Virus record (IMG/VR): IMGVR_UViG_3300024299_000645 | Coordinates: 1-64,000 of that record | DNA from: a virus | Strand: one strand, 5' to 3' | Length of the DNA stretch: 64,000 bases | Shown: positions 1-64,000 of the stretch, one piece after another | How the letters are laid out: every line of letters starts with the position of its first letter | Numbering within the stretch: the stretch's first letter is position 1 | Notes under the pieces: generated by a model | What the model saw: the letters and a program-made list of their open reading frames with translations, nothing else | What the model was told of the DNA's origin: nothing | The model's database searches: none | Program-made: the position numbers and the translations under genes

Positions 1-15
1 TTACGGAGTGTATCA

Positions 16-1035
16 ATGTCGGATAAGGAAATACAAGAAGAAGTAAATAATGACGATGCAACTGAGGCCACGGAAACTCCTTCGAATCCTGCGTCAGAAC
101 TGGTGGATTTAGTCCTGTCCGGTGAGCTACACGCAGCCAATGAGAAGTTTCATGGAATCGTTGAATCTAAAGTGGTTACAGCAATTGAAGATGAAAAATT
201 AAAAATCGCTCAAACTCTTTTCGCAGAAGAAGATGATGAAGAGGAAGAAGGTGATGATGATGATTCTGATGATAGTGATTCAGATGAAGGTGATGACAAA
301 CCTAAAAAAGGAAAAGTCCCACCTCAATTTGCAAAAGAAGCTAAATCTAAAGTAAAAGAAGATGATGATGATAGTGACGATGAAGACGATGAAGACGACG
401 ATGATGAAGAAGTTCAAGAAGACGATCAAGATGATGTCAAGGCTGCCTGGTATCAAGGCGACGCAGCTTTTGCAGCTCACAAAGCCGCAAATCCTCGAAT
501 GCACAAAAAAGAACCCGTGAGGAAAAGACCAGATATGCGGGCACTAGTGTCAAAAGGTGATCAAGAAAGAGACAAAGACAAATGGTACGCTAAAAAGGAA
601 AAGAAAGAAGAAGTAGAACCTGTTGATGAAATAAGTTCTGCCACAGCAGATGACGCGGCTCAAAAAGCTTATAATGATATCCGTGATAATCCAAGCTCCC
701 AGAAACCAACGCTAGGAACAACCAAAACCGCAAAATCAGACGCTAAGCGAAAAAGGCAAGCTGACAAATTTGATGCCTATCGTGATAGTAAAGACTTTGA
801 CAAGAAGGGTAGCAAAAAAGGTGGTGCCGCAAAGGCTGCAGGTAAAATGGGTAAGAAAAGCGATCAGCAGAGACACACCGACTGGCGCGATAACCCAGAC
901 GACCAGAATTATGGTCACTATGTATCAAGGGAAGACGCTTCCTTTGATCCAGGTGAAGCAAGTTCAAATGTAGAACTTCCTGAAGGTTCTTTCGTTGCAC
1001 AAGTTGCATCATACTTGTCTGGAAACCGTAAATAA
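16..1035 (+). CDS. 67: Prohead core protein, gp67-like, with long C-terminal extension
   Basis: Residues about 25-70 match the layout of T4 gp67, a small prohead-core (scaffold) protein needed for correct head assembly: a helical block containing VVTAIEDEKLKIAQTLF followed by runs of Asp/Glu/Ser. T4 gp67 is only about 80 residues, whereas this protein is 339. After the acidic repeats (about residues 72-140) comes a Lys/Arg/Asp-rich low-complexity tail with a VDEISSAT motif (about residue 204) that recurs in other head-type proteins of this window (for example VDELSKG in the 31.3-32.5 kb gene). The start is preceded by ACGGAG. Its position at the left edge suggests that head genes lie to the left. 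Assignment to the gp67 family is from recall of the T4 sequence and the acidic architecture. The role of the tail is unknown. Confidence 0.65.
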   Translation: MSDKEIQEEVNNDDATEATETPSNPASELVDLVLSGELHAANEKFHGIVESKVVTAIEDEKLKIAQTLFAEEDDEEEEGDDDDSDDSDSDEGDDKPKKGKVPPQFAKEAKSKVKEDDDDSDDEDDEDDDDEEVQEDDQDDVKAAWYQGDAAFAAHKAANPRMHKKEPVRKRPDMRALVSKGDQERDKDKWYAKKEKKEEVEPVDEISSATADDAAQKAYNDIRDNPSSQKPTLGTTKTAKSDAKRKRQADKFDAYRDSKDFDKKGSKKGGAAKAAGKMGKKSDQQRHTDWRDNPDDQNYGHYVSREDASFDPGEASSNVELPEGSFVAQVASYLSGNRK

Positions 1036-1045
1036 GAATGTACCT

Positions 1046-1094
1046 AGGAATGGCTGATGCCTTTGGTAAGCACAGCCTTTCCTTTTGCTTTCTT
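1046..1094 (+). terminator. Probable rho-independent terminator after the gp67-like gene
   Basis: AGGAA-T-GGCTG (1046-1056) pairs with CAGCC-T-TTCCT (1073-1083), with a single T-T mismatch and a 16-nt loop. A T-rich run follows (TTTTGCTTTCTT). It lies 10 bases after the stop codon and before the next gene. The loop is longer than usual, so efficiency is uncertain. Confidence 0.5.
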
Positions 1095-1111
1095 CGATTT
1101 AAAATAATCAA

Positions 1112-1318
1112 ATGAATATTTGGTTAGAGTATTTTAAAGATAAGAATAAAAGTAATAATTATCACGCGCAGATGAAAGAGAATGTCAAGTGGAGCGCGCC
1201 TGATAAAAAAGATATCCAAAGAAGACCCTGCATAGATAGAGAACAAGCACTAAAGATAGCTAAGTCTCTACAAGATCAAGGTTACCACGTAAGTATAAAA
1301 ACAGATGGCCCGATTTGA
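1112..1318 (+). CDS. Small hypothetical protein, 68 aa
   Basis: A short basic, hydrophilic protein of unknown function, starting MNIWLEYFKDK and ending HVSIKTDGPI. There is no signal peptide or membrane segment. The C-terminal half (EQALKIAKSLQDQGYHVSI) looks like a helix followed by a strand, as in small alpha/beta folds. The gene follows the terminator at 1046-1094 and its end overlaps the next start by 14 bases, which supports its being translated with the downstream exported protein. The ribosome-binding site is weak. I do not recognise the family. Confidence 0.5.
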   Translation: MNIWLEYFKDKNKSNNYHAQMKENVKWSAPDKKDIQRRPCIDREQALKIAKSLQDQGYHVSIKTDGPI

Positions 1319-1721
1319 AAATATATTTAAAAAAATATTTTTAGTTTTAATTCTTTCTTCATTGTTAATCTTTTCAGCTTTTAAAGTTCAGGCTCAAGAA
1401 GGAAAACACCTACCTCAGTTTAATCCTTATTGGTATCCTAGCGATGCTATATATGGTTTTGTTAAAGGTTGTTGGGAAAAGATGGAGAACGCACAATCTT
1501 TAAATGAATTCTGGCCCGCCGAATTACAATCCATATGTGGTTGCATATTAGACAATATAAGAATAATGATTACATGGAATCAATTTGTATCTGAATGGGC
1601 TGGAACCCTTAAAGGTGAAAAAGCACAAATAGCAGCCAGCTATACAAACATGTGTGTCCAAAGAGCTTTTCAAATAAAACAATTACAAAAAGAAATGAAA
1701 AAAAATGAATCTGGAGATTAG
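1305..1721 (+). CDS. Putative exported protein with four cysteines, 138 aa
   Basis: The N-terminus has a classical Sec signal peptide: basic residues (MARFENIFKK), a hydrophobic core of about 16 residues (IFLVLILSSLLIFSAF) and a likely cleavage site near KVQAQ-EG (about residue 31). The mature part is about 107 residues with four cysteines (in GCWEK, SICGCIL and MCVQ), which could form disulfides in the periplasm. It overlaps the next gene, a glutaredoxin, by 17 bases. That neighbour is thiol-active but would act in the cytoplasm, so a functional link is only a possibility. Unknown family. Confidence 0.6.
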   Translation: MARFENIFKKIFLVLILSSLLIFSAFKVQAQEGKHLPQFNPYWYPSDAIYGFVKGCWEKMENAQSLNEFWPAELQSICGCILDNIRIMITWNQFVSEWAGTLKGEKAQIAASYTNMCVQRAFQIKQLQKEMKKNESGD

Positions 1722-1953
1722 AGGGAATGTTGTGGTTAGGCATCAGTCCGTTCCCGATTGTGAATGGTGTGATAAAGCAAAAGATTTATTAGACCAAAAA
1801 GGAATTAAGTATTCTATTGTTGAGAGTGATAAGAAGTTATTTTATAATCTCATGAAAGAAACAAATAGTAAGAAAGTCCCACAAATTATATTAGATGGAA
1901 AATTTGTTGGTGACTATAACGATCTATTAGAACATTTTGGTGTTCAAGGATAG
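1705..1953 (+). CDS. grx: Glutaredoxin
   Basis: An 82-residue thioredoxin-fold protein. The redox motif is C19-E-W-C22, and the cis-proline region is KKVPQIILDGKFVGDYNDL, typical of glutaredoxins. In T4-like phages glutaredoxins reduce ribonucleotide reductase; here a class II RNR lies about 41 kb downstream, though such enzymes more often use thioredoxin. CEWC differs from the usual CPYC, and the N-terminal strand begins without an extra extension. The start overlaps the preceding gene by 17 bases with a purine-rich stretch upstream. Confidence 0.85.
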   Translation: MNLEIRGNVVVRHQSVPDCEWCDKAKDLLDQKGIKYSIVESDKKLFYNLMKETNSKKVPQIILDGKFVGDYNDLLEHFGVQG

Positions 1954-2015
1954 ATTATAATTAACGTCGCTACGTTCGGTCGAAGGAGGTGTTTTACTTA
2001 CCGGACACAGACATG

Positions 2016-2082
2016 ATTCGTCTAATATTTTTCTCCCTACATATTTAAAGGAGATATTATGAATAGAAATATTAGACGAATT
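2016..2082 (+). promoter_or_regulatory. 15-bp perfect inverted repeat enclosing a ribosome-binding site
   Basis: ATTCGTCTAATATTT (2016-2030) is the exact reverse complement of AAATATTAGACGAAT (2067-2081). One arm is upstream of the gene; the other is formed by codons 3-8 of the gene that starts at 2059. The loop holds the Shine-Dalgarno AAAGGAG (2047-2053) and the ATG. In RNA this would be a long stem presenting or occluding the start site; as DNA it could be an operator. Confidence 0.55.
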
Positions 2083-2271
2083 TGGATTGCAAAAGAATTA
2101 CAAGAATTACAATATGAAGTAAAGACAGCGAGAGTCAAAGACTCAGTTGAATATGAATTGCAAATACTAGATGAAGAATATGATGTTATAAAGGCGTTGT
2201 CAGAAGATGGAGACTTAACGCCTATTCAATTTGAGCGATTTAATGATATCGATTATATGCGCTCTCTTTAA
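2059..2271 (+). CDS. Hypothetical protein, 70 aa, hairpin-controlled start
   Basis: A charged helical protein (residues 10-55 are rich in Glu, Lys and Leu), without recognisable domains. It has a strong Shine-Dalgarno (AAAGGAG, 6 bases before ATG). Its first codons form the 3' arm of a 15-bp inverted repeat with the leader, so its translation could be controlled by RNA structure. The next reading frame starts inside it (2243). The 105-base gap before it (1954-2058) holds the 5' arm and an AAGGAGGT at 1983-1990 that is not placed to serve any obvious gene. Confidence 0.6.
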   Translation: MNRNIRRIWIAKELQELQYEVKTARVKDSVEYELQILDEEYDVIKALSEDGDLTPIQFERFNDIDYMRSL

Positions 2272-2944
2272 AGGAACCGGAAAGGGTTTACCACACTCTG
2301 CAGAAATATATAACGCTGAATGGGCAGATAAACTTTATCGTGGATTAAAGAGAAACATTACAACAGATTTTGAGTTGGTTTGTTTAGTTGATGATGATTA
2401 TAAATTCAACGAACCGATTCGTTCTGTTCCCTTCCTAGACCCTACCACTCCAGGCTGGTCTTTATTAGCTGAATTATTTCGTCCAGATATTACAACTAAT
2501 CGTAGAATGATTATTGGCTTAGACACTGTTATAATGTCTAACATTGACGACATTCTATCTTTTCCTTTAGATGTTGGATTAATATCAGATCCAATGATAG
2601 AAGGTGATGTTTGTAATGCAATATGTATTGTTAGTGATAAGACATCTAATTATATTTGGGATGTTTGGACTAATAAACGAGATTGGGTTTTAAAACATTG
2701 TAGATTAGCTCCGTGGAATATTCCTTCTGAATTAGAGATGATGAGAAAGTTATTTAATGAAGATGGAAGAGTACCCAGAATAGATATTGGATTTCCTAAT
2801 CGTATATTATCTTATAAGTGTCATATAATGTCTAATCCAACTTTATTAAATAATGCTTCTATAGTTTACTTTCATGGTAAACCAAAACTTCAACAACTGA
2901 ATAGAGTAAAGTTTAATCCTAAAATATTGGACAACTGGATATGA
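2243..2944 (+). CDS. Putative glycosyltransferase (GT-A type)
   Basis: A 233-residue protein with the order seen in small phage GT-A glycosyltransferases: an N-terminal strand (MISIICALF), the phrase WADKLYRGLKRNITTDFELV, then LVDDD, a probable acceptor/donor segment (MIIGLDTVIMSNIDD, a DxD-like acidic patch) and a C-terminal IVYFHGKPKL, a signature common at the end of GT8-like folds. It would transfer a sugar to a host or phage glycan; the acceptor is unknown. ATG 2243 is preferred over an upstream TTG at 2231 because the beta-strand begins there. It overlaps the preceding gene and the next one (4 bases). Confidence 0.6.
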   Translation: MISIICALFKGTGKGLPHSAEIYNAEWADKLYRGLKRNITTDFELVCLVDDDYKFNEPIRSVPFLDPTTPGWSLLAELFRPDITTNRRMIIGLDTVIMSNIDDILSFPLDVGLISDPMIEGDVCNAICIVSDKTSNYIWDVWTNKRDWVLKHCRLAPWNIPSELEMMRKLFNEDGRVPRIDIGFPNRILSYKCHIMSNPTLLNNASIVYFHGKPKLQQLNRVKFNPKILDNWI

Positions 2945-3684
2945 ATCCTGTATTAATGATAATGCAGCCAAGAATAATACCTCCGGCTATAACATCTATG
3001 AGAGAGAATTGGAATTTACCTAGAGTATGGTTTAAAGCATTTACTGAACCTCAAGTAGTACATGAAATGAATATGTTTGTTAAACAAACTAACTTCAGTC
3101 ATTATGTTATTATGTCAGATGATGCTATTAGCTATAAAAGAGCTATTGATACTGTATTAGCTAATGCACCTAAGTACGATGTATTCACCGGTTGGTGTAA
3201 TATGGAAATGTACGGAGATAAAATAAGTTCGCACTCTAATGTTTCATTTCATGCATTACCATTAATAGATGAAAATGCATCTCTTGTTAGACCTTTATAT
3301 GATGACTATCCTCCTTGGGCTTCCGTTGATGAGGTATTAAGTAAAGAAGGAAATTTTCAAACTGCAATTGCAAGTTTTGCAACTAGTTGTTTTACTAGAG
3401 ATATTTTATTAAAGTATCCTTTAGGAGTTTGGGAGAATGGTAAAGCTTCTGATCATCACATTTCATATAGACTTCAAAAAGATAAAGTACCAATATGGAC
3501 TAATAGAGATGGTTTTGTAAGACACTTACGTCAAGGTAGAGAGTCATATTTAAAAAATACTAAAGCATGGCTAGTAGGTAATGTCCCATCACAAATAATT
3601 TATGAGTTAGATAAAAAGCAGTATCAATTTGATGGACAGAGACAATATGAATATGAACCTTTATTTGTGAGGACAGAGACATGA
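2941..3684 (+). CDS. Putative glycosyltransferase-like protein
   Basis: 247 residues. The segment HYVIMSDDAISYKRAI contains an acidic pair in the position of a GT-A metal-binding DxD, and a later ASDHHISYRLQK resembles the distal Asp-His region of such enzymes. No membrane segment is present. It sits between another glycosyltransferase-like gene and an LpxA-like acyltransferase, with 4-base ATGA overlaps on both sides, so it is probably co-translated in a glycan-modification set. Family assignment is tentative; it could also be a non-catalytic sugar-binding relative. Confidence 0.45.
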   Translation: MNPVLMIMQPRIIPPAITSMRENWNLPRVWFKAFTEPQVVHEMNMFVKQTNFSHYVIMSDDAISYKRAIDTVLANAPKYDVFTGWCNMEMYGDKISSHSNVSFHALPLIDENASLVRPLYDDYPPWASVDEVLSKEGNFQTAIASFATSCFTRDILLKYPLGVWENGKASDHHISYRLQKDKVPIWTNRDGFVRHLRQGRESYLKNTKAWLVGNVPSQIIYELDKKQYQFDGQRQYEYEPLFVRTET

Positions 3685-4280
3685 CTAGCGATTGGTATTA
3701 TGTAGGTTCAAATAAAATACATAAGACAGCTCTTATTAATTGGGACGTTGTTGAGATGGGTGAAAATAATATTATAGGAGCTTATACTTGTATCGGTACA
3801 GATGCTCAAAGTATTAGAGATAAATCTACAGGTGTTATTTCTATTGGAGATAATAATATATTCAGAGAATCTGTTTCTGTAAATATGCCAACTGAATGGT
3901 CAAAGTTAACAGCTATAGAAGATAATTGTTATTTGATGATTAATTCTAACATAGCACATGATTGTTATGTTGAATCAAATTGTATCATTAGTAATAATGC
4001 AGCTTTTGGTGGGCACGTATATGTTATGGAAAATACAAATATAGGTTATAGTGTATCAATACATCAGTTCCAAGTTATAGGTTCATATTGTATGTTAGGT
4101 ATGGGTTCTATCGTACCTAAGGGAGCTGATATTAAATGTGGTACATTGTGGTATGGAGTCCCAGCAAGATTTAAAAAGTATAATGAAGTTGGTTTACAGC
4201 GAAACGGTCTTGCTGTAGAGGATATGAAAGGTGAAGATGAAAGAAGACAAAGTATTATCGAAGAAAGATCTAAATACTAA
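3681..4280 (+). CDS. LpxA-like left-handed beta-helix acyltransferase
   Basis: A 199-residue hexapeptide-repeat protein. The stretch from SNIAHDC through NNAAFGGHVYV to IHQFQVIGSYCMLGMGS reproduces the LpxA (UDP-GlcNAc O-acyltransferase) core, including histidines in NIAHD, GGHV and SIHQF; the last corresponds to the catalytic-histidine segment. It lacks the C-terminal helical domain of full LpxA (about 260 residues), ending after VPARFKKYNEVG, like sugar O- or N-acetyltransferases (for example WbpD/NeuD types). A likely role is acylation of a nucleotide sugar made or altered by neighbouring genes. Start overlaps the preceding stop by 4 bases. Confidence 0.75.
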   Translation: MTSDWYYVGSNKIHKTALINWDVVEMGENNIIGAYTCIGTDAQSIRDKSTGVISIGDNNIFRESVSVNMPTEWSKLTAIEDNCYLMINSNIAHDCYVESNCIISNNAAFGGHVYVMENTNIGYSVSIHQFQVIGSYCMLGMGSIVPKGADIKCGTLWYGVPARFKKYNEVGLQRNGLAVEDMKGEDERRQSIIEERSKY

Positions 4281-4281
4281 T

Positions 4282-4521
4282 ATGAACAAAGAAGCGTTTT
4301 TATCTATTGTAGACGATAAATTGTGTGTGGATACAACTGTGTTTGAATTACATGAATTAAGAGAATGCAAAGAGTATCTACAAAAAAATAATTATAAATC
4401 ATCCCAGTTCTTTTCCAAAAATAAAAATGATGTAGATAAATTACATTCCATTATAGAAAAGATGGGTGAACTATCTCCTGAATGTGCTGGGAGAGATATT
4501 GATAGTTTTTATTTAAACTAA
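4282..4521 (+). CDS. Hypothetical protein, 79 aa
   Basis: A small protein of unknown function starting MNKEAFLSIVDDKLCVD, with a helical middle part (ELHELRECKEYLQK) and an acidic C-terminus. I chose ATG 4282, directly after the preceding stop codon; in-frame GTG 4231 and ATG 4237 would add up to 17 residues that overlap the acyltransferase gene. No Shine-Dalgarno is obvious at 4282, so the longer form is possible. No membrane segment or known motif. Confidence 0.45.
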   Translation: MNKEAFLSIVDDKLCVDTTVFELHELRECKEYLQKNNYKSSQFFSKNKNDVDKLHSIIEKMGELSPECAGRDIDSFYLN

Positions 4522-4546
4522 TAGAAAGATAAAAAGAACAGTTCTA

Positions 4547-5266
4547 ATGGAAATATTTCTTAATGGTCCAGGCGGTACAGTATCAACTTGGAAATTGACC
4601 GAAGCGGCTTATGATTATTGGAAAGAGAAGCCGAGAAAAATGCTATTTGATTTTTCTTGGAATCTACCTGATCTTAGAAGTGATAATATTTTTGATGAAG
4701 AACATCCTCCTAGAGATAAGCTCGGTGTTCCCAATGAAGCATGGTTTTTTAAACCGTTAGATGGAATATGGAGAAATGGAGACTGGTTACAACCGGCTAC
4801 ACCAACTGGCTGGTGCATAGATATTTGTGAGTATGATAAAGCAACGATTTATGTTGAAGAAGATAATGTAGTAACCCAATATCATCCAGATGAAATAGAT
4901 ACTATAAGATTTGAGAAGGCATATAAACCACCATCTGAATTATTCTATTCAGCAGTTTCCACAGAAATAGGTAATTGGCAACATAAGATGTATAATAAAT
5001 CTATACCGTTGCACAAGTTCAGATTACATATAATACGTATTAATGATAAGAGATGGATCTTTAATCTCGATACAACTCAAAGAGAAAGTTGGGATATGTA
5101 TAGAGAGGTTAGAACTGATTGGGCCTATAGACTCCATGTTAGAAATAAAGTATTTGTTGATGATATGAGTTCATTTACAGGTATTGATTTATCATATAAT
5201 ATGAATACTAATAATCACGAACACGATTGCTCTCATTTTAAAGTACATGATACACGTATTCGGTGA
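4547..5266 (+). CDS. Hypothetical protein, 239 aa
   Basis: Unrecognised, probably soluble, beta-rich protein with many Trp, Asp and Pro residues (for example GIWRNGDWLQPATPTGWC). It begins MEIFLNGPGGTVSTWKLTEAAYDYW, which suggests an alpha/beta start. The C-terminus is His/Asn rich (NTNNHEHDCSHFKVHD) and could bind metal. Its last 20 bases overlap the start of an SGNH-like gene, placing it in the same translational unit. No function is proposed. Confidence 0.5.
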   Translation: MEIFLNGPGGTVSTWKLTEAAYDYWKEKPRKMLFDFSWNLPDLRSDNIFDEEHPPRDKLGVPNEAWFFKPLDGIWRNGDWLQPATPTGWCIDICEYDKATIYVEEDNVVTQYHPDEIDTIRFEKAYKPPSELFYSAVSTEIGNWQHKMYNKSIPLHKFRLHIIRINDKRWIFNLDTTQRESWDMYREVRTDWAYRLHVRNKVFVDDMSSFTGIDLSYNMNTNNHEHDCSHFKVHDTRIR

Positions 5267-5939
5267 TTCATATTGTGATCCTCTCAATGGAAAAGGTGGA
5301 GGAATATCATCAGAAAAAAGATGGTTCAATCTTTTAGATGAGCCTTCATTTGTTTTTGGTTTAGCGGGTTCTAGTATTGATTGGTCTTTGAATATTTTTC
5401 TTGAAGGGCATAATCATAGAGAAGGTAAAGTAATTTATATCGAATCTATTCCAAGAAGATTTCATTTTGAGTTCTTACAATATCCTGGTCATGCAGGTGC
5501 GGTTCTATTTGATGATATGAAAGAGTGGGAAAATGATAAATGGCTTTCATCACCTCAAATGACATACCTTAATCAACATAAAAAGTTTATAGAATATTTT
5601 CATATAAATTATAAGGACTATCACAAAGCAACAAAGGCTAGATGTGTATTAAAGGCTTTATCAGAACAATATGAAAAGGTTATATATTTCTCCACTTCAC
5701 ATAATAGAGATTTATATGCCCCTGTGGAAATAGAAAATACAGAAAAATTTATTATACCTGACATAACATTAATGGATATATCTCGCGCAGAGATAAAGTC
5801 CGGTTATGATCCTTCATTTAAAGATTGGAGATCAAATCATTTTACAGAAGAGAATCATAAAAATTTATCATCCTATATAAAGAGGTTGTTTAATAATGAA
5901 CCTGTGAATGATATAATATTTAATGAGAACGTGATATGA
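5247..5939 (+). CDS. SGNH/GDSL-like hydrolase
   Basis: The N-terminal MIHVFGDSYCDP has the block I GDS nucleophile segment (Ser at residue 8) directly after a beta-strand, and the C-terminal DWRSNHFTEENHKNLS fits block V with a D-x-x-H type catalytic pair (the SNHFTEENH region). Enzymes of this fold remove or transfer acyl groups, often acetyl groups on polysaccharides, which fits its place among glycosyltransferase, acyltransferase and carbamoyltransferase genes. It is about 230 residues, normal for the family. The glycine and asparagine blocks are less clear, so activity is an inference. ATG 5247 lies inside the previous gene. Confidence 0.6.
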   Translation: MIHVFGDSYCDPLNGKGGGISSEKRWFNLLDEPSFVFGLAGSSIDWSLNIFLEGHNHREGKVIYIESIPRRFHFEFLQYPGHAGAVLFDDMKEWENDKWLSSPQMTYLNQHKKFIEYFHINYKDYHKATKARCVLKALSEQYEKVIYFSTSHNRDLYAPVEIENTEKFIIPDITLMDISRAEIKSGYDPSFKDWRSNHFTEENHKNLSSYIKRLFNNEPVNDIIFNENVI

Positions 5940-7384
5940 TATATTGGGGTATTACTTGTGGATCACATGACGGTGCCTTAGCTGTTTATGATAGTGTGAA
6001 ACAAGAGGTGATATTTGCAACCGACGCTGAAAGATTTTCTAGAAAAAAGAATGATCCTCAAATACCTTTAAGCTTGTTAGACTATGTGAGAGAAGAATAT
6101 GATGAACCAGATAAAATTTATTTTTATGAAGATCCTCGTATAAAGATTTCTCGAAGATGGTATGCTGGACAGAAGCCTGCCTGGAAGCCACCTGTGTTGC
6201 CACATCCATATAATACTAAACGTTATAAGATGAAGTATACCCCACATCATAGGTCACATGCGGCATATGGTTATTATACATCACCTTTTACTAAATGCAT
6301 GGTATTATGTATTGATGCTATAGGAGAATGGGAAACATTAACTGCTTGGCATGTTAAAGATCATAAATTTAAAAAATTATGGAACTGGAAATATCCTAAG
6401 TCGTTAGGATTAATGTATTCAGCATTGACACAGTACTCAGGTTGGAAGCCTAATGAAGAAGAATATATTATGATGGGGGCTGCTGCTAGACAATCATATC
6501 CTTATGATGTAGTAGTAAATAGAATTAGAGATTGTTGGGAAACAAAAAATATGACCTGGCATAAAGGATGTAAAAATATTCCAGAGTGGAATGTGAAACC
6601 AGAAATCCATCCTGAGGATGTGCCCACTGCCGCACAACATGTTTACGAAGAAGAGTTTCGTAAAATATTAAAAGAGTTAAGTACTCATAAATTAAATAAT
6701 GGAAATATAGTATTTGTGGGAGGATGTGCTTTAAATGTTAGTGCCAATAGATTATTATCTGATTATTTTTCTAACATCTATATACCAGCTAATCCAGGTG
6801 ACTCTGGATCAGCTATTGGATGTATTCTTGCAAGAACAAGAAACCATATTAGTCCTACTCCTTATCTTGGTTATGATATACAAGGACCATATCCGATCAA
6901 AGAAATAATTGAACACTTGATGATCGATCGAGTAGTTGGAGTAGCAAACGGAAGATGTGAATTCGGACCACGTGCTTTAGGTAATAGAACACTCTTCGGA
7001 GATCCTACTGATAAAAAAATAAAACAAAAAATAAATGAAACAAAGGGTAGAGAACAGTTCAGACCTTTTGCTCCGATGATATTACCTGAAGACGTGGCAC
7101 AATATTTTAATGGTGGATTTCATTCACCTTATATGAGTTGTGCATTATCAGCAACAGAAGAATTTAAACAGAAATATCCTGGTGTTGTTCATTTAGATGG
7201 AACATCAAGATTGCAAGTTGTTGATTCAGAACCTCATATAACATTATTAAAACTTTGGAAGGAAATAACAGGATGTCCTGTATTGTTAAACACTTCCTTA
7301 AATGTAAAAGGGCAACCAATTGTCAACACAAGAGAAGACGCCGAAGCTTTCACTAAGAGAACGGGTGTTACTGTTCTTTCTTAA
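5936..7384 (+). CDS. Carbamoyltransferase (NodU/CmcH family), frame probably shifted near the 3' end
   Basis: 482 residues in frame. The N-terminal Kae1-like domain begins MIYWGITCGSHDGALAVYD and carries the HHRSHAA metal-binding histidines; the C-terminal YrdC-like domain carries EFGPRALGNR and FRPFAPMI, both hallmarks of the NodU/CmcH/TobZ family, which moves a carbamoyl group from carbamoyl phosphate to a hydroxyl on a sugar or antibiotic. The stop at 7382-7384 comes right after TGVTVL. In the +1 frame the sequence stays open as LKIKEKIFGKKKQDLDPF and ends at TGA 7443-7445, overlapping the next start by 8 bases, as most genes here do. So the true C-terminus is probably in the +1 frame, reached by a frameshift or hidden by an indel. 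Confidence 0.85.
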   Translation: MIYWGITCGSHDGALAVYDSVKQEVIFATDAERFSRKKNDPQIPLSLLDYVREEYDEPDKIYFYEDPRIKISRRWYAGQKPAWKPPVLPHPYNTKRYKMKYTPHHRSHAAYGYYTSPFTKCMVLCIDAIGEWETLTAWHVKDHKFKKLWNWKYPKSLGLMYSALTQYSGWKPNEEEYIMMGAAARQSYPYDVVVNRIRDCWETKNMTWHKGCKNIPEWNVKPEIHPEDVPTAAQHVYEEEFRKILKELSTHKLNNGNIVFVGGCALNVSANRLLSDYFSNIYIPANPGDSGSAIGCILARTRNHISPTPYLGYDIQGPYPIKEIIEHLMIDRVVGVANGRCEFGPRALGNRTLFGDPTDKKIKQKINETKGREQFRPFAPMILPEDVAQYFNGGFHSPYMSCALSATEEFKQKYPGVVHLDGTSRLQVVDSEPHITLLKLWKEITGCPVLLNTSLNVKGQPIVNTREDAEAFTKRTGVTVLS

Positions 7385-7437
7385 AATTAAAGAAAAGATT
7401 TTTGGTAAAAAGAAACAAGATTTAGATCCATTTATAT

Positions 7438-7926
7438 ATGATTGAAAAAGTATTAATCGGACCTGCAGAACGATTAAGTTTTATGTTAAGACAGCATCAT
7501 CTTGATGGTATGTATGATGATAAAGAATTGGGGTTTGATTATCAAGAACATTTGATTCGCAAATGTTTCGAAGAGAGGGGTTCTGATATTTCTGTATATT
7601 TGATATATCAGGATTTTCATAAGAGCATAGGGTTTGATGAAGATAAAATATATCCCAGAGATAGAGAACATGCTGAAGGTAAGAAGACATTATCTGAAGT
7701 AGAAGGACCTCAAGGTAGTAAAATATTAATGAGAAATAAAAACGTAAAAATTAAAAAGAGTCTTCATTGGAAACCTTTTTTGGAATATTATTGTAATCAT
7801 GAATTTTGGGAAATTGAATATAATAAATTTTTAAAAACTTTACCTTACTATAAAAAAGTTTTTACTAATTTTAACCATGGACATATAAAGGATTATGAAA
7901 GTTGGAATAATTGGATGCTCTCATAG
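7438..7926 (+). CDS. Hypothetical protein, 162 aa
   Basis: A soluble charged protein of unknown family. It contains a Lys-rich middle (MRNKNVKIKKSLHWK) and an aromatic C-terminal half (EYYCNHEFWEIEYNKF). Its end overlaps the following SGNH-like gene by 32 bases. If the carbamoyltransferase is read in the +1 frame, this gene's ATG overlaps that stop by 8 bases, matching the usual spacing in this region. It may accompany the SGNH-like protein, but nothing in the sequence shows its role. Confidence 0.5.
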   Translation: MIEKVLIGPAERLSFMLRQHHLDGMYDDKELGFDYQEHLIRKCFEERGSDISVYLIYQDFHKSIGFDEDKIYPRDREHAEGKKTLSEVEGPQGSKILMRNKNVKIKKSLHWKPFLEYYCNHEFWEIEYNKFLKTLPYYKKVFTNFNHGHIKDYESWNNWMLS

Positions 7927-8803
7927 TGCTGGTGTAAGCCAATCAGGTCTCCTTAATAAATCAGGTGGATTTGATGCTTGGAAAGGTTGGCCTCGTCAAT
8001 TAGCAAGGAAATTTCCTCAACATGAGATCCATCTATTTGCATCGCCAGGAGGTGGGCAGAATAATATGGAAGCTGCTTTGAGGACTTGCCTTGTTGAAGA
8101 TTATGAAATGGTGATCCTTCAATTTACAACACAACGTCAAATGTATCCTTTGACAATAGAAAGAAAATCAAAGAAGTATGATGGTACATTAGATTCATGG
8201 TTCCGCACAGGTAGAAAAGGAAACTTCTTTCTACATCAACAAAAGATGAAAAGTCTTTCTGTAAAGAATTATGTTGTAGAAAGAAAATGTGTTCAGGTAG
8301 GACCCCATTGGGATAGCCGCATGGGATTAGATCTTGATGGCACAAAAGTAAATGCAAATGAATTACCTCAAGTTATATTAGATGCTCTTATAGATAATGA
8401 ATACTTTAATGAGATGGCAGAGACATTTTATAATTGTCGAAATATGTATAAGAAATTATTTAAACATTTTTTCTCTATGTTGTGGGTGCCTACTTATAAG
8501 CACGGTCCAACTCATGTTGATCAAGCTTTAATTGAAGTAGAAAATAAAGTTCCAATATTCGTAGAAGAGTTTCTAACAGGTAAAAATTTAACAAACCAGG
8601 TGGATTGGAAATTAACTATATATGATTGGTTAGTTGAATATTATTCAAAAACTATGTCTCGTGAAGATGCCAATAGAATTATATATCACGAGTATGCCCT
8701 ATACAAAGGACACTTAGGGGAAAAGAAACAACATGAAGTTTTAAATCAATACTTATTAAAACATAATGAATTTTACGGAGCTTTAAATGGAAAAGAAGCA
8801 TAA
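7895..8803 (+). CDS. SGNH-like protein, second copy type
   Basis: 302 residues. The N-terminus MKVGIIGCSHSAGV places a serine (CSHS) where the GDS nucleophile normally sits, followed by ASPGGGQNNMEAAL, which fits the glycine and Asn-containing blocks. The C-terminal YKGHLGEKKQHEVLNQYL contains a His-x(n)-His region like block V. It is unlike the SGNH-like protein at 5247-5939 apart from these motifs. Probable role: deacylation or acyl transfer on a glycan. There are no membrane segments. It ends the 2.2-8.8 kb tailoring island and is followed by a regulatory gap. Confidence 0.5.
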   Translation: MKVGIIGCSHSAGVSQSGLLNKSGGFDAWKGWPRQLARKFPQHEIHLFASPGGGQNNMEAALRTCLVEDYEMVILQFTTQRQMYPLTIERKSKKYDGTLDSWFRTGRKGNFFLHQQKMKSLSVKNYVVERKCVQVGPHWDSRMGLDLDGTKVNANELPQVILDALIDNEYFNEMAETFYNCRNMYKKLFKHFFSMLWVPTYKHGPTHVDQALIEVENKVPIFVEEFLTGKNLTNQVDWKLTIYDWLVEYYSKTMSREDANRIIYHEYALYKGHLGEKKQHEVLNQYLLKHNEFYGALNGKEA

Positions 8804-8854
8804 ACTACTTTATAATTTATAGAATATCTTTATTCAAAAAAAATTCAAAAAAAA

Positions 8855-8903
8855 CATCAATGATATCAAAGCGATTGGGTCTAACCCATTGTATTCATTG
8901 ATG
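8855..8903 (+). promoter_or_regulatory. Nested inverted repeats upstream of the CobT-like gene promoter
   Basis: Outer arms CATCAATGA (8855-8863) and TCATTGATG (8895-8903) are perfect; an inner pair TGGGT (8876-8880) and ACCCA (8884-8888) flanks CTA. The structure ends 10 bases before the -35 box of the next promoter. No T-run follows on the plus strand, but the minus strand would read into a run of T after the stem, so it may work as an operator or as a terminator for transcription from the right. The rest of the 8804-8979 gap holds A-runs and a promoter. Confidence 0.5.
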
Positions 8904-8913
8904 ATCATTTCTG

Positions 8914-8942
8914 TTGACATTTTGGTCTAGTTGTGATATAAT
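8914..8942 (+). promoter_or_regulatory. Sigma70-type promoter, perfect consensus
   Basis: TTGACA at 8914-8919, 17-base spacer, TATAAT at 8937-8942, followed by ATA. It lies 38 bases before the ATG of the CobT-like gene. Confidence 0.9.
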
Positions 8943-8979
8943 ATAGGTACAGAATAAGAAACGCGAACGAGAGAGAAAC

Positions 8980-11532
8980 ATGAGCGAACTACGAGAACAA
9001 AAATCAATCCTAGCTAAGTTGATGGTTTCCGAGAATATCACGGTCCGTCATGCTAAAGTTCCTACCGCAGGATTTGATCCTAAATCAAGAACCTTGGTTC
9101 TTCCAATCCTTAAAGAGATGGAAGGAGAAGTCTATGACTTATTCGTTTGTCATGAGGTTGGACACGCCTTATATACGCCAGCAGAAGGTTGGCATAAAGT
9201 GGTTTCCGAATTCGGACCAAACTACAAAGGGTTTTTAAATATTGTCGAAGATGCCAGAATTGAAAAATTGATCAAACGCAAATATCATGGTGCTGCAAAA
9301 GCAATGCATGCAGGTTATCAGGTTTTGATGCATGAACGCGATTTTATGGGATTCAAGAAATATAAAATAGATATCAATACAGCTCCTCTGATTGATAAAC
9401 TCAATATACATTTTAAAAGTGGATTACGCGAAGCAGTAAGATTCACTGAAGAGGAAATGTATTTTGTTCGCGAGATGGAAAATCTTGAGACATGGGATGA
9501 TGTAGAGCAATTAACAGGTGAGCTTTGGGATTGGTGTTCAGATCGAGAAGAACAGTTACAACAGTTCGATGAAATGCAGATGCAAATGGACACTGAAGAA
9601 GATTCGGATTGTGAGGAAGATTGTGAATGGGATGATAATGACAATATGCAAGATATTGTACCTCCAAATCCAGATAAGGAAAATCCAGAAAACGAAGATC
9701 AGGTAAGCAAAGAAGATTGTGATGCACCAGTTGATAGTTGTCCTGAAACAGATGGAGATGGTCCAGAAGAACAACTGAAAGCAAATGAAGATGGAGAATC
9801 ACCTGTAGATCAAACCAAAGATGAATCTCAAAAAGAAGCTGCTCCAAAAAATCAAGCTGGTGGTTCAGAAGGTGGAGATGATACATGGTACGATGAAGAT
9901 CCTTGGACGTGGGATAAACCTGAACCTCAATCAATTACTGATAAAGAGTTTAGAGCTCATGAAGAAGAATTAGTTCATGAAGATGCGATCGAAATTCGAT
10001 ATTTTAATTCACCGAAACTGAATATCAAAAACAATGGTTTGGTTGTCACATACAAAGAGTTGATGAAAGAACATAAGATCAGAATCGAAAAGAAGGCGGA
10101 GGTATATGAAACCGAATCACAACTTCCATTTGAATATGCACGCGAGTATTTGAAATTAGTTGATAAGGATAATAAACCAGTTGTTAATTATCTCGCAAAA
10201 GAATTTGAGATGAAGAAGAAAGCAGCGGAATATAAAAGATCACAGACTGCTAATTCGGGAATCATATCTTTAACAGATATTCACAAATACAAATATTCAG
10301 ATAATATTTTCAAGAAAGTCACGATCGTTCCAGAAGGAAAGAATCACGGATTATATATGTTGTGTGATTGGTCAGGATCGATGCATGATAAGATGATTCC
10401 AACATTTATTCAGTTGTTGCAATTAGTAGACTTTTGTAGAAAGTGTGCAATCAAACATGAAGTATATGCCTTCATAGATTATGCTTATGATGAAGATGGA
10501 CATGATATAAGTGTGAGACAGGCACAGAGACCTTTAGAAGAAAAGATAGCTGGTAATATTTCATCTGCAGGTGATCACCGAGCGGTACAATTAGTGGAGA
10601 TCTTTTCAGATAAAATGTCAGCAAAAGATTTTCGTGATATGAGAGAACAGTTGGTTGTTTCTTTACTTCGATGTGATAGTGAGTTTCACAACGCTCCTTA
10701 TCAAGCAAGAAAAAGAATGCAGGCTAAGATAAAAGCAGATGTATATGGTAAGAAGCTTCGCGTAATTAAAGAGACCAAGCAAGAGATGATTTGGGATAAG
10801 ATGAGAGAAGAAAAAGAAATATCTACATGGGATTGGAGCGCTATATCGAATCGATATAATTTTCCATTATCACGTCTTTGTGGAACACCATTAAATTCTG
10901 CAATCATGTTTAGTATTCCAAATGTAAATAGATTCAAAAAAGATAATAGATTAGATATTGTTAATACAATTATTTTAACAGATGGTGAATCAAATTCAGC
11001 TCACAGTTATTGGAAAGCGGACAAGGAAGATGGGAAGATTAGATCTTATAACATTGAGAATCAAATAGGAGGCGATCCTGTTCGTAATAAGTTAGTAGAT
11101 ACCGAAACAAAAAAAGTATTTGATTGGACACGTAAAAGTAGTTGGGGTGAAACACGTAATACACTTGAGTATTACAAGTATAAAACATTTTCGAATGTTG
11201 TTGGATTCTTCCTTTGTACTAGTGGAGATCAGGCTGGTAGGATAGGATCAAAAGATCAAAGGATAAAAACAGGATCATCATTCAGCCAAGATGCATATAC
11301 AGATGCAAAATCAGACTATAATAGGAACGGATTTTTTATAAGTACGAACTTAGGATATTCAGAATTGTATGTGATTAAAGCAAACAAGTCAGTTCAGACG
11401 GAAGATGAGATTGATCTTGATACCGATAAGCAGTTGACTACAGCGCAGATAACACGTGCATTCAAAAAGTTTCAGAAAGGAAAACTTGAGAAGCGCGTTC
11501 TGCTTAATCGATTTGCAGAAATGGTAGCATAA
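8980..11532 (+). CDS. cobT: CobT-like protein: HExxH peptidase-like domain plus von Willebrand A domain
   Basis: 850 residues. An N-terminal zinc-peptidase-like segment carries H58-E-V-G-H62 with a downstream glutamate in NIVEDARIE (E90). A long acidic linker follows (about residues 198-330, rich in Glu and Asp). The C-terminal half is a vWA domain with the MIDAS motif D463-W-S-G-S and TDGES (667-671). This architecture is that of CobT-type partners of MoxR/CobS AAA+ ATPases. Marine T4-like phages are known to carry cobS and cobT-like genes; their role is debated between cobalt insertion for B12 and a virion or remodelling function. Its AAA+ partner follows directly. It has its own consensus promoter. 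Confidence 0.75.
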   Translation: MSELREQKSILAKLMVSENITVRHAKVPTAGFDPKSRTLVLPILKEMEGEVYDLFVCHEVGHALYTPAEGWHKVVSEFGPNYKGFLNIVEDARIEKLIKRKYHGAAKAMHAGYQVLMHERDFMGFKKYKIDINTAPLIDKLNIHFKSGLREAVRFTEEEMYFVREMENLETWDDVEQLTGELWDWCSDREEQLQQFDEMQMQMDTEEDSDCEEDCEWDDNDNMQDIVPPNPDKENPENEDQVSKEDCDAPVDSCPETDGDGPEEQLKANEDGESPVDQTKDESQKEAAPKNQAGGSEGGDDTWYDEDPWTWDKPEPQSITDKEFRAHEEELVHEDAIEIRYFNSPKLNIKNNGLVVTYKELMKEHKIRIEKKAEVYETESQLPFEYAREYLKLVDKDNKPVVNYLAKEFEMKKKAAEYKRSQTANSGIISLTDIHKYKYSDNIFKKVTIVPEGKNHGLYMLCDWSGSMHDKMIPTFIQLLQLVDFCRKCAIKHEVYAFIDYAYDEDGHDISVRQAQRPLEEKIAGNISSAGDHRAVQLVEIFSDKMSAKDFRDMREQLVVSLLRCDSEFHNAPYQARKRMQAKIKADVYGKKLRVIKETKQEMIWDKMREEKEISTWDWSAISNRYNFPLSRLCGTPLNSAIMFSIPNVNRFKKDNRLDIVNTIILTDGESNSAHSYWKADKEDGKIRSYNIENQIGGDPVRNKLVDTETKKVFDWTRKSSWGETRNTLEYYKYKTFSNVVGFFLCTSGDQAGRIGSKDQRIKTGSSFSQDAYTDAKSDYNRNGFFISTNLGYSELYVIKANKSVQTEDEIDLDTDKQLTTAQITRAFKKFQKGKLEKRVLLNRFAEMVA

Positions 11533-11552
11533 TGCAAATTTGTTTTATAATA

Positions 11553-11584
11553 ATTTCAACAAGATATAAGGAACGCGTTGAAAT
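11553..11584 (+). promoter_or_regulatory. 8-bp inverted repeat upstream of the cobS promoter
   Basis: ATTTCAAC (11553-11560) and GTTGAAAT (11577-11584) are perfect complements separated by 16 bases. They end 18 bases before the -35 element. No T-run follows, so an operator or processed hairpin is more likely than a terminator. Confidence 0.4.
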
Positions 11585-11602
11585 CATTGATAAACAAAAA
11601 GG

Positions 11603-11631
11603 TTGACATTTTGTCAAACTTATGGTATAAT
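11603..11631 (+). promoter_or_regulatory. Sigma70-type promoter, perfect consensus
   Basis: TTGACA at 11603-11608, 17-base spacer, TATAAT at 11626-11631. The spacer begins TTTTG, as in the promoter at 8914, and ATA follows the -10. Confidence 0.9.
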
Positions 11632-11667
11632 ATATCATAATGAATAATAACTTAGAGAGAGTAGATT

Positions 11668-12828
11668 ATGACACACCGAGACCAATTAGTTGAAGCCTGG
11701 AAGAAAGTACATGGAGATTCAAAAGTGCTTGAGAGATCTGAGGTAAATAGAGTAGCCGAGGAAGCAGGACTTAAAGAGCCGAATCAGAATTTTTTGAGTA
11801 AACTTAGAGTTGGCCGAAATCAATTTTCGATTGCCAATTATGGACAAGCATTACAAATTATGCCACAAGCAAAGTGGGGCGATCAATATCGGAAGCCTAA
11901 AGCAATTGATGCACGTGAAGTGCAACATGAGACGGCAGTTAAAAAGGTTAGCGAAGAAGTTTCATTCGTACCTTCCCCCGATCCTAATTATGTTAAAGCA
12001 GGTTATTTTACAGAACTTGTAAGAATCATAAATTCCGGAATGTTCATTCCAACATTCATTACTGGTCTTTCTGGTATGGGGAAAACCAAAGAGGTTTTCG
12101 AAGCAGCAGCAAAAAGTAAACGTGAATTAATTCGAGTCAATATTACAATTGAAACTGATGAGGATGATTTACTTGGTCACTATACCCTTAAAGATGGTGA
12201 AACTGTTTGGGAAGATGGACCTGTTATCGTTGCAATGGAAAGAGGAGCAATTCTTCTTCTTGATGAGATTGACCTTGCATCAAATAAAATCATGTGTCTA
12301 CAACCAGTGCTTGAAGGTGGAGACATCTTCTTGAAGAAGATTAACAGACTCGTTAAACCAGCACCTGGATTCAATATTATTGCGACGGCGAATACTAAAG
12401 GAAAAGGATCTGAGGATGGGAGATTCATTGGAACAAACATTCTTAATGAAGCTTTCCTTGATCGTTTCCCATTAACGTTCGAACAAGATTATCCAAATGC
12501 GACAACAGAGAAAAAGATTATTACCAAGATCCTCGCAAATTATGAAGTCAAAGATGAAACATTTGTTGATCACTTAGTACAGTGGACCGATGTAATTCGT
12601 AGGACTTATGATGACGGTGGCATTGATGAGATTATCTCAACACGTCGTTTGGTAAATATTTGTAATTCATATATGGTATTCAGAGACAAGATGAAAGCGA
12701 TCGAATTTTCGATCAATCGTTTTGATGAAGATACTAAAAATGGTTTTATGGATCTATGGAGTAAAGTAGATCCTGCAGCAACCCCTGAAACAGATGAAGA
12801 ACCTGCCGAAGAAGCAAAAGAAGAATAA
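11668..12828 (+). CDS. cobS: CobS-like AAA+ ATPase (MoxR group)
   Basis: 386 residues. Walker A is GLSGMGKT (133-140), Walker B is LLLDEID (about 196-202), and a sensor-1 type IIATANT follows, all in the arrangement of CobS, the ATPase subunit of aerobic cobaltochelatase, and of MoxR chaperone ATPases. The N-terminal 110 residues are not part of the AAA+ core and look like a helical DNA- or partner-binding region (WKKVHGDSKVLERSEVNRVAEEAG). It directly follows its probable vWA partner but has its own promoter. The pair could remodel a metal enzyme; the window also encodes a B12-dependent RNR. Ends in an acidic tail. Confidence 0.85.
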   Translation: MTHRDQLVEAWKKVHGDSKVLERSEVNRVAEEAGLKEPNQNFLSKLRVGRNQFSIANYGQALQIMPQAKWGDQYRKPKAIDAREVQHETAVKKVSEEVSFVPSPDPNYVKAGYFTELVRIINSGMFIPTFITGLSGMGKTKEVFEAAAKSKRELIRVNITIETDEDDLLGHYTLKDGETVWEDGPVIVAMERGAILLLDEIDLASNKIMCLQPVLEGGDIFLKKINRLVKPAPGFNIIATANTKGKGSEDGRFIGTNILNEAFLDRFPLTFEQDYPNATTEKKIITKILANYEVKDETFVDHLVQWTDVIRRTYDDGGIDEIISTRRLVNICNSYMVFRDKMKAIEFSINRFDEDTKNGFMDLWSKVDPAATPETDEEPAEEAKEE

Positions 12829-12842
12829 AAATAAAATAGTCC

Positions 12843-12871
12843 TTGACATTTTAAACGTTATCGCCTATAAT
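12843..12871 (+). promoter_or_regulatory. Sigma70-type promoter with built-in inverted repeat
   Basis: TTGACA at 12843-12848, 17-base spacer, TATAAT at 12866-12871. Ten-base arms AAACGTTATC (12853-12862, inside the spacer) and GATAACGTTT (12882-12891, around the start site) bracket the -10 element, as expected for a dimeric repressor operator. Confidence 0.85.
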
Positions 12872-12878
12872 ATAAATA
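12871..12878 (+). promoter_or_regulatory. T4-type late promoter motif
   Basis: TATAAATA, the exact T4 late -10 consensus, shares its first base with the last base of the sigma70 -10 box. The next gene begins 41 bases downstream, so both early and late transcription of it are possible. Confidence 0.55.
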
Positions 12879-12918
12879 GATGATAACGTTTTCTGTTTAT
12901 TTAATATGAAAGGAGTGA

Positions 12919-13917
12919 ATGCAGATCGAAGTTCCAATAGCTGAGTTAAGAAAGAAAAAGATTTTTGTAGCTACACCAATGTATGGTGGAATGTGTAGTG
13001 GAATGTATACAAAAGCTTGTTGTGACTTAGCAACTACAGCCACCAAATATCAAATCGATTTAAAATTCTTTTATCTATTCAACGAATCCTTAATTACAAG
13101 AGCACGAAATTATTGTGTTGATGAGTTCTTGAGATCCGGTTATACACATCTCATGTTCATTGATGCAGATATTTGTTTCGATCCGAATTACGTTCTTACA
13201 CTAGCAGCGCTATGTGATGAAACGAAACCAATCATTGGTGGTATATATCCTAAGAAGTGTATTGCTTGGGAGAAGGTTCGTAATGCTGTTGATAAAGGAT
13301 TAGCTGATGATGATCCAATGACGCTTGAAAGATTTACAGGTGATTTTGTTTTCAATCCAGTAGGAGGTCAACAAACTATTTCATTATCAGAACCAGTAGA
13401 AGCTTTGGAAATAGGAACTGGGTTTATGATGCTTCAACGTGAAGTATTAGAAAAGTTCGCAAAAGAATATCCTAAGTTTCGATATAAACCAGATCATAAC
13501 CGTTCAGAACACTTTGACGGTTCCAGATACATTCATGCATTCTTTGATACTATTATTGATAATGATCATTGGATGGGTGAAGGTAGATCGGAAAATTCCG
13601 ATCGTTATCTATCAGAAGATTATATGTTCTGTCAATTAGCACATAAGATAGATATCAAAACTTTTCTATGTCCTTGGATGAAATTATCCCATGTTGGAAC
13701 ATATGTATTCTCCGGTAACTTACCAGATATGGGTGCATTGGAATATGCCGCGCATGGATATGATACTGAGAATAGACCTTTCTTAGAAGACAGAAAAAAG
13801 AAAAAGTCTGCAGAGGGAATGAATAGAAAAGAACGTAGAAAGCTCGCGTCGAAAAAACGCAAGGATGATAAGAAGTCAGAGAAACCTGATTATTCAAAAA
13901 GTCCTAACCATTTATAG
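12919..13917 (+). CDS. Putative GT-A glycosyltransferase with basic C-terminal tail
   Basis: 332 residues. IFVATPMYGGMCSGMYT starts the Rossmann-like half, NESLITRARNYCVDEFL follows, and HLMFIDADICFDP carries the D-A-D metal motif of GT-A enzymes (about residues 82-94). EIGTGFMMLQREV fits the acceptor-loop region, and WMKLSHVGTYVF is a conserved end. The last 60 residues are Lys/Arg rich (ENRPFLEDRKKKKSAEG, NRKERRKLASKKRKDD), which is unusual and may bind nucleic acid or membrane. The start has a good AAAGGAG. Such genes lie next to the clamp genes in several marine T4-likes, as far as I recall; the acceptor is unknown. Confidence 0.7.
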   Translation: MQIEVPIAELRKKKIFVATPMYGGMCSGMYTKACCDLATTATKYQIDLKFFYLFNESLITRARNYCVDEFLRSGYTHLMFIDADICFDPNYVLTLAALCDETKPIIGGIYPKKCIAWEKVRNAVDKGLADDDPMTLERFTGDFVFNPVGGQQTISLSEPVEALEIGTGFMMLQREVLEKFAKEYPKFRYKPDHNRSEHFDGSRYIHAFFDTIIDNDHWMGEGRSENSDRYLSEDYMFCQLAHKIDIKTFLCPWMKLSHVGTYVFSGNLPDMGALEYAAHGYDTENRPFLEDRKKKKSAEGMNRKERRKLASKKRKDDKKSEKPDYSKSPNHL

Positions 13918-13923
13918 GAAAAT

Positions 13924-14610
13924 ATGATTATACATAATGAGACTGTTGAATATTTAAAAAACTTTGCTGAGATTAATCAAAGCCTGGTTATCGAAAAAGG
14001 TAAAGTCATTAAGACAGTTAGTGAACAGACAAATGTAATGGCAAAAGCAGAACTCGGACAAGAGTTCCCACAAGACTTTGCGATCTATGATCTCAATAAG
14101 TTTCTGGGTGTTCTTTCTTTATTCGTTGAGCCACAGTTTGACTTTAGTGAAAAGTCTGTAAAAGTTCAATCAAGTGTTGATGCAAATAATTATACAGCTG
14201 GAGATCAGATAGCTGAATATCAATTTGCCAACATGTCTTTGTTTGAAAATGAAAAAAAGATTCTTGCAAAAGATATTAAGTTGCCAGAACCGGAAGCTTC
14301 ATTTAAACTTGAAGAGAAGTATTTCGTTTCTATTATGAGAGCAGCTTCAGTTATGAGTCTACCAGAAATTGCTGTTATAGCAAAGGATGGAAAGATTAAA
14401 TTGCAAGCAATTGATTCCAAAACATCCGTCGACAGTTATGCAGTTGACTTGGGTAATTCTGATTCTAATTTTAAAATGATTTTCAAACTTGAAAATCTTA
14501 AATTGATGAAAGGGACTTATGATGTGAAAATATCAAATAAGGGTCTTGGACATTTTAAGAACACAGAAAAGAAACTTGAGTATTGGATTGCAACTGAACA
14601 GACAGTATAA
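13924..14610 (+). CDS. 45: Sliding clamp gp45
   Basis: A 228-residue protein with the length and location of T4 gp45, the trimeric processivity clamp that also activates late transcription. It lies just before gp44 and gp62 and has the typical beta-rich, acidic sequence (for example QFDFSEKSVKVQS, EEKYFVSIMRAASVMSLPEIAV). The last segment KISNKGLGHFKNTEKKLEYWIA resembles the C-terminal clamp repeat, where KLEYWIA is a common ending of marine gp45s. Start 7 bases after the preceding gene, with AGGAAAAT upstream. Confidence 0.9.
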   Translation: MIIHNETVEYLKNFAEINQSLVIEKGKVIKTVSEQTNVMAKAELGQEFPQDFAIYDLNKFLGVLSLFVEPQFDFSEKSVKVQSSVDANNYTAGDQIAEYQFANMSLFENEKKILAKDIKLPEPEASFKLEEKYFVSIMRAASVMSLPEIAVIAKDGKIKLQAIDSKTSVDSYAVDLGNSDSNFKMIFKLENLKLMKGTYDVKISNKGLGHFKNTEKKLEYWIATEQTV

Positions 14611-14615
14611 GGATT

Positions 14616-15554
14616 ATGACAGATAATATATTATGGGTTGAGGCGTATAGACCTCAAAAGGTAGCAGACTGTATTCTTCCTGATCATCTGAAGAATCCAT
14701 TCCAATCATTTGTAGAAAAAGGAAATATTCCTAATCTATTATTGACTGGAGGGCCTGGTGTTGGTAAAACAACAATTGCGAAAGCAATGTGTAAGGAGAT
14801 TGGTTCTGACTATCTTGTTGTGAATGGTTCTCAAGAATCTGGTATTGATTTATTGAGAGTCAAACTAGAAAATTATTGTAGTAGTGTTTCATTACTGGGT
14901 GGTAGAAAAGTTGTTATAATTGATGAGGCAGATTATTTAAATCCTCAATCTACACAACCAGCCTTGAGAGGATTTATTGAACAGTTTTCTGAAAACTGTA
15001 GTTTTATTTTTACATGTAATTATTTACATAGGATTATTGAACCAATTCATTCTAGATGTTCTGTAATTGAATTTAAGATAGATAAAAAGGATGCACCTGC
15101 GATTGCTCAATCTATGTTAGATAGAACAAAGCAAATCCTTGACGAGAATAATGTTAACTATAATGAAAAGGTTCTCGTTGAATTAATAATGAGATATTAT
15201 CCAGATTTTAGAAGGACATTAAATGAGTTACAACGTTATAGTGCTACAGGTGGTATTGACAGCGGGGTTCTCGGTCAATTGGGCGATGCTAACTTTCTTG
15301 CTCTTATCAACGCATTAAAAGAAAAGAACTTTACAAAGGTTCGTAAATGGGTGAATGATTCAAGTCATACAGATCCAAGAAACATATATAGACAGTTATA
15401 TGATAATTTACATGAACATTTAACACCTAACACATTACCACCAATTATTTTATTATTGGCTGATTATCAATATAAATCTGCATTCGCAGCAGATCAACAA
15501 ATCAATCTAACCGCATGCTTGATCGAAGTAATGGTTGAAGGACAATGGCAATGA
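14616..15554 (+). CDS. 44: Clamp loader large subunit gp44
   Basis: 312 residues. The AAA+ core has Walker A GGPGVGKTT (45-53), Walker B VVIIDEADYL (about 97-106) and the SRC motif of clamp loaders in IHSRCSVIEF. The N-terminus LWVEAYRPQKVADCILP is typical of RFC/gp44 proteins. It would load the gp45 clamp with gp62 in an ATP-dependent way. The gene is 5 bases after gp45 and overlaps gp62 by 4 bases. Confidence 0.95.
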   Translation: MTDNILWVEAYRPQKVADCILPDHLKNPFQSFVEKGNIPNLLLTGGPGVGKTTIAKAMCKEIGSDYLVVNGSQESGIDLLRVKLENYCSSVSLLGGRKVVIIDEADYLNPQSTQPALRGFIEQFSENCSFIFTCNYLHRIIEPIHSRCSVIEFKIDKKDAPAIAQSMLDRTKQILDENNVNYNEKVLVELIMRYYPDFRRTLNELQRYSATGGIDSGVLGQLGDANFLALINALKEKNFTKVRKWVNDSSHTDPRNIYRQLYDNLHEHLTPNTLPPIILLLADYQYKSAFAADQQINLTACLIEVMVEGQWQ

Positions 15555-15970
15555 ATCCATTTGATTTTGTAAAAGATATAAACTATAAGAAAAAAGATTT
15601 GTTACAAGATGATCCCGATGGTCATATAGAACGGGATTATAAACCCTTTTTAATTAATAGAACATTAAGTTTTACCTCTGATACGGCGCTTCATGCTAAC
15701 GAAATGAACGTAAGACCGTTTCTAGATAACAAGCTTCAATACCACTATTTGCTAAATATCATTAGACCCAAGAACAGATTTGGTCGATGGTTAAAAGCCG
15801 AGAAGTACGAAGCCATAGATCTTATCGTTGAATATTATGGTTACTCCTTGCAAAAAGCTAGGGAAGTCGTTGATATATTCACAGATGAGGACTTACGTAC
15901 TCTCAAGCAAAAATTATTTACAGGTGGATTGAAGGAGTTAAATGAGTATAGAGGTCGAAGCGCTCGTTGA
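15551..15970 (+). CDS. 62: Clamp loader small subunit gp62
   Basis: 139 residues, shorter than T4 gp62 (about 187), as in marine relatives. It contains NPFDFVKDINYKKKDL and YHYLLNIIRPKNRFGRWLK, phrases recognisable in marine gp62 proteins. ATG 15551 is preferred over ATG 15545 because AAGGA (15538-15542) is 8 bases upstream, giving an ATGA overlap with gp44. It ends inside regA, an arrangement like T4 44-62-regA-43. Confidence 0.88.
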   Translation: MNPFDFVKDINYKKKDLLQDDPDGHIERDYKPFLINRTLSFTSDTALHANEMNVRPFLDNKLQYHYLLNIIRPKNRFGRWLKAEKYEAIDLIVEYYGYSLQKAREVVDIFTDEDLRTLKQKLFTGGLKELNEYRGRSAR

Positions 15971-16367
15971 AATCAAGCTGAAACAACCTGATGATTTTTT
16001 AAAAGTAAAAGAGACTTTAACAAGAATTGGTGTGGCATCCAAGAAAGATAAGACTCTATATCAGAGTTGTCACATTCTTCATAAACAAAGTCGGTATTAC
16101 ATAGTACATTTTAAAGAGTTGTTTATGCTAGATGGGAAACCATCTAATTTTTCAGATAATGATGCAGCACGGCGTAATACAATAGTTAATCTATTAGCAG
16201 AATGGGATTTAGTACAAATTGTGGATAACGATAAAGTTAATGACAATATTGTTCCCATCAATCAACTAAAGATTATATCGTTCAAAGAAAAGGACGAATG
16301 GAATTTAGTGGCAAAATATAATATTGGAAATAAGAAAAGTGACGACACTAAAATTGAAAGTACATAA
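15942..16367 (+). CDS. regA: Translational repressor RegA
   Basis: 141 residues, close to the 122 of T4 RegA with a short C-terminal extension. The sequence EVEALVEIKLKQPDDFLKV, TLTRIGVASKKDKTLYQSC and YYIVHFKELFMLDGK matches the conserved RegA layout, and the position between gp62 and the polymerase is diagnostic. RegA binds mRNA near start codons of early genes and blocks initiation, often including its own and those of 44/45. A strong AAGGAG precedes the ATG. It overlaps gp62 by 29 bases and dut by a similar length. Confidence 0.92.
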   Translation: MSIEVEALVEIKLKQPDDFLKVKETLTRIGVASKKDKTLYQSCHILHKQSRYYIVHFKELFMLDGKPSNFSDNDAARRNTIVNLLAEWDLVQIVDNDKVNDNIVPINQLKIISFKEKDEWNLVAKYNIGNKKSDDTKIEST

Positions 16368-16848
16368 GTTATTTGATGATGTTCAAATTCCCCAATTTTC
16401 CACAAAAGGCTCAGCATGCTTTGATATACATGCATACTATAGACGCGAAGTTGGATATAAAGTTTGGAATGAAGATAAAAAAACATTTATAGAAAGAAAA
16501 GATTCTTCTATAACAATTCATCCATTTCAAAGGGCATTGATTCCAACAGGATTGATTTTAGATATCCCAAATGGATATTCAGTAAGAATACACCCTAGAT
16601 CTGGAACAGCAATTAAACAGGGCATGAGCTTAATTAATTGCGAAGGCGTAATCGATTATGATTACGTGGATCCATTGTTTATTGCTTGTGTGAATCTTTC
16701 AGAAGTTCAAACAATTGTTATAAATAATGGCGACAGGGTAGCTCAAGGCGAACTTGTCGAAATGAATCATTACGAAATTGAGGAGACGTCTAAAAAGCCT
16801 ACTCAAAAGACTGACCGCGACGGTGGTTTTGGAAGTACAGGCAAATGA
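16339..16848 (+). CDS. dut: dUTPase
   Basis: A 169-residue trimeric-type dUTP diphosphatase. The five motifs are visible: GSACFDIHAY (about 25-34), HPRSGTAIKQG, the nucleotide-specificity loop NCEGVIDYDYVDP, INNGDRVAQGEL, and the C-terminal P-loop-like DGGFGSTGK. It hydrolyses dUTP to dUMP, keeping uracil out of phage DNA and feeding ThyX, encoded at 42 kb. An insertion of about 18 residues after motif I (KVWNEDKKTFIERKDSS) is notable. GTG 16339 is preferred because it begins the first beta-strand; TTG 16324 is the alternative. Confidence 0.9.
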   Translation: MTTLKLKVHKLFDDVQIPQFSTKGSACFDIHAYYRREVGYKVWNEDKKTFIERKDSSITIHPFQRALIPTGLILDIPNGYSVRIHPRSGTAIKQGMSLINCEGVIDYDYVDPLFIACVNLSEVQTIVINNGDRVAQGELVEMNHYEIEETSKKPTQKTDRDGGFGSTGK

Positions 16849-17096
16849 CAAATTTCGTTGATGATAAAACATATGGTTGGAAAGATAAAGAAGATTATGA
16901 TGACCGACCCTATGGTATAGCAGGACATAGTTATGACCTCTTGGTTTATGATAGAGTCATAACAGATCCTGAAACAGGTGAGTATACAATCGACGAGGTT
17001 GGTGAGTATACTGCCGATTCCATATTAGAATTAATATGGATTGTTCTTAAACATCGGTTTGAACATCTGCTCGCTGGTGAGGGATGGAGAGACTGA
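16845..17096 (+). CDS. Small hypothetical protein, 83 aa
   Basis: An acidic protein of unknown function, beginning MTNFVDDKTYGWKDKEDYDD, with an amphipathic helix near the end (SILELIWIVLKHRFEHLL). It overlaps the dUTPase stop by 4 bases (ATGA) and precedes hsp20 by 26 bases. Nothing links it to a known family. Confidence 0.55.
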   Translation: MTNFVDDKTYGWKDKEDYDDRPYGIAGHSYDLLVYDRVITDPETGEYTIDEVGEYTADSILELIWIVLKHRFEHLLAGEGWRD

Positions 17097-17122
17097 TAAT
17101 CTTGCTTTTATAAGGAGATAAT

Positions 17123-17596
17123 ATGTTATATACAAACGCCGCATCACTGTTTACAAATCCCAAACATTTACAACACTTGACTCAGTCCGCAATTGGATTA
17201 GATCATATGTTTGAAAGAGTGTTTGGAGAATTGTCTAATATCAATCAAAATCAAAATCAAACTTCAAGTTACCCACCTTATAACTTGAAAAAAGATGGAG
17301 ATGATTATATAATAGAGTTAGCAGTTGCAGGACTCAATGAAGAAGACATTACAGTGAATGTTGAAAACGGTGTGTTAACCGTCGAATCAACAACAGATAA
17401 ATCAGATGAAGATTTTCTCTATCAAGGGATTGCAAAGCGTTCTTTTAAACGTTGTTGGACTCTCTCTGATGATATAATTGTTAAAGGAGCAGCATTAGAC
17501 GCTGGGATGTTAACAATTAAAATGGAGAAGATTATTCCTGAGGAAAAGAAGGCAAAGCAGATTAAGATTGTAACAAATCAAAAGAAGCTTTCCTAA
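17123..17596 (+). CDS. hsp20: Hsp20-family small heat-shock protein
   Basis: 157 residues with an alpha-crystallin domain from about residue 50: YPPYNLKKDGDDYIIELAV, then LNEEDITVNVENGVLTVES and the GMLTI variant of the A-x-x-x-n-G-v-L signature (ALDAGMLTIKM). Small heat-shock proteins hold unfolding proteins for refolding; they are common in marine T4-like phages and may help capsid proteins or host proteins during infection. Good AAGGAG upstream. The C-terminal IxI-like KQIKI could be the oligomerisation tail. Confidence 0.9.
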   Translation: MLYTNAASLFTNPKHLQHLTQSAIGLDHMFERVFGELSNINQNQNQTSSYPPYNLKKDGDDYIIELAVAGLNEEDITVNVENGVLTVESTTDKSDEDFLYQGIAKRSFKRCWTLSDDIIVKGAALDAGMLTIKMEKIIPEEKKAKQIKIVTNQKKLS

Positions 17597-17603
17597 GTTC
17601 GAC

Positions 17604-17642
17604 GGGGTCGTTGAGGATAAATACTTTCAAACCAGCGACCCC
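17604..17642 (+). promoter_or_regulatory. 10-bp stem-loop with a late promoter motif in its loop
   Basis: GGGGTCGTTG (17604-17613) pairs with CAGCGACCCC (17633-17642) with one G-T wobble. The 19-base loop contains GATAAATA (17616-17623), a late-promoter-like motif. No T-run follows, so this is not a simple terminator. It precedes the M15 peptidase gene. Confidence 0.5.
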
Positions 17643-17658
17643 ACAATAGGAGTGAAAA

Positions 17659-18144
17659 GTGAATGAAGCTGAAGATATTAGGGTAGCACCGAACTTTACC
17701 CTACCTGAATTACTAAAAAGTTCAACAGCAGATAGAATGGGCTTAGATAATACACCTGCCACAGATCAAATTTTAGTCAATCTTACCAATGTAGCAAATC
17801 ATATTTTACAACCAGTTCGAGAAAAATTTGGACCAGTTCGTGTAAATAGTGGTTACAGAGGACCTGCTTTAAATAAGGCAGTTGGAGGATCTAGTACAAG
17901 TCAACATTGTCATGGAGAAGCAGCAGACTTTGAATGTTCAAGAGTTGGCAACGATGAGTTGGCAGAATGGGTCAGAGATAATTTAGAATTTGACCAGTTA
18001 ATTCTAGAGTTCTATCAACAAGGGAAACCATCAAGTGGATGGGTTCATTGTAGTTTTAAAACAAATGGCAAAAATCGTGGAAAGATTAATACTGCTTTGA
18101 GAGTTAATGGTAAAACTCAATATAAAGAAGGACTAATCAAATGA
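17659..18144 (+). CDS. M15-family peptidase (D-Ala-D-Ala carboxypeptidase-like endolysin)
   Basis: 161 residues. The zinc site is in SSTSQHCHGEAADFE (His and Asp of the S-x-H-x-x-G-x-A-x-D motif, about residues 75-90), with the third ligand in GWVHCSF (about residue 131). VNSGYRGPALNKAVGG is the family's substrate-side loop. These enzymes cut peptide bonds in peptidoglycan and serve as lysins. No signal peptide is present. The start is GTG 17659, because AGGAG (17648-17652) is six bases upstream and the nearby ATG is out of frame. A late promoter motif lies just upstream, which fits lysis timing. Confidence 0.85.
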   Translation: MNEAEDIRVAPNFTLPELLKSSTADRMGLDNTPATDQILVNLTNVANHILQPVREKFGPVRVNSGYRGPALNKAVGGSSTSQHCHGEAADFECSRVGNDELAEWVRDNLEFDQLILEFYQQGKPSSGWVHCSFKTNGKNRGKINTALRVNGKTQYKEGLIK

Positions 18145-18159
18145 GAGGGAGAGTGGAAG

Positions 18160-18324
18160 ATGAAACTTCTTATTTTAATTTACCTACAGTTCCTTTATAC
18201 AATAGGGGCGTTTAAAGGTAGGTGTTGGATAGACCAACAAATATTATGGTGTTATAAAACACTTGAATCAATGGGACATAAAGTAGAACATTATTATCGC
18301 ATTCCTGAAAATCAAAATAAATGA
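18160..18324 (+). CDS. Small protein with hydrophobic N-terminus, 54 aa
   Basis: A short reading frame starting MKLLILIYLQFLYTIGAF, a hydrophobic segment of about 16 residues that could be a signal or membrane anchor, then GRCWIDQQILWCYKTLESMG, containing two cysteines, and a charged tail. Its TGA overlaps the polymerase ATG (ATGA at 18321), and AGGGAGAG lies upstream, both of which support translation. It is too short to place in a family. Confidence 0.55.
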   Translation: MKLLILIYLQFLYTIGAFKGRCWIDQQILWCYKTLESMGHKVEHYYRIPENQNK

Positions 18325-20825
18325 AATTTTACACCAATGTTCATCAGATTGGTGATCACATATTAGTAAGAGGATATGAGAATGGTCAGAAGTTTGATGA
18401 CCGTGTTGAATATCGACCAACCATTTTTATACCTTCCAGAGAGAAGTCAAGCCATACAACTATTGATGGAAAATATCTGGCTCCTGTTAAACCCGGAACA
18501 ATAAAAGAAACAAGAGATTTTATTCGTAGATATGAAGGTGTTGATAACTTTCAAATTTATGGAATGAATACTTATAGGTATAGTTGGATCTATGATAACT
18601 TTCCAAAAGACAAAGGTATAGAATATGATTTTGGTTTATTGTCAATCGCGTCTATTGATATTGAGGTTGGTTCAGAACATGGATTTCCTGATCCTGTATC
18701 TGCAATTGAAGAAATACAAGCAATCACCGTTGGTAATAATGGGAAGTATTATGTTTTCGGTTGTGGGGATTATAAAGCACATGAAGACAATATAGAATAT
18801 TTTCAATGTTCTGATGAGAATCATTTAATACAAGAGTTTCTTGGTTTCTGGGAAAAGTTAGGTCCGGATATTATTACAGGTTGGAATATTCAAGGTTTTG
18901 ATATTCCTTATTTGTATAATCGCATAGTCAGGTTATATGATGTTAAAGAAGCACGCAGGCTATCCCCATGGAGATTAATACATGAGCGAGTTACTCAGTT
19001 TCGTGGAAAAGATGTTACTTTTCATGATATTATTGGCATTTCTGTTATTGACTATATTGACGTTTACAGACGTAATAGTCCCCCTGCTGAATCTTATCGG
19101 CTCGATTACATCGCGTCAATAGAACTAGGGGAAAGAAAATTATCATTTGAAGAGTATGGTAATCTCTATACATTATACAAAGAAAACTTCCAACTGTTTA
19201 TTGAATATAATATTAAAGACGTACAATTAGTTGAGCGATTAGAAGAAAAGAAAAAGTTAATCGAAATGGTAGTTGCTCTTGCATATGAAGCAAAAGTAAA
19301 TTATCAAGATACATTTGGGATGGTTATGATGTGGGAAGTGATTCTCGCAAACGATTTAATGAATAGAAATATTGTTGTCCCACCAAAGAAAGATAATACA
19401 AAGAATAAAGCTTATGTAGGCGCGTATGTAAAAGATGTACAAACAGGTATGCATAAATGGGTTGTTAGCTTCGATTTAAATAGTCTATACCCTCATTTAA
19501 TCATGCAATACAATGTTAGCCCTGAAACTATTTTAACAGGCATTACACAGCAATGTGGCATTGATAACCTATTAGATAAGAAGATCGATCTAGATAAGTT
19601 CTATGAAAAAGATATTACCATTGCAGCAAGTGGTCAAGCATTCAGAAAAGATGTACAAGGATTCTTGCCTAGATTGATGCAAGAGAAGTATGATAATAGA
19701 GTCATCTTTAAAAAGAAGATGATTGAGGCAAAGAAGAAGTTAGAAAAAGAAACAGATCCAAAGAAGATTGATAAACTGCAGAAAGAAGCAGATTCATATG
19801 GCAATAGACAATTAGCTATGAAGTTAATGTTGAACAGTGTTTATGGAGCTTTCGGGAATCCATATTTTAGATTTTATGATTTAAGAATTTCAGAAGCTAT
19901 CACATTAGGAGGGCAGCTCAGTATCAGATGGGCGGAAACCACTGTCAATAACTATCTCAATCAAATATTGGAAACAAAGGAGGTTGATTATGTATTGGCA
20001 TCCGATACTGACTCCCTTTATATTACTTTGGATGCTTTAGTTAAAAAGGTATTCCCAGAGGATGTGGAGACATCAAAGGTTATTGATTTCCTAGATAAGG
20101 TTTGTGAAGAGAAGATAACAAAGATAATCGATACAGGATATGCTGATTTAGCAAAGTATATGAACGCCTATGATCAGAAGATGTATATGAAAAGAGAATG
20201 TCTCGCTGATAAAGGAATATGGACTGGTAAAAAACATTATATTTTAAATGTTCATGATAATGAAGGTGTTCGATATACAAACCCGCGAATTAAAGTTATG
20301 GGTATTGAATCTGTTAAATCCTCAACACCAACATCTTGTAGAGATAAGTTAAAGAAGTCTTTTGATATTATTATTAATAAAGATGAAACTGCTATACAAG
20401 AGTTCATTGCTGATTTTAGAAATCAATTTGAAAAAGAACCTATTGAGAATATAGCTTTTCCTAGATCTGTAAAAGGAATTGAAAAGTATAATGGTGGTCA
20501 TACCTTATATGCTAAAGGAACACCTATACATGTGAAAGCAACCCGTTTATATAATCATTTTTTAAAAGAGAAGAAGTTGCAAAATAAACATCCTTTTATT
20601 CAAGAGGGTGAGAAGATTAAGTTCGTTTATTTAAAACAACCTAATCCCATTAGGGATAGTGTGATAGCCATGATGGAGGGGCTACCTGAAGAGTTTGGCC
20701 TCCATGATTATATTGATTATGAGAAACAATTTGAGAAATCATTTAGGGGACCATTGAATGAAATATTGAAAGTAATTGGCTGGTCACCAGAGAAGGTAAG
20801 TTCTTTGGAAGCGTTTTTTGTTTGA
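18321..20825 (+). CDS. 43: DNA polymerase gp43 (family B)
   Basis: 834 residues. The proofreading exonuclease has D113-I-E115 (Exo I), GWNIQGFDIPYLYNR (Exo II) and YNIKDVQLVERL (Exo III). The polymerase domain has SFDLNSLYPHLI (motif A), KLMLNSVYGAFGNPYFR (motif B) and D562-T-D564 (motif C), followed by KKHYIL. All catalytic acids are present, so a fully active polymerase is expected. It is somewhat shorter than T4 gp43 (898). It follows a 54-residue gene with an ATGA overlap. Confidence 0.97.
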   Translation: MKFYTNVHQIGDHILVRGYENGQKFDDRVEYRPTIFIPSREKSSHTTIDGKYLAPVKPGTIKETRDFIRRYEGVDNFQIYGMNTYRYSWIYDNFPKDKGIEYDFGLLSIASIDIEVGSEHGFPDPVSAIEEIQAITVGNNGKYYVFGCGDYKAHEDNIEYFQCSDENHLIQEFLGFWEKLGPDIITGWNIQGFDIPYLYNRIVRLYDVKEARRLSPWRLIHERVTQFRGKDVTFHDIIGISVIDYIDVYRRNSPPAESYRLDYIASIELGERKLSFEEYGNLYTLYKENFQLFIEYNIKDVQLVERLEEKKKLIEMVVALAYEAKVNYQDTFGMVMMWEVILANDLMNRNIVVPPKKDNTKNKAYVGAYVKDVQTGMHKWVVSFDLNSLYPHLIMQYNVSPETILTGITQQCGIDNLLDKKIDLDKFYEKDITIAASGQAFRKDVQGFLPRLMQEKYDNRVIFKKKMIEAKKKLEKETDPKKIDKLQKEADSYGNRQLAMKLMLNSVYGAFGNPYFRFYDLRISEAITLGGQLSIRWAETTVNNYLNQILETKEVDYVLASDTDSLYITLDALVKKVFPEDVETSKVIDFLDKVCEEKITKIIDTGYADLAKYMNAYDQKMYMKRECLADKGIWTGKKHYILNVHDNEGVRYTNPRIKVMGIESVKSSTPTSCRDKLKKSFDIIINKDETAIQEFIADFRNQFEKEPIENIAFPRSVKGIEKYNGGHTLYAKGTPIHVKATRLYNHFLKEKKLQNKHPFIQEGEKIKFVYLKQPNPIRDSVIAMMEGLPEEFGLHDYIDYEKQFEKSFRGPLNEILKVIGWSPEKVSSLEAFFV

Positions 20826-20831
20826 TAAATA
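20824..20831 (+). promoter_or_regulatory. Late promoter motif
   Basis: GATAAATA overlaps the polymerase stop codon and lies 20 bases before the phosphoribosyltransferase start, matching the NATAAATA late motif of T4-like marine phages. Confidence 0.4.
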
Positions 20832-20851
20832 CTTAATAGTGGAGTTTTGTT

Positions 20852-21334
20852 ATGAATAAATTATGGTACACTTGGCAGGAAATGTGTCTTGATGTTAATC
20901 AACTCTGTAGAGAGATTACATTAGATAAATTTGAGCCAGACGTGATCGTGGGTTTAAGTAGGGGAGGTTTAACGCCTGGCGTTATGATGTCCCATTGGTT
21001 AAAAAAACCTTTTAAGCCCGTGAAGAGCTCTCTTAGAGATTTTCCAGAATGGGAAGATTATCTCCCTAGGAATACTGATGAGAGAGTTTTAATAGTAGAT
21101 GACATATGCGATAGTGGTGAAACGTTTGAACGTATATCATCTTTTATTAAGGGCCCGAAAAAGGACAAGCCCTTAGAAATCAATTGTGATGTAAGGTTTG
21201 CATCACTTTGGTGGAATAATGAAGTTAATTTTGAACCTCATTATTACGTAAGGGAGGTAGCAAAAGATACCGAGAATCTCTGGATTCATTTTCCATGGGA
21301 AGCCTGGTGGTCTGCGCCTCTTACTTTTCAATAA
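20852..21334 (+). CDS. Phosphoribosyltransferase
   Basis: 160 residues. VLIVDDICDSGETF (79-92) is the PRPP-binding motif of type I phosphoribosyltransferases, and IVGLSRGGLTPGVMMSHWL (about 32-50) is the N-terminal substrate loop. The family joins bases to PRPP in nucleotide salvage. The C-terminal LWIHFPWEAWW is typical of hypoxanthine/xanthine-type or archaeal-like members (FPW-E-W). Together with the nucleoside-binding protein at 21.7 kb it could form a salvage route, which is an inference. Confidence 0.85.
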   Translation: MNKLWYTWQEMCLDVNQLCREITLDKFEPDVIVGLSRGGLTPGVMMSHWLKKPFKPVKSSLRDFPEWEDYLPRNTDERVLIVDDICDSGETFERISSFIKGPKKDKPLEINCDVRFASLWWNNEVNFEPHYYVREVAKDTENLWIHFPWEAWWSAPLTFQ

Positions 21335-21353
21335 CAATTAAAAGGATAATTTT

Positions 21354-21575
21354 ATGTTAGATAACGTGCTCAGTTGGATTAGAGGTATAACCGAATTAGG
21401 TCTTGCAATAATTGCTCTTGGCGTTGTTCTTCAAGTAATCTTTGGTGCGGCTGTACCATTTCTCGGAATGGATATCGTGGGTTCAGTAGTGTCACTCGTA
21501 AAACAATTAGGTGCAGAAGGATTAATCGGCCTAGTTTCAATATGGGTACTTTGGGGAATCTACTCTAAGAAGTAA
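21354..21575 (+). CDS. Small membrane protein, 73 aa
   Basis: Two hydrophobic segments: about residues 15-36 (LGLAIIALGVVLQVIFGAAV) and about 51-69 (LGAEGLIGLVSIWVLWGIY), separated by a short loop. I recall similar short proteins as common in marine T4-like phages, without known function; a holin-like role would fit size and topology but is not shown. A good AAAGGA precedes the start, and a strong terminator follows, so it ends a transcription unit. Confidence 0.65.
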   Translation: MLDNVLSWIRGITELGLAIIALGVVLQVIFGAAVPFLGMDIVGSVVSLVKQLGAEGLIGLVSIWVLWGIYSKK

Positions 21576-21586
21576 GACAAAAAAAT

Positions 21587-21611
21587 AAAAGGCCTCTTCG
21601 GGGGCCTTTTT
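21587..21611 (+). terminator. Rho-independent terminator
   Basis: AAAAGGCC (21588-21595) pairs with GGCCTTTT (21603-21610) around the loop TCTTCGG, and the stem is continued by a T-run on the plus side. It lies 12 bases after the small membrane protein gene. Confidence 0.85.
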
Positions 21612-21686
21612 CAAATCGTGAAGGGGTTGGAAGACCTGTTGGTAATGGGCGAGAGAAATTAACAACAATTTTTTCGGAAGGGAAAG

Positions 21687-22772
21687 ATGAAACGATTAAT
21701 TTCATTTCTATTAGTATTGGTTGTATCAACAACCTTATTTGGTATTTTAAATGCGAAACAAATTTCAATAGGTTATGTTCTAGTGGGGCCACATAATGAT
21801 GGTGGCTGGTCAATGCGACATCATCAAGGATTTCAATCCTTGACAAAACATGGTTACAAAGTCTCAATGGTTGAGATGGTGCCAGAGTCAGATTCCAAAA
21901 AAGTATTTTCCAAACTTGCAAGAAAACATGACATTGTTTTTGCAACATCGTTTGGTTATATGGATCCAATGGTGAAGGCAGCAAAGAAAAATAAAGATAC
22001 TGTTTTCTTACATGCCACTGGTTATAAAGGTAATGATGAAAATATGGACAATTATGTTTGTCATTCATTTCAAGCACGATACCTTACAGGGATTGCAGCC
22101 GGACTGTTGACGAAGACAAACAGTATTGGTGTAGTTGGATCACATCCAATTCCAGAAATCATTCGAAACATTAATGCTCTTACTCTAGGAGCTCAAACAG
22201 TTAATCCAGATATTAAAGTTAAAGTTGTTTGGATAAACTCTTGGTTTGATCCACCTAAAGATATGGATGCTGCTAAAGCACTCTTAGATGATGGTAATGA
22301 TATTCTCTATACAACAACTGATTCACCTAGTGTGGTTTCACTTGCACAACAGGCATGGAAATCTGATGGTAAAGAAGTTTGGAGTATGGGTAATGATGCG
22401 CCTATGGGTGATAATGGGCCAGATCGATACATCACAGGTATGATGTTCAATTGGAACGTTCTTTATAAACATATCGTTGATCAACTTGCTAGCGGTAAGT
22501 TAGAAATGAATCAACGATGGGCATGGGGTCTACAAGAAAATTGTGTAGGTCTATCTCCATGGGGTAAGAATGTTCCCGGCGATGTTGTAAACAAAGTTGA
22601 GACAATTAAAATGAATTGGATCAATGATGAGATGGGTACATACTATCCATTTGATCAAGGTGTTACTAAACAAGATGGAACAAAAGTTCCTGCTGGGGAA
22701 ATACAAAGACCACAACTCGAGACTATGCAATATTTTGTTAAAGGTGTTGTTTCTCGATTTCCTACAAAATAA
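21687..22772 (+). CDS. BMP/PnrA-family periplasmic substrate-binding protein (nucleoside-type)
   Basis: 361 residues. A Sec signal peptide (MKRLISFLLVLVVSTTLFGI..., cleavage near residue 22) is followed by the BMP fold: IGYVLVGPHNDGGWSMRHHQG (substrate-binding Asn/Asp/Trp segment), FATSFGYMDPM, ARYLTGIAAGLLTKT and WSMGNDAPMGDNGPDRY. The family binds nucleosides for ABC uptake. Neither a lipobox cysteine nor the permease and ATPase genes are present here, so it would need host transporter parts. It is a host-like auxiliary gene, analogous to phage PstS. The upstream gap (21612-21686) contains no clear promoter; GGAAGGG precedes the ATG. Confidence 0.85.
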   Translation: MKRLISFLLVLVVSTTLFGILNAKQISIGYVLVGPHNDGGWSMRHHQGFQSLTKHGYKVSMVEMVPESDSKKVFSKLARKHDIVFATSFGYMDPMVKAAKKNKDTVFLHATGYKGNDENMDNYVCHSFQARYLTGIAAGLLTKTNSIGVVGSHPIPEIIRNINALTLGAQTVNPDIKVKVVWINSWFDPPKDMDAAKALLDDGNDILYTTTDSPSVVSLAQQAWKSDGKEVWSMGNDAPMGDNGPDRYITGMMFNWNVLYKHIVDQLASGKLEMNQRWAWGLQENCVGLSPWGKNVPGDVVNKVETIKMNWINDEMGTYYPFDQGVTKQDGTKVPAGEIQRPQLETMQYFVKGVVSRFPTK

Positions 22773-22774
22773 TT

Positions 22775-23674
22775 GTGACTATTCCGATAATCGATTTTCG
22801 TAGTAATGCAATAGAACAACAAATGTATGATGTATATACGACTTGTGGTTTTGCTGTATTTACAAATGTCTACGATGAATGGTTATCGGAATTCCAAGAT
22901 TGGAAATATCTCACAGAAGAATTCTTTCAACTACCATTAGATGTGAAAAAGAAATATGTATATAATGGAGTAAAGGGTTCATCAACATGTCGTGCCGGCT
23001 GGGGTGAGATGGGATATATTCAGAGTCGAGATGGTGATTCGAAAGAATCATATAATTGGATTGAATCAGCAAGAATGCAAGAACAATATTGGCCTACAGA
23101 AATTCCAGAGTTTAAACCATTAGCACAATCTATCCTTCAAATCTCTCAACGTCTTTCCCATCAATTTTTCAATAAGTTTGAAAGTATGTTTAAACATAAA
23201 AAAGGATATTTAATAGATAAGCATATGAATGGTTATGTTAATATGAGAATGCTTCATTATCCAGCACACGAGAAGCAAGAGGAACACGAGTCTGGAGGAG
23301 AACATACTGATTATGGTTCTATTACTTTACTCTTTCGTTTTGATGATGTTGGTGGACTACAAGTACAAGATAGAGAAACAAATGAATGGATTGATGTTCC
23401 TGTAGTGAAAAATTCAATAGTATTAAACATTGGAGATATGTTTCAAAGATGGTCCAATGATACGTTAAAATCAACCAACCATAGAGTTGTTAATACAGTC
23501 CATACAAAATCTCGCTATTCAATGCCTTATTTTGTGGATCCCGGTAGAGATGTATTAATTAAGAATTTCACAGATGAACCAGATAAACATTTACCAATTT
23601 CTACCGATGAATATTTTAAACAGACCCTAGCTCAACATAATATTGAACAGAGTTGGGAACAACAGATTAATTAA
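22775..23674 (+). CDS. 2OG-Fe(II)/isopenicillin-N-synthase-like oxygenase
   Basis: 299 residues. The iron ligands are H177-T-D179 and H236, and the R-x-S cosubstrate motif is R247-Y-S249. N-terminal IPIIDFRSNAIEQQMYDV matches the DIOX_N region of the IPNS/gibberellin-oxidase group. IPNS-like enzymes of this group act on small molecules including amino acid derivatives; the substrate here is unknown. The gene starts with GTG (MTIPIIDF) two bases after the BMP gene, so the two are probably translated together. Confidence 0.88.
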   Translation: MTIPIIDFRSNAIEQQMYDVYTTCGFAVFTNVYDEWLSEFQDWKYLTEEFFQLPLDVKKKYVYNGVKGSSTCRAGWGEMGYIQSRDGDSKESYNWIESARMQEQYWPTEIPEFKPLAQSILQISQRLSHQFFNKFESMFKHKKGYLIDKHMNGYVNMRMLHYPAHEKQEEHESGGEHTDYGSITLLFRFDDVGGLQVQDRETNEWIDVPVVKNSIVLNIGDMFQRWSNDTLKSTNHRVVNTVHTKSRYSMPYFVDPGRDVLIKNFTDEPDKHLPISTDEYFKQTLAQHNIEQSWEQQIN

Positions 23675-23684
23675 AAAGGAAAAT

Positions 23685-23990
23685 ATGCTACCAGTATTAT
23701 TATTTAATGTGATTTCAGGACTTGTTATAGACAAAGCGCAAGACCTCGCGAAGGAGCACGTGGAAGCAATGATTGATAGTATCATCCCAGATGATGCAAA
23801 AGAAGAGTTAGATGATCTTGTTAAATCCGATCCTACTCACGTGTTTGAAACAGCAAAAGAAGCTTTAGGTGCAGCAGTTGAAGGAAAGCTCCCTATACCA
23901 TTAAAAGATGGGACACTTAAACCTATAGAACTTACTTTTAAGGTAAAGTTTGATCCTACCACTATGGATTTAGATATCGAAAAAGCTTGA
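23685..23990 (+). CDS. Hypothetical protein, 101 aa
   Basis: Starts MLPVLLFNVISGLVIDKAQDL, a mildly hydrophobic N-terminus that may be amphipathic rather than a signal, then an acidic helical region (IIPDDAKEELDDLVK) and PIELTFKVKFDPTTMDLDI at the end, which looks like beta-strands. ATG 23685 has AAGGA upstream; 14 in-frame upstream codons lack a plausible start site. Its stop overlaps the -35 box of the uvsX promoter. Similar small proteins are common in marine T4-like phages; function unknown. Confidence 0.6.
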   Translation: MLPVLLFNVISGLVIDKAQDLAKEHVEAMIDSIIPDDAKEELDDLVKSDPTHVFETAKEALGAAVEGKLPIPLKDGTLKPIELTFKVKFDPTTMDLDIEKA

Positions 23991-24015
23991 CATTTGTTTC
24001 AACTTGTGGTATAAT
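23987..24015 (+). promoter_or_regulatory. Sigma70-type promoter, perfect consensus, for uvsX
   Basis: TTGACA at 23987-23992, 17-base spacer, TATAAT at 24010-24015, 28 bases before the uvsX ATG. The -35 overlaps the stop codon of the preceding gene. Confidence 0.9.
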
Positions 24016-24042
24016 ATATAATGATTAAATTGAAAGGATTAA

Positions 24043-25098
24043 ATGAGTTATTTTGATGAAATGTTGAAAGTAGCGAACAACACTTATGGTTCAAAAGTAA
24101 GTGATGGTGTTGAAGCTGGAGATGTCGAAAGTTTTATCGACACAGGATCGTACATATTAAACGGATTATTATCTGGGAGTATCTATGGAGGATTACCTTC
24201 TAATAAAATCACTGCATTCGCAGGTGAAAGTTCTACTGGCAAAACTTTCTTTGTCTTGGGTTGCGTCAGACAGTTTCTCGCAGATAATCCTAGCGGTGGT
24301 GTTATTTACTTTGAGTCTGAATCCGCTTTAACAAGACAGATGATAGAATCAAGAGGAATTGATTCTAAACGAATGATTATCCTGCCCGTTGCAACGGTTC
24401 AAGAATTTAGAACACAAGCAACAAAAATTTTAGAAAAACATTTAGAAGAATCTGAAAAAGATCGACCGCCAATGATGTTATGTTTAGATTCATTAGGTAA
24501 TCTTTCTACTTCTAAAGAGATGGAAGATGTTAGTGATGGTAAGGAAACAAGAGATATGACCAGAGCTCAAATGGTTAAAGGAACGTTTAGAGTTCTTACT
24601 TTGTTAGGAGGTAAAGCAAAAGTTCCTCTTGTTGTTACTAATCACACATATGATCAAATAGGAACATTGTTTCCTCAAAAGATTATGGGTGGTGGAACTG
24701 GCCTTCATTATGCGGCATCTAGCATAGTATTCCTATCTAAGAAGAAAGAAAAGGATGGGACTGAGGTAATTGGTAATATAGTCCATTGTAGAAATTTTAA
24801 ATCTCGACTCACTAAAGAGAATAAGATGATTGATGTTCTTCTTACATATAAAGAGGGATTAAATCGTTATTATGGTTTAGCAGAGTTAGCTGAGAAGTAT
24901 GGAATCTTTAAAAAGGTTTCTACTAGATTAGAAATGCCAGATGGTGAAAAAGTTTTCTTGAAATCAATTCTAAAAAATCCTACTAAGTATTTCACCAAAG
25001 AGATTTTAGATAAAATAGATGTGGTGGCACATAAAGAATTTCTTTATGGTGAAGTCGGTCTTGAAGAAGAGGTTGTAGAGGAAGAGAATGGGGAATGA
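24043..25098 (+). CDS. uvsX: UvsX recombinase (RecA-like)
   Basis: 351 residues. Walker A is A60-GESSTGKT (61-68), and a Walker B-like [10 protein letters not shown] (about 146-155) follows. The fold is RecA/UvsX, which coats single-stranded DNA and drives strand invasion for recombination-dependent replication and repair. The C-terminal acidic tail ([13 protein letters not shown]) is expected. It has its own consensus promoter. The next gene starts inside its last codons. Confidence 0.95.
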
Positions 25099-25507
25099 AT
25101 TAACACAAGAGGATTATGTTAGGATTAATACTTATTATAGATTAGTTCCTCATCCAGAACATCCTAATGATGTTACACAACAATGTATAGAGATGACAAC
25201 CGGACCCTTTAAAGGTGTCACTTATAAGTATGGTAAATTTCAAGTGGCCCCGCCAGATGCAGAAGATGAAAGTACTGCTAAGTATGAATATGATATTATA
25301 ATGGTACCACCCGAATTAGAAGGTGTTGAACACACCGATGAAGAGGGTGAAGAATTTGAATTTATGATTGGTGAAATATTAGTGAAATTATTATGGGACA
25401 GATATTTAGAACAAGACAACGCAGAAATGACAAACCCAATAACTTTTGTGGAGGACGATGAATCAACGGATAGAGCACCTAATACTATCTCATTTGATAC
25501 ACAATGA
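25088..25507 (+). CDS. Hypothetical protein, 139 aa
   Basis: A soluble acidic protein (for example [15 protein letters not shown]) beginning [24 protein letters not shown]. Proteins like this sit between uvsX and helicase in marine T4-like phages, as far as I recall, but have no assigned function. The start overlaps uvsX by 11 bases and the end overlaps the helicase gene by 50 bases, so it is likely co-translated. Confidence 0.6.
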
Positions 25508-26870
25508 ACCTTTTTCCCGAAAAGTTTCCCCTTATATAAGACAAGAATATTTTGAAGATAATGCAGAAAAACTTATCTTCAAACAGGTACAAGATTATAT
25601 TGTTAAACATAATAGTCTACCCACAAAACAAAGTCTTCTAATTGATTTAGATCAACAAGAAGGTTTGCATGAGAATGAATACCAAAAAGCTACAGAAATA
25701 ATTAATACCTTAGATAAACCTGAGGATAAAGATGTAACTGCTTGGCTTATTGAACAATCGGAAACCTTCTGTCAAGATAAAGCAATCTATAATGCAGTTG
25801 TTGATGCGATTGCTATTTTAGAAGGTAACGACAATAAAACAAATTTACAAAAAGGCGCTATTCCGTCTTTATTGTCAGATGCATTAGCAGTATCATTTGA
25901 TCCTCATGTAGGTCATGATTTTATTGAAGATGCAAATGAAAGATTTGAATTTTATCATAGAGTTGAAGAGAAGATTGAATTCGACCTTGAAATGTTTAAT
26001 AAGATCACTAAAGGAGGGTTACCTAATAAAACTCTTAATATATGTCTTGCTGGAACTGGTGTTGGTAAGTCTCTTTTTATGTGCCATCATGCTGCTAGTT
26101 GTTTATCCATAAACAAGAATGTTCTTTATATTACTTTGGAAATGGCTGAAGAAAGGATCGCTGAAAGAATAGATGCAAATCTTTTAGATATACCTATTAG
26201 TCAATTAGAAGAACTTTCAAGGGATATGTATCAAAAGAAAATTGATAAGATAAATGCAAAGACTAAGGGTAAAATTATTATTAAAGAATATCCTACTGCA
26301 TCAGCAAGCGCAATGCATTTTAAAAATCTTTTATCAGAATTAAAGTTGAAACGTAATTTTACTCCTGATATAATATTCATAGATTATTTGAATATATGTT
26401 CAAGCGCAAGAATTAGAACAGGAGCAAACGTAAATTCGTATACTTATATTAAATCAATTGCAGAAGAATTGAGAGGATTAGCAGTAGAATTTAATGTCCC
26501 AATTCTTTCTGCAACACAGACTACAAGAACAGGGTTTACAAGTACAGATATAGGATTAGAAGATACATCTGAAAGTTTTGGTTTACCAGCAACAGCAGAC
26601 TTTATGTTTGCTATAATATCTTCAGATGAAATGGAACAGTTAAATCAATTACTTGTAAAACAATTAAAAAATAGATATAATGATCCTACATCTTATAAGA
26701 AGTTCATTGTTGGAATAGATAGACCTAAAATGAGATTATATGACGTAGAACAAAAAGCCCAAGACGATATTGCAGATAGTGGGCAAGATGATGATGAACC
26801 ATTATTTGATCAATCCACTGGCAATAGAATGCGGAATAAAGCGGACTTCGGTGCTTTCCAATATGAATGA
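25458..26870 (+). CDS. 41: Replicative helicase gp41 (DnaB-like)
   Basis: 470 residues. Walker A is LAGTGVGKSLF (197-207), then YITLEMAEERIAERI (motif H1a region) and FIDYLNICSS (Walker B). The N-terminal helical domain ([18 protein letters not shown]) matches DnaB/gp41 primase-interacting domains. It unwinds the lagging-strand template as a hexamer and works with the gp61 primase at 41 kb. ATG 25458 has GGAGGA immediately upstream; the in-frame TTG at 25446 is less likely. Confidence 0.95.
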   Translation: MNQRIEHLILSHLIHNEPFSRKVSPYIRQEYFEDNAEKLIFKQVQDYIVKHNSLPTKQSLLIDLDQQEGLHENEYQKATEIINTLDKPEDKDVTAWLIEQSETFCQDKAIYNAVVDAIAILEGNDNKTNLQKGAIPSLLSDALAVSFDPHVGHDFIEDANERFEFYHRVEEKIEFDLEMFNKITKGGLPNKTLNICLAGTGVGKSLFMCHHAASCLSINKNVLYITLEMAEERIAERIDANLLDIPISQLEELSRDMYQKKIDKINAKTKGKIIIKEYPTASASAMHFKNLLSELKLKRNFTPDIIFIDYLNICSSARIRTGANVNSYTYIKSIAEELRGLAVEFNVPILSATQTTRTGFTSTDIGLEDTSESFGLPATADFMFAIISSDEMEQLNQLLVKQLKNRYNDPTSYKKFIVGIDRPKMRLYDVEQKAQDDIADSGQDDDEPLFDQSTGNRMRNKADFGAFQYE

Positions 26871-27483
26871 ATTAGATCTTATTAAAGAAAATATAGAAAC
26901 AGCATGTCAGTCTTTTAAATGCTTTGAAAGGGCATATAATGAATCAACATTAAAATATATAACATCCTGGCGAAATTGTTCTCTCAAAATGGGAGAACTA
27001 ATCGAAGAACAATTAGGATTTCCTTGTTATATTAATATAAGAAAAGATAGAACACATGCATTATATGAATTAACATATGATGGTGCAGCAAATGTACCAC
27101 AAGAACACTATTCTGAATCTGAGATAGAGATTACAGTAAATTTATCCCCAGAACTATATACCCACCAATTATACATTCCAGAAGAACAATGGGAAAGATA
27201 TAAAGAACAATTTGTTCTTACATTTGTCCATGAATTAACCCATTCGTTGCAATTTGATGATAGTAAAGACGGACAAGCATTTAATTCCGATTCTGATTAT
27301 TTTTCAAGCCCCTTTGAGATAGATGCTTACAGTTCTGAACTGGCTTTTGACATGTTTCTTTATAAAAAGAAAGAAAAAGCTTGCGATGCATATGCAAGGT
27401 ATGCTACAATAGATACTAAGGTTGCAGATAAGATGAGAACACTGGCAAAAGAAAAATATCGGTATCTTAAAAAGACTAAATAG
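26863..27483 (+). CDS. Putative zinc metallopeptidase (HExxH)
   Basis: 206 residues. H123-E-L-T-H127 followed by E152 in PFEIDAYSSELAF gives an HExxH plus distal Glu arrangement (gluzincin-like). The N-terminal half is helical (NELDLIKENIETACQSF) and the middle resembles beta strands (EIEITVNLSPELYTHQL). Substrate unknown; it could process phage or host proteins. The ATG overlaps the helicase stop by 8 bases. An in-frame 31-codon extension upstream lacks a good start and is disregarded. It leads into the capsid-targeting-like gene run. Confidence 0.65.
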   Translation: MNELDLIKENIETACQSFKCFERAYNESTLKYITSWRNCSLKMGELIEEQLGFPCYINIRKDRTHALYELTYDGAANVPQEHYSESEIEITVNLSPELYTHQLYIPEEQWERYKEQFVLTFVHELTHSLQFDDSKDGQAFNSDSDYFSSPFEIDAYSSELAFDMFLYKKKEKACDAYARYATIDTKVADKMRTLAKEKYRYLKKTK

Positions 27484-27522
27484 TTAAGTAAACTATATTA
27501 ATAATTAATCAAAAAGGAAAAT

Positions 27523-28044
27523 ATGAAAACTTATAAGGATTTAACCCTCGAAGGATGGACGGATGGATTAAGCGGAGGGCATTTTGGTGGATATATAAAA
27601 GAAGATCTTGCTCGTGATATTGAAAAAGGCTTTAAACAGTTCGATAAGCTTGAAACAGATTATAGTACTGGTAACCATTACGGTAAAAAAATAAAATGTG
27701 GAGACTTCTTTATTATTCCGGGAATTATGATTGAAGGCGAAAAAGGAGGAGAAGGATACAAAGAAGAAATTAGGAACGTTTCGATAACCCTTCAAGATAA
27801 AAAAGGAAAGGATGTGACGAAGCTTCTTGATGATTCTGATGATGTATACGACCCCATAGGTCGCAACAAAGGAAACCGCAACATGGAATGGCACAAGTTA
27901 CAGGGTACTCTTCCCGGTTGGCAATCCGGTGACCCAGTAGATATTCATGGAGCGAGTGAGAATTTAAATGGAAAATTAACTTCAATTGATAAAAAATTGG
28001 TCAAATCAATTGAACAATGGTGTAAGCAAAATTCAGGGAAGTAA
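27523..28044 (+). CDS. Capsid-targeting-like protein, unknown function
   Basis: 173 residues starting MKTYKDLTLEGWTDGL, which resembles the T4 capsid-targeting sequence of internal proteins (MKTYQEFIAEA). The gp21 protease site of T4 follows a short hydrophobic-x-Glu pattern; here LTLE-G is a partial match. The rest is Gly- and Lys-rich (GLSGGHFGGYIKED, IEGEKGGEGYKEE) and soluble, ending WCKQNSGK. Good AAAAAGGAAA upstream. First of the run of similar N-termini at 27.5-32.5 kb. Confidence 0.55.
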   Translation: MKTYKDLTLEGWTDGLSGGHFGGYIKEDLARDIEKGFKQFDKLETDYSTGNHYGKKIKCGDFFIIPGIMIEGEKGGEGYKEEIRNVSITLQDKKGKDVTKLLDDSDDVYDPIGRNKGNRNMEWHKLQGTLPGWQSGDPVDIHGASENLNGKLTSIDKKLVKSIEQWCKQNSGK

Positions 28045-28045
28045 T

Positions 28046-28273
28046 ATGGATAACGTAGCAGATTCTGCAAAAGAAGTTCTAGAGACTATGGCATTTAGTA
28101 AGTTAGCTGTAAAATCAATAGAGGATGTAGCTAAGCGCGCTAATAGAATTACTAGATGGGCCCGGAATAACGGTCAGATGGGCGCGGAAGCTAATTCAAT
28201 TAAAAAGATGGCTAAAGAACTTAATGATATTATGGACAAGTGGACAAAAGGGGATACGGTAATTGTACCATAG
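28046..28273 (+). CDS. Small helical protein, 75 aa
   Basis: Starts MDNVADSAKEVLETMAFSKL, with an in-frame upstream region that lacks a good start. Predominantly helical with many Ala, Lys and Asn (KRANRITRWARNN, ELNDIMDKWTKGD). It lies one base after the preceding gene and ends 7 bases before the next, all on the same strand. Function unknown. Confidence 0.5.
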   Translation: MDNVADSAKEVLETMAFSKLAVKSIEDVAKRANRITRWARNNGQMGAEANSIKKMAKELNDIMDKWTKGDTVIVP

Positions 28274-28280
28274 AGAAAAA

Positions 28281-29810
28281 ATGAAAACATATACAACTTT
28301 TATGGCACCGGGTTATATTAAGAAGGATATTCGAACTCTCTTAGAAAGAGTAACGCCCGCACTCAAAAAACAAGTGCTCGATAAAATCGAAGATGTTCAA
28401 GAAGATGAGGTTTTAAGATCTGTTCTCGAAGCTATGCAACGAGATGTTATGGTTGCTCTTCTTGATGAGAAGTGTAAAACTGCTAACATAAAAATGAATA
28501 AAGAAGCTTTTATTGACTCTATCATTTTAGCAATTAATAAATCAGGTGCACCAGCTAATGACCAAATGGATTTTTTAAAAGAACTTTTAGCCGGTGAAGT
28601 ATTTGATTGTAAAAAAATGGTACAAGATAGTCACAAAAAAGTAGTAAGATTAGATTCATATGTTAATACTAGAAGCCCCATATGGCCAAAAGTTAAAGAT
28701 AAGTTTATAGAAAATATAACAAAAATAGATAATCAGAATATTGGTCCAGGTGAAATTTTATTTATTTTAGCTACTCCCGGAGCAACGAAGGGTAATGCTG
28801 ATAATAAAGGCGATGTCAAATTAGCAGACGGTTATAATGTAGAACTTAAAGCATCTGGTGGCACGTTTTCCAAACCTGACAAATTTGCAGATGCTAAATT
28901 ATTTTTTATTAATGCGTTCAAAGATTTAGGTAGCGATATAACAGCAAAAGAAGCAGATAAAATGGGTCTTGGAGGTAGAAGTGTTTATAAGGATAGCAAT
29001 GCGCAAGGTGGTATACCTAAAGCCCTTTCTCTTGGTAGTAAAAAATATACTACTTTATGGATGGAAAAAAATGGCGGTTCACAAAGACAAGCAGATAAAG
29101 CTTGCGAAAAACTATGGCATGATATTTGTGTTGAAGCAATGCCTTTTGACAAAGCCTCGAAATATGTTTTTAATAAGACTGTAAAGAATGGATTAACCGA
29201 TCCTAATGAATTTATAAAACAATGGAACGCCAATGCATTAAATGATTATAAAGAACATGGATGGGATTATGTTACATTATTTGATAAAATATCATTGGAT
29301 GTCATCTCATTTAAAGATGGGAAAGATCTCTATACTTCTAAAGAATGGAATCCAGGTACTGAATGGATGTTAAGATGGACTGGAGGAGGAGGTTTTTCTG
29401 GTACAGGATCATCTACAAGAATAAAAACAGGTCCTTTCAAAAATGAAGCAATTTTTGATCCTGGTGATACCGATTTTGAGAAAAAGATAAAAGAAAAAAA
29501 TGCAATAAGAAGTTCATTAGAATCAACTTTTAAATCACTTAGTAAAAAACAATCTAATAAACAGGCTTTTGAATATTCTAGTGTGAAAGCTCTAAAAAAT
29601 AAAAGAGGTAAGCCAATTGGCTACTCTTCAAAAGGTTTGATGAATGATAACAATTCACCGGAAGATTTTAAAAAGGTGAGCGATGAACTTGGAGCAGCTT
29701 TGGACAGGTATTTTTCTCTTAAAAATGAATTGAAATTTGGTAGAGATAATGCTGATAGAGATCTTGGAAAAAGTTTTGCGGATATGAAACGGAAATTGGG
29801 AGTAAGGTGA
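28281..29810 (+). CDS. Capsid-targeting-like protein with PD-(D/E)XK nuclease-like motif
   Basis: 509 residues. The N-terminus MKTYTTFMAPGYIKKD resembles the T4 capsid-targeting sequence but lacks the Glu of the cleavage site. At residues 178-190, D178-VKLADGYNV-E188-L-K190 forms a candidate D-x(n)-E-x-K nuclease core following a Gly-rich stretch (TPGATKGNADNKG). The remainder is Lys-rich with helical parts (KASGGTFSKPDKFADAKLFF). A nuclease-type role is an inference from one motif; a structural protein is the alternative. ATG 28281 is chosen because it restores the repeated N-terminal motif. Start of the next gene overlaps by GTGA. Confidence 0.5.
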   Translation: MKTYTTFMAPGYIKKDIRTLLERVTPALKKQVLDKIEDVQEDEVLRSVLEAMQRDVMVALLDEKCKTANIKMNKEAFIDSIILAINKSGAPANDQMDFLKELLAGEVFDCKKMVQDSHKKVVRLDSYVNTRSPIWPKVKDKFIENITKIDNQNIGPGEILFILATPGATKGNADNKGDVKLADGYNVELKASGGTFSKPDKFADAKLFFINAFKDLGSDITAKEADKMGLGGRSVYKDSNAQGGIPKALSLGSKKYTTLWMEKNGGSQRQADKACEKLWHDICVEAMPFDKASKYVFNKTVKNGLTDPNEFIKQWNANALNDYKEHGWDYVTLFDKISLDVISFKDGKDLYTSKEWNPGTEWMLRWTGGGGFSGTGSSTRIKTGPFKNEAIFDPGDTDFEKKIKEKNAIRSSLESTFKSLSKKQSNKQAFEYSSVKALKNKRGKPIGYSSKGLMNDNNSPEDFKKVSDELGAALDRYFSLKNELKFGRDNADRDLGKSFADMKRKLGVR

Positions 29811-31033
29811 AACAATATAAACAATTTCTTGCAGAAGCCTCTGGAAAAAATCTTCATATGGAACATCTCGAAGATGAGGTGTTGAATGGTGGTGTTAATG
29901 GTACTAGAGGTGCTATTGATTTTTTAAGATCTTTAAGAAACATGTTAGCCGGTCATAATAAAGAAGCAGTTAATGTTACTGTTAAATGGGATGGCGCTCC
30001 TGCTATAGTCGCCGGTATCCATCCTAATGGAAAATTCTTTGTTGATTATAAGTCAATGAGACGCCCATGTTTTATTCAAGCTGATGTTGATGAACATTTC
30101 GGTGGCGGCCCTCTTCATGCTAAAATGAGTGCTTTATTAGAACATTTACCTAAGTTAAAGATTCCAGGTAATATTTTTCAAGGTGATGTTCTTTGGACAG
30201 AGGATAAAGATAAGAAGATACAGACAATTGATAAGGAAAGACAGATTACGTTTACACCTAATACGATAACTTATGCCGTTCCTTTAAATACAGAATTAGC
30301 AAATGCCATAATTAAAGCAAAGATTGGAATTGTTTTTCATACAACATACAGAACAGCAGGACAAGAAGACTTAGCAGATTTGAAAGCTGAGTTTGGTGCA
30401 GATGTAAATCAATGGACATCACATAAGGATGTTTGGGCTGTTAATGCGGACTTTACAGATGTAAGTGGAACAGCAACATTTACAAAGGCAGATGAAAAGA
30501 AAGTAACAGATATGTTGTCTCAGTTAGGAAAAGATTTTAATAAAGTCAATGGTCGTTTTCTTGATAGTATCAAAGATGATAATATATTAAAAGTTCATAT
30601 TAAGACCTATATAAATTCTAAAGTCAGAGAAGGTGAATTTATAGAAGAAAGGTTAGCAAGAGATTGTGTAAAATTTATTAAAGCTAAGTTAGATAAAGAT
30701 GTTGCAAAGTTAAAATCAGAAAAAGGTCGTACACGAAAACAAATGACTGTTGATGAATACTTAAAGAAATTAAATGGGAATATAGATCAGATAGGTACTG
30801 TTTTTCGTATAATGGCTTTAATAAATAATATTAAGCTATATATTGTAGAGAAGTTAGAAGAGGTAAAAGGTTTAACTTCTACCTTTATTAAAACCTCATC
30901 CGGGTATAAAGTAACAAAACCAGAAGGGTTTGTTGCTATTGACTCATTTGATTCTGGTAAGGGATTAAAATTAGTTAACAGAATGGAATTTAGTAGAATA
31001 AATTTTACCGCAGAAAAGGATTGGGACCAATGA
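29807..31033 (+). CDS. Capsid-targeting-like protein with ligase/capping (KxDG) nucleotidyltransferase motifs
   Basis: 408 residues, GTG start. The N-terminus MKQYKQFLAEA closely matches the T4 capsid-targeting sequence, with LAE-A at the expected gp21 cleavage position. K60-W-D-G63 matches motif I of DNA/RNA ligases, where the lysine takes AMP. IFQGDVLWTED (about 124-134) fits motif III, PEGFVAID (about 374) motif IV and GLKLVNRMEF (about 387) motif V. Marine T4-likes carry this family under a DUF name (DUF6267, from memory). I infer a divergent nucleotidyltransferase that may be packaged in the head. Activity is unproven. Confidence 0.6.
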   Translation: MKQYKQFLAEASGKNLHMEHLEDEVLNGGVNGTRGAIDFLRSLRNMLAGHNKEAVNVTVKWDGAPAIVAGIHPNGKFFVDYKSMRRPCFIQADVDEHFGGGPLHAKMSALLEHLPKLKIPGNIFQGDVLWTEDKDKKIQTIDKERQITFTPNTITYAVPLNTELANAIIKAKIGIVFHTTYRTAGQEDLADLKAEFGADVNQWTSHKDVWAVNADFTDVSGTATFTKADEKKVTDMLSQLGKDFNKVNGRFLDSIKDDNILKVHIKTYINSKVREGEFIEERLARDCVKFIKAKLDKDVAKLKSEKGRTRKQMTVDEYLKKLNGNIDQIGTVFRIMALINNIKLYIVEKLEEVKGLTSTFIKTSSGYKVTKPEGFVAIDSFDSGKGLKLVNRMEFSRINFTAEKDWDQ

Positions 31034-31296
31034 AAAATTACAAAGAATTCTCAAAGCGCGACCTGAAAGAATCTAAGTATTCTGACCAGTTGATTGATGC
31101 ATTACGTGATTGCATTGATTCCGCGCCTGATAGAATTAAAAATAAACTAGCACAAGTATATGAGGACTATGTTCATAAGTTTATGAGACGTCCACAAAAA
31201 TTACCATATATGTTACAAGGGTTCTTAGATGCTATCGAAGAAGGTACCGATGCAAGAATAGAATGGAAGGGTGGCGGAGATAGGAGCGACTGGTGA
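31030..31296 (+). CDS. Small capsid-targeting-like protein, 88 aa
   Basis: Starts MKNYKEFSKRDLKESK, like the other N-termini here, but without a Glu-Ala/Gly cleavage site. The middle is helical (LIDALRDCIDSAPDRIKNKL). The last residues DARIEWKGGGDRSDW repeat a segment found in the next gene, and the DNA is a 34-base near-identical repeat (31249-31282 with 31626-31659). It overlaps the previous stop by ATGA and the next start by GTGA. Confidence 0.55.
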   Translation: MKNYKEFSKRDLKESKYSDQLIDALRDCIDSAPDRIKNKLAQVYEDYVHKFMRRPQKLPYMLQGFLDAIEEGTDARIEWKGGGDRSDW

Positions 31297-31659
31297 AAAC
31301 ATATAAAGAATATACAGAATCTCCAGTTAATGAAGTTGATTCATCCGGCATAGATATGTATGATAATAAAAGAAAAGAATCAGAGAGAAGGAAGAAGGCT
31401 AGAGAAACTCCTTCTTCTCCAGAAACTCAAGCTAAGCTTAAAAGGGCAAGAGCAGGAGAAGTTGAGATGGAAGAAGCATCAAAGTTACCACCTCACCTTG
31501 CAAAGTTTTTTGACAAAAAAGGTGATTTAAAACCAGAAGTCGCAGCTCGTATTGCAAAAGGTAGAGAAAAACTTAATATTAAAGATGTAACACCTAAAGG
31601 ATACGGCCCAAAAGAAGAAGCCTCTGATGCAAGAATAGAATGGAAGGGCGGCGGAGATA
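31249..31659 (+). repeat. 34-bp direct repeat, copies at 31249-31282 and 31626-31659
   Basis: Both copies begin GATGCAAGAATAG and end GGCGGAGATA and differ at one position (T/C). The first copy is at the end of the 88-residue gene, the second inside the following gene, both in frame and encoding DARIEWKGGGD. The sequence between (31283-31625) carries the start of the second gene. Confidence 0.8.
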
Positions 31660-32504
31660 TTAAGAAGACTTTCGCTGAAATTACAACTGGTCTTTTAAAG
31701 CGAGCCGCAAGTGCAGCACACAAAGATATGGAGAAACAAAAAGACCACCATGATTTGGCAGCGTTTGACGGAGGAAGGACAGAAAGGGAGAAGGCGACAA
31801 AGAAGAAGGCAGAGAAGAGAGAGAAACAATCCGCAAAATTCAGTGCGGCAGCTGGCGAAAAGCCGGCCAAGCCCGAAAGCCAAGATTCCCGTGATAAGAG
31901 ATTAAGTAGTGTTAAGAGGAATATGTATAACAGTTATACATCTACAGAAGAACCTGTTGATGAACTTTCAAAAGGCTTATTACAACGCGCGCAACAATCA
32001 GCTAAAGCGAAAGCTGGACAACAAAGAGCCGTATCGGCTAAAGCCGCTTCAAGAGTTGGTGACACTAGTCAACCACCAGGACAAAATCTTAAATCGAAAC
32101 GTGCAGATTTCAAAGCAGCAAAAAAAGATTATCAAGCATTTAAATTTGGTAAAGCTGCTAACAAGAAAACGGGGAATGTAGAAAAAGAAGAGTGGGAGAA
32201 ACCAAGAGATAAAGACTTTGAAAAGCTAGGACCTCTCTCCAAGGGTGAAATGAAAGGAAAGAGTAAGTATTCTGGAAAGAGCGATGAGAAGAAAGAACAA
32301 AACGAGAGTCATGATTATTTTGGTAGCGGACCGTTCACAGGACCAAAAAGTGATCTAGCTGCCTCGGTTTTGAGAATAGCAGAAAAAGCAGCAAAAGACA
32401 AAGAGGATGTGGAAGAAGTAAAGGGTTTTGAAAAAATGTCTAACGACAAATTAAACCAGTCTGTTAAAGACGCATATCTCGATAAGGTTCGAGGGGGAAT
32501 GTGA
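31293..32504 (+). CDS. Lys/Ala-rich capsid-targeting-like protein, 403 aa
   Basis: GTG start (GTGA overlap); N-terminus MKTYKEYTESPVNEVDSS is like a capsid-targeting sequence. Most of the protein is low-complexity Lys/Ala/Glu/Ser. Two related helical repeats can be seen: FAEITTGLLKRAASAAHKDM (about residues 126-146) and VDELSKGLLQRAQQSAKAKA (about 222-241), both E-x-(S/T)-x-G-L-L-x-R-A. The first is preceded by DARIEWKGGGD. The same VDE motif is in the gp67-like protein. A role as internal head or DNA-binding core protein fits composition; not proven. Confidence 0.5.
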   Translation: MKTYKEYTESPVNEVDSSGIDMYDNKRKESERRKKARETPSSPETQAKLKRARAGEVEMEEASKLPPHLAKFFDKKGDLKPEVAARIAKGREKLNIKDVTPKGYGPKEEASDARIEWKGGGDIKKTFAEITTGLLKRAASAAHKDMEKQKDHHDLAAFDGGRTEREKATKKKAEKREKQSAKFSAAAGEKPAKPESQDSRDKRLSSVKRNMYNSYTSTEEPVDELSKGLLQRAQQSAKAKAGQQRAVSAKAASRVGDTSQPPGQNLKSKRADFKAAKKDYQAFKFGKAANKKTGNVEKEEWEKPRDKDFEKLGPLSKGEMKGKSKYSGKSDEKKEQNESHDYFGSGPFTGPKSDLAASVLRIAEKAAKDKEDVEEVKGFEKMSNDKLNQSVKDAYLDKVRGGM

Positions 32505-33943
32505 TTTCATTTACTCAATTACGGGAAGGGTCGTTAAAGACAGCAGTATTTGCTTTTGGTCGGTTTAACCCCCCTACAATTGGACACGAGATTTTAGTTA
32601 ATAAGGTAACCGCAGTTGCTAAACGCAATCGTGGTGATGCTTTTATATTCCCTAGTTCTACACAAGATTCTAAAAAGAATCCATTAGAATATAAAGAAAA
32701 GATTAAATGGATGAAAAAAATGTTTAAACCGAAAGGCGAAGACATTTTTAAGTATTCAGGTGATCAACCTAAAGATGCATTGAAATCCCTTTCATTATTA
32801 CATGATGAAGGATATGAAGAAGTTATTATGGTTGTAGGAAGTGATAGAGTAAATCAATTTAAAAAATTGTTACCTCAATATAATGGTGTTGATGGCAAAG
32901 CTCATGGTTTTTATGATTTTAAAAAAATAGAAATAGAAAGCGCTGGTGAAAGAGATCCAGATGCAGACGATGCCACAGGAATGTCAGCTTCTAAATTAAG
33001 ATCACATGCCGTTGATGGTGATTTTGATAATTTTAAAGAAGGTTTACCAGATAATTTATCTGATAAAGATAAACGTTCATTATATCAATCATTACGAAAA
33101 GGTATGAGATTATCTGTTATTGAAGCACAAATAAAAGAAAAATTGGGTCCTGGGAAACCGATTGCTCCAATGAAGAATACTACTAAGGATCCTAAAGCAG
33201 CAATGGGAAAATTTGTATCTAAAACTGCTCCACCAAGAACAAACGATGATGCAGGAATAGATAGTATAATGCAAAAAGCAGATTCAGGAGCGAAACCTGC
33301 GAGTCCGGTTGTTAAAGTAAAAAATAAGCCAGTGCCGGCAAAAGCACCACCTTCTTCTTCGGTAGATAAAGAATCATTATGTATGGATAAGATTCATTAT
33401 GAGAATAAGACTTATCATGTGGAAGAATATACAAAAGAAGTGTTTCAATATCTACAACAATTTGCTACAACGAAGCCCAAACAAGAATATTATAAACGTG
33501 CTTTAAAAGAAACAGAAGAATTTTGGGAAAAGTATGAAATGGCATTTGGTGGCGCGATTAAAGTAGCATTATGGGAAGTATCGCGGATGAGAGAGCACAC
33601 AAAGAAGGCCGCCGATTTTATTACATTGTTAGGTGAAAATGTTGATTATGACATAGCAAATCTTTCTTATATGAATGAACGAATAGATGAATTGCCTACA
33701 AATAACATAGATATTAATAAACCAGTAAGTTCTAAATTACAAAAAATACTTGGTTTAAAGGAATGGCACAAGGATAGAGCTAAAGAAGGCCGACAGTTAG
33801 AAATCGGAACAGATAAATATAGACAGTACCTTGTAGATTTGACTCCGGGAGAGGAGTTTAAATCAGAACAAAATAAAAAACGCGAACAACAAGCGGAAAG
33901 AGTCAGTAAGATGATTTCCAAAATTATTGCCAACAGGAGCTAA
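32501..33943 (+). CDS. Nucleotidylyltransferase with capsid-targeting-like N-terminus and C-terminal extension
   Basis: 480 residues, GTG start overlapping the preceding stop by GTGA. MISFTQLREG resembles a capsid-targeting N-terminus, then TAVFAFGRFNPPTIGHEIL (13-31) has the T/HxGH core of cytidylyl/adenylyltransferases, and GMSASKLRSHA (160-170) is the second motif. Marine T4-like phages often encode such an enzyme. Residues 205-480 form a separate Lys/Glu-rich region with no recognised fold (EFWEKYEMAFGGAIKVALW). The substrate could be NMN, nicotinate nucleotide, a sugar or phospholipid; unknown. Confidence 0.7.
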   Translation: MISFTQLREGSLKTAVFAFGRFNPPTIGHEILVNKVTAVAKRNRGDAFIFPSSTQDSKKNPLEYKEKIKWMKKMFKPKGEDIFKYSGDQPKDALKSLSLLHDEGYEEVIMVVGSDRVNQFKKLLPQYNGVDGKAHGFYDFKKIEIESAGERDPDADDATGMSASKLRSHAVDGDFDNFKEGLPDNLSDKDKRSLYQSLRKGMRLSVIEAQIKEKLGPGKPIAPMKNTTKDPKAAMGKFVSKTAPPRTNDDAGIDSIMQKADSGAKPASPVVKVKNKPVPAKAPPSSSVDKESLCMDKIHYENKTYHVEEYTKEVFQYLQQFATTKPKQEYYKRALKETEEFWEKYEMAFGGAIKVALWEVSRMREHTKKAADFITLLGENVDYDIANLSYMNERIDELPTNNIDINKPVSSKLQKILGLKEWHKDRAKEGRQLEIGTDKYRQYLVDLTPGEEFKSEQNKKREQQAERVSKMISKIIANRS

Positions 33944-33945
33944 TA

Positions 33946-35796
33946 ATGGATTGGTCAAAATATTATCCCGCGAATTACTCGGCGATAACAGAAGCAGACA
34001 TTGAGATGATAAGGGAGAAGAGAAAACTCGCTCCTGTGGACAAAGACGCAGTTAAACAAGATTGGAAAGATCGTTCAGATGACGAATTTGTAGATATAGA
34101 TAAAGATGGTGATGAAGACGATTCTGATAAGTTTCTACATAAGAAAAGGAAAGCAATTAGTAAGGCTGTTGAAGATAAAGGCGAAGGTTGTCCTTGTTGT
34201 GATGGTGGGCCTTGTGAATGTCCTGAAGGATGTAAGAATTGTGATTGTTCAGCAAACGTTGATGAAATGTCTAAGGATGAATATAAAGATGTTAATATGA
34301 AAAAGCAACAGAAGAAGAAGAAAAAGAAAGATGATCCAGAAGAGGTTGAGTATTCCCTAAAACAAGATACAGTTACAAATATGGATGATCAAATATATGG
34401 TACTAAAGAATCAGTTTCTCATGGAAAACCTGGAGCGGTGGATATCTACAAAGAAACCATTGCATTAGCTAAAGTAACAAGAGGTAGAGATAAGTTGTCT
34501 CTTGAAGGCGCTGCAAAGTTAATTAAACAACGCTCTTATGATAAGTTAGCACCTTACTTAGATAGCATGGAAGAAGAGCCACGTCAATCTGTTCTAATGA
34601 TCTTAATGAATGATCAAAAGATTGCAGATAAAGTCATGAAGAAGATGAAGACAGAAAAATATCATGGCTGGTTGATGTCTGAAATGCATCAGAAGTATGA
34701 TGGTCTTACATGGGCAGAGATCGGAGAACGTTTAATTAGAACTCCAGAACGCAGATTAGTATCTCTTGCATATGCCACTAAGATGGGAACAATTGATGCA
34801 CCTTCACCTGAAGTTCAAAAATTAGCAGATGAGTGTGAGTTGGCAGATTTAGAAAAAGCTGCTGGTTCAATTATTGGTGAAGATGATGATCTAGATGAAG
34901 CAAAATCAGATGCGGAAAAGATTGCTGATAAACAAGCTAGCAATAATAAGATAAAACAAAAGTCAGGCAATCAAGACAATCAGGCTGATGCAAAAAAAGC
35001 AGATAAAGCTCGTGAAACACAAGCCAATGCAAATGATAAGGAACAGGAAAAACGACAGGCTCAAGCAGATAAAGATAGAGCATTAAGGAAGAAACAAAAA
35101 GATGCCGAAAATGCTAGACGGACTGATGATGGAGGTATGAGCGGAATCAAGAAAGACGCTGGAGCTTCTACAACGCGTTCAAAACTTGCGAATTTAGCGT
35201 TTTCTGCATTGGAAGGTACTGAAGAAGAGGTTCCTGAAACTATTGATGCAAGGCGTAGAGTATTTAAAGAAAAAATTAGAAAGCTTGCTTATGAGAAGGC
35301 CAAAGAAATAATTGCAAAGCAACAATCAGCGCCTGATCCAACTTATGATGAAGCTAAAAAAGAAGAAGAGGATTCTGATGAAATCGGATCCAAAGTAAAA
35401 GAGACCGGTAAGGTCGATAACAAAATAAAGATGGAGCCAACAGTGAAAGAAAGTACAGGTGTTTCCTTCGTACGGAAGTATAAACAGAAAATGGCAGCAG
35501 AACAGAAAGACGGAACTCTCGAAAATAATATACTTGAATATCTAGCAGGTGGTAGTTCTTTTGGTCGTGTAAAAAGGGCAGTACCTGTTGGTGCCGAATT
35601 TGCTTCTGATGATTCGCCAGCTTCAGCTACTTCAATTGCTCGTGCATTGAAGTGTAGTCCAATGCAAGTACAAAAGTTATTGGATGATATGTTAGAAGCA
35701 GGACAGATATCACGTGTAGGTGATGCATATTCATATGCTTCTCCTAGACCAGCTGAACCACAGGGCGAAAAAGAAGATTCCGGACTAGAAGTATAA
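33946..35796 (+). CDS. Large low-complexity protein with EF-hand-like loop and cysteine cluster
   Basis: 616 residues. The N-terminal part contains DIDKDGDEDDSDKFLHKKR, a calcium-loop pattern (DxDxDG), then a compact cysteine cluster near residues 82-101 (CPCCDGGPCECPEGCKNCDC), a possible metal site. The centre is Lys/Glu/Ala rich. The last 100 residues resemble a winged-helix (SATSIARALKCSPMQVQKL, LLDDMLEAGQISRVG). This modular order suggests a head-associated or regulatory protein; no family is recognised. It begins 2 bases after the nucleotidylyltransferase stop, with AGGAGC upstream. Confidence 0.5.
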   Translation: MDWSKYYPANYSAITEADIEMIREKRKLAPVDKDAVKQDWKDRSDDEFVDIDKDGDEDDSDKFLHKKRKAISKAVEDKGEGCPCCDGGPCECPEGCKNCDCSANVDEMSKDEYKDVNMKKQQKKKKKKDDPEEVEYSLKQDTVTNMDDQIYGTKESVSHGKPGAVDIYKETIALAKVTRGRDKLSLEGAAKLIKQRSYDKLAPYLDSMEEEPRQSVLMILMNDQKIADKVMKKMKTEKYHGWLMSEMHQKYDGLTWAEIGERLIRTPERRLVSLAYATKMGTIDAPSPEVQKLADECELADLEKAAGSIIGEDDDLDEAKSDAEKIADKQASNNKIKQKSGNQDNQADAKKADKARETQANANDKEQEKRQAQADKDRALRKKQKDAENARRTDDGGMSGIKKDAGASTTRSKLANLAFSALEGTEEEVPETIDARRRVFKEKIRKLAYEKAKEIIAKQQSAPDPTYDEAKKEEEDSDEIGSKVKETGKVDNKIKMEPTVKESTGVSFVRKYKQKMAAEQKDGTLENNILEYLAGGSSFGRVKRAVPVGAEFASDDSPASATSIARALKCSPMQVQKLLDDMLEAGQISRVGDAYSYASPRPAEPQGEKEDSGLEV

Positions 35797-35805
35797 ACAA
35801 ACAAT

Positions 35806-36549
35806 ATGAATATAGTGATTGGAAACGGGGAAAGTCGTAAGGCTTTTAATCTCAATTTATTATTGGATCATACAACATATGGTTGTAATGCGATGTACAG
35901 GGATTGGAACCCCACACATCTAATATGTATAGATAATAAGATGTTACATGAAATAGTAATATCACAGTATCCAAAATTACATCATTGTTGGTTTAGAAAT
36001 TTTCAGTTACTGGATCCTGATATGTATCCAGTTTTCAGGTCAACAGTTACACCTGATATTGAGGTAATAGAGAATAAGAATACAGGATATAAATTTGCCT
36101 ATTACGGACAAGAAATAAGTAGAGTTTTTCATGATGATACTCATACAATGGATCTGCTAGACAAACCGGTTCATTATTTTACATGGTTATCAGAACATGA
36201 TAAAGTAGATGTGGTAGACGATTTAAAACATATACCAATGTTAGATTCAGGACTACTCGCAACTTGGCTATGTTGTGAACAAGAAAAACCTGAAACGGTT
36301 TATTTAATGGGCTTTGATTTTAACATAAATGATGGAAAAGTAAACAATATATATAAAGATACAGATTGTTATGCTCCGAGTTATGCTTTACCAGTTCAGG
36401 CTAAGGGATGGATTCACAATTTTGAAGTTATGTTTACGGAACACTTTCCTGAAGTCAATTTTGTACATATTCAGGAAGAAGAGTGTTTTAATAAAGAAAT
36501 TCCAAACATAGATACAATGTCTATGGATGAGTTTAAAGAATTGTTATAA
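35806..36549 (+). CDS. Rossmann-like protein, glycosyltransferase or sialyltransferase-like
   Basis: 247 residues beginning MNIVIGNGESRKAFNL, a GNGxSR loop seen in motility-associated or sialyltransferase-like (Cst-type) proteins, and GCNAMYRDWNPTHLIC, where the N-Y/F-R segment is also found in that family. LLDSGLLATWLCCEQEKPETVYLMGFDF fits the second half of the fold. Substrate unknown; possibly capsid or tail glycosylation. It ends at a late promoter motif. Alternative: a DUF115-type protein. Confidence 0.45.
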   Translation: MNIVIGNGESRKAFNLNLLLDHTTYGCNAMYRDWNPTHLICIDNKMLHEIVISQYPKLHHCWFRNFQLLDPDMYPVFRSTVTPDIEVIENKNTGYKFAYYGQEISRVFHDDTHTMDLLDKPVHYFTWLSEHDKVDVVDDLKHIPMLDSGLLATWLCCEQEKPETVYLMGFDFNINDGKVNNIYKDTDCYAPSYALPVQAKGWIHNFEVMFTEHFPEVNFVHIQEEECFNKEIPNIDTMSMDEFKELL

Positions 36550-36552
36550 ATA
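36545..36552 (+). promoter_or_regulatory. T4-type late promoter motif, exact
   Basis: TATAAATA overlaps the stop codon of the preceding gene and lies 24 bases before the ATG of the virion-type protein at 36577. Confidence 0.65.
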
Positions 36553-36576
36553 TTTAAAAATTAATAGGAGAAATTC

Positions 36577-37146
36577 ATGCCTCTATGGGGAAAAGCCGCT
36601 GCTGGTACTCAGGCACAAAAACCAAAATGGGTTGGTACCACAGAAGGTGCAACATACAATAAACAAGATATCTATGGCGCTGACAATGGTTGGGTTGTTA
36701 ATACTAAAGCCAGTAAAAATGCTTCAGCGTCCCCTGAGATTCTAGTTGCAATGGGTGGTCTTGGTACTTCACTTGCTGCACCAACTGTTACATCAATGAG
36801 ATTTACAGCTTCTGCAATCACTGGTGGATCGAGAACAGTTTCTGTTCAGATTACTTGGGATGAAAGAGTTACAGTTACTGGAACACCACAAGTTGCTATT
36901 GCAAACGGTAACGAAGGAACTGGATCTGGTCGTGGACCACATACAGCTTCATATGCTTCAGGTTCTGGAACAAACAGGCTCACTTTCAGCGTAGCAAGTC
37001 AAACAGTTGCAACAAGCGATGTTCTTACATTAGGTGGATCTAATGTGGCACTAAATAGTGGTACAATTAAAGATACAACTGATGGATCAACTGTAGCATT
37101 GTTAGTTCTTTCAGGATTAACTGCGGTAACATTGACAGTAACTTAA
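36577..37146 (+). CDS. Virion structural protein with Ig-like C-terminal domain
   Basis: 189 residues. The N-terminus MPLWGKAAAGTQAQKPKW and a following KQDIYGADNGWVVNTK are typical of small T4-like marine virion proteins. The rest (about 72-189) is Thr/Val/Ser-rich and forms a beta-sandwich pattern (SVQITWDERVTVTGTPQVA, LTFSVASQTVATSDVLTL), as in adhesion-like domains. It follows an exact late promoter and has a GGAG site. Specific location in the particle is unknown. Confidence 0.65.
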   Translation: MPLWGKAAAGTQAQKPKWVGTTEGATYNKQDIYGADNGWVVNTKASKNASASPEILVAMGGLGTSLAAPTVTSMRFTASAITGGSRTVSVQITWDERVTVTGTPQVAIANGNEGTGSGRGPHTASYASGSGTNRLTFSVASQTVATSDVLTLGGSNVALNSGTIKDTTDGSTVALLVLSGLTAVTLTVT

Positions 37147-37161
37147 TAGTTAAATAATATT

Positions 37162-37386
37162 ATGGAATATGTGGAAAATATAAATGTTGCTGTAGTATTG
37201 CAGCAACTACAGTCATACAAAGCTGAGAAAGAAAAACTTACCCAAAAACTTTCTCAGCTTAATGACGAGGTAGAAAATAGTAAACGTGGTATACATAGTT
37301 ATGATGGCGCTATACAAGCCCTTGATGCATTACTACAAACAGCTGAATCTAAAGAGATTGATGTTCCTGAATTGGAAGAAAATTAA
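37162..37386 (+). CDS. Coiled-coil protein, 74 aa
   Basis: Almost fully heptad-like: AVVLQQLQSYKAEKEKL, then TQKLSQLNDEVENSKRG, and IQALDALLQTAESKE. It is related in layout to the coiled-coil protein at 39078-39320, which also lies directly after (rather than before) a fibre-type gene, and both share GAIQ. It probably oligomerises. The stop overlaps the next ATG by one base. Confidence 0.6.
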   Translation: MEYVENINVAVVLQQLQSYKAEKEKLTQKLSQLNDEVENSKRGIHSYDGAIQALDALLQTAESKEIDVPELEEN

Positions 37387-38228
37387 TGGCAGATAAAACG
37401 ATACCCGCTTTAAATACACATGATAGTCCTACGGCGGAAGACTTATTAATTATAGTTGATGATCCTTCTGGTAATCCCGTAAATAAGAAAATACGTGTAG
37501 ACACATTACTATCAGCACTTTCTACAGATACAACAACTAGAAGTGTAGCAAATAAGGTTCAATCTAGAGCTGATACCAATATTGCAAGAGATTTAAATTT
37601 ACGAAATTCTAAAACTGTTTTACAGCCAGAAGTATTAAAAGGTGAACAGGATGATTTGACTGTCATTTTGGGGACCTTAGATATGGCAGAAAATTCTGTA
37701 TGGCATGTAGAGATTGATGGAACATCTTCTTCAGCAAATGATACATTTAAATGGTGGAGAGATGGAAATACATCAACCGGCGCAGCAACTGTCAGTATTG
37801 ACGGATCTACGCAAGCATTAGCAAATGGTGTAAGTATTAAATTTGATGGTGTTACAGGACACAAAGTTACAGATAAATGGCAAATTGTCGGTTTAATAGA
37901 ATCAAGAATTGATTTTCAAGGAAGTATTTTAGTTGAAGATAGTATTCCTGAAAATGGTTCTTTTACTAGTACCTTTTCAGAAACTGGTAATTTGCAATTA
38001 GAATCTGGAATAGATATGGCATTTGAAGATGGTACAGAAAAAGATATGTACATATCTGCAAATACTTCAGTAATAAGATTTGTGGGTGGCCTACAATTAG
38101 GTGAAGCCACGGATCCTGTTGGATTTTATGGTGCCACACCGGTATCTCAAAATACAACATTTAGCGCAGGTGCTAGCACCGCGGCGCATATTATAACCGA
38201 ATTAGAAAGATTAGGTTTAGTAACATAA
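37386..38228 (+). CDS. Tail-fibre-type virion protein A
   Basis: 280 residues. The N-terminus MADKTIPALNTHDSPTAEDL plus LLIIVDDPSGNPVNKKIRVD is shared with the gene at 38332 ([34 protein letters not shown]), a common attachment module in phage fibres and decoration proteins. The C-terminal part is repetitive beta (SSSANDTFKWWRDGNTST), ending FSAGASTAAHIITELERLGL, a typical marine-phage fibre C-terminus. The two proteins diverge after the module, so they may have different receptor roles. No catalytic motif. Confidence 0.65.
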   Translation: MADKTIPALNTHDSPTAEDLLIIVDDPSGNPVNKKIRVDTLLSALSTDTTTRSVANKVQSRADTNIARDLNLRNSKTVLQPEVLKGEQDDLTVILGTLDMAENSVWHVEIDGTSSSANDTFKWWRDGNTSTGAATVSIDGSTQALANGVSIKFDGVTGHKVTDKWQIVGLIESRIDFQGSILVEDSIPENGSFTSTFSETGNLQLESGIDMAFEDGTEKDMYISANTSVIRFVGGLQLGEATDPVGFYGATPVSQNTTFSAGASTAAHIITELERLGLVT

Positions 38229-38231
38229 ATA
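38224..38231 (+). promoter_or_regulatory. Late promoter motif
   Basis: CATAAATA at the stop codon of fibre-type protein A, fitting the NATAAATA late consensus; it would transcribe fibre-type protein B with a structured leader of about 90 bases. Confidence 0.5.
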
Positions 38232-38243
38232 TTTTTTGGATGT

Positions 38244-38319
38244 CTGAGGAAAACCCTTCGCAAGAGTGAGCGATTCTCAGCATGATTTTAACTGGTGATG
38301 AGTCCCATCACGACGCCAG
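38244..38319 (+). ncRNA. Candidate structured 5' leader of the fibre-type gene at 38332
   Basis: Two helices: CTGAG (38244-38248) with CTCAG (38276-38280), containing an inner CTT-CGC-AAG stem (38256-38264); and CTGGTGATG (38292-38300) with CATCA (38306-38310) plus CCAG (38316-38319) around a bulge of five bases. The second hairpin ends just before AAGGAG (38321-38326). GC content is higher than around it. It may stabilise mRNA or gate translation. I know no named RNA family that fits. Confidence 0.4.
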
Positions 38320-38331
38320 CAAGGAGATTAG

Positions 38332-39057
38332 ATGGCAGATAAGAAAATAACGGCTTTAACTGCAGCATCAGAAGCAGCAAGTGAAGACCTTTTACACATA
38401 ATTGATGATCCTTCAGGATCTCCAGTTAACAAAAAGTTAACTGTTAAATCATTTCTCGCTAATGTAACACATACAATTACCGGGACTGCACAAGCAACAT
38501 CAGAGATAATTCATAAAACTCTACACACCGCTAACTTAGCTCCATCGTCTGCTAATGTTTTTAATAGTATTGTAACATCTGATGTTACCGTCGATGTTAA
38601 AGCAACCGGTTTAGCTCAAGGTAATGTTGCTGTATTAACAGCCTCTTCAGGAACAGCAAAGATCCATGATGGAAACGTTGCTTTCACTTCAGAAGTATCA
38701 GGCGTTAAAGGTATCCTAGATCTTAATACATTTGACAGTACAGATTCATCTGCAGGTAAGTCATATTGTATTATCGCATCACACGCAAATAGTGCCGCGG
38801 CACCTAGTGCTTCACCAACTGCTTTTCTTAAGTTTGATGTTGCAAGTTCCTTGACTGGAGCATCACAGAATGTTGCTTTTGCTTGGGACGCAGCTCCAAC
38901 TGGTGGATATGGTGCGTCTGCTGGAGCCAATGTTGGTCCATTTTTGACAACAGGTGCAAATACATCTGGTTCTTATACTGCCCCTGCAAATGGTGCTATT
39001 AAATGTAACATTTCTGGTGTAACTAAGTATGTTTTACTCTGGGATGGAATTGCTTAA
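38332..39057 (+). CDS. Tail-fibre-type virion protein B
   Basis: 241 residues, with the same N-terminal module as the gene at 37386. The rest is Ala/Ser/Thr-rich beta: [58 protein letters not shown] and [20 protein letters not shown]. It is probably a receptor-binding or surface protein. Strong AAGGAG, and a late promoter plus structured leader upstream. Confidence 0.65.
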
Positions 39058-39077
39058 TATATAATTAATAGAATATT

Positions 39078-39320
39078 ATGACTAAAGAAAATATTGAAAA
39101 ACAAATTGAGTTTTTACAAAAAGATGTTATATCTGTAAAGCAAAGATTAGAAGCAGTGAGGGGAGAAGAACAACAACTTGTCTCCACACTGTCTTCACTT
39201 CAAGGCGCTATACAGGTTAGTAATCATTATTTAAGTTTGTTTGAAAAATCAAAGGATTCCGATGATGCACCAGTAGAAGAGCCATCTGAAGATCCTGTGA
39301 AAAAAGAAAAAAAGAAATAG
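39078..39320 (+). CDS. Coiled-coil protein, 80 aa
   Basis: Heptad-rich helix (ENIEKQIEFLQKDVISVKQR, EEQQLVSTLSSLQGAIQV) followed by an acidic and basic tail (EEPSEDPVKKEKKK). Its position after fibre-type protein B mirrors the 74-residue coiled-coil protein after fibre-type protein A, so the gene pair looks duplicated. Function unknown. Confidence 0.6.
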   Translation: MTKENIEKQIEFLQKDVISVKQRLEAVRGEEQQLVSTLSSLQGAIQVSNHYLSLFEKSKDSDDAPVEEPSEDPVKKEKKK

Positions 39321-39324
39321 ACGC

Positions 39325-39717
39325 ATGAATTTTGATGATATTACCGAAAATAATATCGAACTTTTCTGCATGCACAAATACAATAATCCTCAATGCATAA
39401 GTACAGAGGATTATAGTGATGATATGAAAAGATTTAAGTATTTAAAAAGACACTTAAATCATTATCTTGCATCAGGTGAATTGAAAGAAAGGTTGATTCT
39501 TAACCATTTGATTATGATATATAATCTATTTGACAATGAATCCGGTACGCGAATATTATTTTACAAAATTGAAGACAATAGTTGGGCAGTATTAAAACCC
39601 TTTTTAATTTATTTAAGAAGAATGCCCAAAATAGTTCGTGGCGTAAAAGGTACGGATATTCGAGACGGTGATATTCAATTAGATCAACATGTAGTAAAGC
39701 AGTTAAGATGCCTATAG
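39325..39717 (+). CDS. Hypothetical protein, 130 aa
   Basis: MNFDDITENNIELFCMHKYN, then helical KRFKYLKRHLNHYLASGELKER. The same kind of protein sits next to the following gene in marine T4-like phages, as far as I recall, and may be a head- or tail-associated factor. Last bases overlap the next start. Weak ribosome-binding site. Confidence 0.5.
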   Translation: MNFDDITENNIELFCMHKYNNPQCISTEDYSDDMKRFKYLKRHLNHYLASGELKERLILNHLIMIYNLFDNESGTRILFYKIEDNSWAVLKPFLIYLRRMPKIVRGVKGTDIRDGDIQLDQHVVKQLRCL

Positions 39718-40505
39718 GATTAAAATCAGTATTAACGCAGGGTTCAGATTTATTCTTCCTATTTTCCTTTTTAAAGCGCCTGGTAACTCCCTTCGAAAAA
39801 ACTAAAGCATATGCATTAGGTATTGTTGATAAGAATGGTAAAAATCTTATTAAGAAAAGAAATTTTACCACACAAGATCAACGTGATGCCTATACAATGA
39901 TGGATACGCTTATTTTCAATTTGAAAAGGCTTCTAGGAAAAGTGCCTGGTGGTAAGTCAAGAATTGCGACTTATGCTGCTGCCTTGTTATTGCTTAGAGA
40001 AGAGAATCAACTAAAGTTATTACAAGATGAAAAGTTTTTAGAGGAAGAGTTTTCCATTCTTTACGAAGATATGTGTTGTGAATGGCAATTAGATATGAAT
40101 GATCCTGATCAAACGTTTTTGAAAGAAGTGAAAGAAGAAGCGATTGATGAGAACCTTGTGAATTTATTCAAAGATGTTCATAGAAATATGAATAATAAAA
40201 AAGCTCAGCATGCAATAGCAACCGCACAAGCAATGGGATTAGATCCAATTAAAATTCAAATGTATTTGTTAGCAATTGTACCTGTAATGACAACTTTAGG
40301 GGCAAATTATGAACCTGAAGATGAAGTTATAGAAGATGCACCTGCAATGTCAATGGGAGCAGGTGGTATTGCGGGTAGTGCTGAAGCAGGTGATGATCCA
40401 CCTGTTAGAAAGAAAAAGAAAAAAGGTGATGCTATGCCAGTCCTAGCCAGGAAAGGTATTAAAGAGCATCTAAGAATATTCCCATCACAAAATATAACAG
40501 TTTAG
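39708..40505 (+). CDS. Putative virion structural protein, 265 aa
   Basis: The N-terminal region FFLFSFLKRLVTPFEKTKAY, GIVDKNGKNLIKKRN, then AYTMMDTLIFNLKRLLGKVPG is one I associate with a conserved marine T4-like virion protein of unknown position. Residues about 205-245 are acidic/Gly-rich (EDEVIEDAPAMSMGAGG) and then Lys-rich (RKKKKKGD), the end is IFPSQNITV. No enzyme motif. Confidence 0.55.
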   Translation: MPIGLKSVLTQGSDLFFLFSFLKRLVTPFEKTKAYALGIVDKNGKNLIKKRNFTTQDQRDAYTMMDTLIFNLKRLLGKVPGGKSRIATYAAALLLLREENQLKLLQDEKFLEEEFSILYEDMCCEWQLDMNDPDQTFLKEVKEEAIDENLVNLFKDVHRNMNNKKAQHAIATAQAMGLDPIKIQMYLLAIVPVMTTLGANYEPEDEVIEDAPAMSMGAGGIAGSAEAGDDPPVRKKKKKGDAMPVLARKGIKEHLRIFPSQNITV

Positions 40506-40515
40506 AAAGGTAATT

Positions 40516-40845
40516 ATGGCAGGAATACAAGAGACAAAAGACGTTTTAGCTTTTGTGTTTTCACTTGGAAAAGCAACGGCTTCGGCATTGGAAGACGGTG
40601 ATATTGGTTGGTCAGATGCAATGGATTTTATTGAACCTTTAAAAAAGTTGGGACCAGCTATCGACAATATTGAAGACGTTTTAGTTGAACTACAAGACCT
40701 AGACGATGCTGAATTCGCAGAATTGGTACAATATGCCAAGGATGAATTTGGATTAGCTGACTTAGCTGATGATACCGAAGTAATGGTAGAAGAAGCGATC
40801 AATGCAGGGGTTGAAATCGTTAAGATTGTAAGAATGTTTAGCTGA
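40516..40845 (+). CDS. Hypothetical acidic helical protein, 109 aa
   Basis: Helical, acidic: LAFVFSLGKATASALEDGD, then MDFIEPLKKLGPAIDNIEDV and VMVEEAINAGVEIVKIVRMF. It is similar in style to small phage tail- or head-associated proteins, but no family is recognised. AAAGG lies upstream. It is the last gene before a strong terminator, and its stop codon is in the first copy of a 23-bp tandem repeat. Confidence 0.5.
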   Translation: MAGIQETKDVLAFVFSLGKATASALEDGDIGWSDAMDFIEPLKKLGPAIDNIEDVLVELQDLDDAEFAELVQYAKDEFGLADLADDTEVMVEEAINAGVEIVKIVRMFS

Positions 40846-40887
40846 AGACCATCCTCGGCAAAAACTGAAGACCATCCTCGGCAAAAA
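40842..40887 (+). repeat. Tandem 23-bp direct repeat
   Basis: CTGAAGACCATCCTCGGC followed by five A is present twice without gap: 40842-40864 and 40865-40887, identical. The first copy includes the stop codon of the preceding gene. The second runs directly into the terminator stem. Confidence 0.85.
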
Positions 40888-40913
40888 AGGGAATCAATTG
40901 ATTCCCTTTTTTT
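40882..40913 (+). terminator. Strong bidirectional rho-independent terminator
   Basis: AGGGAATC (40888-40895), loop AATT, GATTCCCT (40900-40907), a perfect palindrome, flanked by an A-run before and a T-run after, so it can act in both directions. It closes the late virion block. Confidence 0.92.
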
Positions 40914-40917
40914 ATCC

Positions 40918-40946
40918 TTGAAATTTATTGTTTATTATGTTATAAT
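40918..40946 (+). promoter_or_regulatory. Sigma70-type promoter for the primase operon
   Basis: TTGAAA at 40918-40923, 17-base spacer, TATAAT at 40941-40946. It is right after the terminator and 37 bases before the primase start. Confidence 0.85.
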
Positions 40947-40982
40947 ATAATCTTTATATTAAACCCCGCGCCATTGAGAGAT

Positions 40983-41990
40983 ATGAGTCTTTACATAGAT
41001 CATAAGTATACAAATTTATTATCATCCCGCCTTCAACGTTTTACAAGAAAATCCAGAGAGCTTTACAATTTCAGATGCCCATTATGTGGAGATTCATCTA
41101 AGAATCAATTTAAAGCTAGAGGTTATCTTTTCAATAAAAAACAACAATTAATATTTAAATGCCATAATTGTGGTTCTGGTGGACCTTTAAAAGTATTATT
41201 AGATAAAATTGATCCAACATTATCTAAGCAATATTCTTTTGAAAAATATAGAGAAGATGCTGGAGATGATACTCATCCAGAGAGAGAAGAAAAAGTACCA
41301 GTCTTTAGAAAACCTCAATTTAAAAAAGTAGGATGTCCTAGTCTAGCTGAACTAGGAGCAAATCATCCAGCTGTAAAATTTTGTGATGTAAGAATGCTTC
41401 CTAAAATTCGTTATCATGATATGTACTTTGCAGATTGTTTTAAAAGTTGGGTTAGTAAATATGATGTAGAAATCGCTGCACGATTAAGACCAAATGATCC
41501 CAGAATTATTATCCCATTTTTTGATAAAGAAAAAAGGTTAATAGCCGCACAAGGAAGAAGTTTAGAGGATTCAACTTTAAGATATTTCACTGTTAAGATT
41601 GATAAATCTGCCGGTAAACTTTTTGGATTAGATAGAAATGATCCGAAACAATTAACCTATATTGTTGAGGGTCCTATTGATAGTATGTTTCTTCCTAATG
41701 CTTTAGCTATGGCAGGTAGTGACATGGATGATATGGGTCAATTTTATGCTCGGGACGTTACCTTTGTGTATGATAATGAACGACGAAATAAAGAAATTGT
41801 AGACAAAATGCAAAAAACAGTGAAGAAAGGTTTCGCAATTTGCATCTGGCCTGACACAATTAAAGTCAAAGATATTAATGATATGGTGCTAGATGGAATG
41901 GACATCTTAGACATAGTTGATACCATAAATACAAATACCTTTCGTGGCTTACCTGCAAGGGTAAAATTGAATCAGTGGAAAAGAATATGA
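40983..41990 (+). CDS. 61: DNA primase gp61
   Basis: 335 residues. The N-terminal zinc-binding domain has CPLCGDSSKNQ (Cys pair) and FKCHNCGSGG (second Cys pair), and the Toprim domain has IVEGPIDSMFLPNALA with AMAGSDMDD after it. It makes RNA primers for lagging-strand synthesis with the gp41 helicase. ATG 40983 follows a gagag site; an in-frame TTG three codons upstream is less likely. Confidence 0.93.
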   Translation: MSLYIDHKYTNLLSSRLQRFTRKSRELYNFRCPLCGDSSKNQFKARGYLFNKKQQLIFKCHNCGSGGPLKVLLDKIDPTLSKQYSFEKYREDAGDDTHPEREEKVPVFRKPQFKKVGCPSLAELGANHPAVKFCDVRMLPKIRYHDMYFADCFKSWVSKYDVEIAARLRPNDPRIIIPFFDKEKRLIAAQGRSLEDSTLRYFTVKIDKSAGKLFGLDRNDPKQLTYIVEGPIDSMFLPNALAMAGSDMDDMGQFYARDVTFVYDNERRNKEIVDKMQKTVKKGFAICIWPDTIKVKDINDMVLDGMDILDIVDTINTNTFRGLPARVKLNQWKRI

Positions 41991-42799
41991 GTGAAGAAGT
42001 GAAGGTCCATGAATTTGGATTTGTTAAATTATTAGATATAATGGGTGATGATGAAGAAGTAGAAAACGCGGCTCGAATAAGTTATGGACAGGGAACACGA
42101 AAGACAAGTCAGACAAGAAATCTTATTCGGTATCTGATGAGACATGAACATACATCACCTTTTGAGATGTGTGAAGTTAAGTTTCATATGAAGTTACCAA
42201 TTTTTGTAATGAGACAAATAGTTCGGCATAGGACGGCGAACTTAAATGAGTATTCAGGACGATACTCGATTATGAGTAATGATTTTTACGTACCTCATGA
42301 TGATGATATCCAAAAGCAATCAAAACAGAATAACCAAGGTAGGGGGGAAGAAATTGAAGAAAAAGATTTAGTTAAATATGAATTTAACAGAATCTACGAC
42401 AATGCTTCCTGGGCCTACAAAAATTTATTAGATCTTGATTTAGCTCGCGAGTTATCACGTGCAGTACTGCCTGTTGGCAATTATACAGAAGTTATCTGGA
42501 AAATAGATTTACATAATTTTTTTAAGTTTTGTAAATTGAGAATGGATGGACACGCACAAAAAGAAGTTAGAGAGTATGCATCTGCCATGTACGGCATGGT
42601 AAAACCAAAATTTCCCCTTTGTTGTGAGGCATTTGAAGATTATCAACAAAACGCGGTTTCATTTTCTCAAAGAGAATTAAACATTATTAGAGATAATTTA
42701 AATGGCAGTTGGGTAATGGCAAAGTACGGATTATCAGAGCACGAATCAACAGAATTTTTAGAAAAGCTCAAAACGATAGAAGGGGAAGAAGAGAAATGA
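41987..42799 (+). CDS. thyX: Flavin-dependent thymidylate synthase ThyX
   Basis: 270 residues. The ThyX motif R80-H-R82-x7-S90 (RHRTANLNEYS) is intact. EHTSPFEMCEVKFHMKLPI and LPVGNYTEVIWKIDLHNFF are further conserved blocks. It methylates dUMP to dTMP with FAD, folate and NADPH, unlike T4's ThyA-type gene td. With dUTPase, RNR and nucleotidase it forms the phage dTMP supply. ATGA overlap with primase. Confidence 0.96.
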   Translation: MSEEVKVHEFGFVKLLDIMGDDEEVENAARISYGQGTRKTSQTRNLIRYLMRHEHTSPFEMCEVKFHMKLPIFVMRQIVRHRTANLNEYSGRYSIMSNDFYVPHDDDIQKQSKQNNQGRGEEIEEKDLVKYEFNRIYDNASWAYKNLLDLDLARELSRAVLPVGNYTEVIWKIDLHNFFKFCKLRMDGHAQKEVREYASAMYGMVKPKFPLCCEAFEDYQQNAVSFSQRELNIIRDNLNGSWVMAKYGLSEHESTEFLEKLKTIEGEEEK

Positions 42800-44757
42800 A
42801 TTTACCTACAGAATACCAGTCCTTTATTCATCTTTCAAGATACGCAAGATGGAGATATGATGAAGAGAGGCGAGAAACATGGTCAGAAACAGTTGGCCGA
42901 TATTTTGATTTTTTTAAAGAAGATTTAAAAGAAAAATGTAATTTTGAATTAAGTAAAGAAGAACGAGAACAGTTAGAAGAAACAGTATTGGCGATGGAAA
43001 TTATGCCGTCTATGCGATGTATGATGACAGCTGGTGTTCCTTTAAAAAAAGAAAATGTTGCAGGTTATAATTGCTCATATATTAAATGTGATCAACCCAG
43101 AACATTTGATGAAATTATGTACGTTTTAATGAATGGAACTGGAGTTGGCTTTTCTGTTGAAGAAGAACATACAAAACAGATGCCAATAATTGCTGAAGAA
43201 TTTTATCCTACAGATACTATTATTGTAGTTGCTGATAGTAAATTAGGATGGTGTAAAGCATATAAAGAATTAGTTGCTTTATTATATCAAGGTTTAATAC
43301 CTAAATGGGATATTAGTAAAGTTCGACCTGCTGGAATGCCTTTAAAAACTTTTGGTGGTAGAGCAAGTGGTCCACAACCTTTAGTTGATTTATTTAACTT
43401 TGTAACGGATATATTTAAACTTGCTGCAGGGAGAAAACTCAAACCAGTTGAATGTCATGATATCATTTGTAAAACAGCGGAAGTTGTTGTTGTGGGTGGG
43501 GTCAGGCGTAGTGCTCTTATTAGTTTGTCTGATCTCAATGATCGTGAAATGCGATTCGCCAAAGCAGGTGAATGGTGGAAAAACGATGTCCAACGTGCCC
43601 TCGCAAATAATTCGGTTAACTATAAGGAAAGACCAGACATCGGTACTTTCATGCGTGAGTGGTTATCTCTCTACGATAGTAAATCCGGGGAACGAGGAAT
43701 CTATAACAGTATGTCGGCCAAAAAACAAGTACAAAAATTAAATGAAAGAGAACAAGATGGAAGTGGAAATTACATTCGAAGACGAGTACCCAGAGATGAC
43801 TTCGGCACAAATCCGTGCAGTGAGATCATTTTACGCTCACGAGAATTCTGCAACTTATCTGAGGTCGTTGTCAGGGGGGCAGACACTAGAGAGCATCTCA
43901 AGAACAAAGTTCGCAGTGCGACCATTCTTGGAACATTTCAATCCACACTTACCGACTTCAAATATCTTACAAGAGAGTGGAACAGAAACTGCGCAGAGGA
44001 ACGATTACTGGGAGTCTCACTTACCGGAATCATGGATAATGGGTTAACAAATGGTAAAGCGGGTAAAAAGAAAACTGGTGAATTATTGGAAGAACTCCGT
44101 GATATTGCCATTAAAACAAATGCAGAATGGGCTGATAAACTTGGCATCCCTAGATCGGCCGCCATTACGTGTGTTAAGCCTTCGGGGACTGTTTCTCAGT
44201 TGGTTGATTCTGCTAGTGGTATTCATGCCCGTCATAATCCTTATTACATCAGAACAGTGCGAGCAGATAATAAAGATCCTTTGTGTAAGTTTATGATGCA
44301 AGCAGGATTTCCTAATGAACCTGATGTAACAAAACCAGAACATACAACAGTATTTTCATTTCCACAGAAGAGTCCAAAAGGTGCTATATGTAGAAATGAT
44401 ATGAATGCTTTAGAACAATTGGAACTTTGGAAAATATATCAAGATCATTGGTGTGAACATAAACCATCCGTTACAGTTTCTGTTAAAGAACATGAATGGT
44501 TGGGTGTAGGTAATTGGGTATGGGATAATTTTGATAATATCAGTGGTATCTCATTTTTACCATTTAGTGAACATACTTATAAGCAAGCACCATATCAAGA
44601 TTGCGATAAAAAAGAACATGATGCACTATCAGCGAAAATGCCTAAGGATGTAGATTGGACGACATTAGGAGATTATGAGAAAGAAGATCACACTGCTGGA
44701 GCACAATCTGCAGCATGTGCAGCTCCTGGTGGTTGCGAAGTGGTTGATTTAATATAG
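42796..44757 (+). CDS. nrdJ: Class II (B12-dependent) ribonucleotide reductase, monomeric type
   Basis: 653 residues. Blocks follow the RTPR-type order: MPSMRCMMTAGVPL, GTGVGFSVEEEH, RPAGMPLKTFGGRASGPQPL, GGVRRSALISL, NPCSEIILRSREFCNLSEVV (N339-C341), and KPSGTVSQLVDSASGIHARH. The C-terminal CAAPGGCEVVDLI could be the reducing cysteine pair. No NrdB-type gene or activase (NrdG) is nearby, which also fits class II. It needs adenosylcobalamin; the phage also encodes CobS/CobT-like proteins. ATGA overlap with ThyX. Confidence 0.93.
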   Translation: MNLPTEYQSFIHLSRYARWRYDEERRETWSETVGRYFDFFKEDLKEKCNFELSKEEREQLEETVLAMEIMPSMRCMMTAGVPLKKENVAGYNCSYIKCDQPRTFDEIMYVLMNGTGVGFSVEEEHTKQMPIIAEEFYPTDTIIVVADSKLGWCKAYKELVALLYQGLIPKWDISKVRPAGMPLKTFGGRASGPQPLVDLFNFVTDIFKLAAGRKLKPVECHDIICKTAEVVVVGGVRRSALISLSDLNDREMRFAKAGEWWKNDVQRALANNSVNYKERPDIGTFMREWLSLYDSKSGERGIYNSMSAKKQVQKLNEREQDGSGNYIRRRVPRDDFGTNPCSEIILRSREFCNLSEVVVRGADTREHLKNKVRSATILGTFQSTLTDFKYLTREWNRNCAEERLLGVSLTGIMDNGLTNGKAGKKKTGELLEELRDIAIKTNAEWADKLGIPRSAAITCVKPSGTVSQLVDSASGIHARHNPYYIRTVRADNKDPLCKFMMQAGFPNEPDVTKPEHTTVFSFPQKSPKGAICRNDMNALEQLELWKIYQDHWCEHKPSVTVSVKEHEWLGVGNWVWDNFDNISGISFLPFSEHTYKQAPYQDCDKKEHDALSAKMPKDVDWTTLGDYEKEDHTAGAQSAACAAPGGCEVVDLI

Positions 44758-44768
44758 AAATTTTTTAC

Positions 44769-44797
44769 TTGATTTTTAAATAACTTTGCCGTATAAT
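44769..44797 (+). promoter_or_regulatory. Sigma70-type promoter
   Basis: TTGATT at 44769-44774, 17-base spacer, TATAAT at 44792-44797. It lies between the RNR stop and the small gene at 44808; the ATG follows the -10 by only 10 bases, so the leader is nearly absent or a start further downstream is used. Confidence 0.65.
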
Positions 44798-44807
44798 AAA
44801 GGGTAAT

Positions 44808-45011
44808 ATGAAAACAGACTTCGAAAAATATGTTGAGGATTGTATGAGCGTTATAAAGGTTTATACTGATTCTTTAGATGAACGTACACTTTCGCAGATC
44901 TGGAAATCAATCGAGAATTCTTCAGCTGGATCCGGAAAGGTTTGGTTGGAGGATGTTCTCGATAAAACGTATAGGGAAAGAAACCCGGATACAAATTTTA
45001 TTTATGATTGA
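44808..45011 (+). CDS. Small hypothetical protein, 67 aa
   Basis: MKTDFEKYVEDCMSVIKVYT, helical, ending GSGKVWLEDVLDKTYRERN. It overlaps the next gene's leader (stop at 45009-45011, next ATG 45014). No domain is recognised. AGGGTAAT is upstream. It directly follows a promoter. Confidence 0.5.
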   Translation: MKTDFEKYVEDCMSVIKVYTDSLDERTLSQIWKSIENSSAGSGKVWLEDVLDKTYRERNPDTNFIYD

Positions 45012-45013
45012 AG

Positions 45014-45478
45014 ATGATAGTTTTTATAGATATGGATGGTGTTATAGCAGATTTTGATGGCGCCATTATTAAACAGTTTGAAAGTAAAAAAATATGGGAT
45101 AATAGATGGAGTGAAGTTGATCCTGAATTATTCCTCAAGTTAGAAAAAATGCCTGATGCAGATCAATTAGTTGATTATGTTCGTGGAATGTTTGATATTC
45201 ACTTATTGTCAGCTATTCCTAAAAAAGGCAGATTTGAAAAATCAAGGGTTCAAAAATATCAATGGGCCTTTAACCATTATAAAATATATCCCTCTAAAAT
45301 ACATGTTGTTTACAGAGAAGAAAAGCAGTATTTTGCTGCTGAGGAGAATCTCTCTCCTAATCTCTTAATAGATGATCATGAAGGTAACATAACCGAATGG
45401 AGGGCTAAAGGTGGAATTGCAATTCATCATACTTCATCAGAAAATAGTATAAAAGAATTGCAACAGTTAGGATTTTAA
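45014..45478 (+). CDS. HAD-superfamily 5'(3')-deoxyribonucleotidase-like phosphatase
   Basis: 154 residues. D6-M-D-G-V-I-A-D13 is HAD motif I of the NT5C group (DMDGVIADFDGAI). LLSAIPKKGRFEKSRVQKYQ fits motif II/III region and LLIDDHEGNITEWRAKGG is motif IV. Such enzymes dephosphorylate dNMPs, tuning the nucleotide pool, and are common near thymidylate genes in phages. The start follows the preceding stop by two bases. Confidence 0.85.
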   Translation: MIVFIDMDGVIADFDGAIIKQFESKKIWDNRWSEVDPELFLKLEKMPDADQLVDYVRGMFDIHLLSAIPKKGRFEKSRVQKYQWAFNHYKIYPSKIHVVYREEKQYFAAEENLSPNLLIDDHEGNITEWRAKGGIAIHHTSSENSIKELQQLGF

Positions 45479-46018
45479 TTGATATGTGCAGGTATTGATT
45501 ATTCAATGAATAGTCCCGCAGTGTGCATCTATAAAGAAGATGGAATACTTAATCCCAGTAATTGTTCTTATCATTTTTTTGGTTTGGATAAGTGGAGGCC
45601 TCGGTGGTCCGCCCTTCAAAATGTGAATTGTTATAAATTCCCAAAAGATTTAAAAGATCTAGATAAGTATATGTTTTTGGCAGAATGGACCATAGAGACA
45701 CTCCGCCACTATAATTATAGAGCGTCCAAAGTTGTTTTGGAAGATTATTCATTTGGATCTACAGGCAGAGTTTTTCACATTGCGGAAAATGTTGGGATAT
45801 TAAAATATACATTAAAAAAGAACGGTTTCCGCTATGAAATCGTTCCTCCAACAGTTCTTAAAAAGTTTGCTACAGGTAAGGGAAATTCTAATAAAGAAGC
45901 AATGTTAGAAGCATGGAAAACAGAACCGGACACTTTTGATTTAGTTCAAGAGACTGGTAACCCGGCTAGTGATATTGTTGATTCCTACTTCCTTTGTAAA
46001 TATGGAGTTAATCAGTGA
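45479..46018 (+). CDS. RuvC-like RNase H-fold resolvase
   Basis: 179 residues with TTG start. MICAGIDYSMNSPAV has the first catalytic Asp (D7), VVLEDYSFGS the second acid (E88), and NPASDIVDSYFL the C-terminal acids (D165/D168), as in RuvC. KYTLKKNGFRYEIVPPT and KKFATGKGNSNKEAM fit the rest. It resolves Holliday junctions or branched DNA for packaging. TTG is required because the first strand precedes the nearest ATG; it begins right after the previous stop. Confidence 0.8.
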   Translation: MICAGIDYSMNSPAVCIYKEDGILNPSNCSYHFFGLDKWRPRWSALQNVNCYKFPKDLKDLDKYMFLAEWTIETLRHYNYRASKVVLEDYSFGSTGRVFHIAENVGILKYTLKKNGFRYEIVPPTVLKKFATGKGNSNKEAMLEAWKTEPDTFDLVQETGNPASDIVDSYFLCKYGVNQ

Positions 46019-46394
46019 ATATATTTACGTCTCGAGTATGTTCTGTAATTTTCTCGATTTGCTTTTCTAGTATCTCTCGCCTATTTGGCCAATATATGTA
46101 TTCGTTGGTTGAAGACTTTGCCAAATTGTTCAACAGAGGAACAATCATATCTTCAACTGTTTTCATTTTTATTTCATACTCTTTGTTTAATTTGTCTTTA
46201 TGTTTATCAATATCTTCATAATGATAATCCAACAAACTCCATATTTTATTCACTGTACCTTCAACTTCTTTTATTTGTCCAGCTTTAGCTTCTGCAACAG
46301 CAGCTTCTACTACTTTTGTTTCCGGTTCTTTAGCTGTGGCAGTAAAATCTGTTTCACTTACCGTACTAAAACCAAAATCATTTAATTCGTCCAT
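46008..46394 (-). CDS. Hypothetical protein on the minus strand, 128 aa
   Basis: The only gene in the window read on the minus strand. It starts MDELNDFGFSTVSETDF at 46394, with GAGGG seven bases upstream on that strand. An Ala/Glu-rich region follows, then NKIWSLLDYHYEDIDKHKDK and IYWPNRREILEKQIEKITE, a coiled-coil-like C-terminal half with a WPNR motif I associate with a small conserved marine T4-like protein. It converges on the resolvase gene (11-base overlap) and its ATG abuts the ATG of the next plus-strand gene. Function unknown. Confidence 0.6.
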   Translation of the reverse strand: MDELNDFGFSTVSETDFTATAKEPETKVVEAAVAEAKAGQIKEVEGTVNKIWSLLDYHYEDIDKHKDKLNKEYEIKMKTVEDMIVPLLNNLAKSSTNEYIYWPNRREILEKQIEKITEHTRDVNIFTD

Positions 46395-47273
46395 ATGTAC
46401 CCTCAAGATTTAAAATTTACTAATATATTTAGGACAGACGAGACTAACATAGGTGACTGGTATAGTTCACCTGCTAGGTACTTTGATCTACCGGGTAATT
46501 CAAAAGATATCTGGAAATTAGACCATGGATATGAACCAGAGTATGAAAATGTCATTTATGGAGGTGGTGGACTCATAGGACAAATGAGACCTATGGGACA
46601 TACTATAACAAATCAGAAAAATGGCAATTATAAAGTATTTGGATGGGGATTAGGAGAACACATTTATGTTAGTATGGATGAACAAACACAATCTATACCT
46701 CCAATAGATATATCATATCCTTTTTATATTAGAAAATTTGATCTATTAGGTATTAGGGATTGGTATCCTGGAATATATACTGCAGTACCCTCAGCTAGAT
46801 GGGTTCCGTGTGCGAGTTGTATGCATGAAGCCTTTGATAAAGAATATGAAGTAAAAAATGATATTGTTTTCTTTACACATCAATCATTACCAATGTTTGT
46901 TATTCATATGATGCCTAAACAAACATGGGACTATCCACATATGAATAATGATAATAAACAAACATTTGAAGAAGTAATAGAATTTCTCGGAAGTGCAGAT
47001 GTAGTTGTCACAAATTCATATCACGGTGCTTATTGGGCAACACTATTAGGAAAAGTTGTGGTTGCATTTCCATGGGCTTCTAAATTTCATGGATTGAAAC
47101 ATAAACCACTTCTTTGTCCGGCCCCTGATTGGTGGAAGACTTTAAACAATTCAGAACAACACCAGTATAACCACGCGCTTGAGGAATGTAGACAAGCAAA
47201 TAGAGATTTTCATAAAGAAATGATAAATTATATTTTAAATGTACCACAAACATTAAAATTCGAGACAACATGA
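46395..47273 (+). CDS. Polysaccharide pyruvyltransferase-like protein
   Basis: 292 residues. Motifs: DETNIGDWYSSPARYF (N-terminal), NVIYGGGGLIGQMR (Gly-rich loop) and VVTNSYHGAYWATLLGKVVV (catalytic His segment) as in CsaB/PssM-like family, which puts pyruvate ketals on sugars; many relatives have other sugar-transfer roles. No membrane segment. The start abuts the minus-strand gene; no obvious Shine-Dalgarno precedes it. Start of a surface-sugar module with the next four genes. Confidence 0.8.
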   Translation: MYPQDLKFTNIFRTDETNIGDWYSSPARYFDLPGNSKDIWKLDHGYEPEYENVIYGGGGLIGQMRPMGHTITNQKNGNYKVFGWGLGEHIYVSMDEQTQSIPPIDISYPFYIRKFDLLGIRDWYPGIYTAVPSARWVPCASCMHEAFDKEYEVKNDIVFFTHQSLPMFVIHMMPKQTWDYPHMNNDNKQTFEEVIEFLGSADVVVTNSYHGAYWATLLGKVVVAFPWASKFHGLKHKPLLCPAPDWWKTLNNSEQHQYNHALEECRQANRDFHKEMINYILNVPQTLKFETT

Positions 47274-48259
47274 ATTTAGATATTTACAAAGCAACAGATA
47301 TTCCACAAAGACGTGAAGGTAATATTGCGAAAAGGTCTTTTGGTGGAACAGAATTAACGACATTAGAGTTATGGTCTCATTTACCGCAAAAATATAAGAC
47401 AGACTATCAATGGGTGATATCAAGATTATATGATGATGATATGCAAACCGTTTTACCTAAAATATGGTGGTTTCATGATCTAGCAGGTGATCCATGTCAT
47501 AAGCTTCTTGAGCATAATACTGGCCATGAGAATTTTGAAAAATTTATTTTTTCCAGTCATTGGCAAATGATGACCTTTATATCAAAATATAATTTGCCCA
47601 CCACTAAATGTGAGGTAATGAAAACAGCGATCTTCCCTCACGAACAATATGAAAAGCCAAAAGATGATAAACTAAATTTAATATATTGTTCTACTCCTCA
47701 AAGAGGTCTACATATTTTATGCAATGCTTTACATGAACTCGAAAGGGATGATTGGCATTTACATGTTTATTCATCTTATAGTGTTTATGGGTGGAAAGAA
47801 AATGATCAACCTTATAAAGAGTTATTTGAACATATAGAAGGAAATCCTAATATGACTTTACACAATTCTGTTATTGGAAGACCTTTAAGAGAAGAATGGG
47901 AAGATATGCATATTTGGACTTATCCTTGTATTTGGGAAGAAACATCTTGTAGAACAGCTATGGAAGCTATGTCTGCAAGAACTGTTATGTTAACAAATAA
48001 TTTAGGGGCTTTACCTGAAACATGTTCTGATCATGCAATTATGTATCCTTATGTTAAAGATGAAATTCAACATTGTTATAGGTTTGCAGATGAGTTAGAT
48101 AAGTTGATGGATAATTATTGGGAATCTGAAACTCTAGATATAATTAATAGAGCGAAGAAACATGCCGACAAATATTATAGCTGGGAGTATAGGGCCCCTA
48201 AGTGGATTGAAATGTTGGAGTTAATGGAGATAGAAGATGACCTCGCTGAAACAGATTAG
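47270..48259 (+). CDS. Glycosyltransferase, GT-B (GT4-like)
   Basis: 329 residues. KRSFGGTELTTLELWSHL is the N-terminal Gly-rich loop, FSSHWQ and LIYCSTPQRGLHILCNAL mark the linker and second Rossmann domain, and CIWEETSCRTAMEAMSARTV is the E-x7-E region typical of GT4 enzymes. It may attach a sugar (possibly the heptose product of the downstream genes). ATGA overlap with the previous gene. Soluble. Confidence 0.85.
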   Translation: MNLDIYKATDIPQRREGNIAKRSFGGTELTTLELWSHLPQKYKTDYQWVISRLYDDDMQTVLPKIWWFHDLAGDPCHKLLEHNTGHENFEKFIFSSHWQMMTFISKYNLPTTKCEVMKTAIFPHEQYEKPKDDKLNLIYCSTPQRGLHILCNALHELERDDWHLHVYSSYSVYGWKENDQPYKELFEHIEGNPNMTLHNSVIGRPLREEWEDMHIWTYPCIWEETSCRTAMEAMSARTVMLTNNLGALPETCSDHAIMYPYVKDEIQHCYRFADELDKLMDNYWESETLDIINRAKKHADKYYSWEYRAPKWIEMLELMEIEDDLAETD

Positions 48260-48674
48260 AGGAATAGCATTCTCGTGTTTTGATTTATTACACGCCGGAC
48301 ATATTACAATGTTAGCAGAAGCGAAACAACATTGTGATTATCTTATTGTTGGATTGCATACATCACCAGGACATAAAAAGAATGTAGTACAATCATGCTT
48401 TGAGCGATGGGTACAATTAAAAGGATGTAAGTATGTGGATGAGATTATCCCATATGAATCAGAAAAAGATCTTAAGAATATGCTCAAGACAATAACACCT
48501 CTTCATATGAGATTTTTAGGTGAAGAATATTTACGTGACAATTTGTTTATAACAGGGTATAATATATGTGAAGATAGAGATATTGAAATACATTATTGTC
48601 GAAGATATCATGATTATAGTTCAACTGAGTTAAAGGAGAGAATTGCTAGTTTGTCAAACACCTCTAAGAGTTAG
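48237..48674 (+). CDS. Cytidylyltransferase-like (TagD/HldE-C type) nucleotidyltransferase
   Basis: 145 residues. FDLLHAGHI with H19-A-G-H22 is the HxGH active site, and DYSSTELKERI is the ISSTxL-like second motif of glycerol-3-phosphate cytidylyltransferases and HldE C-terminal domains. With the kinase and isomerase that follow, it could activate heptose-1-phosphate as a nucleotide sugar; a glycerol-3-phosphate type activity is the alternative. It overlaps its neighbours on both sides. Confidence 0.8.
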   Translation: MTSLKQIRGIAFSCFDLLHAGHITMLAEAKQHCDYLIVGLHTSPGHKKNVVQSCFERWVQLKGCKYVDEIIPYESEKDLKNMLKTITPLHMRFLGEEYLRDNLFITGYNICEDRDIEIHYCRRYHDYSSTELKERIASLSNTSKS

Positions 48675-49605
48675 TTTTATTGGTGGCGGAACAGATCTAC
48701 CAGAATATTATAAAAACGCTGATAAACCAGGAAAAGTAATCAGCGCTGCAATAGACAAATATACATATGTTGTAGTAAATAAACTTTACAGGAAACAATG
48801 GGTTTGTAATTATTCTAAGAAAGAAATTTGCAATTCTATTGATGAAATCCAGCATGAATATATTCGTGAAGTACTTAAACATTTTAAGATAGATTTTGGT
48901 TTAGAGATTACAACTTTAGCAGATATACCTTCTGAAGGTTCAGGGCTTGCATCATCATCAAGTATCTTAGTAGGATTAATACATTCAATTGGAACATTGG
49001 TTAAAGCAGATTTAAACCATAACGATATAGCTCATCTAGCATGCCGTATTGAGATAGAAATATTAAAGAAGCCAATTGGCAAACAAGACCAGTTTGCTGT
49101 CAGTTACGGCGGTTTTAACACTCTTTCCTTTAGGAAATCTGGCAAGGTCACGGTTAATGAATTAGAAATCGATGAAAACTTTGAGGATATGTTCGTTTTA
49201 GTTAATACAGGTATTCACAGACAGTCATCAGATATTTTGACAGATCAGAGAAAAAATACCCAGAGAAAAGTTCAGAAATATGATCGAATGGCTGAATACG
49301 TTGAAGAGGGTTTAAGACAACTTAAGAAAAAAGAATATTTTGATTTTGGACTTACAATGCTTAATTCAATGAGAATAAAACAAGAATTAGCAAAGGGTAT
49401 TATAAATGATAAAATAAATCTGTTGATTAATAGATCATTACATGATATAATAGGTTATAAAATTTGTGGTGCAGGTGGAGGAGGATATTTACTCTTTATG
49501 ACAGAAAATCCTCAAGGCATACAATCAAAGTATGAAGACCTAGACACTTTCAGAATAAAGTTTGATAACCAAGGATCAAGAATAATATTAAATAATGAAA
49601 AGTAA
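48643..49605 (+). CDS. hddA: GHMP-family heptose/sugar kinase (HddA-like)
   Basis: 320 residues. TPLRVSFIGGGTDLPEYY is the N-terminal motif of D-glycero-D-manno-heptose 7-phosphate kinase, SEGSGLASSSS (97-107) is the GHMP ATP loop, and KICGAGGGGYLLF is the third motif. It would make heptose-1,7-bisphosphate. The start is TTG 48643 with AAAGGAG a few bases upstream; no in-frame ATG precedes the first strand. No separate GmhB phosphatase is seen in the window. Confidence 0.85.
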   Translation: MLVCQTPLRVSFIGGGTDLPEYYKNADKPGKVISAAIDKYTYVVVNKLYRKQWVCNYSKKEICNSIDEIQHEYIREVLKHFKIDFGLEITTLADIPSEGSGLASSSSILVGLIHSIGTLVKADLNHNDIAHLACRIEIEILKKPIGKQDQFAVSYGGFNTLSFRKSGKVTVNELEIDENFEDMFVLVNTGIHRQSSDILTDQRKNTQRKVQKYDRMAEYVEEGLRQLKKKEYFDFGLTMLNSMRIKQELAKGIINDKINLLINRSLHDIIGYKICGAGGGGYLLFMTENPQGIQSKYEDLDTFRIKFDNQGSRIILNNEK

Positions 49606-50197
49606 AACTTGGAAACATTTTGCGGATGATGTAGATGGTATATGCCAAGCAGTACGTGCAGATCATATAAATCATCTTATAGAAGGTATTTGGGAGACTT
49701 ACAAGTCCCAAAAACAATTTTTTATTTGTGGTAATGGTGGGAGTGCATTAAATGCAAGTCACTTTGCACAGGACTTATCAAAAGGGGTTATTGAAAATGG
49801 AAGTTCAAAACCTAGGATTAGGGCTATTTCTCTTAGTAACGACATCGGTTTCATTACTGCTACATCTAACGATGATAGCTATGATAACATATTTGTAAAT
49901 CAGCTTATAACGCTCGCTAATGAAGGTGATTCATTATTTGTTATAAGTGGTAGTGGAAACTCAGAAAATGTTGTTAGAGCCGTTGATTACGCTGAATTAA
50001 ACGGGATTAAGACGTATGGTATCTTAGGATATGATGGTGGTGTGTGTAAGTCTAAAGTCCAAAAGTTTATACATATTAACTATAATCATATGGAAAAGTG
50101 TGAAAGCGTAATGTCTATCATATTACATTACGTGATGTGTGAATTAAAAACAAGACATGAAAGTTATAGACTTACAGGAATTCAAGAAGAGTCGTAA
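49595..50197 (+). CDS. gmhA: SIS-domain phosphoheptose isomerase (GmhA-like)
   Basis: 200 residues. C45-GNGGSALNASHFAQDL matches the GmhA signature, and DIGFITATSNDDSYDNIF plus FVISGSGNSENVVRA complete the SIS domain. It would turn sedoheptulose-7-phosphate into heptose-7-phosphate, the first step towards nucleotide-heptose. Start inside the kinase end. A SIS-type binding protein of other specificity is less likely given the neighbours. Confidence 0.85.
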   Translation: MKSKTWKHFADDVDGICQAVRADHINHLIEGIWETYKSQKQFFICGNGGSALNASHFAQDLSKGVIENGSSKPRIRAISLSNDIGFITATSNDDSYDNIFVNQLITLANEGDSLFVISGSGNSENVVRAVDYAELNGIKTYGILGYDGGVCKSKVQKFIHINYNHMEKCESVMSIILHYVMCELKTRHESYRLTGIQEES

Positions 50198-50471
50198 TCT
50201 TAAAAGGGCAACAGCAGAAACTGATGTGCCTTTAAAAGTGGATAGTTTTTACAAACATAAGGATTTACCATTATGGATTCATGTTATGGGACAAAGTATT
50301 CCTAGCTTATTTGGTGGAGGCCAAGTGATAATAGCGCAAGCGCATGATGGTAAGGTGTTATGTTTTGAATTCGGAGAAGAGTCGTTATGGGAACCTGTTT
50401 CATTTAACGTTTTTGATAGAATAGTAATGGAAACACAAAATAGTCAACCTGATCCTCCAGAAGCGAGTTAA
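50157..50471 (+). CDS. Hypothetical protein, 104 aa
   Basis: MKVIDLQEFKKSRNLKRATA, basic N-terminus, then LPLWIHVMGQSIPSLFGGGQVII, and an acidic end. The middle could be beta-strands. It overlaps the isomerase gene end by 41 bases, in another frame, so coupling is likely. Function unknown. Confidence 0.45.
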   Translation: MKVIDLQEFKKSRNLKRATAETDVPLKVDSFYKHKDLPLWIHVMGQSIPSLFGGGQVIIAQAHDGKVLCFEFGEESLWEPVSFNVFDRIVMETQNSQPDPPEAS

Positions 50472-50472
50472 T

Positions 50473-51261
50473 ATGGCATTTCAGAAAAGATCGCTCGAAG
50501 CGCAGCATATGGGTGAAGAACCAGATCCAAGGGATTGGATGGAATTAGAGGAAGATGTTCTAACAAATAAAATGTATGACGCATTTAGATGGTATTATAA
50601 ATTCTATGACTTTAAAGAAACAATGGATTTTGTTTCTGAATACTATAAAAAGAATAAAGTTAAGACGACATCACCTAAAAAGATTAAACCAATAGATTTA
50701 GAAGCAGTAGGAATGCATGTTGGTTATATTGCGCGGTTAAAAACACGGGGTCTTGATCGGTGCCCAGAAAAACTTGAAACACTTTTTATTGAGAAACTTA
50801 AAAAGATTGAAGAAATTGCTAATAGAAGAAAAAATCAACAAGAAGTGGCACAGCCTAATAAAGTAAGACCAGATATTCAGCAAAGAATGCATGATATGGC
50901 AAAGAAGTTGGCATTTGATGTGGAAGAAGTTGTGGAACAACAAATTGATAGTGGATTTAAGGAAAAATTTAATTTTAAGACCTTTGTTAAACAAAATAAG
51001 ATTTCTAAGCCTGTTGCAAAGCATTTAAAAGAAGAAATAAATTTAATGGCGGAGGAGATACGATTAGCAAAAGATGGAGATCCAGATCTTAAAGAGGCAT
51101 ATAGCCATTTAAATGGAATTATTAAAAACAGATTAATCAAATTTTATGATAATTTGATTGAAGAATGCGATAACATTCAAACGGTGAAAAAAGAAAGTAG
51201 TAAACCTGTTAAGTTAAATTGGTATAGAAGGAATAAAAACAAAAAGAAAAAGAAAAAATGA
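50473..51261 (+). CDS. Hypothetical helical protein, 262 aa
   Basis: Lys/Glu-rich helical protein: DWMELEEDVLTNKMYDAFRW, VSEYYKKNKVKTTSP, QQRMHDMAKKLAFDVEEVVE. The C-terminus is strongly basic (WYRRNKNKKKKKK), which suggests nucleic-acid or anionic-partner binding. It sits directly before RNase H with an ATGA overlap, so a role in replication or DNA processing is plausible but not shown. Confidence 0.55.
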   Translation: MAFQKRSLEAQHMGEEPDPRDWMELEEDVLTNKMYDAFRWYYKFYDFKETMDFVSEYYKKNKVKTTSPKKIKPIDLEAVGMHVGYIARLKTRGLDRCPEKLETLFIEKLKKIEEIANRRKNQQEVAQPNKVRPDIQQRMHDMAKKLAFDVEEVVEQQIDSGFKEKFNFKTFVKQNKISKPVAKHLKEEINLMAEEIRLAKDGDPDLKEAYSHLNGIIKNRLIKFYDNLIEECDNIQTVKKESSKPVKLNWYRRNKNKKKKKK

Positions 51262-52109
51262 TACTCGTTGATTATAATCAGATGATAATTGCTAATTTTA
51301 TGATATTTCAAAAGCAATTTGAACCTGGAAAAGAAAATGATATGGTTCGCCATATGGTTATGAATAACATTAAGATGATTCGTAATCGTTTTTGTGACAA
51401 ATATGGAAGTGACATGGTTTTCTGTTGCGATAATAAAAATAATTGGAGAAAAGATTATTTTCCATTATATAAGGCAAATCGTAAGAAAGCCAGAGAAGAA
51501 AATAAACAGAATATAGATTGGAAAGCTTTATTTGGAGTTATTGATGATATTCGTTCTGAATTAGAAGAATACATGCCTTATAGGGTTGTTACTATGGATG
51601 GATGTGAAGCAGATGATATTATAGGCGTTATATGTAAGAATTATAATACAGATCCTATTTTAATTGTTTCATCAGATAAAGATTTTATCCAACTACAAAA
51701 ATATAAAAATATTTCACAATGGTCTCCTTTAACAAAGAAATTTTTAAATAACCCTAAACCTGAAGAACAGCTAAGGGCTTTAATTGTAAAAGGTGATCGT
51801 AGTGACGGAGTACCAAATATATTGTCAAATGATAATTGTTTGGTAGAAGGGTTACGTCAAAAACCACTTTCAAAGAAGAAAATTGAAAAATGGTTAAGTG
51901 GAAATCCAGAAGAATTGTTTGAAGGTGAGCTTTTACGCAATTATAAGAGGAATGAAACTCTTATAGATTTAGCGTGTATACCAGATTCAATTCAGATAAA
52001 TATACAAACACGGTATGAAAGTGATCAGTACACCGGCCGTGATAAAATGCTTAATTATTTCATTAAGTATAGACTTAAAGAATTGACTGAATCCATTCAG
52101 GAGTTTTAG
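51258..52109 (+). CDS. rnh: RNase H/5'-3' exonuclease (T4 rnh-like, FEN family)
   Basis: 283 residues. MILVDYNQM has the first metal Asp, CCDNKNNWRKDYFPLYKANR is the arch/helical region typical of T4 RNase H, and DGCEADDIIGVIC and VSSDKDFIQL carry the acid clusters. The enzyme removes RNA primers and flaps on lagging strands. It lies after a basic helical protein and before the DUF6433-like gene, in a replication context. Confidence 0.88.
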   Translation: MILVDYNQMIIANFMIFQKQFEPGKENDMVRHMVMNNIKMIRNRFCDKYGSDMVFCCDNKNNWRKDYFPLYKANRKKAREENKQNIDWKALFGVIDDIRSELEEYMPYRVVTMDGCEADDIIGVICKNYNTDPILIVSSDKDFIQLQKYKNISQWSPLTKKFLNNPKPEEQLRALIVKGDRSDGVPNILSNDNCLVEGLRQKPLSKKKIEKWLSGNPEELFEGELLRNYKRNETLIDLACIPDSIQINIQTRYESDQYTGRDKMLNYFIKYRLKELTESIQEF

Positions 52110-52112
52110 ATT

Positions 52113-52568
52113 ATGACACTTATAGAATTATTTAATTTGATTGATAAAGCAAAAAGTCAGAAAGAGAGGGGAGAATTACTAACACAAAATAAAAGTCACC
52201 ATTTGGAGAACTTACTGTGGTACACGTTCCATCCAGATGTAAAATTTTTATTGCCTGAAGGTAATCCACCGTATCAAGCCCAAGCAGAAGATCCACAATC
52301 GACATTGTTATACGGACAGATTCGTAAATTGAGATATTTTGTGGAGGGCCCAGGCGGAACTGACTTTTGTGCTGGTAATAATATTAATCCTATAAAAAGA
52401 GAAACAATGTTCATCACTATGTTAGAAAGTGTGACACCAACTGAAGCTGAGTTCCTTATTAAAATGAGTAAGAAAGATCTCGGTATTCGTGGGTTGACTT
52501 ATAAGTTAGTGGCGGAGGCGTTTCCTCATCTCATTCCGCCAGTGCCGGAAACTAAAAAAAGCAAGTAG
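52113..52568 (+). CDS. DUF6433-like conserved marine T4-like protein
   Basis: 151 residues. TLIELFNLIDKAKSQKERGE, FHPDVKFLLPEGNPPY, and IKRETMFITMLESVTPTEAE, MSKKDLGIRGLTYKLVAEAF fit a family common in marine T4-like phages (DUF6433, from memory). Function unknown; the helical ITMLES segment and the C-terminal proline-rich stretch suggest a small globular adaptor. Good GGAG before the start. Confidence 0.65.
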   Translation: MTLIELFNLIDKAKSQKERGELLTQNKSHHLENLLWYTFHPDVKFLLPEGNPPYQAQAEDPQSTLLYGQIRKLRYFVEGPGGTDFCAGNNINPIKRETMFITMLESVTPTEAEFLIKMSKKDLGIRGLTYKLVAEAFPHLIPPVPETKKSK

Positions 52569-52619
52569 TACCATAATAACATATGATGCGTAATGTGAAT
52601 TAACATTTCGGAGCAATTT

Positions 52620-53252
52620 ATGTTTAAGACAATAGCTGCTATTGCTATCTTATTAGCAATAGTATCCTATCCAGTAAAAATCGTGCATCAACAAGCGGAT
52701 GCTGCTAAAATAGTTGAGTCTACCACCAACGAAAGGTCCGCAGTAACACTAAAACAGCACTTGGAAACCCCAAGCATTAGTTTGAAGCCGATTCGACAAT
52801 GGAAAGTTACACAATACAATAATTTTGTAAACCAACAGGATGAAATATCTTGTTTAGCACATAATATCTATTTTGAGGCTGCAATTGAAAGCACTGCCGG
52901 GAAACTAGCAGTAGCTCATGTTACACTTAATAGGGTACTAGATAAAAATTACCCGAACTCTTATTGTAAAGTTGTACATGATGCCCAGCTTCACGCAAGT
53001 GGTCACCCCAAACGAGATATGTGCCAATTTTCCTGGTATTGCGATGGTAAACACGACATACCATATCCAGGAAAAAATTGGGCCCATATTCAAGGCTTAG
53101 CAAAATGGTTTTATCAAAGCAACGAAAGAGATCATTTAAGAGACATAACAGATGGTGCTACTCATTACCATGCGGATTATATTGATAATCCAATGTGGTC
53201 TAAATACAAAAAAATTACAGTTAAAATTGATAGACATATTTTTTATAGGTGA
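52620..53252 (+). CDS. SleB-type cell wall hydrolase
   Basis: 210 residues. An N-terminal membrane or signal segment (MFKTIAAIAILLAIVSYPVK) is followed by the Hydrolase_2 domain: LAHNIYFEAAIESTAGKLAV (catalytic Glu), HVTLNRVLDKNYPNSYC, FSWYCDGKHDIPYP and ITDGATHYHADYIDNP. This domain cuts the glycan strands of peptidoglycan, so it is a second candidate lysin next to the M15 peptidase at 17.7 kb. The signal segment suggests signal-arrest or export. CGGAGC precedes the start. Confidence 0.85.
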   Translation: MFKTIAAIAILLAIVSYPVKIVHQQADAAKIVESTTNERSAVTLKQHLETPSISLKPIRQWKVTQYNNFVNQQDEISCLAHNIYFEAAIESTAGKLAVAHVTLNRVLDKNYPNSYCKVVHDAQLHASGHPKRDMCQFSWYCDGKHDIPYPGKNWAHIQGLAKWFYQSNERDHLRDITDGATHYHADYIDNPMWSKYKKITVKIDRHIFYR

Positions 53253-53254
53253 TT

Positions 53255-53527
53255 ATGCCAAGTTATGATTATATTTGTAAAAATGAAGAGTGCGGTCACG
53301 AGTTTGAGGAGTCGCATAAGATAGTAGATCGACATATACCAGCAAAAGAGCCGTGTCCCTTATGTAACAAGGACACGGTACAAATGAACGCTCAACGAGC
53401 CGGATTTGTTTATGATAATATTTCAGGCACGACTATAAAGGGTCATAAGAAGAAACCAGATGAAGCCTTTACAGATCACTTGAAACAAATGAAAAGGAAT
53501 TATCCGGGAAGTAATATGAATGTTTAA
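53255..53527 (+). CDS. FmdB-type zinc-ribbon protein
   Basis: 90 residues: MPSYDYICKNEECGHEFEE and EPCPLCNKDTVQMN, the two Cys pairs of the FmdB/CxxC regulator family. Small zinc-ribbon proteins may control RNA or protein partners; in phages their role is unknown. It is followed, with overlap, by an exonuclease gene. ATG 53255 is chosen so that MPSYDY starts as in relatives. Confidence 0.75.
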   Translation: MPSYDYICKNEECGHEFEESHKIVDRHIPAKEPCPLCNKDTVQMNAQRAGFVYDNISGTTIKGHKKKPDEAFTDHLKQMKRNYPGSNMNV

Positions 53528-54164
53528 TCATGTTGAGTTAGATTTTGAAGAATTAGAAACAACTAATATAAACGGCCAAAGGGTATATCAAACACCTGAT
53601 GGTAACTTTCCTTCTATTACAACAGTCTTGGGCCGTAAAAAAGCGCAATTCTTTAAAGAATGGAGGCAAAGAATTGGTGAAGAAGAAGCAAATAAAATAA
53701 CTACACAAGCAACTCGTCGAGGCACGAGCATGCATACGGTAGTGGAAAAATATATTGCTAACGATACTGATTACTTTGGAAAAAGTTTACCTAATGTTCG
53801 TTCTATGTTTAATACTATCAAACCCTTTATAGACTCCCATCTTAATAATATTGCTGGTATTGAAATACCTCTCTGGTCCAAACAATTAGGAATTGCCGGT
53901 CGCTGTGATTGTGTTGGTGACTGGAAGGGGGAGAAAGCAATATTGGATTGGAAAACTTCTGGTAAAATAAAAAAGAAAGCATGGGTTGAAGATTATTTTT
54001 TACAAGCAACAGCGTATTCTATAATGTTTGAAGAAAGAACAGGAATACCTATAAATAGTATTGTAATAGTTATGGCAGTTGAGAATGAGGAGCCACAAGT
54101 TTTCGAAGAAAAGACTCCGGATTATTGGAAACTCTTGGAAACGACATTGAAGGAATGGAAGTGA
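53520..54164 (+). CDS. PD-(D/E)XK exonuclease
   Basis: 214 residues. IAGRCDCVGDWKGEKAILDWKTSG carries the D-x(n)-D-x-K core, and ATRRGTSMHTVVEKYI is the N-terminal helix with the RecB/Cas4-like GTxxH. DYFLQATAYSIMFEERTG is the downstream Q-x3-Y motif. Such nucleases in marine T4-likes are annotated exonucleases. It overlaps the zinc-ribbon gene by 8 bases and the epimerase gene by GTGA. Confidence 0.85.
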   Translation: MFNHVELDFEELETTNINGQRVYQTPDGNFPSITTVLGRKKAQFFKEWRQRIGEEEANKITTQATRRGTSMHTVVEKYIANDTDYFGKSLPNVRSMFNTIKPFIDSHLNNIAGIEIPLWSKQLGIAGRCDCVGDWKGEKAILDWKTSGKIKKKAWVEDYFLQATAYSIMFEERTGIPINSIVIVMAVENEEPQVFEEKTPDYWKLLETTLKEWK

Positions 54165-54925
54165 AAAACCAAGTCCTGATAACGGGCGTTAAAGGATTCA
54201 TTGGTCATCATTTATATGACTCATTAATGGACGAAGGCTACAATGTTAAAGGTATAGACGACTGTTCCGGGTTAGGCTGGGAAGACAGGGAAGTCCCTCA
54301 TTCTCATTGCGATATTACTAAAGATCCCTTACCATTTTCAAATGCAGAATATGTTATTCATCTAGCTGCAAAAGCTGGTGTTCGTAAAAGTTGGCAAGAA
54401 AAATATTTAAAAGATTATTGTGATACGAATATAAAAGGTACAGCACGTATCTTTAATCATTATAAAAATTCTAAAATATTATATGCATCAAGTTCTTCCG
54501 TTAAAGATATGAAAAGCCCTTATGCAATGACAAAAGCTGCCGGTGAAGCCATGGCTCCTAATAATGCTATAGGAATGAGATTCTTTACAGTATGGGGTGA
54601 GCGCTCACGTCCTGATATGTTTTATAGACAACTCCAACAAAAAGAAATAGGATATCTAACAACACATACTAGAGATTGGTGTCATGTAGATGATGTTTGT
54701 AATGCTATTAAATTATTAATGGAAAATTTTAAAGTTTGGAAAAAGAAACTACCAGTTTATGAGATTGGGTATGGAAGCCCAATGTCTGTATATGATTTTG
54801 CAAAAGCACAAGGACCAGAAGAATTTGATATTGATGCATTACCGTTTAAAAATGTAACCGGTGAGTCAGAAGAAACTTGTGCTGATTCTGCTCCATTAAA
54901 AGCACTTGGCTGGAATGTTATGTAG
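54161..54925 (+). CDS. NAD-dependent epimerase/dehydratase (extended SDR)
   Basis: 254 residues. VLITGVKGFIGHHL is the Rossmann NAD loop, VIHLAAKAGVRKSW is the conserved core, and SSSSVKDMKSPYAMTKAAGE supplies Ser-Tyr-x3-Lys. It would epimerise or dehydrate a nucleotide sugar. The first metabolic gene of the right-hand cluster. GTG 54161 is chosen: AAGGAA is six bases upstream and the GTGA overlap matches the region; upstream ATG 54155 and TTG are alternatives. Confidence 0.85.
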   Translation: MKNQVLITGVKGFIGHHLYDSLMDEGYNVKGIDDCSGLGWEDREVPHSHCDITKDPLPFSNAEYVIHLAAKAGVRKSWQEKYLKDYCDTNIKGTARIFNHYKNSKILYASSSSVKDMKSPYAMTKAAGEAMAPNNAIGMRFFTVWGERSRPDMFYRQLQQKEIGYLTTHTRDWCHVDDVCNAIKLLMENFKVWKKKLPVYEIGYGSPMSVYDFAKAQGPEEFDIDALPFKNVTGESEETCADSAPLKALGWNVM

Positions 54926-56063
54926 TTACCCTTACAAGCAAGTTGCCTTAAAAGATTGGGACGGCGATAAATTAAAGTGGTCCCATCCTTGCTGTAATAT
55001 GTCTCGCCCGGAATGGGAAGATCCAATGGGAATGCATGACATAGATAAATTAACCCCCCCTGAAATATTTGAATCAGAACAATTTAAGTTGTTGCGAGAT
55101 GATTTTGATAATAATCGCAAGAATGATTTTTGTAAAACTTGTTGGAATATGGAAGAGAGGAATATTGAACCTTTTTATATTCATAATGATGATATAATTC
55201 CTAAAGGACAATTAGATTCAATTGATTTTACCTTATCTAATAAATGTAATTTAGCTTGTAGAATGTGTGATCCACAAACAAGTCATAGGTTAATGGTAGA
55301 TTGGAAGTTTTTCAAATCCCAAGGGTTAATTAAAGATATTGAAAATATAACAGCTGGTAAATTTAGAGAAGAATTAAATATACCAAATGTAAAAAATTCG
55401 ATTCAATATAAATGGCTTTTAAATAATCCAGTAAAGGAATTAAGATTTAGTGGTGGCGAACCATTTTTTGATTCATTAATAATAGATTTATTGGATAAAT
55501 ATATTAAAGAAGGTTGGGCAAAAGATACCATCTTAGCGTATCATACTAATGGTACCCTATTTAATGATGAATTAATTGGCAAGTTAAATCAATTCAAAAA
55601 ACAGTTTCCAAAAATTAGTATAGATTCAATAGAAGAAGGATATGACTATATACGTCATCCTTCCAATTTTGATGATTTAGATAAAACCGTTCGTTTATTT
55701 TTAAATAATTCTACTAATTTGGGCAGAATTAATATTGCTGTTGTTATTTCTGCTTTAAATATCTTAGACCTTCATAATCATTGGTCATGGTGTTGTACCT
55801 TACCTAAAAAAGTTTTTGTTTCATATTGTGAAGTATATCCTGATAATAGGGGCATCAGCCCTAAGAATTTGAGCAGAGCTTTATTAAATGAGTTGCCTTA
55901 CATAGATTCTAGAAAACATCAGCAAATAATTCAATCTTATAAAATACGAAACGTTGAAAGGAAAGAATCGGTTAAAAAAGAAATAGAATTATTCGATATG
56001 TCTAGATCCCAAAGTTATAAAAATTATTTACATCCTCATTTAGTATCATGGTTAGATTCGTAG
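54915..56063 (+). CDS. Radical SAM enzyme with extra N-terminal cysteines
   Basis: 382 residues. The canonical C111-x3-C115-x2-C118 motif (NKCNLACRMCDP) and RFSGGEPFFDSL are clear. Four to five cysteines lie before it (SHPCCNMSRPE, DFCKTCWNMEE), matching the extra cluster-binding region of SPASM/twitch-type rSAM proteins found in phage and marine genomes. There, rSAM enzymes often modify peptides or small molecules. Substrate unknown. The gene overlaps the epimerase end by 11 bases and the halogenase by 16 bases, indicating one operon. Confidence 0.85.
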   Translation: MLCSYPYKQVALKDWDGDKLKWSHPCCNMSRPEWEDPMGMHDIDKLTPPEIFESEQFKLLRDDFDNNRKNDFCKTCWNMEERNIEPFYIHNDDIIPKGQLDSIDFTLSNKCNLACRMCDPQTSHRLMVDWKFFKSQGLIKDIENITAGKFREELNIPNVKNSIQYKWLLNNPVKELRFSGGEPFFDSLIIDLLDKYIKEGWAKDTILAYHTNGTLFNDELIGKLNQFKKQFPKISIDSIEEGYDYIRHPSNFDDLDKTVRLFLNNSTNLGRINIAVVISALNILDLHNHWSWCCTLPKKVFVSYCEVYPDNRGISPKNLSRALLNELPYIDSRKHQQIIQSYKIRNVERKESVKKEIELFDMSRSQSYKNYLHPHLVSWLDS

Positions 56064-57307
56064 TAGTTGGTGGAGGCGCCGCAGGATGGATTACATCTCA
56101 TTATCTAAAAAGAAATTTAGATTGTGAATTAACAGTTGTCCATAAAAAAGAAAATGAAATTATAGGTGTAGGAGAATCAACAACACCTACTATTTTAAAA
56201 GTTATAGAAGATGTTAAGTCATGGCAAGAAGATAGTAAAGCCCTTATCAAGTATGGAATAAAATTTAACGACTGGTTAAGACCTAATAGTGAATGGTATC
56301 ATTTATTTGAAGATGCTTTTATAAAAGATGGTGTTGACTCTATTGAATTTTTGAAAAACGAACATCCTAAAATTGATACTACTACATTTAATTATTATCA
56401 TGGCGATTTTTTAGTTAGATGTAAAAATAATATAATGGATACTAAAAATAATTCAATTCCAGGATATGGATTTCAAGTACAGGCAGATAAATTGGGGCTT
56501 GCTTGTAAAAATGAATTGGAAGGTGAATATAGGTTAATTGAAGAAGATGTTACTACTGTTCTTTCAGATAAAAATGGAATACGTTCTATCGGAACAGAAA
56601 ACCATATACTACATGCAGACTATTTTATAGATTGTTCCGGATTTGAAAGAATATTGATTAATAGGTTATCATCTTTTGAACCTTATGAAGATATGATAGC
56701 CAATTCGTATATTGTTGGTAGACTAGATAAACATAAAAAAAGACCTTATACAGTAACAACTGCATTAAAAAATGGCTGGCGATGGGAGATAGATACTCAA
56801 GATAGAACGAACGCCGGTTATGTTTATTGTGATCATTTAACAAGTCATGAAAAGGCAATGGAGGAATCAGGTATAGAAGGAGAAAAGAAAAGTTTTGTAT
56901 CTGGTAAAATGAAAGATATTGCAATTAAAAATTGTATTAGTAATGGCTTAGCACAAAGCTTTATTGAACCGTTGGAAGCAACATCATTAATGATGACTTG
57001 TTATACAGTTGAAAAATTCGTTGAAATTATTAAGAGAGGTAAAAGAATAGAAACTCTTAATAAAATTATGGATAAATTTTTAAAGCACACTAAAGAATTT
57101 GTAAAATATCATTATATATTAAGTGAAAGAAAAGATTCAGAATGGTGGGAGTATTGGACAGAACAGAAAAGTGATATACAAGATTTTTTCGAACGCTCAT
57201 TAAAGAATAAACGATATTGTAAGAAAAATGATACATTATTAAATCATTATAATATAGCTTCAATGATGGTAGGCTATGAATGCTTAACAGAAAGAAAAAG
57301 AATATGA
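56048..57307 (+). CDS. Flavin-dependent tryptophan halogenase-like enzyme A
   Basis: 419 residues. VVVGGGAAGWIT (FAD loop), GVGESTTP (40-47), K68 in ALIKYGIKF aligned with the catalytic lysine of PrnA, GWRWEIDTQDR (243-253) and EPLEATS (307-313, containing the catalytic Glu position). All halogenase hallmarks are present, though it is shorter than PrnA (538). Halogenase needs a flavin reductase, not seen here. The gene is in the middle of the cluster, next to an rSAM gene, so the substrate may be a peptide or free amino acid made or altered by its neighbours. Confidence 0.88.
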   Translation: MVRFVVVGGGAAGWITSHYLKRNLDCELTVVHKKENEIIGVGESTTPTILKVIEDVKSWQEDSKALIKYGIKFNDWLRPNSEWYHLFEDAFIKDGVDSIEFLKNEHPKIDTTTFNYYHGDFLVRCKNNIMDTKNNSIPGYGFQVQADKLGLACKNELEGEYRLIEEDVTTVLSDKNGIRSIGTENHILHADYFIDCSGFERILINRLSSFEPYEDMIANSYIVGRLDKHKKRPYTVTTALKNGWRWEIDTQDRTNAGYVYCDHLTSHEKAMEESGIEGEKKSFVSGKMKDIAIKNCISNGLAQSFIEPLEATSLMMTCYTVEKFVEIIKRGKRIETLNKIMDKFLKHTKEFVKYHYILSERKDSEWWEYWTEQKSDIQDFFERSLKNKRYCKKNDTLLNHYNIASMMVGYECLTERKRI

Positions 57308-57474
57308 TAATAAACAAGATAGTCAACTATTGGAAAGAAAACTTTGGGAAAGAAGATTTAAAATTCCCCTGCACTTATAAACCAGGCAAAAATAGCAAAG
57401 AATTTGAAGATTCTATAGATGCGATGTTACGAGAAAAGTATCCTGAAAATTGGAAGAAGCACGGCGGAAAGTAA
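57304..57474 (+). CDS. Small hypothetical protein, 56 aa, between the halogenases
   Basis: MIINKIVNYWKENFGKEDLK at the start and REKYPENWKKHGGK at the end. It contains two Trp and one Cys. It overlaps the halogenase stop by ATGA, and its own stop overlaps the next start (TAATG). This coupling supports translation. It might be a substrate peptide or small adaptor, but its composition is ordinary, so no role is claimed. Confidence 0.45.
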   Translation: MIINKIVNYWKENFGKEDLKFPCTYKPGKNSKEFEDSIDAMLREKYPENWKKHGGK

Positions 57475-57983
57475 TGAAAAAATCCATGGAAGAATTTGCT
57501 ATTACATTACAGACATGGACATGTAGTATGCATAATAATCCTGATAGAGAAGTTTGCCCTGCACCTAATGGAGAAACATTAGTAGACTATATGAGTGAAT
57601 ATGATTTAACTTCAAGAGTTGATTTTCCGCTCTCTATACCTGAACAAGTAGCGCTGTTTATGTTAAATGAACATGTTCATTGGAGAGATTTAGTTAGCTA
57701 TGATATGAATTTGGTTTTAGATGACATGGAAAAAGAATCATTAGATTATACTTATAGATTAAATCGTACACTTTTAATATCAAAAGGAATATCTAATTCA
57801 AATGAACCATGGGCACAACAAAGTAATGATCTTCCTCTGCACCGAATGAAACATATGCTACATCCGAATATTGGTTTTTTTGATAATATGTCCCGATATC
57901 AATTTTTAGATATAGAAACACGAAATGGACATCCTGTATATATTCCATTTAAAGAAACATTATATTTGTTTAATCAACTATGA
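57474..57983 (+). CDS. Hypothetical protein, 169 aa, between the halogenases
   Basis: MKKSMEEFAITLQTWTCSMHN, then CPAPNGETLVDYMSEYDL, LRNRT-like helical part (SLDYTYRLNRTLLISKG), and MLHPNIGFFDNMSRYQFLDIE at the end. No domain is recognised. It lies between two halogenase genes with close overlaps, so it is probably part of the same pathway. Soluble. Confidence 0.45.
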   Translation: MKKSMEEFAITLQTWTCSMHNNPDREVCPAPNGETLVDYMSEYDLTSRVDFPLSIPEQVALFMLNEHVHWRDLVSYDMNLVLDDMEKESLDYTYRLNRTLLISKGISNSNEPWAQQSNDLPLHRMKHMLHPNIGFFDNMSRYQFLDIETRNGHPVYIPFKETLYLFNQL

Positions 57984-58987
57984 ACATATTAATTTTAGGT
58001 GGAGGAAGTGCTGGTTGGTTAGCAGCCGCATATTTATCCCGAACTAATAAAGTTGAAATAAAGCTTCCTAAAAATTCCAAACCTATAGGTGTTGGAGAAA
58101 GTACATTACCTGGACTAGTTAAATTTTTTGATTATTGTGGAATATCTGAAGATGATGTAATTAATAAGTGTGACGGTGTAATTAAATATGGTATTAAACA
58201 TCATGGTTGGCATAAAACTGATTGGGTACACCCGTTTCCCAATAATACTCATGCTTATCATTTAGATGCGTTAAAAATGATTATTCTTCTAGAAGAAAAA
58301 ACGCGCTCCAGATTATGTAAAGTAGATAATCCTGATTTAGTAATAGATTGCACCGGCTTCAATAGTGATTTTTCTAAAAATAAACAATTTGGTTCTTATA
58401 AAACTCTGTCTAATAATATGGCACTCTTCGCGCCCGGTGATTCTAATTGTCAATCTATAACAAATACTTTCGCTATGGATTATGGGTGGATGTGGAATGT
58501 AGATTTAAGATCAAGGAGTGGTAATGGGTATGTTTTTAATAATAATTTTATAAGTGTAAATGATGCCATTGAAGAATTTAAAAATAAAAATGTAGGCAAT
58601 GTTAAAGCCGAAGACATTCAAGCTATTCCCTTTAATAATAGGTATTGTTTAACCCCGTGGTTGGGGAATACCGTGTCTGTGGGATTAAGTTGTGGATTTG
58701 CAGAACCTCTTGAAGCTACAGGACTTTTTCTAATAACATGGGCGATAGAAACTATTGAAAAATTAAAATATAAAAAAAATAAAGAGGAAATATTTAATCG
58801 TTCATATGTTAGATTGTGTCAGCATGTATATGATTTTTTGGAATTATTTTACACTTCTTCTAAAAATGATCATACTGAATATTGGAGATCTTTAAAAAAA
58901 TATCATACATTGAATAAACCAAAATATAATATTAATTTTTTTAGGGAAAACTATTCTTATAAGTTTTTAAATGATGCCAGCTTATGA
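57980..58987 (+). CDS. Flavin-dependent halogenase-like enzyme B (short)
   Basis: 335 residues. LILGGGSAGWLAA, GVGESTLP (37-44), K69 in GVIKYGIKHHG at the catalytic-lysine position, GWMWNVD (169-175) and EPLEATG (242-248) are retained, but it is about 80 residues shorter than halogenase A, with the substrate region between the FAD loop and GWMW condensed. It may act on a different or smaller substrate. Overlaps flanking genes by 4 bases each. Unlike A, the motif is GWxWxV rather than GWxWxI. Confidence 0.8.
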   Translation: MNILILGGGSAGWLAAAYLSRTNKVEIKLPKNSKPIGVGESTLPGLVKFFDYCGISEDDVINKCDGVIKYGIKHHGWHKTDWVHPFPNNTHAYHLDALKMIILLEEKTRSRLCKVDNPDLVIDCTGFNSDFSKNKQFGSYKTLSNNMALFAPGDSNCQSITNTFAMDYGWMWNVDLRSRSGNGYVFNNNFISVNDAIEEFKNKNVGNVKAEDIQAIPFNNRYCLTPWLGNTVSVGLSCGFAEPLEATGLFLITWAIETIEKLKYKKNKEEIFNRSYVRLCQHVYDFLELFYTSSKNDHTEYWRSLKKYHTLNKPKYNINFFRENYSYKFLNDASL

Positions 58988-60636
58988 AGAACGTTTACTT
59001 ATTACAATTAACATCTCCTTTATCTGACTCTTCCGTTGGAGTTGAAATGTCGAGTAATAAATCGGTATTTTTACCATATTCTGTCGGTCTTCTTTGGTCT
59101 TATTGTTTACAAAATAAAATAATATCCGATAATTTTATATTAAAGGATTTAGTGTTTAATATAGATGATTTAGATCATTATATTGATAACATAGAACAAC
59201 CAGATATAGTTGCTACTAGTAATTATATGTGGAATTCTAATAAACACCTTTATATATTAAAAAAATTAAAAAAAAAGTATCCGGATTGTTTGATTATTTG
59301 TGGAGGACCACATGTTCCTAATTCTAATGATGATAAATGGTATGATTCGCATGACTATGTGGATATTGGTGCTGTGGGAGAGGGAGAAAAAATCTTTGAA
59401 CAAATTTTATTAGAATATTTTAATAAAAAAGATTTTTCTGAGATACCAGGAATTATTTTTAGAAAAAATAATGAAGTTTTTAAAACGAAACAAGCTATTA
59501 GAATTAAAGATATTAATACAATCCCTAGTCCATATTTGTCGGGGCTTTTTAATAATCTTATATTAAAAAATCCTTCAGTTAATTTTCACGCTACCGTTGA
59601 GATGGATAGAGGTTGTCCATTTAAATGTACCTTTTGTGATTGGGGTAGTTTAACTCAACAAAAGATGATAAAATTTGATGAATGTAGACTATTTAAAGAA
59701 TTTGAATGGATTAGTCGCAATAAAATAAATTATCTTTGGTTCACAAATAGTAATTTGGGTATATTTAAAGAAAGAGATTATAATATAATAGATAAGGCAG
59801 TAGGGTATCATGAAACTACAGGTTATCCTAAAAAAATAGCACACTCAGGTTATGCAAAAACACCGGCAAATAAAAATTCTTCATTACAAATACAACAACG
59901 ATTATTAGAGGGCGTTAAGAATAATAATACTGTTCCTAGAGTAGCTTTACAATCTACCAATCCAGAAGTTTTATCTAATATTAAAAGAAAAAATATGAGC
60001 ATTGTTAATGCGGATAAGATGAATTCTAAAGATATAGAGATTGAATTAATATATCCCCTACCAGGTACTACGTATGATGGATGGGTTAAAGAGCTATCCG
60101 GAATGATGCCAATTAAAAAATTAAAAATAAACGTATATCCTTGTTTAATTTTACCGAATGCGGAGCTTAATGATAAATCTTATAAGAAACGTTTTAAAAT
60201 GAAAACAAAAACCATTCCCTTTAATGTTGACATGGAAGAATGTGAAATTATTACTTCTATGGAGTCTATGTCATATGAAGATGTTGTTAAAGGCTGGATG
60301 TTTGTATGGATTGTTAAGAATTTTTGGTTTGAACCAATATTAAGATACATATATTATGAATATTTTAAAGCCGATGTTAAAATAAAAGATTTTTTTGTTA
60401 AATTTCAAGATTTTCTAGAAAATAATCCAACATCAACCACAGGCATATTATATAATCGATTAAAAAATAATATTCATAATACATATGATGATTATGACCA
60501 AGTAGTTGATCATAATTATTGCATTGGGTATTTTCGAGAACATGTTAATTTAGTTTTAAAGGACTTTGAAAAATTCATATACAAATATTTTAATAGGTCT
60601 ATAGATAATTTAGGTGTGGGTTATGCAATGCAGTAA
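58984..60636 (+). CDS. B12-binding radical SAM enzyme, copy 1
   Basis: 550 residues. An N-terminal cobalamin-binding-like domain (about 1-190, with PDCLIICGGPHVPN and GAVGEGEKIFE) is followed by the rSAM C211-x3-C215-x2-C218 motif (RGCPFKCTFCDWG). B12-dependent rSAM enzymes usually methylate or rearrange unactivated carbons. The C-terminal 250 residues are rich in aromatic amino acids (WIVKNFWFEPILRYIYYEYF). A related gene begins at 63325. Substrate unknown. Confidence 0.88.
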   Translation: MKNVYLLQLTSPLSDSSVGVEMSSNKSVFLPYSVGLLWSYCLQNKIISDNFILKDLVFNIDDLDHYIDNIEQPDIVATSNYMWNSNKHLYILKKLKKKYPDCLIICGGPHVPNSNDDKWYDSHDYVDIGAVGEGEKIFEQILLEYFNKKDFSEIPGIIFRKNNEVFKTKQAIRIKDINTIPSPYLSGLFNNLILKNPSVNFHATVEMDRGCPFKCTFCDWGSLTQQKMIKFDECRLFKEFEWISRNKINYLWFTNSNLGIFKERDYNIIDKAVGYHETTGYPKKIAHSGYAKTPANKNSSLQIQQRLLEGVKNNNTVPRVALQSTNPEVLSNIKRKNMSIVNADKMNSKDIEIELIYPLPGTTYDGWVKELSGMMPIKKLKINVYPCLILPNAELNDKSYKKRFKMKTKTIPFNVDMEECEIITSMESMSYEDVVKGWMFVWIVKNFWFEPILRYIYYEYFKADVKIKDFFVKFQDFLENNPTSTTGILYNRLKNNIHNTYDDYDQVVDHNYCIGYFREHVNLVLKDFEKFIYKYFNRSIDNLGVGYAMQ

Positions 60637-61108
60637 TAGATCATTAAATGACGATGATTTATTGATAATATTAGAATTTTTAGTTGAATGCTCATATTTA
60701 AGATATAAAAATAATGTGAGTTTAAAAAGTATCAAATATAATGAAGCCAAGTGGGTGGGAACCTTTATAGATTCATCTTTAATTTCTATGAGTGGTGTTA
60801 AATGGGAAGAAGAGTTAAAAGGATATCGTTTATTATTCAGAGGTGTTACTCTTCCTGGACATGTAAAAAAAGTATCGAGAGATATTATACAAAGTTCATA
60901 TCAATGGAGCCATATAAACATCCAAAAGGAAATTACAGGTGGAGTCGGACCATATTATTTAACAAATAATGTAGATTCTAAAAATGGTGTTAAGAGTTAT
61001 AAATTTTCAAACATTATGAAAAAGTTATCCCAAAAAGGTATCGTAGATTTAGTGGATGTCAAAATGTTTAATAATGTGAAACAAAATATTTGGAAATATA
61101 ATTTATGA
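60623..61108 (+). CDS. Hypothetical protein, 161 aa, possibly GNAT-like
   Basis: Starts MQCSNRSLNDDDLLIILEFL, ATG 60623; GTG 60614 is an alternative. AKWVGTFIDSSLISMSGVKW followed by GYRLLFRGVTLPGH looks like the strands of a GNAT-like acyl- or acetyltransferase, but the acetyl-CoA motif is not clear. It sits between the B12-rSAM and AMP-ligase-like genes with ATGA-type overlaps. It may transfer an acyl group to or from the mini-ligase product, which is speculative. Confidence 0.4.
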   Translation: MQCSNRSLNDDDLLIILEFLVECSYLRYKNNVSLKSIKYNEAKWVGTFIDSSLISMSGVKWEEELKGYRLLFRGVTLPGHVKKVSRDIIQSSYQWSHINIQKEITGGVGPYYLTNNVDSKNGVKSYKFSNIMKKLSQKGIVDLVDVKMFNNVKQNIWKYNL

Positions 61109-61725
61109 AAATATCTTTATATACTAGTGGTTCAACAGGAAAACAAAAACTAGTTACACATGCTGAAAAGGATTTTTATAAAGCCGGTCATTGGTTAGTT
61201 GAAAAATGGGGAATAGGATACGATGATGTTATTATAAACCCTTTCCCAACATGGACTATTGCATGCTGGGCGTTTTGTATAATACCTGCAAAAATTGCCC
61301 ATTGTAATTTAGTAAATATTAAATTTGAACCTTTGAAATTCTGGGATGTTGTAGAAGAAGTTAAACCTACAATTCTTACATTAGCAATTGGAACATGGAG
61401 GACCCTTGTTAAAAGAAAAAAACCTAATCTTGAATTTGTTAGGAATTTTTCTACAGGCTCTGCGCCAGTTACTGATGAAGATATATCACTAATGAAATCA
61501 ACAGGCGCACAAAATGTTTGGAACATATATGGTTCTACAGAATGTATACCACCTGTAATGATATCAAATAATAATATTTTTGATTTTCAAGAATCTCCAT
61601 ATTATTTGGAATACAAAGATAATTTATTTGTTGATGGTGTAAGCACAGGTGATACATTTGATCTTAGTACAGGAAAATTTGAGAGTAGAATAAAACAGAT
61701 AAAGGCGGATACATGGAAGTCTTAA
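61105..61725 (+). CDS. Minimal AMP-ligase-like (adenylation) protein
   Basis: 206 residues. It begins almost at the A3 motif (LYTSGSTGKQKL, T7-K13) and includes A5 (NIYGSTECIPPV, Y142-E146) and A7 (STGDTFDL, S180-D183). Normal acyl-CoA/amino-acid adenylating enzymes are over 500 residues: the N-terminal part before A3 and the C-terminal mobile lysine domain are absent. The reading frame overlaps both neighbours, so it is not an obvious pseudogene. It could activate an acid only if another protein supplied missing parts, or serve as a decoy/binding protein. Confidence 0.75.
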   Translation: MKISLYTSGSTGKQKLVTHAEKDFYKAGHWLVEKWGIGYDDVIINPFPTWTIACWAFCIIPAKIAHCNLVNIKFEPLKFWDVVEEVKPTILTLAIGTWRTLVKRKKPNLEFVRNFSTGSAPVTDEDISLMKSTGAQNVWNIYGSTECIPPVMISNNNIFDFQESPYYLEYKDNLFVDGVSTGDTFDLSTGKFESRIKQIKADTWKS

Positions 61726-62408
61726 CAGAGAAAGAATATTATACATATCATACCGAAAATGCAGTTCCTACGAAATTAAAAATAGATAGTGAATTGTTTG
61801 TAAAGGAAATATCCAGGTTTAATTTTATACCTTGGGGAGATGTTCACTTAGAATTTCCACGGTATGCGGTTCCTTTAATTAATGAAGATGGAATTTTTAA
61901 AAAAGATGATCCTGCGTGTTATCCATTAGATAGATGGAACTTTTTATTAGAATATCCCCAATTCAAATATAAAGAATGGACAGATGACCACCTGGTTAAA
62001 TGGAAAGAATGGAATTCTCGAAAAATTGATATGGATAGTATTGTAAATGAAAAACATTTTAAGGAACCAACTGATGCATTAAAAATTTCCAGTCTATCTG
62101 TATTAAGTGAAATATTGCCTTATATGTATAGAAGCTGTATATTCAAATGGGATTATTTGGGACATTTTAAAAAACATATAGATACTTGGCACCCAACACA
62201 GTGGATTAGGTTATGGGGGACCACTAATCCCGACGGCATGGTTTTGCGTTATGAAGAAAATGGTACAATGGTAAGAAGGCATAATATAGAACAGGGTAGA
62301 CTTTATCTACACGATTCAATTAAGCCTCACGAAGCGTTAGCCTTTACCGATGATGTATATCAATTCTTTATAGCATTAAATCCGCGTGCATTGGAGGTTT
62401 TATGGTAG
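61713..62408 (+). CDS. Aspartyl/asparaginyl beta-hydroxylase-like 2OG oxygenase
   Basis: 231 residues. H155-I-D157 in GHFKKHIDTWHP and distal histidines in YLHDSIKPHEALAF (H200, H206), followed by the Arg in ALNPRALEVL, give a likely 2-oxoglutarate-iron site of the AspH fold. GTTNPDGMVLRYEENG is the intermediate strand. It would hydroxylate an amino-acid side chain, in a peptide or free. The match is by motif only. Start with AAAGG upstream; overlaps the AMP-ligase-like gene by 13 bases. Confidence 0.55.
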   Translation: MEVLTEKEYYTYHTENAVPTKLKIDSELFVKEISRFNFIPWGDVHLEFPRYAVPLINEDGIFKKDDPACYPLDRWNFLLEYPQFKYKEWTDDHLVKWKEWNSRKIDMDSIVNEKHFKEPTDALKISSLSVLSEILPYMYRSCIFKWDYLGHFKKHIDTWHPTQWIRLWGTTNPDGMVLRYEENGTMVRRHNIEQGRLYLHDSIKPHEALAFTDDVYQFFIALNPRALEVLW

Positions 62409-63328
62409 AAAGATTAATAGATTCCAGTGAGCATTGGAAAAATGGAAACATTTCAGAAATTAAAGATTTTGCAGATGAGTATGGATATCTTTTTTTCAAA
62501 CAATGTTTAGATGTAGAAGAGAATTTAAACGTTAAACATCAAATAGACGAAGTTTTATTAAAATATAATTATATTACTGAAACTGGGGATTTTAATACAG
62601 ATTTTCAAGATATGTTTTATGCCGGCGGTGTGGGTCCAGATGAATATTTTACTGATATTAATTATTTGGAAGATTTGCATTCATATATGCATCAAGATAT
62701 GTTTTATGCTGTAATGAAAATAATTACCGGCAAAGATTGTATACCTATACCCAGATTAGTTCAAAGGACAATTTTTCCTAATAATCCCAGATTGACAACA
62801 TTACCACATCAAGATCATTGGTATGCTGGAATGTCGAATGATTTGTGGACAATGTGGATTCCTTTTGGTGATGTGTCATCAGATATGGGTTCTATGAGAG
62901 TATATCCTAAATCTCAATTACTTGGGATTATACCTCCAGAAAAAAGATATTTTTCTGAAGAAAACCAGATGATTGGATTTCACCCAACTAACTTTGAAGA
63001 ATGGATTTCTGATAATTTTGAAGCAGGAGACTTTTTAATGTTCAATGTCCTCACTCAACATGGAAACAATCATAATATATCATCTAAAGTCCGGTGCACC
63101 TTAGACGTTAGATACCAACCTACAGATGAGAGATTTTTTGATTTATTTTTTGATACACATTCTAAAGATTTGGAATGGAAAGATATATATTCAAATTTTA
63201 AAGATAAATCAAAATGTTTTTATTGGGACAGATATAATTTAAATATTGTTCAAGATGAATCGTTATCCAGAGCTGTTGCTGAAAATCATGCAACTATAAA
63301 AATAGATTTCAATGATACATTAAAATGA
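62402..63328 (+). CDS. Phytanoyl-CoA dioxygenase (PhyH)-like 2OG oxygenase
   Basis: 308 residues. LPHQDHWY has the H136-x-D138 iron motif, distal H220 lies in LTQHGNNHN, and SSKVRCTLDVRYQP holds the 2OG-binding Arg. MWIPFGDVSSDMGSMRVYP is the typical PhyH beta-strand segment. These enzymes hydroxylate or halogenate small molecules; some close relatives with Ala/Gly instead of Asp halogenate aliphatic carbon, but Asp is kept here, so hydroxylation is more likely. Overlaps neighbours by 7 and 4 bases. Confidence 0.85.
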   Translation: MVERLIDSSEHWKNGNISEIKDFADEYGYLFFKQCLDVEENLNVKHQIDEVLLKYNYITETGDFNTDFQDMFYAGGVGPDEYFTDINYLEDLHSYMHQDMFYAVMKIITGKDCIPIPRLVQRTIFPNNPRLTTLPHQDHWYAGMSNDLWTMWIPFGDVSSDMGSMRVYPKSQLLGIIPPEKRYFSEENQMIGFHPTNFEEWISDNFEAGDFLMFNVLTQHGNNHNISSKVRCTLDVRYQPTDERFFDLFFDTHSKDLEWKDIYSNFKDKSKCFYWDRYNLNIVQDESLSRAVAENHATIKIDFNDTLK

Positions 63329-64000
63329 GCAAAAATATATACATGTGTCAAATAACCCCAGCTGACGAAACTATAGGGGGGATGTCAAAATGTGAATGGG
63401 CATTTTTACCCTACACGGCAGGCGTATTATGGGAATATGCTCATCGTAATGAATTGATTAAAGATAATTACGTTCTTAAAGACACTATTGTGATGAGGGA
63501 CCCTTTAGATGATGTATTGAATAAACTAGATCAACCAGACATAGTGGCATTTTGTTGTTATGTTTGGAATACTAGCTTTCAATGTATTATAGCAGAAAAG
63601 ATTAAAGAAAAATATCCTAATTGTCTTATTGTTGTTGGTGGCCCTCATATACCAGTTAAACAGGATGAATGGTTTAAAGATCGGCCATATATTGATATTG
63701 CTGCTGTAAATGAAGGCGAAGAAATTTTTGAAAATATTTTATTAGAAGGAATTAATGATAATCCAGACTATTCTAAAATAAATGGAATCATATTAAATGA
63801 TACTAATGGTATCCTGAGAACACCGAAGCATCCTAGAATGAAAGATCTTGATGTAATACCAAGTCCCTATCTTACTGGGTTTTTTGAAAAAATAATGAAA
63901 GAGTATCCTGATGTAAAATTCCATGCTACATGGGAATCTAATAGGGGGTGTCCCTTTAGATGTTCTTTTTGTGATTGGGGTGGGTTAACTTATCAAAAAG
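63325..64000 (+). CDS. B12-binding radical SAM enzyme, copy 2 (partial, cut by window end)
   Basis: At least 225 residues; the frame is open to base 64000. The start MSKNIYMCQITPADETIGG overlaps the PhyH-like stop by ATGA. The cobalamin-like domain has LIVVGGPHIPV and IAAVNEGEEIFENI, and C209-x3-C213-x2-C216 is RGCPFRCSFCDWG. It is a clear paralogue of the gene at 58984-60636 (shared IPSPYL, FHAT, RGCPF, FCDWG). The remainder lies outside the window. Confidence 0.85.
   Translation, partial: MSKNIYMCQITPADETIGGMSKCEWAFLPYTAGVLWEYAHRNELIKDNYVLKDTIVMRDPLDDVLNKLDQPDIVAFCCYVWNTSFQCIIAEKIKEKYPNCLIVVGGPHIPVKQDEWFKDRPYIDIAAVNEGEEIFENILLEGINDNPDYSKINGIILNDTNGILRTPKHPRMKDLDVIPSPYLTGFFEKIMKEYPDVKFHATWESNRGCPFRCSFCDWGGLTYQK

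Follow-up and report, generated by a model that had tools for sequence, protein, structure and literature searches.

The gene at positions 21687-22772 raises the question of what a phage would gain from an exported substrate-binding protein, and which ligand that protein would bind. The gene lies in a stretch of 64,000 nucleotides, referred to here as the window, which belongs to a virus record 167,436 bp long. An ORF of 361 aa with an ATG start occupied exactly positions 21687-22772 on the + strand. Its residues 27-314 were matched by the Pfam family Bmp (PF02608) with an E value of 2.9e-46 and 158.3 bits against a gathering cut-off of 24.1. Residues 1-23 formed a putative export leader, judged by its hydrophobicity, of the kind found in all 61 full-length viral copies tested; a Cys was present in the leader of three of these 61 and not in that of the window copy. 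The AlphaFold2 model of the protein (mean pLDDT 79.5; residues 289-312 under 50) showed a predicted two-domain periplasmic-binding-protein fold, and its top Foldseek matches were BMP-family substrate-binding proteins (TM 0.7-0.8, with an rmsd of about 5 A to AtzT). Purifying selection on the gene was indicated by dN/dS values of 0.10-0.12 in all four phage pairs compared. The signal peptide and BMP fold proposed in the preliminary description were thus both recovered, and the ORF is confirmed as a real, intact gene of the BMP family with a predicted export leader.

The gene order was DNA polymerase, phosphoribosyltransferase (PRTase), 73-aa ORF, hairpin, BMP, 2OG-Fe(II) oxygenase, 115-aa ORF and uvsX, in agreement with the earlier placement of the gene in a replication and nucleotide region near a PRTase. 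The phage was considered T4-like because a DNA polymerase (phrog_262), a clamp loader, UvsX and a gp41-like helicase were identified in the window by Pfam and PHROG. The BMP gene lies on a phage genome and is flanked by these phage genes. The polymerase was at most 49.3% identical to those of deposited phages among the matches listed, which were mostly from Synechococcus and Prochlorococcus phages. No Pfam or PHROG match was obtained for the 73-aa ORF. A perfect sigma-70 promoter match (TTGACA-17-TATAAT, with TG before the second hexamer) was located just upstream of uvsX at window positions 23987-24015, and a late-promoter search with TATAAATA returned 4 sites, below chance expectation. The features of the locus are as follows.

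20852..21334, + strand: purine-type PRTase with the PRPP motif VDDICDSGET at residue 82 (PF00156; the nearest PDB chains are purine phosphoribosyltransferases).
21354..21575, + strand: 73-aa ORF between PRTase and BMP, hydrophobic by eye, in a cluster with members in 22 loci.
21587..21610, no strand assigned: terminator-like hairpin separating the 73-aa ORF from BMP; its score is for the − strand, but a T run closes the + strand as well.
21687..22772, + strand: BMP-family (AtzT-like) substrate-binding protein, 361 aa, with predicted export (PF02608; AtzT and 3s99 nearest by sequence and Foldseek; dN/dS).
21687..21755, + strand: predicted signal peptide, residues 1-23, with cleavage after ...ILNA by eye (hydrophobic leader; helix 2-21 in the model).
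21807..21953, + strand: predicted purine pocket, first half, Trp41 (21807), Ser88 (21948) and Phe89 (21951), aligned to AtzT Tyr45, Ser97 and Phe98.
22155..22322, + strand: predicted purine pocket, second half, Glu157, Asn161, Trp186, Thr210 and Asp212, aligned to AtzT Glu165, Asn169, Trp194, Asn218 and Asn220.
22775..23674, + strand: 2OG-Fe(II) oxygenase, with a GTG start 2 bp past the BMP stop codon (PF03171 and PF14226).

We think that the phage probably provides its host with a binding protein for purine bases, which would dock on permeases of the host and supply the salvage of bases for phage DNA. In this reading the BMP would bind guanine, adenine, hypoxanthine or xanthine in the periplasm. 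It would be made during infection and exported by the host, so that more binding protein would be present in the periplasm, and by docking on the host's own two-permease ABC importer it would increase purine-base import. The phage PRTase would couple the imported base to PRPP, which would give purine nucleotides for phage DNA. The oxygenase, probably encoded on the same transcript as the BMP, may act on the imported base or on a modified form of it.

A scan of IMG/VR yielded 73 BMP loci, several of them near-identical, and all counts below are counts of loci. The BMP gene is part of a widespread marine phage cassette of predicted purine PRTase, BMP and 2OG-Fe(II) oxygenase, with variations; neither the oxygenase immediately downstream, nor this spread in marine phages, nor SAR324 bacteria as the closest cellular holder had been noticed in the preliminary description. 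The PRTase was located at most 1.2 kb upstream of the BMP in 39 viral loci and not there in 14, among the 53 with that much upstream DNA. Next after the BMP in the 61 loci with 1.2 kb of downstream DNA came a 377-aa membrane protein (c4) in 19 and an NMT1-type binding protein in 7. Anywhere in the 73 loci, the PRTase was found in 47, the oxygenase in 38, c4 in 22, an adenine-PRTase-like protein (c5; NF005592, 231 bits against a cut-off of 143) in 20, GMP reductase in 10, the NMT1-type protein in 10, isocitrate lyase in 9, and PRPP synthetase and OMP decarboxylase in 6 each, with cluster identities resting on one representative per cluster. Variants of the cassette thus add c5 with c4, GMP reductase, PRPP synthetase or a full NMT1-type ABC importer. 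In most loci with the NMT1-type binding protein, ATPase and permease genes came after it, and this importer lay directly or shortly after the BMP in ten contigs (L008, L013, L023, L026, L027, L036, L042, L043, L045 and L076). A polymerase was present in the stretch covered of 18 of the 73 loci; three were of a very different type (28-29% identical), which indicates that the cassette is carried in different replication contexts.

Two further genes were observed near such cassettes. A phage-borne isocitrate lyase gene (L013:9576-10853) scored 674 bits against an NCBIfam equivalog cut-off of 562, and isocitrate lyase is listed among virome genes (PMC4053976). An arylsulfotransferase-like gene, as at L008:8505-9563, adjoins the importer genes in 6 loci. 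Among 50,697 deposited phage records, 11 BMP matches were obtained, all of them unannotated 'Bacteriophage sp.' entries. These were not taken as cultured phages with a BMP: the best one and the only one examined, MT836531, reads by eye as a stretch of bacterial chromosome with the order PRTase, BMP, ABC ATPase and two permeases. No report of the cassette was found in the literature on phage BMP/PnrA, nucleobase uptake, binding proteins and SAR324 phages, in a search whose coverage excluded preprints and most subscription papers.

The membrane protein c4 had no Pfam, NCBIfam or PHROG match, no significant PDB match and no match in 52 SAR324 genomes, and its AlphaFold model (pLDDT 31.9) was useless. 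In phages it is followed by c5, as at L009:6110-7835, and the same pair, about 42-44% identical, also occurs in a Fusobacterium replicon. Profile comparison with SAR324 NCS2 permeases gave a probability of 0.3% (shallow alignments). We did not name c4 an NCS2 permease, since a base-permease role is suggested solely by its usual adenine-PRTase-like partner.

Cellular relatives of the BMP were found at two distances. Homologues were detected by tblastn on 465 plasmid records, with a best identity of 39% among those listed. Eight loci were examined of 20 listed, 35-39% identical to the phage BMP, and purine genes adjoined the BMP in five of the eight. In Pseudoalteromonas, xdhABC and a nucleobase symporter were alongside; in Acinetobacter, allantoicase, HpxO (urate hydroxylase) and Rieske oxygenases; in Paroceanicella, xdhABC, guaD, 8-oxoguanine deaminase and PuuD; in Haloarcula, a nucleobase symporter and a molybdopterin-binding protein; and in Ruegeria, xdhABC. 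No adjacent purine-catabolism gene was seen in the other three, namely pADP-1, where s-triazine genes were alongside, Azospirillum and Roseicitreum. A scan of one genome per species (84,980 species) gave 8 BMP loci. Five of these had cellular neighbours, were titled SAR324 or Deltaproteobacteria and were 66-79% identical to the phage BMP; the other three were MAG contigs with phage gene order. As judged by sequence, the closest cellular homologues are therefore those of SAR324 bacteria. In the phylum of one SAR324 genome, 29 of 52 genomes had a BMP match at E 1e-20, of which five were 65-80% identical and the rest at most 47%. The oxygenase was matched in 25 of the 52 at E 1e-15 (best 65%) and the PRTase in 21 at E 1e-5 (best 61% over part, 60% over most of the length).

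In three SAR324 loci (L078, L079 and L080) the order was cytochrome c, permease, permease, BMP and oxygenase. BMP and oxygenase are adjacent there as in the phage and are 78-80% and 56-58% identical to the phage proteins, whereas the operon is chromosomal and, unlike the phage, has its own permeases and a cytochrome c gene. At another SAR324 locus (L081:5359-9487) the BMP has VanA_C and Rieske oxygenase genes, a GST gene and an ABC ATPase nearby, an arrangement that we take to resemble purine N-demethylation clusters. A different 2OG oxygenase lies upstream of the BMP in SAR324 L082.

The oxygenase has the motifs HTD at 177, NHRV at 235 and RYS at 247, corresponding to HxD...H and RxS. Its recurrence lends itself to another explanation, which we consider unlikely, namely that the cassette serves modified heterocycles such as methylated purines or thymine-like bases, which the BMP would import and the oxygenase would demethylate or hydroxylate before salvage or for nitrogen. 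The oxygenase was found at most 250 bp after the BMP in 19 of the 61 loci with 1.2 kb of downstream DNA and somewhere downstream in 37, thymine dioxygenase was among its nearest PDB matches (3e-23), and Rieske-type or other 2OG oxygenase genes accompany the BMP in L081, Acinetobacter and L082. However, in 24 of the 61 loci no oxygenase was found in the stretch covered. In addition, 2OG oxygenases form a very broad family: 3oox, the top match in the PDB, is a putative oxygenase, and plant hormone and alkaloid enzymes match too.

The other question about the ligand is whether it is a base or a nucleoside. In phmmer searches the best PDB sequences were 3s99 (1.1e-63) and AtzT 6pi5 (1.7e-61), and the next was Lbp 7x0r (2.1e-14). 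Foldseek likewise placed AtzT and 3s99 first (1.4e-27 to 3.3e-26), followed by 4p98 and PnrA (2e-17 and weaker), so the closest kin by sequence and fold were not PnrA-type nucleoside binders. Identity as a B6-type binding protein was not supported, as the BMP scored 58.5 bits with NF047927 (putative B6 ABC transporter substrate-binding protein) against a curated cut-off of 400. AtzT of Pseudomonas sp. ADP (PDB 6pi5, 6pi6 and 6pii) is a guanine-binding BMP-family protein that retained guanine through purification, with KD values of 0.11 uM for guanine, 2.5 uM for adenine and at least 620 uM for thymine, cytosine and uracil; adenine was modelled in the site of 3s99 (PMC6834077). Guanine is contacted in AtzT by Ser97, Phe98 N, Glu165, Asn218 and Asn220, sandwiched by Tyr45 and Trp194, with Asn169 and Thr139 behind (PMC6834077).

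The numbering offset of AtzT was checked, and all nine residues looked up fell on the expected letter. At these nine positions the window BMP has W41, S88, F89, R131, E157, N161, W186, T210 and D212. Five are as in AtzT, three more are as in 3s99, and T210 is as in neither. W41, S88, F89, E157 and W186 would provide the aromatic sandwich and the Ser, Phe backbone and Glu contacts of the AtzT/3s99 type. The phage protein is 33-37% identical to AtzT and has a similar fold, with Trp41/Trp186 for Tyr45/Trp194 and with the Ser, Phe, Glu and Asn kept, but Asn218 and Asn220 of AtzT are replaced by Thr210 and Asp212; the AtzT gene also has its own ATPase and permeases, where the phage gene has PRTase and oxygenase instead. 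Brucella 3s99, a cellular protein, is identical to the phage BMP at the Trp, Ser, Phe, Arg, Glu, Trp and Asp positions; Asn161 and Thr210 of the phage protein correspond to Gly and His there. The site residues were invariant over 67 phage rows except for W41 (one gap) and T210 (Thr in 65, Ser in 2); these rows are the 76 non-SAR324 rows minus 9 shorter than 300 aa and include three MAG contigs and near-copies. All nine residues were also common to the five close SAR324 copies. The NDGGW stretch, where the preliminary description had sought the ligand-binding residues, was present, with Trp41 intact. Purine bases are the likelier ligand because eight of the nine positions are as in AtzT or 3s99 and are nearly invariant over the 67 phage copies.

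The preliminary description had proposed a PnrA-type nucleoside-binding protein that raises nucleoside uptake, much as PstS does for phosphate. An aid to uptake is plausible; that the ligand is a nucleoside we regard as quite improbable. The protein belongs to the same Pfam family, named PnrA-like, and the structures of PnrA and BmpD, which bind nucleosides (PMC7093131), share its overall fold and also match the BMP model. Their match is much weaker, however, with all PnrA-type entries ranking well behind AtzT and 3s99, the PRTase next to the BMP belongs to a kind that uses bases rather than nucleosides, and the bacterial relatives occur with base-catabolism genes. Since AtzT and 3s99 outrank every PnrA-type entry by sequence and fold and the AtzT pocket is largely kept, a purine base is more likely than a nucleoside as the predicted ligand.

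In the purine-base reading, the permease would come from the host. The earlier statement that no permease lies in the window could be extended to the whole 167-kb record (which may be incomplete) for the types used as queries: no match was obtained with the permeases of SAR324, with the NMT1-type permease and ATPase of phages or with c4, the 377-aa membrane protein of related phages. A second likely substrate-binding protein of the same phage (L147:3663-4781; record positions 147663-148781) is 64% identical to the SBP_bac_3 protein at L006:703-1872 and is followed by two more ORFs common to related phages; SAR324 genomes carry homologues of the L006 protein, up to 48% identical over most of its length. 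With no cognate permease found in the record, the BMP might work outside uptake, for example as a decoy or as a block of a surface or periplasmic step (superinfection exclusion). This is very improbable, as the pocket residues are conserved in almost every copy and the gene is accompanied by metabolic genes, including full importers in some cases. A chimeric assembly or a decaying passenger gene is hardly credible, for although the record is metagenomic and such contigs occur in three MAGs of other phyla as well, the gene arrangement and the phage genes around it are found again in the separate contigs L002-L005 and L009-L011, and dN/dS is about 0.1.

As the T4-like polymerase of this phage was matched in none of the 52 SAR324 genomes, it is gene kinship that points to SAR324 as the putative host. 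In one study, 23 viral sequences were predicted for SAR324, and ABC-transporter auxiliary genes were named in general (PMC10224230). The MAG contigs L075-L077 (Acidimicrobiaceae, Chloroflexi and Saprospiraceae) were not taken as evidence of hosts because their gene order looks like that of co-binned phage. In control searches at E 1e-10, 197 of the 198 genomes of one phylum lacked a PRTase match, the exception being the genome that holds L077 (G005), and the BMP was at best 40% identical in another phylum (201 genomes) except in the genome that holds L076 (G004).

The second permeases of three SAR324 operons with phage-like BMPs (L080, L078 and L091) were 83-89% identical to those of six others (L095, L097, L101, L102, L108 and L109), whereas the BMPs of the two sets were 44-48% identical and those within each set at least 84%. 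Because such similar permeases occur with either kind of BMP, the phage-type BMP fills the binding-protein slot of a SAR324 importer, whichever way the transfer went. The gap between permease and BMP was 347-556 bp in the phage-like operons against 88-110 bp in the others, but it was 420 bp in L094, so the longer gap is not unique to the former.

In an IQ-TREE phylogeny of 86 BMPs, SAR324 L081 and L082 branched outside all viral copies (99/97), and L078, L080 and L091, together with the phage contig L015, fell inside the viral clade (node of 41 rows, 100/99). By parsimony this suggests capture of the BMP from host to phage and a later return to SAR324. In AU tests, a single clade of all viral BMPs had p 0.0515 and a single clade of the five close SAR324 BMPs p 0.0303; both are borderline, and the oxygenase tree does not decide the direction. 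It is possible, and we propose it tentatively, that phages and SAR324 trade the binding protein of a purine-base importer both ways. A SAR324-type binding protein would have turned into a mobile module of phages, and a BMP-oxygenase pair that had evolved in phages would have returned to SAR324 chromosomes, replacing the resident binding protein behind conserved permeases; phage evolution would then reset the uptake of a host importer.

To our knowledge, the phage uptake genes in print are chiefly for phosphate (PstS). PstS and BMP are unrelated binding-protein families. The closest precedent is PstS of the cyanophages P-SSM2 and Syn19, likewise a phage-borne binding protein, which takes phosphate where the phage BMP is predicted to take a purine base, and which has been associated with increased uptake by infected cells (cited in PMC12421899). 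In diverse ocean phages, BMP and phosphoribosyltransferases seem to make up a path that leads from dissolved purine bases to nucleotides, with PRPP synthetase, GMP reductase or whole importers added in some. Ocean microbes exchange purines (PMC11698098), and such infections would therefore channel that exchange into the DNA of phages. Through this kinship, SAR324 becomes a host that can be tested for uncultured phages, and the mismatch between SAR324 permeases and binding proteins provides a natural experiment on whether an importer of the host can be driven by a binding protein from a phage.

Follow-up and report, generated by a model that had tools for sequence, protein, structure and literature searches.

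The internal proteins IPI, IPII and IPIII of phage T4 are directed to the head by a capsid-targeting sequence (CTS), processed by gp21 and injected into the host, and T4 Alt is a head-packaged, injected ADP-ribosyltransferase whose propeptide differs from the MKTYQEF type that a preliminary description of the locus examined here had ascribed to it. The CTS directs proteins into the prohead, where gp21 cuts after L/I-x-E, and mutagenesis in T4 has assigned targeting to residues 4 and 7 and processing to residues 8 and 10 (PMC9026906). In the T4 record, IPII and IPIII start with MKTYQEFIAEA and IPI with MKTFKEFTSTTTPVSTITEA, and the leader forms of IPI-III are MKTYQEFIAE↓A and MKTFKEF..ITE↓A (the arrow marks a cut, here and below). 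Marine T4-like phages rank with the most numerous viruses of the ocean, and no function has been assigned to most of their genes. The preliminary description had called enzymes delivered with the genome largely undescribed in these phages, which proved half right; NMNAT-like proteins had already been reported in cyanophage virions (PMC3037559, PMC9146016, PMC9602691, PMC10665884), and a 2022 review of T4 had suggested that T4-like phages package various proteins by CTS (PMC9026906), but our literature search found no paper giving the CTS as the explanation for virion NMNAT-like proteins.

A run of leader-bearing genes between gp41 and gp61

The locus lies in a 167-kb marine T4-like record (IMG/VR IMGVR_UViG_3300024299_000645), of which positions 1 to 64,000 form the window; window coordinates are used unless stated otherwise. 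The run of tagged genes occupies 27523-33943 on the + strand, between the replication genes gp41 and gp61. Its first gene (27523..28044) encodes a 173-aa protein of unknown function with the leader MKTYKDLTLE (27523-27552; putative cut E↓G). The next leader-bearing gene, 28281..29810, encodes a 509-aa PD-(D/E)xK-nuclease-like protein; in its leader, MKTYTTFMAP (28281-28310), the targeting residues are retained but Glu10 is missing. It is followed by 29807..31033, the gene of a 408-aa member of DUF6267 that bears ligase/nucleotidyltransferase-type motifs behind the leader MKQYKQFLAE (29807-29836; putative cut E↓A). An 88-aa protein of unknown function (31030..31296) has the leader MKNYKEFSKRDLKE (31030-31071; putative cut E↓S), and a 403-aa Lys/Glu-rich protein, also of unknown function (31293..32504), has the leader MKTYKEYTESPVNE (31293-31334) with a weak site, V-N-E↓V. 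The last gene (32501..33943) encodes a 480-aa protein with an NMNAT-like nucleotidylyltransferase domain (residues about 9-205) behind the short leader MISFTQLRE (32501-32527; putative cut E↓G). All six leader-like N-termini of the preliminary description, five of MK type plus MISFTQLREG, are thus present; the products that it had called adjacent are, however, interrupted by a small untagged ORF at 28046..28273 (+ strand), whose start we took as the ATG after the stop of 27523 within a frame spanning 27986-28273.

Start codons are ATG at 27523, 28281 and 31030 and GTG at 29807, 31293 and 32501; the 28281 start is an in-frame ATG six codons inside a longer ORF from 28263, and the 31030 start lies inside an ORF beginning at 31021. 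Neither the product of 27523 nor that of 31293 matched a Pfam or PHROG family, and the small ORF had no confident match in either collection. No match to 27523 or 28281 was found by tblastn in 50,697 phage records, and the relatives of both that are described below come from IMG/VR only. Upstream of several record genes, gp22 (160761) included, are TATAAATA boxes, and CTAAATA (27476..27482, + strand), located 48 bp upstream of 27523, is a degenerate version of these and a possible, weak late-promoter-like box; as it is the only one, we do not claim a late promoter for the run. A candidate tag on the next gene (33946, ITE↓A) was rejected because ITE↓A is not conserved among relatives.

Motifs of the enzyme-like proteins

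Judged by its motifs, the product of 28281 is nuclease-like of the PD-(D/E)xK type: D178, E188 and K190 (D-x9-E-x-K), together with E158, are invariant in 11 relatives down to 23% identity. Its AlphaFold2 model had low confidence (pLDDT 72) and gave no Foldseek match. The product of 29807 is a full-length member of DUF6267 (PF19782, E=5e-91), and K-W-D-G-A-P, Q-x-D, E-G-x-V and K-x3-R, which stand for motifs I (KxDG), III, IV and V of the covalent nucleotidyltransferase/ligase superfamily, are invariant in 40 sequences and suggest a ligase-like or covalent-nucleotidyltransferase-like protein. The AlphaFold2 model for DUF6267 was poor (pLDDT 67), and Foldseek and PDB profile searches returned no ligase match. 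In all, PDB profile searches were run with four alignments and gave nothing. The product of 32501 matched PF01467 (E=5.5e-5, over the cut-off) and phrog_3041 (E=9e-64), and contains PPTIGH (T/HxGH motif) and MSASKLR (S-x-S/T-x-x-R motif). The nucleotidylyltransferase motif of the preliminary description is therefore confirmed by Pfam, and its D-E-x-K nuclease-like and KxDG ligase-like assignments hold as conserved motifs with no fold match.

Leader motif at gene starts and the prohead protease

The pattern MKx[FY]xx[FYL] stands at the start of 7 of the 190 record genes, compared with 0.30 expected from internal positions, where 3 of 1022 Met residues match. Five of these seven genes belong to the run, and the remaining pair are neighbours of each other, at record positions 144134 and 144376; a stricter rule derived from T4 gave 3 matches in the record against 0.09 expected. 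The run leaders match the pattern of the T4 internal proteins, and all six have aromatic or hydrophobic residues at about positions 4 and 7. The leader ends in L/I-x-E in 29807 (LAE↓A), 31030 (LKE↓S) and 32501 (LRE↓G), the sites of 27523 (T-L-E↓G) and 31293 (V-N-E↓V) are imperfect, and in 28281 Tyr4 and Phe7 are kept and Pro replaces Glu at position 10. Different codons are used for identical residues across the window leaders. The record encodes a gp21-type prohead protease (Peptidase_S77, E=2.9e-36); in the major capsid precursor of the record, L-F-E↓S takes the place of the L-T-E of other phages. Across contigs the co-occurrence of gp21 with the CTS is no more than suggestive: gp21 was found in 11 of 22 CTS-bearing records, and of the others tested some had other T4-type genes or were fragmentary. 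The idea that every contig with a CTS must also carry gp21 was accordingly dropped.

Leader modularity among relatives

Sequence comparison supports the view that the leaders are modular T4-type capsid-targeting and gp21-cleavage units, as one and the same body can be found with a leader or without one. The DUF6267 protein of the window begins MKQYKQFLAE↓A, that of the Methylophilales phage Melnitz (MZ577097) begins MINFSKYITE↓D from a TTG start and that of the Pelagibacter phage HTVC008M begins MYNDLLVE↓D, and several cyanophages have no such leader. Among relatives of this family, which were fetched as a sample by their body motifs, L/I-x-E is present in 64 of 66 distinct leaders (57 L, 7 I; 13.1 when shuffled) and the fuller leader pattern in 52 of 66 (0.2 when shuffled), and the leaders diverge everywhere except at the targeting and cleavage positions. 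The nucleotidylyltransferase likewise exists in tagged and untagged forms, and adenylate kinase is tagged in L071 and L086 and untagged in L074. Relatives of 27523 have leaders of variable length before E↓G (MKTYKDLTLE↓GLTDG, MKTYKEFFIKE↓GLVRDLE and MQKTYKKFMAETASDEREIIRE↓GLVKDLE); in the 88-aa family of 31030 leader length and sequence vary, but all leaders run into the boundary L/I-x-E↓S-K-x-S-D (as LKE, LNE, LFE, LHE or INE), and a distant relative of 28281 carries a full site, MKKTYKNFMTE↓S. The motif is widespread in other marine T4-like genomes, as the preliminary description had proposed to check, and the set of tagged cargo differs between close relatives.

Virion proteomes of T4-like cyanophages

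Published proteomes detected orthologues of the 32501 product by mass spectrometry in virions of S-SM1 (T4-GC190), S-SZBM1 (S-SZBM1_140), S-CREM2 (gp154) and S-SCSM1 (ORF91), and each of these orthologues has a CTS at its N-terminus (MKKFSAFLNE↓A, MKNFSSFLTE↓A, MRFRQFIIE↓A and MKSFLQFLKE↓A). In the syntenic block of S-SCSM1, ORFs 89-93, 95 and 97 are annotated as virion protein, and the virion-detected neighbours ORF90 and ORF95 are without a CTS. A SAM hydrolase, an APH-like kinase and a Cas9-like nuclease in S-CREM2 virions also bear a CTS, and all four strict-rule matches in that phage are proteins seen in its virions (p=0.003, or p=0.0004 when only non-structural proteins are counted). A plain BLOSUM62 comparison of each N-terminus (11 residues) with the T4 CTS, tried as a virion predictor over the whole S-CREM2 proteome, failed to tell virion from non-virion proteins (p=0.81) and was replaced by the position rule from T4 mutagenesis, which alone did so and whose residue classes had been set in part with these N-termini in view. 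In S-SZBM1 the tagged nucleotidylyltransferase was detected in virions but the adjacent untagged DUF6267 protein was not; two small CTS-bearing proteins, _191 and _192, are missing from the published proteome list. These data, together with the modular leaders and the L/I-x-E of relatives, favour the earlier reading of the N-termini as T4-type leaders, although 28281 departs from it at Glu10 and 27523 and 31293 at their sites.

Proposed packaging and rival explanations

Because the motif excess is confined to gene starts and the pattern is identical to that of IPI-III, and because the leaders are modular and in relatives carry the L/I-x-E signature, orthologues and syntenic neighbours are seen in virions and the record has a gp21 gene, we consider it quite probable that the run encodes internal head proteins with CTS-equivalent leaders that are processed by gp21 and ejected with the genome. 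Head packaging is well supported through orthologues and syntenic neighbours and is probable for the run proteins themselves; leader cleavage in vivo, injection, and the roles and substrates of the enzymes we infer. Each protein would be synthesised behind an N-terminal leader of 9-14 residues that corresponds to the T4 CTS, the aromatic or hydrophobic residues near positions 4 and 7 would dock it into the prohead core, and gp21 would cut after L/I-x-E and leave the mature protein in the head beside the DNA, to be ejected into the host with the genome by analogy with the T4 internal proteins and Alt. The cargo, comprising the NMNAT-like nucleotidylyltransferase, the DUF6267 ligase-like nucleotidyltransferase, the PD-(D/E)xK-nuclease-like protein and smaller proteins, is probably a small enzyme toolkit injected with the phage DNA; nucleic acids or nucleotide cofactors would be its most likely targets, early in infection and before phage gene expression, possibly to repair or protect the entering genome or to counter host defence.

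One may postulate an alternative in which the run proteins are prohead-core or head-assembly factors with the same leader, whose main part is in shaping or filling the head and which are not injected as effectors. In T4, head morphogenesis depends in part on IPIII, and gp21 cleaves core proteins (PMC9026906); the CTS proteins at record positions 144134 and 144376 lie near neck and structural genes; the conserved catalytic motifs of the cargo, its variation between close relatives and the tagged hydrolase, kinase and nuclease in S-CREM2 virions, however, make this unlikely. We find it very unlikely that the run consists of ordinary intracellular replication or repair enzymes working late, with their homologues in virions as contamination. 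The position between two replication genes would suit such enzymes, and the proteomics papers themselves caution about possible co-purification and raise carry-over after CsCl purification, but a CTS-tagged nucleotidylyltransferase recurs in four independent virion proteomes, the S-CREM2 and S-SZBM1 tables do not include abundant replication proteins such as gp43 and gp41, and the L/I-x-E leader would be given no role. Most improbable, and disfavoured here, is that recombination or duplication at gene starts left the similar 5' ends behind as relics that play no part in targeting: the leaders are indeed short and begin at the initiator codon, yet their codon differences, the restriction of DUF6267 leader conservation to functional positions and the retention of only L/I-x-E↓SK in the 88-aa family all speak against it.

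Beyond head packaging and delivery, a broader idea is offered tentatively, and we think it somewhat more apt to be wrong than right: the T4-type leader may be a general mobile tag by which marine and freshwater T4-like phages package in the head and inject a large, fast-changing enzyme repertoire that acts before phage gene expression, and the conserved DUF6267/nucleotidylyltransferase pair beside the nuclease-like gene may serve, once delivered, to repair nucleic acids or NAD in the face of host defence. The repertoire so proposed includes nuclease, ligase-like, NMNAT-like, P-loop kinase, HAD phosphatase, ADP-ribosyltransferase-like, acetyltransferase, SAM hydrolase and Cas9-like proteins. 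If the CTS rule is true, sequence alone would tell which of the uncharacterized proteins are carried in the virion and reach the cell ahead of the others; the rule would explain the puzzling virion-associated enzymes of cyanophages, and hundreds of hypothetical proteins would become testable early effectors.

Comparison with known systems

The run resembles the T4 internal proteins in leader length, in the residues at positions 4 and 7, in the L/I-x-E site that three of the six leaders have, in the gp21-type protease of the same genome and in having unrelated bodies behind one leader. It differs from them in that a single operon, flanked by gp41 and gp61, holds enzyme-like cargo, in that the cut is often followed by D, S, Q or N and not by A alone, and in the common occurrence of a shorter leader (MISFTQLRE↓G). 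As with T4 Alt, an enzyme in the head would be delivered with the DNA, here as a proposal from sequence; the enzyme classes are others, however, and no Alt homology was detectable in the run. CTS-bearing ART-like cargo is present in other contigs. DUF6267 (PF19782) has no described function, and most sampled relatives are CTS-tagged while several cyanophage members are untagged. In P1 DarB and other head-packaged anti-restriction proteins, an N-terminal signal also sends the protein into the head for delivery, but that of DarB belongs to a different type (first 30 residues; PMC9024508), with no L/I-x-E CTS described there. Close counterparts are also the NMNAT-like or cytidylyltransferase proteins of T4-like cyanophage virions, for which the published reports give no targeting mechanism; the 32501 product shares their domain family, syntenic position and N-terminal CTS, and differs in its short leader and long C-terminal extension.

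A run of genes with capsid-targeting-like leaders

The virus record containing the window comprises 167,436 bases with T4-type replication and structural genes, and a run of forward genes sits between a gp41-like helicase (25446-26870) on one side and a gp61-like primase (40974) on the other. The six N-termini that a preliminary description had likened to the T4 capsid-targeting sequence (CTS) are all present at gene starts in this run (27523, 28281, 29807, 31030, 31293 and 32501, named by start coordinate); three of the six genes use GTG, and 28281 and 31030 start at in-frame ATGs within longer ORFs. Across the whole record, 7 of 190 genes open with MKx[FY]xx[FYL], where internal positions would predict 0.30 such genes; the motif is found at 3 of 1022 internal methionines. 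Five of the seven starts belong to the run, and the remaining two adjoin each other at 144134 and 144376. As codons differ between the leaders of the run, their likeness is one at the protein level.

T4 IPII and IPIII start MKTYQEFIAEA and IPI starts MKTFKEFTSTTTPVSTITEA, as read directly from the T4 genes. The first 10 residues of IPIII are enough for incorporation, residues 4 and 7 of the CTS mainly govern targeting, 8 and 10 govern processing, and gp21 cleaves after L/I-x-E (PMC9026906). With a slash marking the putative gp21 cut, 29807 (LAE/A), 31030 (LKE/S) and 32501 (LRE/G) fit this rule fully; in 27523 (TLE/G) and 31293 (VNE/V) the targeting part fits and the cleavage site is imperfect. 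28281 has Pro in place of Glu10 and so, on T4 genetics, would enter the head without cleavage at position 10. A gp21-type protease is encoded in the same record, where the gp23 precursor has L-F-E/S at the position of L-T-E in the cyanophages S-CREM2, S-SZBM1 and S-SM1.

Cargo proteins and modularity of the leader

The 32501 product has a CTP_transf_like domain above the Pfam cut-off and matches cytidyltransferase PHROGs. In the 29807 family (DUF6267), K-W-D-G-A-P, Q-x-D, E-G-x-V and K-x3-R are invariant across 40 sequences, in the order found in covalent nucleotidyltransferases and ligases; fold and profile searches with DUF6267 gave no match. Because phrog_455 covers both the DUF6267 and the nucleotidylyltransferase parts, a fusion present in S-PM2, our results suggest cooperation between the two or roles in a single pathway. 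D178, E188 and K190 are invariant in 28281, and in HTVC008M, Melnitz and S-SM1 the proteins preceding DUF6267 have comparable D-x(n)-[ES]-x-K stretches with no detectable homology to it; 28281 is therefore termed nuclease-like by motif only. Elsewhere in the record we observed two FAD-dependent, tryptophan-halogenase-like N-termini (56048-57307 and 57980-58987), followed beyond the window, at ~70-92 kb, by a long stretch in which many proteins are rich in Cys motifs resembling those of radical-SAM enzymes, and a second, unrelated nucleotidylyltransferase-like ORF (48237-48674; DLLHAGH) within a sugar-metabolism gene group.

DUF6267 proteins align across the whole body from a conserved K-N-x-H-x-E-H-x-E-D onward, ahead of which stand MKQYKQFLAE/ASG in the window, MINFSKYITE/DKGG in Melnitz (read from a TTG start) and MYNDLLVE/D in HTVC008M; several cyanophage members have no such leader. 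As our first IMG/VR scan was seeded partly on the leader itself, we repeated it with body-only seeds. L/I-x-E occurred in 64 of 66 distinct leaders (57 Leu, 7 Ile) versus 13.1 after shuffling, and the fuller leader pattern in 52 of 66 versus 0.2, although these are related sequences and the counts are not independent events. Positions outside the pattern diverge freely. In the 88-residue family of 31030, the boundary L/I-x-E/S-K-x-S-D is constant, and leader length and sequence vary. The same leader type stands on many unrelated bodies at syntenic loci, including a P-loop/zeta-PNK-like protein, a HAD phosphatase and adenylate kinase, the last tagged in two compared sequences (L071 and L086) and untagged in a third (L074).

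An exact DNA pattern for MKT[FY]xxF[LIF]xEA matched at least 120 stretches in IMG/VR. The matches listed include IPIII itself (L171) as a positive control, NMNAT-like proteins, a PARP/ART-like protein, acetyltransferases, glucosaminidases and P-loop kinases; with the first eleven residues set by the query, information lies only in the variety of sequence that follows them. Among the 22 records tested for gp21, half encode it; the others are mostly fragments, and some of them carry further genes of T4 type. In T4-like contigs of IMG/VR, the CTS is found on proteins resembling ADP-ribosyltransferases, GNAT acetyltransferases and glucosaminidases (L124:3736-4149, L124:4149-4529, L177:3515-3958, L184:962-1504, L191:9465-10408, L181:6253-7065 and L187:685-1323). 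In addition, a TTG reading of the Melnitz RimK-like ATP-grasp protein (L009:82-1128) gives another tagged enzyme, MTQKFSQFITE/E.

Tagged enzymes in published virions

Mass spectrometry has identified nucleotidylyltransferases of the 32501 family in the virions of four cyanophages, S-SM1 (T4-GC190; PMC3037559), S-SZBM1 (PMC9146016), S-CREM2 (PMC10665884) and S-SCSM1 (PMC9602691), and their translated N-termini read MKKFSAFLNE/A, MRFRQFIIE/A, MKNFSSFLTE/A and MKSFLQFLKE/A, respectively. Other non-structural S-CREM2 virion proteins carry a CTS, namely a SAM hydrolase (MKDFDSFLEE) and an APH-like kinase (MKRFDAFLTE), and the virion Cas9-like nuclease (L107:7704-10313, minus strand) has a CTS-like RFASFMAE/A behind a 16-residue N-terminal extension. 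All four strict-rule matches in the S-CREM2 proteome were detected in virions (p=0.003, or p=0.0004 when only non-structural proteins are compared), p-values that should be interpreted cautiously given that the residue classes were partly fixed after seeing these N-termini and that a plain BLOSUM score against the T4 CTS did not separate virion from non-virion proteins in this proteome. In S-SZBM1, the tagged nucleotidylyltransferase was detected, and the adjoining untagged DUF6267 protein and two small tagged proteins were not. ORFs 89-93, 95 and 97 of the syntenic S-SCSM1 block are annotated as virion proteins.

One of these, ORF93 (L322:31627-31836), has a CTS-like RTFKEFLEYIE at its C-terminus. 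Near the locus, three hypothetical proteins, S-CREM2 gp160 (L105:16343-17236), S-SM1_197 (L116:42806-43354) and S-SCSM1 ORF97 (L322:33122-33307), copy the segment that follows the major capsid protein cleavage site (for example, GATGFTGAAAPEGPVAGYDPLMG versus GADGFTGAAAPGGPNAGFDPVMIG). All three are virion-detected or flagged in the S-SM1 proteome, and the copied segment is possibly a second, capsid-mimicking packaging signal.

Proposed mechanism and relation to known systems

The most likely sequence of events is that the tagged proteins would be made late, dock in the prohead core through the leader, lose it to gp21, be kept in the head with the DNA as mature proteins and, once ejected at infection, act on nucleic acids or nucleotide cofactors ahead of phage transcription. 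Comparative data and published results support the steps as far as packaging into the head; we infer cleavage, ejection and substrates.

CTS-directed internal proteins are already known in T4, packaging of varied proteins by T4-like phages through the CTS was proposed in a 2022 review (PMC9026906), and NMNAT-like virion proteins of cyanophages were previously known. The terms "N-termin", "capsid targeting" and "internal protein" are all absent from the text of the S-CREM2 paper (PMC10665884), and the only literature we found joining cyanophage with capsid targeting is the 2022 T4 review (PMC9026906). What is new here is the set of members in the window, the connection drawn between the tag and virion enzymes already published, and the evidence from DUF6267 leaders.
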